Source: Cyanobacteria bacterium QS_8_64_29 (GTDB lineage Bacteria > Cyanobacteriota > Cyanobacteriia > Cyanobacteriales > Rubidibacteraceae). From it: a stretch of DNA of 40,022 nt. The translations under genes were made by a program, and so were the position numbers. Every line of letters starts with the position of its first letter. The stretch's first letter is position 1. Under the pieces are notes generated by a model. The model worked only from the letters and a program-made list of their open reading frames with translations, did no database searches and was not told the origin of the DNA. Below are positions 1-40,022 of the stretch, in pieces. The DNA lies in assembly GCA_003022125.1 (NCBI GenBank), contig PXQH01000026.1, positions 1-40,022 of the forward strand, given 5' to 3'.

Positions 1-110
1 TGGTTGGGCCCGATGGCGGGGGTCTGCCCGTGGCGCTCCAGCTCGGGATAGTCTTCTCGCCAGTACTGGATGCCTTGGCAGAATGCGGGCGTCTCGCTGG
101 TGACTGTCAT
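1..110 (-). CDS. 5' end of an unidentified protein gene (truncated by window edge)
   Basis: An ATG at 108-110 on the minus strand opens a frame that stays open for 36 codons to the left edge of the window. The encoded start reads MTVTSETPAFCQGIQYW and continues with an acidic, soluble-looking segment. No signal peptide or membrane segment is seen. It is divergent from the P450 array, with about 170 bases between the two start codons, so the promoters of both would lie there. I do not recognise the family from this fragment. A real gene is likely because the frame starts cleanly at the divergent boundary, but the fragment is short. Confidence 0.5.
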   Translation of the reverse strand, partial: MTVTSETPAFCQGIQYWREDYPELERHGQTPAIGPN

Positions 111-280
111 GGTGCTTGGGATGGGAGAGGCGGCTCGATGGCATCCAATCCTACCAATCTTGCAGTTTGGCAATGGGGGCACTGGCGGTAATTGCGGTTG
201 GTTACGCTAAAAGCAGCTCCACTCCAACCAAGTCAATTCCTGTTTCTGGTCCCGGTCGCAGCGTTGAAGGAGGTCCAATC

Positions 281-1654
281 GTGAGTTCCCTGCCGGATGG
301 CCCCAGACAGCCCTATTTCGTCCAGCTCGCGCGCTGGATTCTGACGCCCTACAGCTTTCTGGAGGACTGCGCCCGGCGCTATGGCGATCCCTTCACCATG
401 CGCTTAAAAAAGACGACGCCGTACGTCTTTTTTAGCCATCCGGAGGCCATCCAACAAATCTTTTCCGCCGATGCCGATCGCTTCGACGCCGGGCGAGCGA
501 ACGCCGTGCTTCGGCCGCTGGTGGGCGACAACTCGATCGCGCTGCTTGACGGCGAGCAGCACCAGCGCCAACGCCGGTTGCTCCTGCCGCCGTTTCACGG
601 CCAGCGCGTCAAGCAGTACGCCCGCATCATCCACAATGTCGCGCACGATGTAGCTCGGCAGTGGCAACCAGGTCAGCGCTTGGTCGCGCGATCGGTCATG
701 CAGGAGATTGCGCTGCGGGTCATTTTGCACGCCGCGTTCGGGCTGAGCGAGGGCGAGCGCTACAGCTCCATCAAGGCGGCGATCACGCAGATGCTAGCTA
801 TGACGGCATCGCCGCTGCACTCGAGCGCGCTGTTTTTTGGGTTTTTGCAGCAGGAACTTGGGGGGCTGAGCCCTTGGGGGCGCATGGTGCGCCAGCGGCA
901 GCGCATCCGCGAGCTGCTCCAGGCCGAGATTGAGGAGCGGCGCGCGCAGCCCCAGCGGCAGGGCAACGACATTTTGAGCCTGCTGCTCTCGGCCCAAGAC
1001 GAAGACGGCCGGCCCATGAGCGATCTCGAAATTCAGGACGAGATGCTGACCCTGCTGTTTGCCGGCCACGAAACCACCGCCAACTCGCTGGCTTGGGCGC
1101 TCTACTGGCCGCACTGGCAGCCGGCCGTCCTCGAGCGGCTGCGCGCGGAGCTCGATGCCCTCGGGCCCGAGCCCGATTTAATGGAGGTCGCCCAGCTGCC
1201 CTATCTGAGCGCTGTCTGCAATGAGGCGCTGCGCCTGTATCCGGCGGCTCCCATGGCCTTCGGGCGCTATCTCAACGCCCCCATGGAGATTATGGGCCGC
1301 CGCTACGAGGCCGACACCCTCATCGGTGCCAGCATCTATCTGACCCATCGGCGCGCGGATCTCTACCCGCAACCCGAGCAGTTCCGGCCCGAGCGTTTTC
1401 TCGAGCGCGAGTACTCGTCCTACGAGTTCATTCCCTTTGGCGGCGGCAACCGACGCTGCGTGGGAGCAGCTTTGGCTTCACTGGAGATGAAGCTCGTGCT
1501 GGCTGCGCTGGTGCAACATTACGAGTTCGAGCTGGCCGAGCAGCGCCCGGTTCAGCCGCAGCGGCGCGGCATTACGGTTGCCCCGGCCGGCGGCATCAAA
1601 ATGACCGTGCGCGGGCGCCGGAAGCAGCCAGCCCCCCAGGCAGTCAACGCGTAA
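281..1654 (+). CDS. Cytochrome P450, CYP110-like (first of tandem array)
   Basis: A 457-residue haem-thiolate monooxygenase. It has the I-helix oxygen-binding motif AGHETT (about residues 261-266), the K-helix ExxR as EALR (315-318) and the haem loop FGGGNRRCVG with Cys393 as the iron ligand. The frame is open further upstream from a TTG at 116, but the GTG at 281 is preferred. It lies 7 bases after a strong AAGGAGG (267-273) and gives the normal soluble start of cyanobacterial CYP110 proteins, without a membrane anchor. CYP110 enzymes are known to oxidise fatty acids and terpenoid or steroid-like substrates, and the substrate here cannot be told. The gene is followed 22 bases later by a paralogue. 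No dedicated ferredoxin or reductase gene is nearby, so electrons presumably come from photosynthetic ferredoxin (inference). Confidence 0.93.
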   Translation: MSSLPDGPRQPYFVQLARWILTPYSFLEDCARRYGDPFTMRLKKTTPYVFFSHPEAIQQIFSADADRFDAGRANAVLRPLVGDNSIALLDGEQHQRQRRLLLPPFHGQRVKQYARIIHNVAHDVARQWQPGQRLVARSVMQEIALRVILHAAFGLSEGERYSSIKAAITQMLAMTASPLHSSALFFGFLQQELGGLSPWGRMVRQRQRIRELLQAEIEERRAQPQRQGNDILSLLLSAQDEDGRPMSDLEIQDEMLTLLFAGHETTANSLAWALYWPHWQPAVLERLRAELDALGPEPDLMEVAQLPYLSAVCNEALRLYPAAPMAFGRYLNAPMEIMGRRYEADTLIGASIYLTHRRADLYPQPEQFRPERFLEREYSSYEFIPFGGGNRRCVGAALASLEMKLVLAALVQHYEFELAEQRPVQPQRRGITVAPAGGIKMTVRGRRKQPAPQAVNA

Positions 1655-1676
1655 TGCTCTCCGGAGGGCGAGCGCC

Positions 1677-3054
<1,378 letters not shown>

Positions 3055-3072
3055 CAACCGCACCGAAGGCCT

Positions 3073-4413
3073 GTGACGCGAGCGAGCGGACCGCGCGGGC
3101 CTGCCCTGTGGCAGACCCTGCGCGCGATCACCCACCCCATCCGATTTTTGGAGGCAAGCGCCGCGCGCTATGGCGATCCGTTCGTGGCGCGCGTGCTGGG
3201 ACACAACTCGCCGCCAGTGGTGTTTGCTGGCACCCCCGATGCCATCCGCGCCATCTTTGAGGCCCCGGCCGATTGCTTTGAGCTCGGCCGCCTGACACAC
3301 GTCTTTACCCCGCTGACCGGCGATCACTCGCTGGTGCGGCTCGATGGCGAGCGCCACCGGCAGCGGCGGCAACTGCTCGCACCGCCATTGCACGGCGAGC
3401 GCCTGTACCGCCACGGTCCCTTTATTTGCCAAACTACCCAAGCCATTGCCGCACGGCTGCCGCGCCAGGGGGACTGGCGGCTGCGCCCCTGGATGGCGGC
3501 CATTACTCTGCCGGTCATCCTGCGCGTCGCGCTCGGCCGCACCCAGGGGGCGCGCTGCGAGCGCATGCAGTCGCTGCTAGAGCGCGTGCTGGCGGTGACC
3601 GCGCACCCGCTCTACTCCACGCTATTTTTCTTTCCACCGCTGCAGCGGGACTGGGGCCGCTGGAGTCCGTGGGGGCATTTTGTGCGCCTGCGGCAGCAGC
3701 TCGACGCGTTGCTCTACGCCGAAATTGCCGAGCGCCGCGCTAGCGGCGGCGATGGTGGCGACGATGCCCTCAGCATGCTGCTGGCTGCCCAGGACACCAA
3801 TGGCAACCCCCTCACCGACACCGAGCTGCGCGACCAGCTCATGACGCTGTTGTTGCTGGGTCATGAGACGACTGCCTCCTCGCTCGCTTGGGCCCTGCGC
3901 TGGATCCACGCGCTGCCGGCCATCGAGCGCTGCCTGCGCCAGGAACTGGCCCAGCTGGGCCCCCAGCCCGATCCCAGCGCGATCGCGGCCCTGCCGTACC
4001 TGGATGCCGTCTGCCGCGAGACCTTACGCATCCATCCGGTTGCCCTAATCGCGCAGCCGCGGGTCCTGGCGCAGCCATTTCCGCTGCAAGGCGTTACCTA
4101 TCCGCCCGGCGCCGTCCTGGTGCCCTGCATCCAGTTAGCGCACCGCCGGGCGGCGGCGTTCCCCCAGCCCGAGCGCTTTAGGCCCGAGCGATTCTGGGGC
4201 GAAGGACCTGCCCCCTACACCTACTTGCCCTTTGGGGGCGGCGCGCGCGCCTGCCTGGGCGCCGCCCTGTCTTTGTATGAAATGAAGCTGGCGATCACGA
4301 CGCTGCTGTCGCACGTGCAGCTCGAGCTGCGCGAGCCTGCTGCGGCACATCCCGTGCGGCGCGGCATCACCATGGTGCCGGCGGGTAGCGTGCGGATGGC
4401 CGTTCGGGCCTGA
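3073..4413 (+). CDS. Cytochrome P450, CYP110-like (third of tandem array)
   Basis: A 446-residue P450 with GHETT in the I helix (residues 263-267), ETLR in the K helix and the haem loop FGGGARACLG with Cys394 as ligand. The GTG at 3073 is chosen because it gives a start aligned with the other copies; a GAAGG lies about 5 bases upstream. It is 18 bases after the decayed copy, so the three genes were probably one transcript. The I helix has Leu-Gly-His-Glu where the first copy has Ala-Gly-His-Glu, and the haem loop lacks the Arg-Arg pair, so substrate range may differ. Reaction: ferredoxin-driven hydroxylation of a lipid-like substrate is the family expectation; the actual substrate is unknown. 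Confidence 0.92.
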   Translation: MTRASGPRGPALWQTLRAITHPIRFLEASAARYGDPFVARVLGHNSPPVVFAGTPDAIRAIFEAPADCFELGRLTHVFTPLTGDHSLVRLDGERHRQRRQLLAPPLHGERLYRHGPFICQTTQAIAARLPRQGDWRLRPWMAAITLPVILRVALGRTQGARCERMQSLLERVLAVTAHPLYSTLFFFPPLQRDWGRWSPWGHFVRLRQQLDALLYAEIAERRASGGDGGDDALSMLLAAQDTNGNPLTDTELRDQLMTLLLLGHETTASSLAWALRWIHALPAIERCLRQELAQLGPQPDPSAIAALPYLDAVCRETLRIHPVALIAQPRVLAQPFPLQGVTYPPGAVLVPCIQLAHRRAAAFPQPERFRPERFWGEGPAPYTYLPFGGGARACLGAALSLYEMKLAITTLLSHVQLELREPAAAHPVRRGITMVPAGSVRMAVRA

Positions 4414-4501
4414 AGGGCATTCGCCGGTGGGTTGACGGGGCGGCCGAGGGCCGGAAACGATGGCAACCAAGGCCAGTTTGCGATTCGAGGAGGGACCTGG
4501 C

Positions 4502-5101
4502 ATGAGCGGCAAGCAAATCCTGATGCTGGTGGGCGACTACGTCGAAGACTACGAAGTCATGGTGCCCTTCCAGGCGCTGCAGATGGTGGGGCACAGCGTC
4601 CATGCTGTCTGCCCGGACAAGCAGGCCGGCGACAGCGTGCGCACCGCCGTCCACGATTTTGAAGGCGATCAAACCTACAGCGAGAAGCCCGGTCACAACT
4701 TTGCCCTCAACGCCAGTTTTGAGGCCGTCAACGCCTCCGATTACGACGCGCTGGTGGTCCCGGGCGGGCGTGCCCCCGAGTACCTGCGGCTCAACTCGCG
4801 CGTCCTGGAAATCGTTCAGCACTTCGCGCAGCAAAACAAGCCCATTGCAACGCTCTGCCACGGCCTGCAGGTTCTGGCGGCAGCCGGCGCCCTGGAGGGC
4901 AAAACCTGCACCGCTTACCCAGCCTGCGGCCCGGAAGTCAAAGCGGCAGGCGGCCACTACGCCGACAAGCCAGTGGATGAAGCCGTGGTTGACGGCAACC
5001 TGGTGACGGCACCCGCCTGGCCCGGCCACCCCAATTGGCTGGCCGAGTTCCTGCAGCTGCTGGGAACCCGCATCGAGCAGCAGGCCAAGGTTGCTGCCTA
5101 G
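4502..5101 (+). CDS. DJ-1/PfpI family protein
   Basis: A 199-residue single-domain protein of the DJ-1/ThiJ/PfpI class I glutamine-amidotransferase-like fold. The nucleophile elbow is ATLCHG, with the predicted catalytic Cys at residue 119 followed by His, and an acidic residue is available in the N-terminal GDYVEDYE segment. Family members act as intracellular proteases, glyoxalase III/deglycases or chaperones; which applies here cannot be told. The ATG at 4502 is preferred over an in-frame ATG at 4460 because AGGAGGGA (4487-4494) sits 7 bases before it and the shorter start matches the usual N-terminus. It follows the P450 array by 88 bases on the same strand and converges on the ClC gene. 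Confidence 0.9.
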
Positions 5102-5169
5102 TACTACAGTCGCGGATCGGGAGCCAGCCATCCACCTTGGCTATGCACGACTGCTGGAGTTGAAGCATC

Positions 5170-7764
5170 TCAATGTGCCAGCAGATGCAACATCGCTACT
5201 ACAACCGTGCTGTCAGCGGTGGCAGGGGGCAGGCGGGGCAAGCCCTGCCGGCGCTCCGCCCAGCTCAAACCAAATACCACAACATCCCAATGCCGCGTTT
5301 GCAGCCAGCGCGCTGCAGCTTCACCCAGTGATCGCGCCCGGATAGCAGTCGTATGGGGTGGCACCGGCAAGCGCGGGCGAATGGCAGCAACGGCGCGCTC
5401 GAAGCGCTCGCGCGAGGCATTGCCGCCCTGGGGCGAGCGTACCTGACAGACCTGCAGGTGCTCGGGCGGACGCCATGCCGCCAGCGCTGGGAGCCTCTCT
5501 AGGGCGGCCCATCCAGCCACCTGCCCTGGCACCAGCACCAATTCACGCCTTGCGCGGGCGGTCTCCCCGTGGGCGGGCTTGATGGCAACGACCTCACAGC
5601 GCACCTGCCGGATTGCAGCTTGCGGAATGCTGCCAGCGATCGGCGGCGCTTGCTGGCCCCGCCAGCCCAAGACCAGGCCCTTGACCTCAGGATCGGCCAG
5701 CGCTTCCAGAATGGCTGGGACTACGCGGTAGGCAATCCGCACCTGCGCGTGCGCGGCGACGCCCGCTTGCCATGCCTCGTGCGCGGCCTGGCGCAGCAAC
5801 TGGCGGCTTTGTGGCAAGCGGGGGCAGCTTTGCTGCAACTGCCGGTAGGGCGGCACGGTGACCGCGTGCAGGCAATCCAGATCGGCAGCGCTGTCTTGGG
5901 CCAACGTCGCGGCGGCGCTAACCAGAGGCGCCAGGGTCGTCGCATCGGCCACTGGCAGCAGTAGGCTGCGGCGGTGGTGGCTGGGCGCGCGCGTGCGATA
6001 AATGCAATACGACTGCGCTGCCGGGAACGGTGGGTAGCTCTCTTGGCCCCTCAGGCGCCGGGCTTCGGCGCGGATGACATCGGCGCGTCCGATGGTCCCG
6101 ACAAAGCGGCGATCTCGCACGACCGGCAGCAGCGGTAGCGCATAGCGATCCATTAGGTAGATGGCATCGTTGAGCGGCGTATCCGGCGCTGCTGCAACCG
6201 GCCGGTGGGACAAGACATCCCGCAACTGCCGCTGCTGCGCCTCCGGGCCCAACCGCGCCGCATCGGTTGGGGTCAGGGTTGCCAGCAGGTTGCCGTCCCA
6301 TACCACCGGCAGCGCTGGCTCGGGCGCTTGGGCCAAGACCTCGCGGGCGCGCTCGAGGGTAAGGTCTCCCGATAGGGTCAGTCCGTTGGGGCGAACTAGG
6401 CTCGCGATGCGAACGGCGGCGCGCGGGTCGCGATCGCCGCTCATTTCATCATCGAGCTGGATGCCGTTGGCCGCTAGCAAGTGCTGGTAGAGCGAGCCGC
6501 GGAACAGGCGCTCGGCCACGGTGTAGGCCACCACCGAGCCCACCATCAGCGGCAGTACCAGATCGAAATCCGAGGTAATCTCAAACACGATGATGATGGC
6601 GGTAGCGGGCACGCGCACCACGGCGGTAAAAAACGCCCCCATGCCCACCAGCGCGTAGGTGTGGGCGGCCCCCACATCCAGCAGTGCGACTTGGGCCGAG
6701 CCCACCAGGTAGCCCAGCACGGACCCCAAGACCAGAGCGGGGGTAAACAAGCCCCCTGGGGCCCCTGAACCGTAGGCTAAAAGCGTCAGCAAAAACTGCG
6801 CCGCAAAGGCCAGCGCCGTGGTTGCCAGGCCCGCTTCGCCCACTACCCAGAACGCATCCAGCCCAGCGTTGAAGCGAAAAAAGGTGGGCAAAAACGCCGC
6901 GATTGCGCCCGAGATGGCACCCGCCAAGGCCGTGCGCGCGGGTAACGGCAGCCCCGAGTTGCGGTTGAAGCGCAAGCCCCACAGGATGCCGCGGTTGAAC
7001 GCGCCGCCCAGCAGGCCGGCCAGCCCGCCCAACAGCAGATAGAACGGGAGCTCGGCGGCACTCAGACTGGCCGCGCTCTCTGGGGCCGCCAGCTCGACGG
7101 GGAAGCTCGGGCCCACTCCGCCCAGCAGCTGCGCCACGAATGCGCCCGTAAATGAGGCCAAAATGGCAATCTCAAGCGTGAAGCGCGAGACATCGCGCAT
7201 CAGCTCCTCAATGGCAAAGACAATGCCCGCAATGGGGGTGTTAAAGCCAGCCGCAATGCCCGAGGCCGCCCCAGCCGCCACAATCTGGCGGCGGTGCTCG
7301 GGGGGCGTTTGCCCCCAATCGGCCAGCTGGGCGGCCAGGGCAGCGCCAATGTGCACAGTGGGCCCGCGCCGCCCCAGCGTCAGCCCGCCCCCCAGGGTGG
7401 CGATCGTGCCCAGCATTTTGACCAAAGCCACCCGCAACGAGAGCGGGATCGCGTAGTGCGCCAGGACCGCTTTGACCTGCGGGATGCCGCCGCCGCCGGC
7501 TGCCGGCGAGAGCCAGCGGATGCAGGTCCCGGCCAGTCCGCCCAACACCAAGCCCGCCAGCGGCAGCGCGATCGCCTCGCCCCAACGCTCGGCAAGTTGC
7601 AGGCGAACCCCGCCAATCCAATCGATGCCCTGCTTGAGCGCCAAGGCGGCAAACGCCGAGACGGCGCCGATGGCGCAGGCTTTGAGCAGGGTCCAGTACT
7701 CGGCGTCCGAGCGCAGGCCCCGAAGCGCTTGCAACCAGCGGTGAAGCGGCGTGCGAGCGGCCAT
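5170..7764 (-). CDS. ClC-type chloride channel/transporter with CBS and UspA domains
   Basis: About 864 residues. The N-terminal half is a ClC membrane domain with many hydrophobic helices and the anion-selectivity loops GGGIPQV, GRRGPTV and GGLFTPA. A CBS pair follows (roughly 450-570), then two universal-stress-protein-like domains to the C-terminus. ClC proteins move Cl- across the membrane as channels or H+/Cl- exchangers; CBS and Usp domains usually bind nucleotides and regulate. At the gating-glutamate position of the GREGP loop this protein has Arg133, which argues against standard proton-coupled exchange. The frame extends to a TTG at 7818, but the ATG at 7764 gives a conventional start. 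It converges with the DJ-1 gene 68 bases away. Confidence 0.93.
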   Translation of the reverse strand: MAARTPLHRWLQALRGLRSDAEYWTLLKACAIGAVSAFAALALKQGIDWIGGVRLQLAERWGEAIALPLAGLVLGGLAGTCIRWLSPAAGGGGIPQVKAVLAHYAIPLSLRVALVKMLGTIATLGGGLTLGRRGPTVHIGAALAAQLADWGQTPPEHRRQIVAAGAASGIAAGFNTPIAGIVFAIEELMRDVSRFTLEIAILASFTGAFVAQLLGGVGPSFPVELAAPESAASLSAAELPFYLLLGGLAGLLGGAFNRGILWGLRFNRNSGLPLPARTALAGAISGAIAAFLPTFFRFNAGLDAFWVVGEAGLATTALAFAAQFLLTLLAYGSGAPGGLFTPALVLGSVLGYLVGSAQVALLDVGAAHTYALVGMGAFFTAVVRVPATAIIIVFEITSDFDLVLPLMVGSVVAYTVAERLFRGSLYQHLLAANGIQLDDEMSGDRDPRAAVRIASLVRPNGLTLSGDLTLERAREVLAQAPEPALPVVWDGNLLATLTPTDAARLGPEAQQRQLRDVLSHRPVAAAPDTPLNDAIYLMDRYALPLLPVVRDRRFVGTIGRADVIRAEARRLRGQESYPPFPAAQSYCIYRTRAPSHHRRSLLLPVADATTLAPLVSAAATLAQDSAADLDCLHAVTVPPYRQLQQSCPRLPQSRQLLRQAAHEAWQAGVAAHAQVRIAYRVVPAILEALADPEVKGLVLGWRGQQAPPIAGSIPQAAIRQVRCEVVAIKPAHGETARARRELVLVPGQVAGWAALERLPALAAWRPPEHLQVCQVRSPQGGNASRERFERAVAAIRPRLPVPPHTTAIRARSLGEAAARWLQTRHWDVVVFGLSWAERRQGLPRLPPATADSTVVVAMLHLLAH

Positions 7765-7868
7765 GCCCAAAGCGCCCTTTCTGTGCCCCAATCGCGCCTG
7801 GCCAGCGCAACAGCCCAATTTTAGGTTGTTAGGGGGCCTACCTCAGCCGGGCCGACGGCCAGCTAGCA

Positions 7869-8738
7869 CTACGCTTGCAGCAACCAAAAACCGGCGAAGG
7901 ACTCGGATTCGGGCGATTGCTGGATGGCGAAAAAGTGAACCCGCTGCGCGCGCTTCTTGGCCTGCTCGAAGCCCTCAGCTTCGGCCCGCGTCGTTTCGTC
8001 TTTAATATCGGCCAGGATCCAGTTGTCGCCAAAGCCGGTCTGCAGCACCAGCCGCGGTAGCGATCCGCCCAAAAACTGCAGCGCCGCAATTTCTAGCCCC
8101 GACATCCAGCCTGCCAGCGGCATGGCACGCGGCGAGAAGATCAGCACCCCCGGGACGCGCGCCTGGTCCGAGAGGCCCACCATGGCCGGCGAAAACCCTT
8201 CCCCAAAGGCAATGTCCCAGTCGTTCATTTGGTGGAGCTGGGCAACCTCGAGGGTGACGAACGCCCACTTGTCGTCTTTGTCGCCGCGGACGGCATCCGG
8301 CAGCGGCGCCGGGTCCTGGACCGGATACTGCACGGCCGGCGACTGCGCGGCCTTGGGGTCGTAGCCTTCCTGCTGCGGGTACACCGTTGCCTGGCGCTGC
8401 TGCAGCCACTGCTGCAGCGCGTAGGTGCGCAAGCTGGGCGTGGCCTTGATGCCCAGATCGGTACAGGCTTTTTCGATCATGTTGTTCATCTGGCGCCGAA
8501 AGAAGCGGATCTGCTTGGGGGACTCGGGCGCCTGGGCGATCGCGGCCTGGATGGCCTCTTGCAAAAACAGCGAGTTGACCTGGGTGTTTTGGCAAAACTG
8601 GGTGTATTTGAACAGCGAGTCAAACGAACGCTGCACGTCCTGGGGGCTCTCGCAGATCAGCACCTCCCAGAGCTTTTTTTGGTTCTCATCGAGAACGGGG
8701 CGCGAGTAAAAATCGAGTTCCCAGATTGGGCCTGCCAT
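7869..8738 (-). CDS. Tab2/Atab2-family RNA-binding protein (DUF1092)
   Basis: A 289-residue protein that begins MAGPIWELDFYSRP and ends in FAGFWLLQA, both hallmarks of the Tab2/Atab2 (DUF1092) family. In Chlamydomonas and Arabidopsis these proteins bind A/U-rich 5' leaders and are needed for translation of photosystem reaction-centre mRNAs such as psaB. The cyanobacterial homologues are less well studied, and a role in photosystem synthesis is inferred. The frame is open upstream to 8909, but that extension is low-complexity and crosses the divergent promoter region, so the ATG at 8738 is used. It lies about 100 bases upstream of the ClC gene on the same strand. Confidence 0.9.
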   Translation of the reverse strand: MAGPIWELDFYSRPVLDENQKKLWEVLICESPQDVQRSFDSLFKYTQFCQNTQVNSLFLQEAIQAAIAQAPESPKQIRFFRRQMNNMIEKACTDLGIKATPSLRTYALQQWLQQRQATVYPQQEGYDPKAAQSPAVQYPVQDPAPLPDAVRGDKDDKWAFVTLEVAQLHQMNDWDIAFGEGFSPAMVGLSDQARVPGVLIFSPRAMPLAGWMSGLEIAALQFLGGSLPRLVLQTGFGDNWILADIKDETTRAEAEGFEQAKKRAQRVHFFAIQQSPESESFAGFWLLQA

Positions 8739-8832
8739 TCGGTGCCTTGGGCGGCAGCGCGCCTGTTGGGGTGGCGGTTGGCAACCACTGATAGTAACGT
8801 GAAGCCATCGCGCGTGCAGAATCAGGAGGGAC

Positions 8833-9680
8833 ATGCCAGCAATGGGGTGGCTGCGGTACGCCCTGTTGGGCCTGGCCGGCGTGGCGCTAGCCGCAAGCTG
8901 CAACACCACGATTCCTGAAGGGCCGCCCGCCGCGAACGCGCCTGCCGATCACGGCGAGTGCATGCTCGTTGAGTCAGGCTTTGGCTCCCCTGGCGAGGTT
9001 GCCGTGGCGGCCGAGACCGTGGTGTCAGGGCTGGAGGTGCCCTGGGGGATGCCCGCAATTCCGATGCAACGCAAGATCCCGACAGCCTAGCTGGCAAGCT
9101 GCTGCGCGTGACGCCGGCTGGCGAGATCCCGGCTGCGGATCCGCTCCCCGAGACGCCCGCGTTTCTGACCGGCATTCGCAACACCCAGGGCTTTGACTGG
9201 CCCGATAGCGACACGCTTTGGCTGACTGATCGCGGGCCCAGCGGCGAGTTGGGGCGGACGGGTCACGATGAAATTAATGTCGCCCAGGGAGGCGACAACT
9301 TGGGTTGGCCCGAGATTTACGGTTGCCGCTCGCAGGCTGGCCTAGTGGCCCCAGTACTGAGCTGGCAGCAAGCCGTTCCCCCCGGCGGCGCCGCCGTTTA
9401 TACTGGCGATGCCATCCCGGCCTGGCAGGGGGATTTGCTAGTAGGCACGCTGGGCTCCAAGCACCTGCACCGCGTGAGCTTCGATGCCGACGGCAACCTA
9501 GCCGCCCACGAGCGCTACTTTAGCGGCGATCCGCCCCAGGGCTTGGGCCGCCTGCGCGATGTGGCCATGGGCCCCGATGGGCAGCTCTACGTCACCACCA
9601 GCAACTGCGACGGCCGCGGCCGCTGCCCGCCAAGCGGCAATCGCATCTTGCGCATCGTCCCGGCCGGGGACCAATCCTAA
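8833..9680 (+). pseudogene. PQQ-dependent sugar dehydrogenase, internally deleted and frameshifted
   Basis: The 5' part (8833-9090) encodes a lipoprotein signal with lipobox LAASC, then a segment ending EVPWGM, the usual start of the aldose sugar dehydrogenase (YliI/GDH-B) beta-propeller. From about 9045 a different frame carries GDARNSDATQDPDSLAGK, which normally lies about 110-130 residues later, and runs to the usual C-terminus at 9680. The part that should lie between, including catalytic residues, is missing. At the join, GGGGATG (9044-9050) could belong to either side (WGM or GDA), consistent with deletion at a short direct repeat. The deletion also shifts the frame, so no full enzyme can be made. 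AGGAGGG at 8824-8830 precedes the start. It converges on pyrF, overlapping by 4 bases. Confidence 0.85.
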
Positions 9681-10441
9681 TGCCCGAACAGCCGCTGGAT
9701 GCGCTGCTGGATGGCCTGGGCCTTTTGCCGGGGATCGGGGGCTTGGCGAATGGGCCTGCCGACGACGATGTAGTCGGCGCCTCGCCAAAAGGCCGCCTCA
9801 ACATCGACCGTGCGCTTTTGATCGTTGGCCGCATCCTCAATGGGGCGAATGCCAGGGACCACAACCGTTAGGCCTTGCCCGAGCTCCGCCCGCAAGCGCG
9901 GCACCTCCCAGCCCGAGGAGATAACGCCATCGCAGCCCAGCTGCAGCGCGCGCCGGGCGCGCGAGCAGACCAGATCCGCGAGCGACACGTTGGGCAGGCC
10001 CAAATCGGCAATATCGGCGCGATCGAAGCTGGTGAGGGCGGTCACGGCCAGGATGCCGGTCTCGCCTTTTTGCTCGCAGGCCGCGCGCAGGATGGCGTCG
10101 TTGCCGTGAACGGTGACAAACGCGATGCCGCGCCCGCGCAAGTTCCGCACGGCAGCGCCCACCGTTTGCGGCACGTCAAACAACTTCAGGTCGAGGAAAG
10201 TTTGTTTGCCGCGCGCGTGCAGCCGCTCGATGAGCTCAAAGCAGCCGCCGCTGGCCAGCAACTCCAGGCCCAGCTTGTAAAAGCCGACGGCATTGCCTAG
10301 CGTCTCAACGAGCCGCTCGGCTTCCGCTGGGCTCGGGGTGTCTAGGGCAACGATGAGCCGCTGTTGCGGATCGATGCGTTTCTCGGAGAGCCAGCGCCGG
10401 TCCTCGCTGCCGGCAGCACCTGAGTTGCCCCCATTCGGCAT
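9677..10441 (-). CDS. pyrF: Orotidine-5'-phosphate decarboxylase
   Basis: A 254-residue TIM-barrel enzyme converting OMP to UMP, the last step of de novo pyrimidine synthesis in the cytoplasm. The catalytic DxKxxD motif is seen in FLDLKLFDVPQTV, and the phosphate-binding end GADYIVVGRPI is intact. The ATG at 10441 shares one base with the TAA of the upstream tautomerase gene (TAATG), showing translational coupling; a longer frame (to 10471) exists but would run back into that gene. It is the last gene of a three-gene minus-strand group with a flavin reductase and a tautomerase. Confidence 0.96.
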   Translation of the reverse strand: MPNGGNSGAAGSEDRRWLSEKRIDPQQRLIVALDTPSPAEAERLVETLGNAVGFYKLGLELLASGGCFELIERLHARGKQTFLDLKLFDVPQTVGAAVRNLRGRGIAFVTVHGNDAILRAACEQKGETGILAVTALTSFDRADIADLGLPNVSLADLVCSRARRALQLGCDGVISSGWEVPRLRAELGQGLTVVVPGIRPIEDAANDQKRTVDVEAAFWRGADYIVVGRPIRQAPDPRQKAQAIQQRIQRLFGH

Positions 10442-10794
10442 TAGCGCAGAGTGGAACCGTTCCAGCCCCACAGGGTGCCCTCGGTGGGGCTAAAGGTGAT
10501 GTAGGTGCGGTTAGCGGGGACGCCCAGCGACTGCTCGATCTGCTGGCAGACGGCGTGGCTCATGGCCCGCGCCTGCTCGGGCGGGATCTCGCCCACGCTT
10601 TTGATCTCGACGTAGCAGGCCGGATCCGCAGTCCCGGCAAAGGTCATGGGAACGTTGGGCTCAAAGGCCGTCATGACCGTCGATTCGGGCTTGCCGGTTT
10701 GCTCGGCCAATCGGGCCGACAGCGTCCCCAAAAGCGCGTTGGCATCGCCGGACTGCGGCTCGGCCACCGAAGCCTGAACTTTGATCAGCGGCAT
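10441..10794 (-). CDS. MIF-like phenylpyruvate tautomerase family protein
   Basis: A 117-residue protein with the size and pattern of the macrophage migration inhibitory factor branch of the tautomerase superfamily. After Met removal it starts with the catalytic Pro (MPLIKVQ), and the C-terminus GWNGSTLR matches the MIF ending. Eukaryotic MIF tautomerises phenylpyruvate and dopachrome analogues; MIF-like proteins are common in cyanobacteria but their natural substrate is unknown. The ATG at 10794 is the only start that exposes Pro1. It begins 23 bases after the flavin reductase gene and is coupled to pyrF by a one-base overlap. Confidence 0.92.
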   Translation of the reverse strand: MPLIKVQASVAEPQSGDANALLGTLSARLAEQTGKPESTVMTAFEPNVPMTFAGTADPACYVEIKSVGEIPPEQARAMSHAVCQQIEQSLGVPANRTYITFSPTEGTLWGWNGSTLR

Positions 10795-10817
10795 GGCATT
10801 CTCGCTAGCGCTCGGAC

Positions 10818-11300
10818 TCAGCCACCGTACTGCCAGCCCGTGCTCTCGAGCAAGAGCTGATTGCCCTCGCGATGAACGCCAGCGCCGACCACCTCGCCCA
10901 CAAACACGGTGTGGTCGCCTTGTTCCACGGCATCGATTACCTGGCACTCCACGTACCCCAGCGAGTCCCGGATGATGGGGCACCCAGTCGCCTCGCCCAG
11001 ATAAAACTCCACATCGGCAAGCTTGTTGCCCACCCGACGCTGGGGTTTAAAAAACGTAGCCACCAGATCCTGCTGGTGCTCTTCCATAAAGCTGATGGCA
11101 AACGTATGGCTGCTTTTGACCATCTCGTGGGAGCCGGAGTTGCGGTTGACGCAGTTGACCAGCAGCGGCGGCTTGAACGAGGCCTGCATGACCCAACTGG
11201 CGGCAAAGCAGTTGATCTCCTGCTCGTCTTGGACGCCGCAGACGTAGAGCCCGTGCGGGATCTTGCGCAGCATAGTCTTTTTGGCTTTTTCATCCAACAC
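10818..11300 (-). CDS. Flavin reductase-like domain protein (FMN-binding split barrel)
   Basis: A 160-residue protein of the flavin-reductase-like family (DIM6/NTAB type). Recognisable parts are the start KIPHGLYVCG, the flavin-site segment FAASWVMQASFKPPLL and a central SHTFAISFM block. Related proteins bind FMN and reduce it with NAD(P)H or form part of flavodiiron proteins. The GTG at 11300 lies 9 bases after a perfect AAGGAGG (minus strand, 11316-11310). That ribosome site overlaps the target duplication of the mini-element immediately upstream, so the native promoter has been pushed 118 bases away or replaced. It is the first gene of a group with the tautomerase and pyrF. Confidence 0.9.
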   Translation of the reverse strand: MLDEKAKKTMLRKIPHGLYVCGVQDEQEINCFAASWVMQASFKPPLLVNCVNRNSGSHEMVKSSHTFAISFMEEHQQDLVATFFKPQRRVGNKLADVEFYLGEATGCPIIRDSLGYVECQVIDAVEQGDHTVFVGEVVGAGVHREGNQLLLESTGWQYGG

Positions 11301-11317
11301 GGCTCGCTTCCTCCTTA

Positions 11318-11432
11318 GAGCGCCTAACAGAACTTCTGTAGGTGGTTGAACAGGATGAGCGCGCAGCCCAGCTCGAGGAAGGCTTGGTGAATGTCAGCAC
11401 GCCGCTCATCCCACCAGTTTTGTTAGGCACTC
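11318..11432 (-). mobile_element. 115-bp IS5-type mini-element (MITE-like, with transposase 3' end)
   Basis: The ends are 17-base inverted repeats, GAGCGCCTAACAGAACT on the left and GAGTGCCTAACAAAACT (reverse complement of the right), with 15 of 17 bases equal. Both ends are flanked by TTA (11315-11317 and 11433-11435), a likely 3-bp target duplication as in the ISL2/IS1031 groups of IS5. The interior, read on the minus strand (11416-11324), encodes WWDERRADIHQAFLELGCAL and then ILFNHLQKFC before a stop inside the left repeat, which resembles an IS5-family transposase C-terminus. It is therefore an internal-deletion derivative that cannot move itself. The right TTA supplies the TAA stop of the Nudix gene, and the left one touches the Shine-Dalgarno site of the flavin reductase gene. 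Confidence 0.8.
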
Positions 11433-11864
11433 TTAGCTGCGACGCGCTAGCCAATCCAGCAACAGGGCGCGGTGGGGGGTGGCAATGGGCATCCAGTTGC
11501 CTAGCTGGGGGGCGTAGTGCCGCCCCCGGCGAATGGCCGCAGCCGGCACCAGGGCCATGGCTTCGCCTTCCCGCTGCTGCAGTTGCGCCGGGGCGAGCGC
11601 TAGAGGCGCGGCGAACAGGTGGCGCCGGATCCCGTTGCTGGTATGGCAGCCGATCGCGGTCAGCCCAGCCGGACAGTGGCCGATCTCTTCTTGCAACTCC
11701 CGCCGCACGGCAGCAGCCGGCGTCTCGCCCGGCTCGAGGTGACCGCCAAAACAGGCCCAATGCCCAGGGTAGACAATGTCGGAGCGGCGATCGCGCAGCT
11801 GCAGCAGAAAGCGGCGCTGGCGATGCAGCACCGCGACGGCCACCTCGGTGAACCGCTCAGCCAT
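11433..11864 (-). CDS. Nudix hydrolase
   Basis: A 143-residue Nudix-fold hydrolase. The Nudix box fits GX5EX7REUXEEXGU exactly: GHLEPGETPAAAVRREL followed by QEEIGH. Such enzymes cleave nucleoside diphosphates linked to another moiety; the substrate cannot be read from the sequence. The ATG at 11864 overlaps the end of cobM by 8 bases, so it is translationally coupled. The stop codon TAA (11435-11433) coincides with the target duplication of the mini-element, so the original C-terminus may have been longer or slightly different; the current end WLARRS looks plausible. Confidence 0.93.
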   Translation of the reverse strand: MAERFTEVAVAVLHRQRRFLLQLRDRRSDIVYPGHWACFGGHLEPGETPAAAVRRELQEEIGHCPAGLTAIGCHTSNGIRRHLFAAPLALAPAQLQQREGEAMALVPAAAIRRGRHYAPQLGNWMPIATPHRALLLDWLARRS

Positions 11865-12684
11865 CGGCCGTCGGTGCCGAGCGCGCCGGCCGGAACAGGT
11901 GGGCGTAGTCGGGGTGGTAGAGCCGCGAGCGCGCCTGGGCCAGATTGTAAGCCGCGCGATCGCGAGCTGCCTCCACGGCTGGCCCGATGAGATAGAGCGT
12001 GGTCCGGGTGAGGTTCTGCTGCTGGGATTGGGCGGCCATCTGGGCCAGCGGGACCAGCCAGATGGCCTCGTCGGGCCAGCCCAGGCGGTAGCAGATCGCC
12101 ACGGGCGTCTGCTCGGGGTAGTGCTGCTGCAGCTGAGCTTGGGCAGCTGCCACGTGGCGCGCTGCCAGGTACAGGCCCAGGCTGGCACCGTGGGCCGCCA
12201 GCGACGCCAGGGCTTCGGCCTCCGGAACGGCCGAGGCCCGCCCGCTGATGCGGGTCAGGATGATGGTCTGGGTAAGCTCGGGGACCGTCAGCTCAATGCC
12301 CAGCTTGGCCGTGGCATCCTGATAGGCCCCAATGCCAGGCACGAGCTCGAAGGGGACCTCGGCCTCGGTCAGGGCGCGGATTTGCTCGTGGATGGCGCTG
12401 TAGAGGCTCAGATCGCCCGAGTGCAGCCGCACCACGGCATGCCCGCTGCGCACGCGATCAATGGCAATGGGCAGGATCTGCTCGAGAGTTTTGTTGCCGG
12501 TGGGCACCCGCTCGGCATCGGCACGCACCGCTTGCAAGATGGCCGACGGCACCAGCGAGTGCGCAAAGATGACAGTATCGGCCCGCGCCAGGATCTTGTG
12601 GGCCTTGACGGTCAGCAGCTCCGGGTCGCCGGGGCCGGCACCGATCAAATAGACGCCGGCTGGTAGCGGATCAGGTGTCGGCAT
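11857..12684 (-). CDS. cobM: Precorrin-4 C11-methyltransferase
   Basis: A 275-residue SAM-dependent uroporphyrin-III C-methyltransferase-fold enzyme of corrin-ring (cobalamin or pseudocobalamin) synthesis. The glycine-rich SAM loop is near the N-terminus ([14 protein letters not shown]), followed by [13 protein letters not shown] and the VPGIGAY segment typical of CobM/CbiF. The ATG at 12684 is chosen over the longer open frame because it overlaps lgt by only 14 bases and starts a normal N-terminus. It lies between lgt and the Nudix gene with overlaps on both sides. No other corrin genes are in the window, as is usual in cyanobacteria where these genes are dispersed. Confidence 0.93.
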
Positions 12685-13546
12685 AGTCCTTCGGGCGCGA
12701 GCGCGGCGCCCGCCGATCCACACGCACGACGTCCGGTAGCGGGCGATCGCACCAATACAGCCAGATCAAGCCAATGGCCCCCAAGCCAATGCCCAACGCG
12801 CTCGCCACCTGGGCCGCTTGCACGCCTGCCAGCATCAAGCTGTCGGTGCGCAGGTCCTCAATCCAGATGCGGCCCGCGCTGTAGGCCATGGCGTACGCCA
12901 GCGCGATCACGCCCAGCTTGAGGCGGCCGGGATGGCGCAGCCCCCAGACAAATAGTGCCATCAGCAGCACGAAAACGCCCAGATCCCACAGCGATTCGTA
13001 TAAAAAGGTGGGGTGGAAGTAGGCCTCATCCAGGTACTGCGGCGGGCGCTTGGCCGGCGGGATGTAGAGCTTCCAGGGCAGGTCCGTGGGCCGGCCGAAG
13101 GCCTCCGAGTTGAAAAAGTTGCCCCAGCGCCCGATGGCCTGACCCAGCACCAGCGGCGGCGCTACCAAATCGGCCAGCCGCCACCAGGAGACGCGCCGCA
13201 GGCGCGCGAAAATTGCGGCTGCTAGCGCGCCGCCCAAAATGGCGCCGTGAATGGCAATCCCGCCGTTCCAGATCGCCACGATCTCGCCCGGTTTGCCGGC
13301 GTAGCGCTCCCACTCGAACAGCACGTAGTACAGGCGGGCCCCCGGAATGGCGCCGATGACCAGCCAAACCGCCAGATCGCCCACCAGCTCGAGGCTGACG
13401 TTGCGCCGCTTGGCCAGAGCTTGCGCCAGCGTCACCCCCACCAGGACGGCGAGCGCAATGAGCGCGCCGTACCAGCGCACGCTAACCGGCCCCAGCTCGA
13501 ACAGGATGGGGCCCGGCGATTGGAATTGGAACGCAAACAGTGCCAT
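12671..13546 (-). CDS. lgt: Prolipoprotein diacylglyceryl transferase
   Basis: A 291-residue integral membrane enzyme that moves diacylglycerol from phosphatidylglycerol to the lipobox Cys of prelipoproteins. The Lgt signature is clear in [16 protein letters not shown] (about residues 136-151), with several hydrophobic helices on both sides and the usual start [17 protein letters not shown]. The ATG at 13546 is the natural start. It is the first gene of the overlapping lgt-cobM-Nudix group and is divergent from rlmN, with about 110 bases between the start codons. Confidence 0.97.
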
Positions 13547-13657
13547 GGTAAAATCCTAACTGGGCAGCTGTGCGCCAGCCCAACTCTATCAAGCCACCGC
13601 TGCACTCGCGGCGCGCGCCACAATGGGAGAGCAGTCACCCGGCAAGCGGCAACCGCT

Positions 13658-14695
13658 ATGGCACCTGCAACCGCGCGCGAGGATGTCCTGCTGGGCAAAT
13701 CGCTGGAGGAGCTGCAAGCCTGGGCGCGCCAGCACGGGCAGCCGGCCTTTCGGGGCAAGCAGATCCACCAGTGGCTCTACCGCAAAGGGGCGCGATCACT
13801 GCGCGAGGTCTCGGTCCTGCCCAAGGCCTGGCGCGAGTCGCTGGCCGATTGGCCGCTGGGGCGCTCGGCGCTGCACCACCGCAGCATTGCCCCTGACGGC
13901 ACGCGCAAGTACCTGCTGCGGCTGGCAGATGGGGCCGTCGTCGAGACCGTCGGCATTCCCACAGCCAAGCGGCTGACGGTGTGCGTCTCCTCGCAGGTGG
14001 GCTGCCCCATGGCCTGCGACTTTTGCGCCACGGGCAAAGGCGGCTTTAGCCGCAACTTAGCCTGCCACGAGATTGTGGACCAGGTGCTGACTGTGGGCGA
14101 GGACTTCGGGCAGCGCCCCAGCAACGTGGTGTTTATGGGCATGGGCGAGCCGCTGCTCAACGAAGCGGCCGTGGTGGCTGCCATCCGCTCGCTCAATCGC
14201 GATGTGGGCATCAGCCAGCGATCGCTAACCCTCTCGACGGTGGGGTTACCGGGGCGCATCCGCCAGCTGGCCCAGCAGCAGCTCCAAATCACCTTTGCCG
14301 TCAGCCTGCACGCCTCCAACCAGGCCGTGCGCGAGCGGCTCATTCCCAGCGCCCGCCACCACCCGCTGGCGGCGCTGTTGGCCGAGTGCCGCGACTACGT
14401 TGCCCTGACCGGGCGCCGGGTGAGCTTCGAATACATCCTGCTGGCAGGCACCAACGATGCCCCCGAGCAGGCGCAAGAGCTCGCCGAGCATCTGCGCGGC
14501 TTCCAGAGCCACACCAACCTCATCCCCTACAATCCCATCGACGAGGCTGACTATCAGCGGCCCGATCGGCAGCGCATCCAGGCGTTCCGTTCGGTGCTGG
14601 AGCAGCACGGCATTGCCACCAGCGTGCGCCACTCGCGCGGCCTAGAAGCCGATGCCGCCTGCGGGCAGTTGCGCCAAGAGCGCGCCCGGGCCTAG
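13658..14695 (+). CDS. rlmN: Dual-specificity 23S rRNA/tRNA methyltransferase RlmN
   Basis: A 345-residue radical-SAM enzyme that methylates C2 of A2503 in 23S rRNA and of A37 in certain tRNAs. The radical-SAM cluster motif CxxxCxxC is CPMACDFC, followed by [12 protein letters not shown] and the segment with [14 protein letters not shown]; the second catalytic Cys is expected near the C-terminal AACGQL. The frame is open from 13247 across the divergent lgt gene, so the ATG at 13658 is taken as the true start. menB follows after 20 bases. Confidence 0.96.
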
Positions 14696-14715
14696 CCACC
14701 CACCCTGAAGCTGCC

Positions 14716-15549
14716 ATGCAACCCGATTGGCAACCCTGCAACGCCTACACCGACATCCGCTACGAAAAAGCGGCGGGCATCGCCAAAGCCACCATCGACC
14801 GCCCCCACAAGCGCAATGCCTTTCGGCCCCAAACCGTCTCCGAGCTCTACGATGCCTTCTGCGACGCCCGCGAAGACCCCAACATTGGCGTTGTCCTGCT
14901 GACTGGGGCCGGCCCGCACAGCGATGGCAAGCATGCCTTCTGCGCCGGTGGCGACCAGAGCGTGCGCGACAAGGCGGGCTACGCCGATGCGGGCGGTACG
15001 CCGCGCTTGAACGTACTGGATTTGCAGCGGCTGATTCGCTCCATGCCCAAGGTGGTCATTGCCCTGGTGGCCGGCTACGCCATCGGCGGGGGCAACGTGC
15101 TGCAGGTGGTTTGCGATCTCACCATCGCTGCCGACAACGCCGTTTTCGGGCAAACCGGTCCCAAGGTGGGCAGCTTTGACGGCGGCTTTGGCGCCAACTA
15201 CCTGGCGCGCATTGTGGGGGTCAAAAAAGCCAAAGAAATTTGGTTCCTGTGCCGCCAGTACGATGCCGAGCAAGCCCGCGAGATGGGCTTGGTCAATTGC
15301 GTGGTGCCCCTGGCGAAGCTGGAGGCCGAGGGCGTGCGCTGGGCCCATGAAATTCTGGACAAAAGCCCCATTGCCATCCGCTGCCTCAAGGCCGCCTTCA
15401 ACGCCGATACCGACGGGCAGGCCGGCCTGCAGGAGTTGGCCGGCAACGCCACCTTGCTCTACTACATGACCGAGGAGGGCAACGAAGGCAAGCAGGCATT
15501 TTTGGACAAGCGCTCGCCCGATTTCCGCCAGTATCCCTGGCGGCCCTAA
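14716..15549 (+). CDS. menB: 1,4-dihydroxy-2-naphthoyl-CoA synthase
   Basis: A 277-residue crotonase-fold enzyme closing the second ring of the naphthoquinone, turning o-succinylbenzoyl-CoA into DHNA-CoA. In cyanobacteria this leads to phylloquinone, the A1 cofactor of photosystem I. MenB-type blocks are present: [30 protein letters not shown], and [16 protein letters not shown]. The ATG at 14716 gives the standard start and lies 20 bases after rlmN. The nearest menaquinone-pathway partners are not in the window. Confidence 0.97.
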
Positions 15550-15600
15550 CCGGGCGGCTGCGATACCATAACAAGCGGTACGGCGCAACACCGAGGCGAT

Positions 15601-16347
15601 ATGGGGTGGCTGCAGCGCCTGTGGCGCGTGGTTCGGGCCAACATCAACAGCCTGATCGGGCGGGCCGAGGATCCCGAGAAAATCCTGGAGCAGGCGGTTG
15701 CGGACATGCAGCAGGATCTGGTGCGGCTGCGGCAAGCAGTTGCCCAGGCGATCGCCTCGCAAAAGCGGACCGAGCGCCAGGCTAGCCAAGCCCGCTCCCA
15801 GGCCCAGGAGTGGCACCGCCGCGCCCAGCTCGCGCTAGAAAAAGGCGACGAGAATCTAGCCCGCGAAGCCCTGCAGCGCCGCAAGACCCACCAGGACAAC
15901 GCCCAAGCACTCGAGCAGCAGCTGCAGCAGCAGAACCAGGTCGTTGATCGCCTCAAGCGCAACATGCGCCAGCTCGAGGGCAAAATCTCGCAGGCGCGGA
16001 CCCAAAAGGATCTCTACATCGCCCGGGCGCGCTCGGCTCAGGCCTCGCAAAAGATTGCCGAGCTCACCGACGACCTCAGCACCGGCAGCGCCCTCAATGC
16101 CTTCGAGCGCATGGAGGACAAGGTCAACGAGCTCGAAACCAGCGCCCAGGCCGCCCAGGAGCTGAGCGGCGACGAGCTCGACAAGCGCTTCAGCCGCCTG
16201 GAGCAAGGCGAAGCCGTTGAGAGCGAGCTGTCGCAGCTGCGCGCGGGGCAAAGCAGCGGCGAGCTCCCGGCCGGCGAGCAACCCGCCATTGGGGATGCCG
16301 AGGTGGAGCGCGAGCTGGAGCGGCTGCGCTCGCAGCGCGACCGGTAA
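15601..16347 (+). CDS. pspA: PspA/IM30 family protein (copy 1, PspA-like)
   Basis: A 248-residue, almost wholly coiled-coil protein with the amphipathic start helix MGWLQRLWRVVRANINSL, then the IM30 core (RAEDPEKILEQAVADMQQDL). Proteins of this ESCRT-III-like family bind stressed or remodelling membranes and form rods and rings. It is a tandem paralogue of the next gene. It keeps a short C-terminal helix (ELERLRSQ) after a linker, but the linker is about 15 residues shorter than in copy 2. Copy 2 is more Vipp1-like, so this one is called PspA; the split in function is inferred. It lies 51 bases downstream of menB. Confidence 0.85.
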   Translation: MGWLQRLWRVVRANINSLIGRAEDPEKILEQAVADMQQDLVRLRQAVAQAIASQKRTERQASQARSQAQEWHRRAQLALEKGDENLAREALQRRKTHQDNAQALEQQLQQQNQVVDRLKRNMRQLEGKISQARTQKDLYIARARSAQASQKIAELTDDLSTGSALNAFERMEDKVNELETSAQAAQELSGDELDKRFSRLEQGEAVESELSQLRAGQSSGELPAGEQPAIGDAEVERELERLRSQRDR

Positions 16348-16446
16348 TGCGCCGGGCCGGCCACTCGCAAGCCGTTAACATAGCGGGCAGAAAGGGAGCA
16401 GCGTGCCGGGTGGGTTCCCCCCGCAAGCGAGGAACAAGGAGCAACC

Positions 16447-17241
16447 ATGGGACTATTCGATCGCCTCAGCCGCGTCGTTCGCGCCAACCTCAACGATCTG
16501 GTGGGCAAAGCCGAAGACCCCGAGAAGGTCCTGGAGCAGTCCGTCTCGGACATGCAAGAGGATCTGGTGCAGCTGCGGCAAGCCGTCGCCCAGGCGATCG
16601 CCGCTCAAAAGCGCACCCAAAAGCAGTACGACCAGAACCAAGCCGAGGCCGACAACTGGCACCAGCGCGCCCAGCTCGCCCTGAGTAAAGGCGAAGAGGA
16701 CTTAGCGCGCGAAGCCCTGCAGCGCAAAAAAAGCTACGCCGATACCGCCGCCAACCTCAAACAGCAACTCGATCAGCAAAAGCAGCAGGTCGATGAGCTC
16801 AAGCGCAAGCTGGTGGCCCTCGAGGGCAAAATCTCGGAGGCCAAAACCAAAAAGGACATGTACAAATCCCGCGCCAAGGCGGCCAAGGCCAACCAAGAGC
16901 TGCAGCAGCAGCTGGGCAATGCCGGCAACAGCAGCGCTTGGAGCGCCTTCGAGCGCATGGAAGAGAAAGTGACCGAGCTGGAGGCCACCTCGGAAGCAGC
17001 TGGCGAGCTGGGCAGCTCCGATCTGGAGCAGCAGTTCGCCCAACTCGAAGGCGGCAGCGACGTCGACGAAGAGCTCTCGGCCATGAAGGCCCAGCTCAGC
17101 GGCAGCAGCAGCAAGGGCGAGCTACCGGAGGGCCAGCAGCAGGCTGAAGAGGGCGAGGGCTCCTCGCAGGGTAAGGCCTCGGATGAGGTCGTCGACGCCG
17201 AGCTGGACGAGCTTCGCTCGCAGCTCAATCGCAACAGCTAA
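16447..17241 (+). CDS. vipp1: Vipp1/IM30 thylakoid membrane-maintenance protein (copy 2)
   Basis: A 264-residue IM30/PspA-family protein, close to the usual Vipp1 length. It opens with the membrane-binding helix MGLFDRLSRVVRANLNDL, runs as coiled coil to about residue 215, then has an acidic Ser/Gly/Glu-rich linker and a C-terminal helix (VVDAELDELRSQL), the extra helix that marks Vipp1. Vipp1 forms rings and rods on thylakoid and plasma membranes and is needed for thylakoid upkeep. AAGGAG (16436-16441) is 5 bases before the ATG. The 99-base gap after copy 1 contains AT-rich GTTAACATAG, so it may have its own promoter. The aminotransferase gene starts 3 bases after its stop. Confidence 0.93.
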   Translation: MGLFDRLSRVVRANLNDLVGKAEDPEKVLEQSVSDMQEDLVQLRQAVAQAIAAQKRTQKQYDQNQAEADNWHQRAQLALSKGEEDLAREALQRKKSYADTAANLKQQLDQQKQQVDELKRKLVALEGKISEAKTKKDMYKSRAKAAKANQELQQQLGNAGNSSAWSAFERMEEKVTELEATSEAAGELGSSDLEQQFAQLEGGSDVDEELSAMKAQLSGSSSKGELPEGQQQAEEGEGSSQGKASDEVVDAELDELRSQLNRNS

Positions 17242-17244
17242 CCC

Positions 17245-18441
17245 ATGCGCTTTGCCCGGCGCTTGCAACCGCTGCAAGCCAACGTCTTTGCCGAGATGGA
17301 TGCGGCCAAAGCGCGGGCGCGCTCGGCCGGTCGGCCCATCATCGACCTATCGCTGGGCTCCACGGATCGGCCCGCCCCCGAGCGAGCGCTCGCCGCTATC
17401 GAGGGCTCGCTGAGCGATCCCAGCACGCACGGCTATACCCTGTTTCACGACACCCAGGCCTTCCGCGAGGCCGTGGCCCGCTGGTACGAGCGCAAGTACG
17501 GCCTGGCGATCAATGCGGAGACGGAGGTCCTGCTGCTCATTGGCTGCCAGGAGGGGACAGCGCACCTGCCGCTAGCGCTGCTCGATCCCGGCAGCGTGGC
17601 CCTACTCCAGGATCCGGGGTATCCCTCCCACGCCGGCGGCGTCCGCCTGGCCGATGGCGAGATCTATCGCATGCCCACCCTGGCCGAAAACGAGTTTTTG
17701 CCCCAGCTAGAGGCAATCCCGCAGGCCGTCCTAGAGCGGGCGCGGATGATGGTGCTGAGCTATCCGCACAATCCCACCACCGCCACCGCCCCGCTTTCGT
17801 TTTTCCAGCGTGCTGTGGCCTTCTGCCGCGATTGGAACCTGGCGCTGGTCCACGACTTTCCCTACGCCGACTTTGTCTACGATGGCCGGCCGGCAGCCCC
17901 CTCGGCCCTGCAAGCCGATCCGGCCCGGGAGCGGACGATCGAGTTTTTCACCTTATCCAAGTCGTTCAACATGGGCGGCTTTCGCGTGGCCTATGCCATC
18001 GGCAACGCCGAGCTCATCGCCGCGCTCCAGAACGTCAAATCGACCGTCGATTTCAACCAGTACCGCGGCATCATCAACGGCGCGATCGCTGCCCTGGAGG
18101 GCTCGCAAGCCATCGTGCAGGATACGGTTGCCCAGTTCCAACAGCGGCGGGATGCCTTGGTTGGCGCGCTGCACCGGGTGGGCTGGCCGGTGCCTGCGCC
18201 CGCGGCCACCTTGTACGTTTGGGCGCCGCTGCCGGCGGGCTGGCCCGGTACAGCCATGCAGTTCTGTACGCAGCTGGTCGCCGAGACCGGCGTGGCGGCC
18301 GCACCCGGTTCGGGCTTTGGCGAGCGCGGCGAGGGGTACGTGCGCTTGGCGCTGGTGCGAGATCCCGAGGTACTGACCCAAGCTGCCGAGCGCATGGGCG
18401 AGTTCCTCCAGCCCTACCTGCAGGCGGCACCGGCACGGTGA
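17245..18441 (+). CDS. Class I/II PLP aminotransferase, LL-diaminopimelate aminotransferase-like
   Basis: A 398-residue fold-type I aminotransferase. The PLP lysine is Lys239 in TLSKSFNMGGFR, and the substrate/PLP blocks YPHNPTTA and HDFPYADFVYDG are present. The overall pattern matches proteins commonly annotated as LL-diaminopimelate aminotransferase in cyanobacteria, which make LL-DAP directly from tetrahydrodipicolinate for lysine and peptidoglycan. It could instead be a paralogous aspartate/alanine-type transaminase, so no symbol is given. It starts 3 bases after the vipp1 stop and is probably co-transcribed; it converges with the TauE gene 6 bases away. Confidence 0.88.
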   Translation: MRFARRLQPLQANVFAEMDAAKARARSAGRPIIDLSLGSTDRPAPERALAAIEGSLSDPSTHGYTLFHDTQAFREAVARWYERKYGLAINAETEVLLLIGCQEGTAHLPLALLDPGSVALLQDPGYPSHAGGVRLADGEIYRMPTLAENEFLPQLEAIPQAVLERARMMVLSYPHNPTTATAPLSFFQRAVAFCRDWNLALVHDFPYADFVYDGRPAAPSALQADPARERTIEFFTLSKSFNMGGFRVAYAIGNAELIAALQNVKSTVDFNQYRGIINGAIAALEGSQAIVQDTVAQFQQRRDALVGALHRVGWPVPAPAATLYVWAPLPAGWPGTAMQFCTQLVAETGVAAAPGSGFGERGEGYVRLALVRDPEVLTQAAERMGEFLQPYLQAAPAR

Positions 18442-18447
18442 GCCCGC

Positions 18448-19227
18448 TTAGAGCGCCGCGCCCTCGCGCCAGGCCTGCCAGAATATTGTCGCTGCCAGGC
18501 CGGCCATCAACCCCCGGAACAGCAGCGCCACGGCGCGATCGGGCAAGCGAGGCAGCAAGCGCGTGCTGACCTGCGCGCCCGCCAAGCCGCCTGTCCCCAG
18601 CAGCAGGCCCGGTAGCAGCGCCACATTGCCCGCTTGCGCGTGTCCCAAGCAGGCTGAGGTGGTGGCAATGGCGACAGCCCCCAGGCTGGCGCGCACGGCC
18701 GTTTTGATGGACTCCCCCAGCAGCAGCACTTGCAGCGGCACCAGAACGACGCCGCCGCCCACCCCAAACAGCCCGGCCATAAAGCCGGCGATGCCGCCCG
18801 TTCCCAGCCGCGAGGCCCAGGGCGCGATCGCGGCTGGGCTTGCACTGGCGCTCGCCAGGCGCCGGCGCAAGCCCATCAAATAGATGTTGGTCAGCAGCAG
18901 CGCCCCAAATGCCGCCAGCAGCACTGCCGAGGCGAGGCGCTCCGCAGCCCAGGCACCGCCCTGCGCCGCAATCGCGGCCGGCACGCCCAGGGCAAGCGCG
19001 CTGCGCCAGCTCAGCTCCCCCATGCGCCAGTTCTGGAGGCTGCCCGAGAGCGAGATCACCACGATGGCCAAGCTGCTGGTGGCGACAGCCCGAACCGGGA
19101 CGTAGCCCCAGCTCACCAGCAGCGGCACCAACAGGACGCCGCCGCCAATGCCCAGCAAGCCGGCCAGCAGGCCTGCCCCCACCCCACTTAGTGCCAAAGC
19201 GAGCCCGCTCGCGACCGTCACCGCCAC
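18448..19227 (-). CDS. TauE/SafE family sulfite/anion permease
   Basis: A 259-residue hydrophobic protein of the sulfite exporter TauE/SafE family (UPF0721). The two half-repeats are visible: GLLAGLLGIGGGVLLVPLL near the N-terminus and GFMAGLFGVGGGVVLVPLQ in the second half, each leading into a membrane helix. Some members export sulfite, sulfoacetate or other small organic anions. Its neighbourhood of sulfurtransferase-fold proteins fits sulfur metabolism, but this is context only. The start is GTG at 19227, with a second in-frame GTG at 19221 closer to GGAGG; the choice is uncertain by two codons. Confidence 0.92.
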   Translation of the reverse strand: MAVTVASGLALALSGVGAGLLAGLLGIGGGVLLVPLLVSWGYVPVRAVATSSLAIVVISLSGSLQNWRMGELSWRSALALGVPAAIAAQGGAWAAERLASAVLLAAFGALLLTNIYLMGLRRRLASASASPAAIAPWASRLGTGGIAGFMAGLFGVGGGVVLVPLQVLLLGESIKTAVRASLGAVAIATTSACLGHAQAGNVALLPGLLLGTGGLAGAQVSTRLLPRLPDRAVALLFRGLMAGLAATIFWQAWREGAAL

Positions 19228-19291
19228 CTCCGCTGCGCTTGGCAGACAGTGCTATACCGGGAGAGGCAAGCTAGCGCGATGAGGAGTCCCC

Positions 19292-19657
19292 ATGAGCCAA
19301 GCCGCTGATCGCAACACCGCCCAAGCGCCCCAGGTCAAAGCCAAGCATATCTTGGACCGGCTCAACTGGGGCGAGCCGGCCTTTTCCATCCTGGATGTGC
19401 GTGATCGCAGCGCCTACAACCAGTCGCGCATCATGGGCGCCCTATCCATGCCCATGACGGAGTTGGTCGAGCGGGCGCGCCGCTCCTTCGAGGCCGATCG
19501 CGTGCTCTACGTTTACGGCGAAAGCGACCGGCAAACGGCCGAGGCCGTCCGGCAACTGCAAGCAGCGGGGTTCCAGCAGGCCTACGGCGTTGAAGGTGGG
19601 CTCTTGGGCTGGAAGCGCATGGCCGGCCCCACCGAAGGCAACGCCGACGCTTCCTAG
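19292..19657 (+). CDS. Rhodanese-like domain protein lacking the catalytic Cys (copy 1)
   Basis: A 121-residue single rhodanese domain with the expected blocks FSILDVRDRSAYNQSRIMGA and, at the C-terminus, GGLLGWK. In active sulfurtransferases the loop after the central strand begins with Cys; here it is VYGESDRQTAE, with Gly-Glu-Ser and no Cys anywhere in the domain. It therefore cannot carry a persulfide and is more likely a binding or regulatory domain. It is followed 65 bases later by a related copy with the same feature. Divergent from the TauE gene. Confidence 0.88.
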   Translation: MSQAADRNTAQAPQVKAKHILDRLNWGEPAFSILDVRDRSAYNQSRIMGALSMPMTELVERARRSFEADRVLYVYGESDRQTAEAVRQLQAAGFQQAYGVEGGLLGWKRMAGPTEGNADAS

Positions 19658-19722
19658 TTGCAATGGCCTCGCAACCGCCGTGCCATAATAAAGATTGGTG
19701 TTCCTTTACATAACTAAACGTT

Positions 19723-20124
19723 ATGGCAGGGTTAGCAGACCTCAAGCGGGCGCTGTCTAGGCTTGTCCCCATCCCCTCAGGCATCGAGCGCTCGCGATCG
19801 CGCGCTTATGACCTTAAAATGCGCCTGGATTGGGGGCAGCCAGCCCTGACGATCGTCGACGTCCGCGATCGGCGGGCCTACAACATCAGCCACATCCAAG
19901 GCGCCGTTTCCATGCCGCGCAACGAGCTGCTGGAGCGGGCGCTGGCAACGCTTGAGCCCCAGCGCGATATCTACATCTATGGCGATACAGACGAAGACAC
20001 CGCCGCAGCCGCCCAGACGCTACGCACTGCCGGCTTCCAGCGGGTGACCGAGCTGCGCGGGGGCGTCGCCGGCTGGAAGGCATTCGGCTACCCGGTGGAG
20101 TCCATGTTTGCCTACAGCCTCTAG
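19723..20124 (+). CDS. Rhodanese-like domain protein lacking the catalytic Cys (copy 2)
   Basis: A 133-residue rhodanese-fold protein, similar along its length to the previous gene: LTIVDVRDRRAYNISHIQGA, then GGVAGWK. The active-site loop reads IYGDTDEDTAAA, again without Cys. The retained DVRD and GW blocks suggest a folded but non-catalytic domain. An ATG at 19723 starts it; the 65-base gap from copy 1 is AT-rich around 19683-19722 (CATAATAAAG and CATAACTAAACG), so a separate promoter is possible. It converges with the RNase D-like gene, 6 bases apart. Confidence 0.87.
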   Translation: MAGLADLKRALSRLVPIPSGIERSRSRAYDLKMRLDWGQPALTIVDVRDRRAYNISHIQGAVSMPRNELLERALATLEPQRDIYIYGDTDEDTAAAAQTLRTAGFQRVTELRGGVAGWKAFGYPVESMFAYSL

Positions 20125-20130
20125 GCAGCG

Positions 20131-20763
20131 CTATTTGTGCTCAAACACGCCATTGAACTGGCGCAAGTCGAGGTTGGCAAAGACCGGGACGCAGTCAAAG
20201 CACTGCCGGGCGAGCGCCCAGCGCTCCTCGCGCACCAGCATGGCCGTTAGCTTCTGCCGCAAGCTCAGCAGGTAGCGCACGTCATTGGCGGCGTAGCGCA
20301 ACTGCGCCGGCGATAGGTTGGCGGCATCGCCCCAGTCGGAGCTCTGCGCGTTCTTATCCAGCTCGATTTGCTCCAACTCTTGCACCAGCGCTTTCAGGCC
20401 GTGGCTGGCGGTATAGGTGCGCGCGAGCTTGCTGGCGATTTTGGTGCAAAAAATGGACTGGGTCCGGATGCCAAAGTTGTGCTGCAGCTGGGCAACGTCA
20501 AAGCGGGCAAAGTGAAACACGCTAGCGGGGGCGGCTGCTTCCATGAGCTGCTTGAGCCGCAGGGCCTCGGTCTGGCCCTTTTCGATGCGAATGGCGGTGA
20601 CGGCATCGTTGGGATCGCACAGCTGCACCAAGCAGAGGCGATCGCGCTGCGGGTTGAGGCCCATGGTCTCGGTGTCGACCGCAATGGCCTCGGCGTCCAA
20701 GTAGCGCTCGAGCAGCGGCTGGGACAGGTCGCGATCGCAGATTTGCAGCTCGCTGGGTTCCAT
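20131..20763 (-). CDS. RNase D-like 3'-5' exonuclease (DEDD family)
   Basis: A 210-residue protein consisting of a DEDDy exonuclease domain alone: motif I AVDTETMGL (Asp and Glu metal ligands), motif II FHFARFDVAQL, motif III YAANDVRYLL with Tyr and Asp. The C-terminal HRDC domains of E. coli RNase D (about 375 residues) are absent, as in many short cyanobacterial homologues. Likely role: trimming of tRNA or other structured RNA 3' ends. The ATG at 20763 is 6 bases after the trpB stop, so it is likely read with trpB. Confidence 0.92.
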   Translation of the reverse strand: MEPSELQICDRDLSQPLLERYLDAEAIAVDTETMGLNPQRDRLCLVQLCDPNDAVTAIRIEKGQTEALRLKQLMEAAAPASVFHFARFDVAQLQHNFGIRTQSIFCTKIASKLARTYTASHGLKALVQELEQIELDKNAQSSDWGDAANLSPAQLRYAANDVRYLLSLRQKLTAMLVREERWALARQCFDCVPVFANLDLRQFNGVFEHK

Positions 20764-20769
20764 GGCAGC

Positions 20770-22023
<1,254 letters not shown>

Positions 22024-22049
22024 CGCAGCCGGGGCGAGCAACGGCCCCT

Positions 22050-22055
22050 ATTATA
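22050..22055 (-). promoter_or_regulatory. Candidate -10 box (TATAAT) for trpB
   Basis: A perfect TATAAT on the minus strand inside the short thrS-trpB gap. Transcription would begin near 22043, about 20 bases before the trpB ATG. No clear -35 was seen; the upstream side lies in the end of thrS. The AT-rich block is conspicuous in GC-rich surroundings. Confidence 0.5.
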
Positions 22056-22066
22056 TAGGAGCTGGG

Positions 22067-23893
22067 CTAGAAGTTCTCGTAGTTGGCGATCGCGGCGCTC
22101 ATTTTGTCGATGACCGCCGCCACCGGCATGCTGCCCAGCTCGCCCGAGGCGCGCGTGCGAACGCTCAGGGTCTGGCCTTCCACCTCTTGGGCGCCCACAA
22201 TGCCCATGACCGGAATTTTTTGCTTTTCGGCATTGCGGATGGCTTTGCCCAGGCGCTCGCCGCTGCGATCGGTCTCGGCGCGGATGCCGCGGGCCTGCAT
22301 CTGCGCACTCACTTGCTCGGCGAACTCGCGCTGGTTGTCGCTAACCGGCAGCAGCCGTGCCTGCACCGGCGCCAGCCACAGCGGGAAGTCGCCGGCGTAC
22401 TCCTCAATCAAAATGCCCATCAGCCGCTCCAGCGAGCCAAAGGGTGCGCGGTGGATCATGACCGGACGCTGGCGGGATCCATCAGCAGCCACGTACTCCA
22501 GATCGAAGCGCTCGGGCAGGTTGTAGTCCACCTGCACCGTTCCCAGCTGCCACTCGCGCTCCAGGGCATCTTGAAAGATAAAGTCCAGCTTGGGCCCGTA
22601 AAAGGCGGCCTCACCAATGCCTTCCACGTAGCTCAAGCCCAGCTGCTCGACGGCGCGGCGGATGGCCCCCTCGGCTTGCTCCCAGGCCCGATCCGAGCCC
22701 AGGTACTCGTCCGAGTCGGGATCGCGAAAGCTCAGGCGGGCGGTGAAGCTATCGAGCTGGAGCTTGCCAAACACCGATAGGAACAGATCGACAACGTTGA
22801 GAAACTCGGCATCGAGCTGCTCGGGCGTCACGAACAGGTGGGCATCGTCCACGGTGAAGCCGCGCACGCGCGTGAGGCCGCCCAACTCGCCCGATTGCTC
22901 GTGCCGGTAGACGGTGCCGAACTCAGCCAGGCGCAGCGGCAAGTCGCGGTAGGAGCGCAGCTCGTTTTGATAAATCTGGATGTGGAAGGGGCAGTTCATG
23001 GGCTTGAGGACAAAGCCCTCCTCCTGGGCCGGGGCCGCTTCGTCATCGGCCATGAGCGGGAACATGTCCTCGCGGTACTTCTGCCAGTGCCCGGAGGTCT
23101 TGAACAGATCGACGCGCGCGATGTGGGGCGTCACTACCGGCTGATAGCCGCGCTCGCGCTGCTGCTGCTTGAGGAACTCCTCGAGCAGCGAGCGGACGGT
23201 TGCCCCCTTGGGGGTCCATAGCGGCAACCCCGGTCCAACGGCGTCGCTGAAGGCAAACAGGTCCAGTTCCTTGCCCAGCCGGCGGTGGTCGCGCTTGAGG
23301 GCTTCTTGCTTGCGGCGCTGGTACTCGGCCAGCTGCTCGGGGGTTTCCCAAGCCGTACCGTAGATGCGCTGGAGCTGCTCGCGGTTGGCATCGCCGCGCC
23401 AGTAAGCCCCCGCGACGCTCTCTAAGGCGATCGCTTTGGGGTCGAGCTCGCCGGTGTGGGCCACGTGCGGCCCGGCACACAGGTCCCACCAGCGGTCGCC
23501 GAGGTGGTAGATCGAGATGGGGGCCTGCTCGATATCATCCAAAATCTCGAGCTTGTAGGGCTCGCCCAGGGCCTGAATGCGGCGCTTGGCTTCCTCGCGA
23601 TCAACCTCCTCGCGCGTTAGCGGCAGCTGCTGCTTGATGATGTGGGCCATGCGCTTTTGGATGGCCTTGAGGTCGCTGTCGGTGAACGGCTCGGGGCGGT
23701 CGAAGTCGTAGTAAAAGCCGTACTCGGTCCAGGGGCCGATGGTGACCTGCGCCTCCGGATACAGCTCCTGCACGGCCATGGCCATCACGTGCGAGGCCGT
23801 GTGGCGGATGCGCTTGAGGCGCTCCGAGTCGCTAGTTCGCGGCAGCTCGACCGTTTGCGAGCTGTTGGAGGCAGCGGATTCAGAGGTCACCAT
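22067..23893 (-). CDS. thrS: Threonyl-tRNA synthetase (without TGS domain)
   Basis: A 608-residue class II synthetase charging tRNA-Thr. The editing domain is present (HTASHVMAM and the DLCAGPHV block), as are the zinc Cys in MNCPFHIQIY, motif 2 (TVYRHEQSGELGGLTRVRGF), motif 3 (GSLERLMGILIEEYAGDFPL) and a C-terminal anticodon-binding domain. The N-terminal TGS domain of E. coli ThrRS (about 60 residues) is missing; instead there are about 25 Ser/Thr-rich residues before the editing domain. This shorter form is common in cyanobacteria as far as I recall. ATG at 23893. Confidence 0.97.
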   Translation of the reverse strand: MVTSESAASNSSQTVELPRTSDSERLKRIRHTASHVMAMAVQELYPEAQVTIGPWTEYGFYYDFDRPEPFTDSDLKAIQKRMAHIIKQQLPLTREEVDREEAKRRIQALGEPYKLEILDDIEQAPISIYHLGDRWWDLCAGPHVAHTGELDPKAIALESVAGAYWRGDANREQLQRIYGTAWETPEQLAEYQRRKQEALKRDHRRLGKELDLFAFSDAVGPGLPLWTPKGATVRSLLEEFLKQQQRERGYQPVVTPHIARVDLFKTSGHWQKYREDMFPLMADDEAAPAQEEGFVLKPMNCPFHIQIYQNELRSYRDLPLRLAEFGTVYRHEQSGELGGLTRVRGFTVDDAHLFVTPEQLDAEFLNVVDLFLSVFGKLQLDSFTARLSFRDPDSDEYLGSDRAWEQAEGAIRRAVEQLGLSYVEGIGEAAFYGPKLDFIFQDALEREWQLGTVQVDYNLPERFDLEYVAADGSRQRPVMIHRAPFGSLERLMGILIEEYAGDFPLWLAPVQARLLPVSDNQREFAEQVSAQMQARGIRAETDRSGERLGKAIRNAEKQKIPVMGIVGAQEVEGQTLSVRTRASGELGSMPVAAVIDKMSAAIANYENF

Positions 23894-24033
23894 AATGGGC
23901 TGCTCGCGCGGCGATCGGCACTCAATCGGGGCCTGTGGCCCCTTAATCCAGATAGTAGCTTAGCAGCTTGGGGCCGAGGCGGATGGGCTGCCCCGAGCGC
24001 GCGCCATCGCACCGGCAGACGGTGGCAGGATGT

Positions 24034-24039
24034 TAAAAT
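24034..24039 (+). promoter_or_regulatory. Candidate -10 box (TAAAAT) upstream of the DUF2973 gene
   Basis: The 241-base gap between thrS and the next gene holds no RNA gene that I can see. Its only AT-rich part is 24031-24055, with TAAAAT about 95 bases before the ATG at 24135. No convincing -35 is present. Tentative. Confidence 0.3.
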
Positions 24040-24134
24040 TTTTAAACAAATTAAGAAGTCGCTCGGCCGCTGCCACGCCTGATAGGTTGGAAGCGGAGAG
24101 CGGCAATCGCGCAGCCAACTCGCGGGGAGACACC

Positions 24135-24443
24135 ATGGATTGGTTCCATTTGCTCTACATCCTGGCCTTTAGCATCATTGCGTTCGTCGCGATTGGCAAT
24201 TTGATCCGCAACCTGGTGAGCGTGGCGCAAGGGGCCCGCCCGAGCGGCCAGTTTGGCGGCACGTCGCAGTCGCGCCGGCAGCGATCGCCCGCCCATCCGG
24301 AATTGCTAGACGAGCGCGGCAAGCCCATCAACGAGCCGCTGTTGGTGATGCGCTCGGTTGACACTGATGACGCGCGCGAGCAGCTCGACACCCTCTACCA
24401 GGACTCGCCCCCTCCCGATAGCGACAGCGAGACCGAGCGCTAG
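24135..24443 (+). CDS. Small membrane protein of DUF2973 type
   Basis: A 102-residue protein with one N-terminal membrane helix (LLYILAFSIIAFVAIGNLI), a basic, disordered linker and a conserved tail with HPELLDERGKPINEPLLVM and DAREQLDTLY. This matches the cyanobacterial DUF2973 family as I remember it; the function is unknown. GGGGAG lies 7 bases before the ATG at 24135. The frame is open upstream to 24030, but that extension has no family similarity. It converges with the saccharopine-dehydrogenase-like gene 7 bases away. Confidence 0.82.
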   Translation: MDWFHLLYILAFSIIAFVAIGNLIRNLVSVAQGARPSGQFGGTSQSRRQRSPAHPELLDERGKPINEPLLVMRSVDTDDAREQLDTLYQDSPPPDSDSETER

Positions 24444-24450
24444 GATCGCC

Positions 24451-25539
24451 CTAGCTGCTGACGGATTGCTGCTGGATGGCGATGCCGCGCTGCGCTAGGG
24501 TTTCCCGGAAGCGCGCCAGCGGTAGGGCGCGCTCGATGGGCCAGACCCCCGGCTGTGCGAGTTCGCCTTGCAACATTAGCTGTACCAGGCTCCCCGCGCC
24601 GGCGCCTGCCGCTGCCGCCGTATCGCTGTGGACCACCCTCAGATCCGCCCGAGCAGGCGCCCCCGCACGCTCGCCACTGACTTGGGCGCGCATGGCAAGC
24701 CCAATCCCACTCCAGCGCTCGCTCCAGCGCGCCATGCGCAGCGAGACGCGCGAGAGAAACTCAATGCCGGCGGCATTCTGCAGCCAGGGGTTGGGCCAGT
24801 GCGCGATCGCCCAGCTGAGGTGGTTGAAACAGTCGGGCACGGAGCCAAACTTGGTGGTGACGGTGCGCACCGGGAACGAGTGGGCGAAGGTATAGGTCTC
24901 GGCAACGTCGAACCAATACGTCCTGCCCCGGCCGTAAGGCTGCGGGAATGCCACGGTTTCGCGCTCGCTGTAGGGAGCAACGCGCTGCCACTGGCCCCCA
25001 ATCCAGGCCCAGAACGGTTCCTGCAACCCCAGAAAGGTGGTGCGCATCACCGTCATGCCCGCTCCGCCCGAGCCGGCTACTAGGTAGTACATGCGAATGG
25101 CCTCGGGCCGATCCAGGGCAGCCACCCCCTGGCAGGCCATGGCATTAGAGATGCCGGGGAAGGCCCCGGCATTGAGGATCGCCGTGACGCCTGCTTGGCG
25201 CGCGCGCTCGTGGTAAGCGCTCGCGCACTGGACGAACGAGCGGTGGTCGCTGACATCCACGTACGGCACGCCCGCTTCAATGCAAGCCTGCAGGACGCGG
25301 CCGTCGCAGCGGTGGAACGGACCGGCGGTATGAACGACCCCATCGCTGCCGGCTACGGCACGCCGAAGCGCCGCGCCATCGGCCAACTCCAGCGGCAAAA
25401 AGCGCGATCGCGGCAGCAGCGGCCCGCGTTGCTGGCGGCCCGTGACCGTGACTTGGGCCTCGGTATGAGCGAGCAAATCGCGGGCGATACAGCCACCGAT
25501 TCGGCCTTGGCCGCCAATGACCAGGATGCGCTCGGGCAT
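24451..25539 (-). CDS. Saccharopine dehydrogenase-like NAD(P)-binding protein
   Basis: A 362-residue protein with an N-terminal Rossmann fold (ILVIGGQGRIGGCIARDLL) followed by blocks typical of the saccharopine dehydrogenase NAD(P) family: VVHTAGPFHRCDGRVLQACI, then GVPYVDVSDHRSFV. True lysine-pathway saccharopine dehydrogenase activity is not implied; many members are uncharacterised oxidoreductases, some acting on lipids or carotenoid-like substrates. No membrane anchor is obvious. ATG at 25539. Divergent from the sulfurtransferase gene with 79 bases between. Confidence 0.86.
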   Translation of the reverse strand: MPERILVIGGQGRIGGCIARDLLAHTEAQVTVTGRQQRGPLLPRSRFLPLELADGAALRRAVAGSDGVVHTAGPFHRCDGRVLQACIEAGVPYVDVSDHRSFVQCASAYHERARQAGVTAILNAGAFPGISNAMACQGVAALDRPEAIRMYYLVAGSGGAGMTVMRTTFLGLQEPFWAWIGGQWQRVAPYSERETVAFPQPYGRGRTYWFDVAETYTFAHSFPVRTVTTKFGSVPDCFNHLSWAIAHWPNPWLQNAAGIEFLSRVSLRMARWSERWSGIGLAMRAQVSGERAGAPARADLRVVHSDTAAAAGAGAGSLVQLMLQGELAQPGVWPIERALPLARFRETLAQRGIAIQQQSVSS

Positions 25540-25618
25540 GCCGCTCGCTGCCTAGCTGCCCGACCACGCTATCGCGCCGCGCGCACTAGCATGGGGGCAC
25601 GCGAGCGCGCCGGCTAGC

Positions 25619-26458
25619 ATGCGCGATTGGCCTTGGGCAGTTCCGCCAGCGTGGCTGGCCCAGCGATTGGGCGAGGTGGGGATCGCCGACTGCCGCTTCG
25701 ATCTCAGCGATCCTGGCGCCGGCCGCCGGCAGTACGAGCGCGGCCACATCCCCGGTGCCTACCACTTTGACCTGGAGCGCGATCTCTCGGCCCCCACCGG
25801 GCCCGCTAGCGGACGCCACCCCCTACCAGACCCCGAGCAACTCGCCGACGCATTGGCGCGCGCTGGCATCGAGCGCGGCCGGAGCTGGGTGGTGGCCTAC
25901 GATGACAGCCACCTCGCCTTTGCGGCCCGCTTTTGGTGGCTGCTGCGCTATCTGGGCCACGAGCAGGTAGCGCTGCTGGATGGGGGCTTCTCGGCCTGGC
26001 AGGCCGGCGGCTATCCCATCGAGCGCCGCATCCCGGCCGCACGCTCGGGCCGCTTCGACGCGCAACCGCGGCCCGAGCTAATTGCCCATGGGGAGCGGGT
26101 GCGCGCGTGCCAGCACCAGGCCGGGGTCGCCCTCATCGACTCGCGCGATGGTGCGCGCTATCGGGGCGAGCGCGAGCCGCTCGATCCCGCGGCCGGGCAC
26201 ATCCCCGGTGCCATCAACCTGCCCTGGCAGCACGCGACTGACGCGCAAGGCCACCTGCGGCCGGCGAGCGAGCACCGCCAGCGCTGGCAGGGGCACACCG
26301 GCGCCACCGAAACCATCGTCTATTGCGGTTCGGGCGTCACGGCCTGCGCCAACTTGCTCTCGCTGGCGATGGCCGGCGTAACTGACGCCCGGCTCTATCC
26401 GGGGGGCTGGAGCGAGTGGTGCGCCCGCTCGGGCGTGATCGCCACAGGCAGCGAGTAA
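25619..26458 (+). CDS. sseA: Two-domain sulfurtransferase (3-mercaptopyruvate type)
   Basis: A 279-residue protein with two rhodanese domains. The N-terminal one is the inactive structural copy (ERGHIPGAYHFDLERDLSAP); the C-terminal one has the active loop YCGSGVTAC. The CGSGVT sequence is that of 3-mercaptopyruvate sulfurtransferases rather than the CRKGVT of thiosulfate sulfurtransferases. It would move sulfur from mercaptopyruvate or thiosulfate to thiols or cyanide in the cytoplasm. It keeps its Cys, unlike the two rhodanese-fold proteins 6 kb away. ATG at 25619. Confidence 0.92.
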   Translation: MRDWPWAVPPAWLAQRLGEVGIADCRFDLSDPGAGRRQYERGHIPGAYHFDLERDLSAPTGPASGRHPLPDPEQLADALARAGIERGRSWVVAYDDSHLAFAARFWWLLRYLGHEQVALLDGGFSAWQAGGYPIERRIPAARSGRFDAQPRPELIAHGERVRACQHQAGVALIDSRDGARYRGEREPLDPAAGHIPGAINLPWQHATDAQGHLRPASEHRQRWQGHTGATETIVYCGSGVTACANLLSLAMAGVTDARLYPGGWSEWCARSGVIATGSE

Positions 26459-26481
26459 CGGCGCCGCCCCTGGGCCAGGAG

Positions 26482-26505
26482 CAGCTGGCCTTATAAAGGC
26501 AGCTG
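26482..26505 (+). terminator. Candidate hairpin downstream of the sulfurtransferase gene
   Basis: CAGCTGGCCTT pairs with AAGGCAGCTG around a 3-base loop, a 10-bp stem with one bulged G, starting 24 bases after the sulfurtransferase stop. It lacks a clear U-tract, so it may be a weak terminator or an RNA-processing signal. It also overlaps a second possible pairing (GGCCAG with CTGGCC, 26473-26490). Confidence 0.35.
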
Positions 26506-26600
26506 ATACCAATCCCTTGGGACGATTAGTTATCGATGTTAAGATGGAGGATTCCCCGCTCGCGCGGTGCTGGTTATAACAATGGCTACAGCTTATTCCT

Positions 26601-27116
26601 ATGGTCTGTGCGCTCGATCGGCTAACGATCTTTGTCGATGGCAACAACATGTTCTACGCCCAGCAAAAAAATGGCTGGTTTTTCGACCCGCGCTTGGTGC
26701 TGGATCATTTCCGCAACGGCCCTGACATCCGCTTCGTCAATGCCTTTTGGTACACCGGACTCAAAGACGCCCAAGACCAGCGCGGCTTTCGCGATGCCCT
26801 AATTAGCCTGGGCTATACCGTCCGAACCAAAATTCTCAAAGCCTACTACGACGATCGCTCCGGGCACTACTCGCAAAAAGCCAACCTGGATATTGAAATT
26901 GCCATCGACATGTTCAATACCGTCGATCAGTACAATCGCGTGGTGCTTTTGAGCGGCGATGGCGATTTCGAGCGTGCGATCGAGCTACTGCGCTCCAAAA
27001 ACACTCACATCACGGTTGTCTCGACTGAGGGCATGATTGCGCGCGAGCTGCGCAACGCCGCCGATCGCTACATCGATCTCAACGACATCCGCGCCTGCAT
27101 CGAAAAAGCCGAGTAG
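26601..27116 (+). CDS. LabA-like NYN-domain protein
   Basis: A 171-residue NYN (PIN-like) domain protein of the cyanobacterial LabA/DUF88 type. Acidic residues of the nuclease-like site are present in TIFVDGNNMFY, KANLDIEIAIDMF and LLSGDGDFE. LabA of Synechococcus elongatus acts in negative feedback of circadian output downstream of KaiC; several paralogues exist per genome, so this copy cannot be called labA itself. ATG at 26601; the 142-base upstream gap holds AT-rich GGTTATAACAATGG. leuA follows after 57 bases. Confidence 0.9.
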   Translation: MVCALDRLTIFVDGNNMFYAQQKNGWFFDPRLVLDHFRNGPDIRFVNAFWYTGLKDAQDQRGFRDALISLGYTVRTKILKAYYDDRSGHYSQKANLDIEIAIDMFNTVDQYNRVVLLSGDGDFERAIELLRSKNTHITVVSTEGMIARELRNAADRYIDLNDIRACIEKAE

Positions 27117-27173
27117 CCCGCGATCATTTAGTCTGGAAAGCAGAAGGAGCCGCCCGCTGCCAGGGGATGGGCC

Positions 27174-28775
27174 ATGAGCACGCAACCCGATCACATCACC
27201 ATTTTCGATACCACGTTGCGCGATGGCGAGCAGTCGCCGGGCGCCACCCTAAGCGCCGACGACAAGCTGGCGATCGCCCGGCAGCTGTCGCGGTTGGGGG
27301 TCGATGTGCTGGAGGCTGGCTTCCCCTATTCCAGCCAGGGGGACTGCCAGGCCGTGCGCCAAATTGCCGAAACGGTGGGCCAAGCGGATGGTCCCACCAT
27401 CTGTGGGTTGGCGCGGGCCAAAAAGGCCGACATTCAAACGGCGGCCGAAGCGCTCGCGCCCGCATCGCGCGCCCGCATCCACGTGTTTTTGTCCACCTCG
27501 GCCATCCACCTGCAGTACCAGCTACAAAAAAACCAAGCCGAGGTTCTGGCGCTGGCTGAGGAAATGGTGGGCTACGCCCGCTCGTTGGTGGGTGACATCG
27601 AGTTCTCGCCCATGGATGCCAGCCGCACGGATCCGGCGTTTTTATATCAGGTAATCGAGCGGGCCATCGCCGCTGGGGCCACCACCATCAACATCCCCGA
27701 TACCGTAGGCTACGACACGCCGCACCACATCAGCGCGCTCATCGGCGGCATCCGAGACAACGTACCCAACATCGACCAAGCCATTCTCTCCATCCACACC
27801 CAAAACGATCTGGGCTTGGCAACGGCCAACGCGCTAGCGGCGGTGGAGAACGGCGCCCGCCAGATCGAGTGCACCATCAACGGCATCGGCGAGCGCGCGG
27901 GCAACGCGGCCCTAGAAGAAATCGTCATGGCGCTGCACGTGCGGCGCCCGTACTTCAACGCCTATCTGGGACGCCCGCCTGAGAGCGAGGCGCCCCTAAC
28001 CGGCATCAACACCCAGGAGATCTACAAAACCTCGCGCCTGGTCTCGAACCTGACCGGGCTAATGGTCCAGCCCAACAAGGCCATCGTGGGCAGCAATGCC
28101 TTTGCCCACGAATCGGGCATCCACCAAGACGGCGTCCTCAAAAACCGCCAAACTTACGAAATCATGGATGCCAACGACATTGGCTGGAGCAACAACCAGA
28201 TCGTGCTGGGCAAGCACTCGGGGCGCAATGCCTTTCGCGCCCGCTTGGCCGAGCTGGGCTTCGAGTTGGGCGAGGCCGAGCTAAGCAAAGCCTTTTTGCG
28301 CTTCAAAGAACTGGCCGATAGCAAAAAAGCCATCACCGATTGGGACATTGAGGCCATTGTCAACGACGAGATCCAGCAAGCGCCGGCCCTATACCGCCTA
28401 TCGCTGGTGCAGATCTCCTGCGGCGATAGCGCTTGCCCCACCGCCACCGTCACGCTCCACACCCCCGAAGGCGAGCAGCGCACGGATGCTGCCATCGGCA
28501 CGGGGCCGGTCGATGCTGTCTACAAGGCCATCAACCGCCTGGTCAACGTGCCCAACGAGCTGATCGAGTACTCGGTCAACTCGGTGACCGCTGGCCTCGA
28601 TGCCATTGGCGAGGTCACCATCCGCTTGCGGCACGCGGAGCGGATTTATTCGGGCCACGCCGCCAATACCGATGTCATCGTGGCCTCGGCCCACGCCTAC
28701 GTCAACGCGCTCAACCGCCTCTCCCACGCCCAGAGCAAGCCGGCGGCCTCGCAACAGGCCGTGACCCAGCAATAG
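27174..28775 (+). CDS. leuA: 2-isopropylmalate synthase
   Basis: A 533-residue enzyme condensing 2-oxoisovalerate and acetyl-CoA, the committed step of leucine synthesis. The TIM-barrel start [13 protein letters not shown], the metal-site segment [10 protein letters not shown] and [19 protein letters not shown] are present, followed by GKHSGRNAF. The C-terminal ~120 residues form the LeuA allosteric domain ([18 protein letters not shown]), so leucine feedback inhibition is expected. The ATG at 27174 gives the standard start; an AAGGAG lies about 25 bases upstream, farther than usual, and GGGGATGGG is nearer. It converges with the next gene 2 bases away. Confidence 0.97.
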
Positions 28776-28777
28776 CC

Positions 28778-30013
28778 TCAGGCATCGGCGGGGCCCACGG
28801 CTGCGATCGCCGCCTCCAGCGCCAGCAAGACGTGCGTCCAGTGCGTGCCGCCTTGGCAGAAGGCAATGTAGGGCTCGCGCAGGGGGCCATCCGCCGACAG
28901 CTCGGCCGTGCTGCCCTCAACGAAGGTACCGCCGGCCATGACCAACTCGCTGTCGTAGCCGGGCATGGGGGCCGGCACCGGCTCCAGGTGCGCGTCCACC
29001 GGCGAGTGCTGCTGCAGGGCGCGGCAAAACGCCACCAATTTATCGCGCGAGCCCAGCCGGATGGCTTGGATGACATCGCGCTGGGGATCCGCAGGGCCGG
29101 GATTAACGGCATACCCCAGGCGGTGGAAAGCCCGCGCCATAGCGTGGTTGCCCTTGAGGGCTTCGCCCACTACCTGGGGCGCCAGGAACAGCCCTTGGAA
29201 CAGCAACCGGTTGGGAGCGAGCGTGGCGCCGCCGGCGCTGCCAATGCCGGGCGCGGTCAGCCGGCAGGCGGCTGCCTCCACCAGATCGGCCCGGCCGGCC
29301 ACGTAGCCGCCGGCGGGAGCCAGCGTGCCGCCCGGGTTTTTGATCAGCGAGCCCGCGATGAGGTCGGCGCCTACCTGAGGCGGTTCCTGCGCTTGGGCGA
29401 ACTCGCCGTAGCAATTGTCGACCAGGCAGATCGCCTCCGGGTTCTGGCGCTTGACGCGCGCGACAATGCCCTCAATGTCGGCAATGGATAGGCTCTCGCG
29501 CCAGGCGTAGCCGCAGGAGCGCTGGATCAGGACTAGGCGCGTGTTGGCGCCCACAGCCTCCTCGAGCGCCGCCCAGTCGAGGCGCTGGCCTTCTGTTAGC
29601 GGCAGCTCCCGGTAGCCGACGCCGAACTCACGCAGCGATCCCTGCCCGCGCCCGCGCAGGCCGATGACTTCCTCCAGCGTGTCGTAGGGGGAACCCGCAA
29701 CGGCCAGGATCTCGTCTCCCGGGCGCAGGACGCCAAACAGCGCGCAGGTAATCGCGTGGGTCCCCGAGACAAAGTGGCCGCGCACGAGAGCTGCCTCAGC
29801 CCCCACCACGCGGGCAAAGATGCCATCGAGGGTCTCGCGCCCCAGATCGTCGTGTCCGTAGCCGGTGCTGCCGGCAAAGTGCCGGCTGCCCAGCCGGTAG
29901 GCCCGAAAGGCTTCCAGGACTTTGGCAAGATTGTATTTGACTTGGGCGTCAATTTCGCCGAAGATCGGGACGAGTTCGGTCTCGACTTGCGATAGCAGCT
30001 GCCAACGGTCCAT
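28778..30013 (-). CDS. Methionine gamma-lyase/aluminium-resistance family PLP protein
   Basis: A 411-residue PLP fold-type I protein of the family usually named methionine gamma-lyase family or aluminium resistance protein (YnbB-like). The PLP lysine is in GSLIKNPGG, and FAGSTGYGHDD and LVDNCYGEF are other landmark blocks. The true reaction is not established for the family; C-S lyase activity is predicted. ATG at 30013. It is divergent from desC, with a 97-base gap that contains a hairpin. Confidence 0.9.
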   Translation of the reverse strand: MDRWQLLSQVETELVPIFGEIDAQVKYNLAKVLEAFRAYRLGSRHFAGSTGYGHDDLGRETLDGIFARVVGAEAALVRGHFVSGTHAITCALFGVLRPGDEILAVAGSPYDTLEEVIGLRGRGQGSLREFGVGYRELPLTEGQRLDWAALEEAVGANTRLVLIQRSCGYAWRESLSIADIEGIVARVKRQNPEAICLVDNCYGEFAQAQEPPQVGADLIAGSLIKNPGGTLAPAGGYVAGRADLVEAAACRLTAPGIGSAGGATLAPNRLLFQGLFLAPQVVGEALKGNHAMARAFHRLGYAVNPGPADPQRDVIQAIRLGSRDKLVAFCRALQQHSPVDAHLEPVPAPMPGYDSELVMAGGTFVEGSTAELSADGPLREPYIAFCQGGTHWTHVLLALEAAIAAVGPADA

Positions 30014-30043
30014 AGGCCACCCAAGCGCGCGCTTGCCAGCGTA

Positions 30044-30065
30044 CGTTTCCCCTTAGAGGGGAACG
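30044..30065. promoter_or_regulatory. Inverted repeat in the divergent desC promoter region
   Basis: CGTTTCCCC and GGGGAACG pair around a TTAGA loop, 8 bp with one bulged T. It sits in the 97-base divergent region, about 45 bases before the desC ATG and about 30 bases before the opposite gene. It could be an operator or a leader hairpin. The sequence alone cannot tell. Confidence 0.35.
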
Positions 30066-30110
30066 CCAACGCTCGAGTTCGAATTCTGCCGCACCGCTTG
30101 AGATAATTGC

Positions 30111-30965
30111 ATGACGAGCGCATCAACTTCTCCCGCTCCGCCCCGAAAACTGCTCTGGTCGGTCGTTTTCTACCTGGGCGCCATCCACGCCCTGGCGCTG
30201 CTCGCGCTGTGGCCGGCCACTTTTAGCTGGCCCGCCGTGGGTGTGGCGCTGCTGCTGCACTGGATAACCGGCGGATTGGGAGTAACGCTAGGCTTTCACC
30301 GCCTGGTCAGCCATCGCAGCTTTACAGTGCCCAAGTGGCTGGAGTACTTGCTGGTTACCTGCGGCACGCTCTCGGCCCAAGGTGGGGTCATCAATTGGGT
30401 AGGGCTGCACCGCATGCACCACCGCTACTCCGACACCGAGCCCGACCCCCACAATGCCAACGCTGGCTTTGGGTGGAGCCACATGGGTTGGATGCTCTAC
30501 GACATTCCGGCCAACCACGCCGTGTACCGCTACACCAAAGACATCGCCGGCGATCCGGTGTATCGCTTTCTACAAAGGAACTTTATTTCGCTGCAGGTCG
30601 TTTTGGGCGGACTGCTCTACCTGTTGGGGGGTTGGCCCTTTGTCGTCTGGGGCGTCTTCGTTCGCCTAGTGGCCGTATTCCATTGCACGTGGTTCGTCAA
30701 CAGCGCCACGCACGCCTTCGGCTACCGCAACTTTGACTGCGACGATCTGTCCAAAAACTGTTGGTGGGTGGCCTTGGTAACCTACGGCGAGGGCTGGCAC
30801 AACAACCATCACGCCTATCCCTACTCGGCCCGCCATGGCTTGCGCTGGTGGGAGATCGACCTCACCTGGGGGATGGTTCGGGTCCTGCAGGCCCTGGGCC
30901 TAGCACGCCACATCAAGCTGCCCCCGGCCAGCGCTAAGGCCGGTACGCCCAACCCATCGCAATAG
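30111..30965 (+). CDS. desC: Acyl-lipid Delta-9 desaturase
   Basis: A 284-residue membrane di-iron desaturase that puts the first double bond into membrane-lipid acyl chains, using ferredoxin. The three His boxes are present: HRLVSH (from residue 63), HRMHH and HNNHH. Hydrophobic pairs flank the first two boxes (LALLALWPATF and LYLLGGWPFVVWGVFVRL). It matches cyanobacterial DesC; the lipid position (sn-1 or sn-2) cannot be read. ATG at 30111. GATAAT lies at 30102-30107, too close to the ATG to be its own -10 unless the mRNA starts at the ATG. The stop overlaps the convergent zinc-ribbon gene. Confidence 0.95.
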   Translation: MTSASTSPAPPRKLLWSVVFYLGAIHALALLALWPATFSWPAVGVALLLHWITGGLGVTLGFHRLVSHRSFTVPKWLEYLLVTCGTLSAQGGVINWVGLHRMHHRYSDTEPDPHNANAGFGWSHMGWMLYDIPANHAVYRYTKDIAGDPVYRFLQRNFISLQVVLGGLLYLLGGWPFVVWGVFVRLVAVFHCTWFVNSATHAFGYRNFDCDDLSKNCWWVALVTYGEGWHNNHHAYPYSARHGLRWWEIDLTWGMVRVLQALGLARHIKLPPASAKAGTPNPSQ

Positions 30966-31277
30966 CGAGCAACAAGGCGCTGGCGATCGCAGCGCCAGCG
31001 GGATCCAAACCGCCAGCAGCACCAGCGCGATCGCCGCTATAAGGGGCCACCCCCAAAAGCGCGCGCCCGGCGTTCCCCGCCAGCGCCAAACGCGCCGGGC
31101 GGGGTAGCTGCTGGGCTGCTCGATGGCCGGCCGCCCGGCCACGGGGGTAAAAATCTGCTGGCAGCGATCACAGCCCAGCGCCTCGGTGAGGGCAATGCGC
31201 CGCAGTTGTCCGCCGCGGCGGCAAGGGCAAGGATAGACGGCGTCCAGATCCAGGGGCCGAGCTTGCCGGGAAGGCAC
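30900..31277 (-). CDS. Zinc-ribbon membrane protein, probably frameshifted near its end
   Basis: The N-terminal part has LDLDAVYPCPCRRGGQLRRI and then LTEALGCDRCQQIF, a four-Cys zinc ribbon, followed by a basic linker and a membrane helix (LIAAIALVLLAVWIPLAL). I recall similar proteins of about 110-130 residues across cyanobacteria, of unknown function. They usually end with a second membrane helix. Here the frame instead gives a Cys/Arg-rich tail to 30900, while another frame encodes AIASALLLAIAMGWAYRP and stops at 30934-30936. A single-base loss between about 30982 and 31003 would explain this. The GTG at 31277 is the start. The tail overlaps the end of desC on the other strand. Confidence 0.72.
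   Translation of the reverse strand: MPSRQARPLDLDAVYPCPCRRGGQLRRIALTEALGCDRCQQIFTPVAGRPAIEQPSSYPARRVWRWRGTPGARFWGWPLIAAIALVLLAVWIPLALRSPAPCCSLLRWVGRTGLSAGRGQLDVAC
30976..30996. repeat. HIP1-centred palindrome at the frameshift
   Basis: GGCGCT and AGCGCC flank GCGATCGC (30983-30990), with one unpaired G at 30982. It would be a perfect 20-base palindrome without that base. HIP1 is the frequent cyanobacterial octamer. The site lies where the zinc-ribbon gene changes frame. Confidence 0.7.
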
Positions 31278-31315
31278 AGCAGGCGCTCGCGATGGGCGAT
31301 GGAGAAAACGTCAGA

Positions 31316-31344
31316 CAGCCCCAGCGCGCGAGCCAGCGGGGCTG
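31316..31344 (-). terminator. Candidate terminator of tRNA-Gly
   Basis: On the minus strand, 24 bases after the tRNA 3' end, CAGCCCC pairs with GGGGCTG (7 bp) around a 15-base GC-rich interior. A TTTT run follows 7 bases later (31308-31305). It fits an intrinsic terminator for the tRNA gene. Confidence 0.45.
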
Positions 31345-31367
31345 CCTGATGCGATCAAGTGGCTAAA

Positions 31368-31439
31368 AGCGGGTAACGCGATTCGAACGCGCGACATTCA
31401 CCTTGGCAAGGTGACGCTCTACCGCTGAGCTATACCCGC
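31368..31439 (-). tRNA. trnG-GCC: tRNA-Gly (anticodon GCC)
   Basis: A 72-base cloverleaf on the minus strand: the acceptor GCGGGTA pairs with TACCCGC, with discriminator T. The D arm is AGCTCAGCGGTAGAGC, the anticodon stem-loop CACCTTGCCAAGGTG with anticodon GCC, and the T arm carries GTTCGAATC. The 3' CCA is not encoded, so the CCA-adding enzyme is needed. It decodes GGC and GGU. Confidence 0.97.
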
Positions 31440-31480
31440 CCGTTTGCGCTACTTAATGTGTCACAGCCATTGGGGCGCTG

Positions 31481-32044
31481 TCAATGCGCTTGCGAGCGCT
31501 CTGGGTCCTCCGAGACCGGCAGCACGGGGGAGGTACCGTCCGGGGCGAGCTCGTGATCGGCCGCTGGCGGCACTTGCCGCATGAGGTTGGCCATCTCGAG
31601 CGCGTTCATGGCGTAGTCCCAACCCTGGTTGGTTTTGACGCCCGCCCGCTCGAGCGCCTGCTGCATGGTCTCGGCAGTGACGATGCCATAGATTGCCGGT
31701 ACGCCGCTCTGGAAGCCCGCCGCGGCAATGCCTTTGGCCGCCTCGCTGGCAACGTAATCAAAATGCGGCGTCTCGCCGCGAATGAGCGCCCCCAGGCAGA
31801 TGATGGCGTCGTAGCGCCGCGACGAAGCCAGCCGCCGCGCCACCAGCGGGATTTCAAAGCTGCCCGGCACCCAGGCGTAGTCGATCTGGTCGCCTTCGGG
31901 GCTGGTATCGAGGCCGTGGCGCTTGAGGCAGTCCTGGCAGCCGGCCAGCAGCTTGCCCGTCACCAGATCGTTAAAGCGGCCGATAACGACCGCCAGCCGC
32001 AGCGAGCCCGGATCGGGGGCAAGATGGCCTTCAAAAACTGCCAT
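31481..32044 (-). CDS. ribH: 6,7-dimethyl-8-ribityllumazine synthase
   Basis: A 187-residue lumazine synthase catalysing the next-to-last step of riboflavin synthesis. Blocks seen are [42 protein letters not shown] and [11 protein letters not shown]. The last ~30 residues form a loose acidic, proline-rich tail beyond the usual ~155 residues. It begins 9 bases after psbZ; the psbZ-ribH pair is, as I recall, common in cyanobacteria, so co-transcription is likely. ATG at 32044. Confidence 0.96.
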
Positions 32045-32053
32045 GCGGGCCGC

Positions 32054-32233
32054 TCAGACCACAAAGAAGTTCAACACGCCCACCAGTAGGACCAGCGCCA
32101 CCCAAATGCTGGACCCCACGTAGAGAATGGGTTGGGCGTTGTTGCCCCCGGCCAAAACCACCGGCGCCCCAATGACCAAGGCGAATGACAGCACGACCAA
32201 CGCCGTTAGCGCGAGTTGAAATAGGATGAGCAT
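32054..32233 (-). CDS. psbZ: Photosystem II protein PsbZ
   Basis: A 59-residue protein with two membrane helices joined by a short loop (IGAPVVLAGGNNAQPILYVG), the typical PsbZ design; PsbZ is a core-edge subunit of photosystem II (about 62 residues in relatives). The ATG at 32233, with GGGAGAA 8 bases upstream, gives the start MLILFQLALTALVVLSFAL. A longer frame to 32284 would add a non-membrane segment and is rejected. It is transcribed with ribH. Its presence shows that the organism makes a conventional PSII. Confidence 0.97.
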   Translation of the reverse strand: MLILFQLALTALVVLSFALVIGAPVVLAGGNNAQPILYVGSSIWVALVLLVGVLNFFVV

Positions 32234-32401
32234 CAGCTTCGTTCTCCCAACGCAGCCTTGCACGATGGCAGAAAACGCCCGCACGGAGCGCTTCTCCGTG
32301 GCAGCTAACCTATCAGATCCCGCCGGCAGCCTGGTGTAAGGAATTATTAACTGGCCCGGCGGCGGTGCGCTGCTGCGATTGCCTTTATTTATTTTTATAA
32401 C

Positions 32402-33943
32402 ATGGCCCGCACGCCCGAACGCCTGAGCGCGGCCGAGGCGGGGTTGCCAGGATGGCGAGCGCGCCTGCCTGCGGCCCTGCGACAGCTGCTGGACGATGCC
32501 GCCCGAGCGGCCGGCGAGCGCGGCTGGTGCCTGTACGCCGTGGGGGGTGCCGTCCGGGACTGGCTGCTGGCGCCACCGCAGGTGCCGCTGGGCGGGCAGG
32601 AGCTGGATCTGGTGGCCGACGGCTGCGATCGCGCGGCTGAGGCCGGGGCCGGCCTGGCAATCGCGCGCGCGCTACACGTGCAGTACCCGGAAGCTCGGCT
32701 GCAGCTGCACCAAGCCTTCCAAACCGCAGCCCTGCACTGGCACGCGCACCCGGCGCTGGGCTCGCTCGAGCTCGATGTGGCTACGGCGCGGCGCGAAGTC
32801 TACCTCCACCCGGCGGCCAATCCCGAGGTGGAACCCAGCGCTATCGGGGAGGACCTGGCCCGGCGCGATTTCAGCATCAACGCCTTGGCCCTGGGCCTCA
32901 ACGGCCCCAATGCCGACGTGCTGCTGGATCGCTTCGGCGGGCTGGCCGACCTGCAGGTCGGCCGCATCCGCATCCTGCACGCCGATAGTTTCACCGACGA
33001 TCCCACCCGGATCTATCGGGCCGTCAAATACGCCACGCGGCTGAGCTTCGAACTCGCCCCCGAGACGGCAGCAGCCGCCCGCCGCGCTACCGCCAGCGGC
33101 ACCTACGAGCGCTACCGCAGCGGTCGCGCCCCAGCCCTGCAAGCGCGGCTCGGGGCCGAGCTGCAAGCGATCGCGCAAGCCCCTCACTGGCAGCCTGCGC
33201 TGCGGCAGCTGGCGCAGCTGGACGCTCTACGCTGCCTCCACCCCCAACTGAGCTTGGATGCGGGCCAGTGGCGACAGCTGCACCGCCTGGCGCGCTGGTT
33301 GCCGCGCTGGGATCCCCAGGGCCAGTGGGCGCACGGGCAGCTGCGCCTGGAGGCCCTACTGGCTGGACTGCCACCCCGCGATCGCCCGCGGGTGGCGGCC
33401 GAGCTGGCGCTACCCGGCAAAAGCCGGCAGCGTCTAGCGCAGCTCCAGGACGCCTGGCAGCAGATCCGGGCGGGGTTGCGCGCCTACCAGGCGCGCCCCG
33501 AACGCGATCGCCGGGCCCTAGCCGACCGGCGGCAGGCCGAGCGCGGCGCCCTCTTGCACTACCAGGGCCAGTACGAGCCCCAACCGCCGTCCGCGCTGCG
33601 CCGTGCCTGCGAGCGGCTGGAGCAGTACGGCTACCTGCCCAGCGAAGCCGAGGCTTTACTGTGCCTGTACGGGGCGCCGCTGCTGCTGCTGGTAGGCGTG
33701 CGGCTGCCGCCCGCCCAGCGGCGCGCCGTGTGGTGCTACCGGCAGTATTGGTCGCGGGTGGAATCGCCGCTGAGCGGCCGCGACCTCAAGGCGCTGGGCT
33801 ACGCGCCCGGTCCCCAGTTCGCGCAGCTGCTGGGGGCGGCGCGGGCGGCTTGCCTAGACGGGGTTATTGGGGACGCTCCCACCGAGACGGAGATCCGCAA
33901 CCAGGCGATCGCCTACCTACAAGCCTGCAGCCCCCACGGCTAG
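32402..33943 (+). CDS. cca: CCA tRNA nucleotidyltransferase/poly(A) polymerase family
   Basis: A 513-residue class II nucleotidyltransferase. The head motif YAVGGAVRDWLL, the RRDFSINALAL block and DDPTRIYRAVKYATRL (DxxRxxR) are present; the C-terminal half is a helical body and tail. It should add or repair the 3' CCA of tRNAs, needed because tRNA-Gly in this window lacks an encoded CCA. The catalytic D-x-D is E-L-D here (QELDLVADG), a Glu for the first Asp. The start is doubtful: TATAAC at 32395-32400 sits directly before the ATG at 32402, so the mRNA may start at or inside the ORF. It is divergent from psbZ with a 168-base gap. Confidence 0.87.
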   Translation: MARTPERLSAAEAGLPGWRARLPAALRQLLDDAARAAGERGWCLYAVGGAVRDWLLAPPQVPLGGQELDLVADGCDRAAEAGAGLAIARALHVQYPEARLQLHQAFQTAALHWHAHPALGSLELDVATARREVYLHPAANPEVEPSAIGEDLARRDFSINALALGLNGPNADVLLDRFGGLADLQVGRIRILHADSFTDDPTRIYRAVKYATRLSFELAPETAAAARRATASGTYERYRSGRAPALQARLGAELQAIAQAPHWQPALRQLAQLDALRCLHPQLSLDAGQWRQLHRLARWLPRWDPQGQWAHGQLRLEALLAGLPPRDRPRVAAELALPGKSRQRLAQLQDAWQQIRAGLRAYQARPERDRRALADRRQAERGALLHYQGQYEPQPPSALRRACERLEQYGYLPSEAEALLCLYGAPLLLLVGVRLPPAQRRAVWCYRQYWSRVESPLSGRDLKALGYAPGPQFAQLLGAARAACLDGVIGDAPTETEIRNQAIAYLQACSPHG

Positions 33944-33978
33944 CTGCCCTAGCCCCTTCCGTTAGGATTAAAAGCAAG

Positions 33979-33984
33979 ATATAA
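33979..33984 (+). promoter_or_regulatory. Candidate -10 box (TATAAT) for the DUF6825-like gene
   Basis: AGATATAATTTG contains TATAAT about 40 bases before the ATG at 34025. AT-rich surroundings in a GC-rich region support a promoter. The -35 is not clear (TTAGGA lies about 12 bases upstream). Confidence 0.45.
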
Positions 33985-34024
33985 TTTGTTACGAAATGTT
34001 TATCGGTGCGGTTGGGAGTCGGCC

Positions 34025-34369
34025 ATGCAAAACCCTACCCTACACGCCTTTTTCGTCGGTCGGGCCCTGGCTGAAGTCTTGGGTGAGAAAGCAGAGACGG
34101 GCTTAACCGAAGTTTTGAGCGAGCTGGGCAAATTCGATGCCGAGCAGCGCGAGCGGATTCGGCAGTTCAGCGAGGAAGTCGTGGCGCGCGCAGAGCGGGA
34201 GGCCAACACGCACGCCGGCACTGGCCCGGCTCCGACGGCTGCGACCCCCTCAAACCCCAGCGCGAGCGACAATCCAGAGGACTTGCAGGCCACTATTGAC
34301 GAGCTCCGCGCCTCCATTGCCAGCGTCCGGACCGAGCTCAACCACTACAACAACCACCAATCGGCCTAA
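34025..34369 (+). CDS. Conserved cyanobacterial protein of unknown function (DUF6825-like)
   Basis: A 114-residue protein. The first half is predicted helical with a conserved-looking block (HAFFVGRALAEVLGEK, then LTEVLSELGKFDAEQRERIR); the middle is low-complexity (Ala/Pro/Thr/Ser) and the end is a helix (LQATIDELRASIASVRTEL). I recall similar N-termini in cyanobacteria and plastids, possibly DUF6825, but am not certain. No membrane helix or known catalytic motif. The ATG at 34025 is preferred over an upstream in-frame start at 33986, where the sequence is AT-rich and promoter-like (GATATAATTTG near 33977-33987). Confidence 0.78.
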   Translation: MQNPTLHAFFVGRALAEVLGEKAETGLTEVLSELGKFDAEQRERIRQFSEEVVARAEREANTHAGTGPAPTAATPSNPSASDNPEDLQATIDELRASIASVRTELNHYNNHQSA

Positions 34370-34428
34370 AGCGCTCCCGGCGCTGCTAATCTGACCGGCA
34401 GCTCGGGCCCATTTCGTTAGGAATTAGC

Positions 34429-36180
34429 GTGTCTGTCGCGTCTCAGGACTCCAAACGCTCGCTCAAATACGCCTTCCGCCCCATTGCCTGGCACCCCGCG
34501 CGCCGGTGGGCCAAGTCTCCCCAATACCGGTGGAACCGCGAGAACTATTCGCCCGCACGGCGGCGCTTGGACATTTGGCATTTTGCCGCGCGCTTGTTGC
34601 TGCGGTTGTGGCTGGACGGCCAGCGCTGGAGCTATCTGGGTGGCTACAGCGAGGCCAAGCGGCAGGCCCGCCGCCAGGCGCTAGCGGTCTGGATCCGCGA
34701 CAGCCTGCTCGCGCTGGGCCCAACCTTCATCAAGCTGGGCCAACTGTTTTCCACCCGCGGCGACCTACTTCCCACCGAGTACGTCACGGAGCTCTCCAAG
34801 CTCCAGGACCGGGTGCCCGCCTTCGACTACGAGCAGGCCGCTGCCATTATCGAGGCGGATTTGGGCAAGCCGGTGGGCGAGCTCTTTGCCAGCTTCGAGC
34901 CCACGCCCATGGCCTCGGCCAGCCTGGGGCAAGTGCACAAAGCCCAGCTCCACAACGGCGAGGAGGTCGCGGTCAAAGTGCAGCGACCGGGCCTCAAGCG
35001 GCTGTTTAGCATCGATCTGGCCATTTTGGAGCAGGTGGCCCGCTACGTTCACAACCACCCGCAGTGGGGGCGCGGGCGCGATTGGCTGGGCGTCTACCAC
35101 GAGTGCTGCCGCATCCTGTGGCAGGAGGCGGACTATCTCAACGAAGGCCGCAATGCCGATACCTTCCGCCGCCACTTTCGCGGCGATGCGCGCGTGCGCG
35201 TACCTCGGGTCTGCTGGCGCTACACCTCGCTGCGGGTGCTGACGCTGGAGTACGTGCCCGGGATCAAAATCAGCCACCACCAGGCCCTGGACGCGGCCGG
35301 GCTGGATCGCAAGCGCCTGGCCCGCTGGGGCGCCGAGACCTACCTGGAACAGCTGCTCAACAACGGCTTTTTCCACGCCGATCCCCACCCCGGCAACCTG
35401 GCCGCGAGCCCGCAAGGGGAGCTGATCTTCTACGACTTCGGCATGATGGGGCGGATCGAGAGCGACGTCCGCGCTGGGCTGATGGAGACCCTGTTCGGCA
35501 TTAGCGAGCGCAACGCCGAGCGGGTGATGCAGTCGCTGATCGAGCTGGGCGCGCTGGCCCCAAGCGAGGACATGGGCCCCGTGCGGCGCTCGATCCAGTA
35601 CATGCTGGATCATTTTATGGACCAGCCCTTCGAGGCGCAATCCGTAAGCGAAATTGGCGACGACCTCTACGAGATCGCCTACGACCAACCCTTTCGCTTT
35701 CCGGCCACCTTCACCTTCGTCATGCGGGCCTTTTCCACCCTAGAGGGGGTAGGCAAGGGCCTGGATCCCGACTTTGACATAATGGAGGTCGCCCAACCCT
35801 TTGCGTCCGATCTGATGGCACGCCGATCCAGCAGCGGCAACACGGTTTTTGACGAGCTTGGGCGCCAGGCCGCCCAAGCTAGCAACACGGCGCTGGGCCT
35901 ACCGCGGCGCCTGGACGAGACCATCGACAAGCTCGAGCGCGGCGACCTGCGCGTGCGGGTGCGCTCGATCGAATCCGATCGCATCCTGCGCCGCCTCAGC
36001 GGCATCCAGCAGGGAACCAACTACACGCTGATTGCCAGTACCCTGACGCTCTCGGCGACGATCTTGCTGGTCAACGGCTACGCCATTTTGGCTGGGGTCG
36101 TGGTTGTGGGGGCCGCTGGCGCCGGATTTGCTTTTTGGCGGCTGGTGCGGCGTCTGGATCGCATGGACCGCATGTCCTAG
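34429..36180 (+). CDS. ABC1/AarF (UbiB-type) kinase family protein
   Basis: A 583-residue atypical kinase. Family marks are KLGQLFSTRGDLLP (KxGQ), the Ala-rich loop PMASASLGQVHKAQL in place of the usual P-loop, the ATP lysine Lys183 in VAVKVQRPG, the catalytic HADPHPGNL and the metal-binding YDFGMMG. Two hydrophobic helices end the protein, so it is membrane-bound. ABC1 proteins support quinone or prenyl-lipid metabolism; cyanobacterial and plastid members are linked to tocopherol and plastoquinone homeostasis. GTG at 34429 follows TTAGGA. A PP2C gene starts 3 bases after its stop, suggesting linked expression. Confidence 0.94.
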   Translation: MSVASQDSKRSLKYAFRPIAWHPARRWAKSPQYRWNRENYSPARRRLDIWHFAARLLLRLWLDGQRWSYLGGYSEAKRQARRQALAVWIRDSLLALGPTFIKLGQLFSTRGDLLPTEYVTELSKLQDRVPAFDYEQAAAIIEADLGKPVGELFASFEPTPMASASLGQVHKAQLHNGEEVAVKVQRPGLKRLFSIDLAILEQVARYVHNHPQWGRGRDWLGVYHECCRILWQEADYLNEGRNADTFRRHFRGDARVRVPRVCWRYTSLRVLTLEYVPGIKISHHQALDAAGLDRKRLARWGAETYLEQLLNNGFFHADPHPGNLAASPQGELIFYDFGMMGRIESDVRAGLMETLFGISERNAERVMQSLIELGALAPSEDMGPVRRSIQYMLDHFMDQPFEAQSVSEIGDDLYEIAYDQPFRFPATFTFVMRAFSTLEGVGKGLDPDFDIMEVAQPFASDLMARRSSSGNTVFDELGRQAAQASNTALGLPRRLDETIDKLERGDLRVRVRSIESDRILRRLSGIQQGTNYTLIASTLTLSATILLVNGYAILAGVVVVGAAGAGFAFWRLVRRLDRMDRMS

Positions 36181-36183
36181 CCC

Positions 36184-36909
36184 ATGCAACCCAGCTTTGC
36201 CGGTGCCAGCGACTGCGGCCGGGTGCGCGCCAGCAACCAGGACCGCTACTGCAGCGACCCGCAAGGGCGCTTTTTCCTGGTGGCCGACGGCATGGGCGGC
36301 CACGCCGGGGGCGAGCGCGCCAGCGAGCTCGCCATTGCCACGGTGCGCGATTGCCTCGCCCAGGACTGGGACACCGCTACCGACCCGGGCGCGCTGCTGG
36401 TCGAGGCCATCGCGGCGGCCAACACCGCCATCACCACCGAGCAGGGCCAACACCCGGAGCGCTCGCAGATGGGCACCACTCTGGTAGCGCTGGCCCTGCG
36501 CGAGGAGCAGGCATGGTGCGCTCACGTGGGCGATTCGCGCCTCTATCGGCTGCGCGCTAGCGAGCTAGTCCAGCTCACCGCCGACCACAACTGGGCAGCC
36601 CAGGCCGTGCGCGCCGGGGAGCTCTCCCCCGAGCAGGCCCGCAGCCACCCTTACCGCAACCTGCTGGTGCAGTGCCTGGGGCAGACTCCGCCGCCAACGC
36701 CCGAGGTTGCACCACTGGCGGTGCAGGCCGGCGATCGCTGGCTGCTGTGCAGCGACGGCCTCAACGGCGAGCTCACCGATGCCGAGATTCGCGACAGCTG
36801 GCAGGCCAGCGACAGCTGCCAGGCCGCCGTCGAGGTCCTAATTGCTGCGGCCAAGGCGCGCGGCGGCTCGGACAACATTACCGCCGTGGCGGTCGCGGCG
36901 CCGTCCTAG
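36184..36909 (+). CDS. PP2C-type serine/threonine protein phosphatase
   Basis: A 241-residue single-domain PPM phosphatase of the bacterial Stp1/PphA type. The metal-binding motifs are present: NQDRYC, VADGMGGHAGGERAS, MGTTLVALAL, VGDSRLYRL, CSDGLNGELTD and GGSDNITAV. In cyanobacteria, PphA dephosphorylates phospho-PII; whether this is that enzyme cannot be judged. The ATG at 36184 is 3 bases after the ABC1 kinase stop, so the two are very likely co-transcribed. It converges with the gmhB-like gene, overlapping by 4 bases. Confidence 0.95.
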   Translation: MQPSFAGASDCGRVRASNQDRYCSDPQGRFFLVADGMGGHAGGERASELAIATVRDCLAQDWDTATDPGALLVEAIAAANTAITTEQGQHPERSQMGTTLVALALREEQAWCAHVGDSRLYRLRASELVQLTADHNWAAQAVRAGELSPEQARSHPYRNLLVQCLGQTPPPTPEVAPLAVQAGDRWLLCSDGLNGELTDAEIRDSWQASDSCQAAVEVLIAAAKARGGSDNITAVAVAAPS

Positions 36910-37490
36910 ACGGCAGCTTGCCCGATCCAGCGGACCGCCTCACCCAAATCGGCGGCGACGGCATCGGGGGCGCTGGGGTGCTGGTAGCGGCCCGCCAGGA
37001 CCGAGTCCCCATAGCCGGTGCGCACCAGAATCCCAGTGGCGCCGGCGTTATGGGCCAAATCGATGTCGGTGGCTTTATCGCCGACGACAAAGCTGCGCCC
37101 CAGGTCCAGATCATGGGCCCAGGCCGCAGCCACCAGCATGCCCGTGTTGGGCTTGCGCCACGCGCTCCAGCGGGCAAATTCTGGGACGCAGCCGCCGGCA
37201 GTGGGCGGCAGGTCCAGGCAGTAGTAGATGGCATCGAGCCAGGCTCGGGCCTGGGCGTGCAGGCAGCGGCTGAGCCGGCGGTGCAGGGCCTCGACGTGAG
37301 CGCAGCTGTAGTAGCCGCGGGCCGGGCCGGACTGGTTGGAGACCAGGCAGCAGAACCACTGCTGCTGGTTGAGCTGGCGCAGCGCCTGCGCCGCACCGGG
37401 AATGAGTTCTAAGTCCGCGACCTGGTGCAGGTAGCCGGCCTCGCGGTTGAGCACACCGTCGCGATCGAGAAAGACGGCCGCCCTAGCCAC
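36906..37490 (-). CDS. gmhB: HAD-type heptose-bisphosphate phosphatase-like protein
   Basis: A 194-residue HAD phosphatase of the histidinol/heptose-bisphosphate (GmhB) type. Motif I is FLDRDGVLN, motif II VSNQSG, motif III WRKPNTGM and motif IV VVGDKATDIDLA. GmhB removes the 7-phosphate of glycero-manno-heptose-1,7-bisphosphate for LPS core or S-layer glycans. The zinc loop of E. coli GmhB (CxH...CxC before RKP) is reduced: the first Cys remains (YYCLD), His is Asp and the CDC pair is replaced by WSAW. GTG at 37490 overlaps the upstream glycosyltransferase by 8 bases, so they are coupled. Confidence 0.85.
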   Translation of the reverse strand: MARAAVFLDRDGVLNREAGYLHQVADLELIPGAAQALRQLNQQQWFCCLVSNQSGPARGYYSCAHVEALHRRLSRCLHAQARAWLDAIYYCLDLPPTAGGCVPEFARWSAWRKPNTGMLVAAAWAHDLDLGRSFVVGDKATDIDLAHNAGATGILVRTGYGDSVLAGRYQHPSAPDAVAADLGEAVRWIGQAAV

Positions 37491-38445
37491 CCCACACTGC
37501 CTCCAGCACTGTCTCGGGTGCAATGTCGGCGATGTTGCCGGTGGGCGAGGCGATGCCCACGCAGCGATCGCGCTCGGGGGGCAGGAGCTTGTCGGGGTCA
37601 GTGGGGCCGAACAAAGCAATGGTGTAGGTACCGGTAGCCACGGCCAGGTGCATGGGGGCGCTATCAGTACACAGCAGCAAGCTACTGCCGCCGATGGTGG
37701 CGGCGAGCTTGCCCGCATCGGGCGGGGCGGTGGTTTTGAGCTCGGGGTCGGCTTGCTGCATGGCGGCCACCCAGTCGCGGTCCTCGGGGCCCTGCAGCAG
37801 CACGATGGGCAAATCGGGCTGCTTGTCGCGGATGTCGCGGACGATCGCCTGCCACTTCTGGGTGGGATAGGTTTTGTCGATGCCCTTATCGGCAGCCAGC
37901 CGGCTGCTGCCGCCGTGCAGCAGCACGTAGCGGCTGCCGGCAATGCCCAACCGCTGCTGCTCGCGCTCCACCCAGTCAATGTCGGGCTGAGGGAAACTTA
38001 GGCGCGGCGGCGGACAGGGCGCGGCAATGCCCAACCCCTGCAGCAGGTCGTGGTAGAGCTCGGCGGCGTACTGCTCGGGCTTGAGCGGGACCGGATCGGT
38101 CAGGAACCAGTCGGACTGGGTCTGATAGCCCACGCGGGTAGGAATGCCCGCCAACCACAGCAGCAGCCCCACGGTCCAGCGGCGGCCCAGCGCCAGGGCC
38201 GCTTCGTACTCGCGATCGCGCAGGGTGCCCAATAAATTAAGATAGTCTGCAGCTCCGTTGCGGGCTTTGAAATCAAACGTTAGCACGGAGTCGGCGTGCG
38301 GACAGACGCGGTAGGCGCCACGGGCGCGCGGTTCGACCAGAACGTCGACGATGGCCTGCGGGTACTGCTGCTTGAGCGTCTCCAGGGTGGGAAAAAACAG
38401 GATCTGGTCGCCAATGCCGCCGGGGACGAGGGCAAGGATCTGCAT
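37483..38445 (-). CDS. Glycosyltransferase family 9 (heptosyltransferase-like)
   Basis: A 320-residue GT-B protein of family 9, related to ADP-heptose:LPS heptosyltransferases. It has the N-terminal acceptor domain start MQILALVPGGIGDQILFFPT, and in the C-terminal donor domain YVLLHGGSSRL, PIVLLQGPEDRDW and LLLCTDSAPMHLAVATGTYT. It likely adds a sugar to an LPS-like surface glycan at the inner membrane. The overlap with the heptose-phosphatase gene supports a heptose link. ATG at 38445; divergent from ispD by 67 bases. Confidence 0.92.
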   Translation of the reverse strand: MQILALVPGGIGDQILFFPTLETLKQQYPQAIVDVLVEPRARGAYRVCPHADSVLTFDFKARNGAADYLNLLGTLRDREYEAALALGRRWTVGLLLWLAGIPTRVGYQTQSDWFLTDPVPLKPEQYAAELYHDLLQGLGIAAPCPPPRLSFPQPDIDWVEREQQRLGIAGSRYVLLHGGSSRLAADKGIDKTYPTQKWQAIVRDIRDKQPDLPIVLLQGPEDRDWVAAMQQADPELKTTAPPDAGKLAATIGGSSLLLCTDSAPMHLAVATGTYTIALFGPTDPDKLLPPERDRCVGIASPTGNIADIAPETVLEAVWGG

Positions 38446-38512
38446 GGCGCGGGTCAGCTACGGGCACGACGGTAAGCGAGCGTAGCACGTTGGGCATCCG
38501 GACGAGCCGAGC

Positions 38513-39220
38513 ATGCATTTACTGATTCCTGCGGCCGGTTTGGGCAGCCGCATGGGCGGCGATCGCAACAAGCTGCTGCTGAGGCTGTTGGATCGCCCCC
38601 TATTGGCTTGGACCCTGCTAGCCGTGCGCGAGGCCAGCACCATTCATTGGGTGGGGCTGATCGGCCAACCGGGGGACTTTGAGGCCTTTGAGGCCATTGC
38701 CAGCGAGGTGGGGCTGCCCCAGGCCATTCAATTCATCCGCGGCGGCGAGACGCGCCAGGACTCGGTCTACAACGGGCTGCAGGCGCTGCCGTCCCAGGCC
38801 GAGCGCGTGCTGATCCACGACGGGGCGCGCTGCCTAGTGACCTCCACGCTGCTGGATCGCTGCGGCGAGGCCCTGGATGGCTGCCAGGCCCTGATTGCGG
38901 CGGTCCCGGTCAAAGACACGGTCAAGATGGTGGATGGCGACGGCCGCATCGAGCAGACTCCGGATCGGCGCCGGATGTGGGCGGCCCAGACGCCACAAGG
39001 GTTTGAGGTGGCGCGGCTGCGGCAGTGCCACCACCAGGGCCGCGCCCGCGGCTGGCAGGTCACCGACGATGCCGCCCTGTTCGAGCGCTGCCAGCTCCCG
39101 GTCCGGACCATCCAGGGTGAGGAGACCAATCTCAAGGTCACCACGCAGGCGGATCTGGCCGTCGCCGAAGCGCTGCTGCGGCAGCAGTTGGTGCAGCCGG
39201 CGCAGCGGCGGCCCTCCTGA
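38513..39220 (+). CDS. ispD: 2-C-methyl-D-erythritol 4-phosphate cytidylyltransferase
   Basis: A 235-residue enzyme of the MEP pathway making CDP-methylerythritol for isoprenoids (carotenoids, phytyl chains, quinone tails). The CTP-binding start is LIPAAGLGSRMGGDRNKLLL; GGETRQDSVYNGL, LIHDGARC, VPVKDTVK and AAQTPQGFEV complete the IspD set, with DDA and GEETNLKVTT near the end. ATG at 38513. It is followed on the same strand by a YdcF-like gene. Confidence 0.96.
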   Translation: MHLLIPAAGLGSRMGGDRNKLLLRLLDRPLLAWTLLAVREASTIHWVGLIGQPGDFEAFEAIASEVGLPQAIQFIRGGETRQDSVYNGLQALPSQAERVLIHDGARCLVTSTLLDRCGEALDGCQALIAAVPVKDTVKMVDGDGRIEQTPDRRRMWAAQTPQGFEVARLRQCHHQGRARGWQVTDDAALFERCQLPVRTIQGEETNLKVTTQADLAVAEALLRQQLVQPAQRRPS

Positions 39221-39280
39221 GGGCGGGCACGCCGGCGTGATCGCCGCCGTCACTATTGTGGGCGAAGCGCAACAGAGGCC

Positions 39281-39922
39281 ATGGCACGGCGACCCAGGTG
39301 GCGGTGGTTGGGCGCAGCTCTGGCGCTGGGCTTGTTGGGGGCAGCCAGCGTCATTCCGCTGCAGTTGGCCCGGGCACGGCAGCAGCAGCCGCAGCCAGAG
39401 GCTGTGTTGGTACTAGGTGGAGGCGGCAGCGAGCGCATGCAGCGGGCGGCGCGGTTGTTGCGCCAGCGCCCGCAGCTCGAGGCCTGGATCTCGGCACCCA
39501 AGCAGACGTGGCCGGCCAACCGAGCTGCCTTTCGCCAGACAGGGGTGGCCCGCGATCGCCTGCACCCGGATTTTTGCCCCACCGACACGGTGACCAACTT
39601 CACCTGCCTGCTACAAAACGAGGCCTTCCAAGCGGCCGGGATCCAGCACCTGTACGTGGTGACCTCGGACTACCACATGCGACGCGCCCGCACCATCGCG
39701 GTGTTGGTGTTGGGCAGCCGCGGCATTGCCGTGACCCCGCTGGCGGTGCCCACCTCGCGATCGCCGGAGGACTGGCAGCGTGCAGCGCGGGATGCCCTCC
39801 GGTCGCTGCTGTGGCTGGCTACGGGCCGCACGGGTGCTGGCCTGGCGCAATGGCTGAGCACTCTTAAAACAGATAAAGAGATATTCTTGAAGACTATTCC
39901 TCTTTTGTTATTTTCGAGGTAA
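39281..39922 (+). CDS. YdcF-like (DUF218) membrane-anchored protein, C-terminus possibly altered
   Basis: A 213-residue protein with one N-terminal membrane helix (LGAALALGLLGAASVIPL) and a DUF218/YdcF domain: AVLVLGGGGSERMQRAARLL, a THxTN-like segment TDTVTNFTCL, and VVTSDYHMRRARTIAV. Relatives (SanA, ElyC, YdcF) act at the cell envelope; the reaction is unknown. The last ~20 residues (TLKTDKEIFLKTIPLLLFSR) are coded by AT-rich DNA unlike the rest and do not look like a family end. The natural C-terminus may have been cut by an insertion near 39857. Confidence 0.82.
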   Translation: MARRPRWRWLGAALALGLLGAASVIPLQLARARQQQPQPEAVLVLGGGGSERMQRAARLLRQRPQLEAWISAPKQTWPANRAAFRQTGVARDRLHPDFCPTDTVTNFTCLLQNEAFQAAGIQHLYVVTSDYHMRRARTIAVLVLGSRGIAVTPLAVPTSRSPEDWQRAARDALRSLLWLATGRTGAGLAQWLSTLKTDKEIFLKTIPLLLFSR

Positions 39923-39939
39923 TCTATAGCAATCACAAC

Positions 39940-40022
39940 TTACACGTGAACGAACCCGTACTGGCGTAGCATCGAAAATTTAAAGATGTCATGCTCGATA
40001 AGTAGCCGGAATAGCACCTTGA
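39940..40022 (-). CDS. 3' end of an unidentified gene (truncated by window edge)
   Basis: A minus-strand frame is open from the window edge to a TAA at 39942-39940 and encodes KVLFRLLIEHDIFKFSM followed by LRQYGFVHV. Base composition is much lower in GC than the rest of the window. It may be the C-terminus of a transposase or another acquired gene; I do not recognise the family. Only about 26 codons are visible, so this is weak. Confidence 0.3.
   Translation of the reverse strand, partial: KVLFRLLIEHDIFKFSMLRQYGFVHV

Follow-up and report, generated by a model that had tools for sequence, protein, structure and literature searches.

A displaced C-terminus in a cyanobacterial zinc-ribbon gene as the likely scar of a gene loss

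The window analyzed here is a stretch of DNA of 40,022 nucleotides from Cyanobacteria bacterium QS_8_64_29 (contig PXQH01000026.1, our C26). It contains a gene for a small zinc-ribbon membrane protein that appears to have two ends, one in the annotated reading frame and one in another frame. The main question is which of these ends is the old one and how the two came to be separated. Is it a matter of recoding during translation, of an error in the sequence, or of the history of the locus?

The two ends of the zinc-ribbon gene

The reading of this region depends on three features:

30900..31277, minus strand: zinc-ribbon membrane protein gene, frame 0 open reading frame (GTG start, 125 aa, stop at 30902-30900)
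30934..30980, minus strand: probable remnant of the ancestral C-terminal helix with its stop, in the other frame (SALLLAIAMGWAYRP and stop), assigned by end-anchored family profile and codon score
30111..30965, plus strand: convergent fatty-acid desaturase gene (PF00487), whose last codons, at about 30930-30965, overlap the end of the zinc-ribbon gene

The translation of the open reading frame runs to ...VWIPLALRSPAPCCSLLRWVGRTGLSAGRGQLDVAC. The frame 0 product starts with the zinc ribbon (YPCPC...GCDRC) and continues with one hydrophobic helix ending WIPLALRSP, after which it reads APCCSLLRWVGRTGLSAGRGQLDVAC, a Cys/Arg-rich tail with DVAC as the final residues. The frame two bases on reads ...AAIASALLLAIAMGWAYRP and has the tail SALLLAIAMGWAYRP, with a stop at 30936-30934. 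Both translations confirm what the preliminary description had noticed, namely that the annotated frame turns into a Cys/Arg-rich tail while another frame gives a helix ending WAYRP and a stop.

The Cys pattern and the conserved Trp residues are present, and 16 of 18 family-invariant columns are retained; of the other two, one Trp is deleted and one Ile is replaced by Leu. Since so many invariant columns are kept, the protein with the frame 0 tail may still be functional. Compared with relative L003, six residues including a family-invariant Trp are absent ahead of the first helix. The 99-aa head shares 45-57% identity with seven family orthologs. Searches of Pfam and NCBIfam gave no family above its cut-off for the window protein (DUF6629, E = 0.014, is below its own), and the family profile had no match in the Protein Data Bank at E 0.1.

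Relatives were collected from 53 of 60 genomes and 34 named contigs, and they include all nine genomes of the window's taxonomic family, its own among them. The family profile was built from 55 sequences after identical ones were merged; 16 of the 80 loci were excluded as paralogous, truncated or divergent (L032, L040, L058, L060, L063, L065, L066 and L074-L082). Most full-length relatives end in a second helix followed by W-L-A-Y-R-R or a close variant, with looser C-termini in a few (for example, L030, L054 and L063), and thus resemble the alternative frame at their ends. The Cys/Arg-rich tail is the C-terminus of none of the 80 loci read, and on this point the preliminary description survives. 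The window itself has no second helix of the W-L-A-Y-R-R type with an in-frame stop, only a short out-of-frame remnant. A search of the whole order with the family profile gave zinc-ribbon matches at 1e-12 in 360 of 388 genomes, in some of them probably to a paralog only. All of the 150 matches listed, outside of which weaker matches lie, span the tail (to model position 132-133 of 133) and have no internal stops.

Scoring of all possible junctions with the whole-protein profile failed to separate the frames (97.1 bits for the best shifted reading, 95.7 for frame 0), and an end-anchored test of the tail was added for that reason. In all six frames of the window, every stop context 12 or more residues long was scored with the last 22 family columns. 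The alternative tail ranked first of 1107 with 16.2 bits, the runner-up having 10.9, while the frame 0 tail scored -3.9. The alternative tail also lies above 450 further stop contexts of this genome, the best of which reached 9.7 bits. Shorter pieces score lower than the 16.2 bits of SALLLAIAMGWAYRP (GWAYRP 9.1, AMGWAYRP 10.1). There is a weak alignment of frame 0 (SLLRWV) to the beginning of the second helix. From the ends of the relatives and the rank in the end-anchored profile, the old end of the gene is most likely the one in the alternative frame. A continuation in the third frame, VPALALAGGSLMWRARPR, equals the best whole-protein score; we rejected it, as no stop codon terminates it within the stretch read and it runs antisense to the conserved end of the desaturase gene.

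Codon statistics, trained on 16 long open reading frames of the window, gave the first 99 codons 3.8 bits when read in frame 0 and about -36 when read in either other frame. Over the next 14 codons frame 0 falls to -10.4, against -1.4 for the alternative frame and -1.8 for the third one. As a null we took 7030 windows, each of 14 codons in their true frame, and removed the gene concerned from the training set each time; a true frame scored -10.4 or less in 0.47% and the difference between the two frames was as large in 0.21%. The codon usage of the tail speaks against frame 0 and not for one particular other frame, since the alternative and third frames score alike. From LRSP to the stop there are 87 nt in L003 and 44 nt in the alternative frame of the window, which is thus 43 nt shorter (1 mod 3).

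The palindrome and signals for recoding

Two features lie at the place to which the preliminary description had assigned the switch:

30976..30996: palindrome with one extra base around HIP1, GGCGCTG-GCGATCGC-AGCGCC, arms of 6 bp
30983..30990: HIP1 octamer GCGATCGC, within LRSP in frame 0

HIP1 is strongly over-represented in this genome, with 1980 copies in 2.22 Mb compared with 247 for the backwards control; the window has 37 where 1.5 are expected from composition. No other HIP1 site among the 37 has arms as long as these, of 6 bp with one extra base; by base composition the window should have about 0.05 such palindromes and the genome 2 to 3. A second HIP1 octamer (31027-31034) is located in the same small gene, only 44 nt from the first. 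A review of HIP sequences (PMC4390886) links them to DNA methyltransferases and describes such over-representation as maybe a by-product without selected function.

The palindrome is real. In frame 0 the bases of the octamer encode part of L-R-S-P, matching LALRSP of relatives such as L003 and L005. As the HIP1 bases read family-like in frame 0, the switch lies beyond the octamer, downstream in the gene. With the whole-protein profile the best junctions score equally at 30981-30984 and at 30942-30951, some of them in the third frame. The comparison thus narrows the switch only to an interval, from about 30984 to about 30950, on the gene-downstream side of HIP1. The position of HIP1 at the scar may be coincidental.

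Slippage at the hairpin or programmed frameshifting had been put forward as the cause. The arrangement of the frames would fit programmed -1 ribosomal frameshifting yielding both tails, and there is one weak, relaxed re-pairing site, GGTTGGG, at 30953. However, the canonical slippery heptamer X_XXY_YYZ is absent from the whole zinc-ribbon gene, and the only run of at least four equal bases in 30900-31020 is CCCCC at 30921, far past the switch and inside the desaturase end. Stems are predicted for the RNA at z = -1.04, with 32 of 200 shuffles as stable, and among the matches listed relatives encode the tail in a single open frame. We regard programmed frameshifting as extremely improbable. Neither form of this proposal is supported, and the gene that is missing from the locus points instead to gene loss and decay.

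The missing neighbor and the convergent desaturase

The following genes flank the region described above:

28778..30013, minus strand: methionine gamma-lyase family gene (PF06838), a neighbor of the desaturase in relatives too
31367..31440, minus strand: tRNA-Gly(GCC), upstream neighbor, also in 7 of 18 other loci scanned
31481..32044, minus strand: ribH (lumazine synthase, PF00885), upstream neighbor, also in 22 of 65 other loci
32054..32284, minus strand: upstream neighbor, an open reading frame which we take to be psbZ-like, also in 19 of 65 other loci

Elsewhere in the window, two cytochrome P450-like genes are found close together (116-1654 and 3073-4413).

Gene order was compared in 65 other loci (L002-L030, L033-L066, L073 and L075), of which L014/L038 and L030/L057 appear to be duplicate records. 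By tblastn, the next gene on the same strand after the zinc-ribbon gene is proA-type in 63 of the 65, or 61 of 63 without duplicates, with identities from 39% (L063) upwards; the exceptions are L065 and L066. This gene is a glutamate-5-semialdehyde dehydrogenase by NCBIfam NF001221. It is absent directly downstream of the window's zinc-ribbon gene, and its ortholog is also absent from the genome (99.95% complete), where the sole ProA copy (31%, contig C50) passes the NCBIfam cut-offs for ProA itself. All eight other genomes of the family have the proA-type ortholog adjoining the zinc-ribbon gene or, in G003, its relic. In the order, a proA-type match at 1e-90 was found in 356 of 388 genomes, and the window genome is not among them. 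Several order genomes that lack the ortholog match the zinc ribbon only weakly, probably through the paralog, while in others the proA-type gene is present without any zinc-ribbon match; given both, the order-wide lists were not read for co-loss of the two genes.

The locus otherwise resembles those of an uncharacterized cyanobacterial protein with a zinc ribbon and two C-terminal helices, encoded before the proA-type gene. It shares the zinc ribbon and the first helix with this family and, where the flanks show them, the same upstream tRNA-Gly, ribH and psbZ. It differs in a second helix that is short and out of frame, in having no proA-type gene behind it, and in the six missing residues.

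Could the frame change be only an error that arose in sequencing or assembly of the GC-rich hairpin around HIP1, the true gene being in frame with a shortened second helix? The analysis covered one assembly of the genus, and the DNA fold of the segment is somewhat stable (z = -1.87, with 11 of 200 shuffles as stable). However, a one-base correction would still leave the helix about 14 residues short of that in L003, with a hydrophobic stretch of 13 residues vs. 24 by our delimitation. Moreover, the proA-type gene is missing from the assembly as a whole, which makes the locus a rearranged one in any case. We consider such an error quite unlikely as the explanation.

In L038, L039, L041, L042, L043 and L048, which belong to another family, the order is zinc ribbon, proA-type gene and convergent desaturase, and in all of these except L038 the methionine gamma-lyase gene comes after the desaturase, as in the window. 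This three-gene order was seen outside the window's family only; the loci from the 60-genome search have flanks of about 1.5 kb, in most too short to show the desaturase. Within the family the desaturase gene keeps methionine gamma-lyase as its neighbor, but the pair is remote from the zinc-ribbon gene. The two sites are, for example, at 828882 and 3526868 in G004 and at 1361978 and 816968 in G006, each a single contig.

The desaturase of the window extends 9-11 residues beyond its eight closest relatives at the C-terminus (7-8 compared with L091, L093 and L094), exactly in the stretch of overlap. The overlap is 32 nt to the old stop of the zinc-ribbon gene and 66 nt to its frame 0 stop. The old stop, at 30934, adjoins the position where related desaturases end.

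Gene loss and decay of the zinc-ribbon gene

We interpret the anomaly, with a probability of roughly 0.7, as an evolutionary scar in which the zinc-ribbon gene decays at a site of gene loss, and not as a programmed frameshift. The comparison rests on a single genome of the genus (1 of 1). By comparison the proA-type gene is gone from this lineage, and the 3' ends of the zinc-ribbon and desaturase genes now overlap tail to tail. Deletion of the middle gene would be the easiest route, because some relatives of another family have the zinc ribbon, the proA-type gene and the convergent desaturase in this order. If that order is old, it would have been broken in the relatives of the window's family and its middle gene deleted here; the alternative route would be a rearrangement that lost the proA-type gene. 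Compared with L003, the net loss of 43 nt shortens the second helix and throws the remnant SALLLAIAMGWAYRP with its stop out of frame; with a length of 1 mod 3, a single small deletion within the helix can account for both. In its present reading the gene would yield a protein whose zinc ribbon and first helix are followed by a novel tail of 26 residues, in part antisense to the desaturase.

The loss of the proA-type gene and the deletion in the helix may have been the same or separate events. Parsimony would speak for one deletion or junction that starts within the zinc-ribbon helix, takes in the proA-type gene and reaches the end of the desaturase, covering loss of gene, helix and desaturase stop at once, with the likeness of WAYRP and its stop to the family arising by chance. 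However, none of the other 1106 stop contexts comes within 5 bits of the alternative tail, whose stop adjoins the ancestral desaturase end. A remnant of the proA C-terminus, sought in 30901-30980, was not found (scores 13-18, null median 18). A single junction of this kind is in our view improbable, and the retained stop at 30934, near the ends of related desaturases, favors separate events.

Is the frame 0 product a selected, functional single-helix variant that is not decaying at all? The zinc-ribbon residues are retained, and an intact second helix is also missing in L065/L066 and L058/L060. Against this, the codon usage of the frame 0 tail is atypical, the tail is partly antisense to the conserved desaturase end, and the six residues with the family-invariant Trp are gone before the first helix. 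We think a selected variant unlikely.

Decay of the zinc-ribbon gene is plausible because it is damaged in other lineages as well. In L058 and L060 (Hyellaceae CSU_1_1 and Pleurocapsa CCALA 161) the zinc ribbon and first helix are kept and the second helix is broken, as in the window; unlike the window, they have in-frame stops and retain the proA-type gene. The stop breaks the second helix at the same place in both genomes. L065/L066 resemble the window in keeping the zinc ribbon and first helix, in lacking the second helix and, like the window's genome, in having no proA-type ortholog but only a copy of 29%; their hydrophilic tail is a different one. G003, which represents a different genus of the family, has a relic of 57 aa (L075, 1462-1632), its second Cys pair damaged, between tRNA-Gly and the proA-type gene; the zinc-ribbon gene is thus damaged in two of nine family genomes, the window's and G003. 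The paralogous zinc-ribbon gene of the window genome (L032, contig C20) is interrupted by a repeat of roughly 105 bp (1145-1249) that introduces a stop. The repeat has inverted ends, ATACCAATT/AATTGGTAT, and 45 matches in the genome including itself, none of them on the window's contig; it looks like a small non-coding mobile element.

Another pertinent question is whether the second helix serves the neighboring proA-type enzyme, so that loss of that gene frees the helix to go. An intact helix is absent in both lineages without an adjacent proA-type gene (the window genome and L065/L066) and in 3 of 61 distinct loci with one (L058, L060 and L075). Helix loss and proA-type adjacency give 0.0005 in a Fisher test, a value that ignores relatedness and that we do not use as evidence. 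The lineages are few, and a mechanical effect of the gene loss would give the same pattern; we find a role of the helix in serving the enzyme very doubtful.

In summary, comparison of gene order turns a suspected recoding site into what is probably an ordinary scar of gene loss. The zinc-ribbon and proA-type genes, matched in 360 and 356 of 388 genomes of the order, form a widely retained cyanobacterial gene pair.
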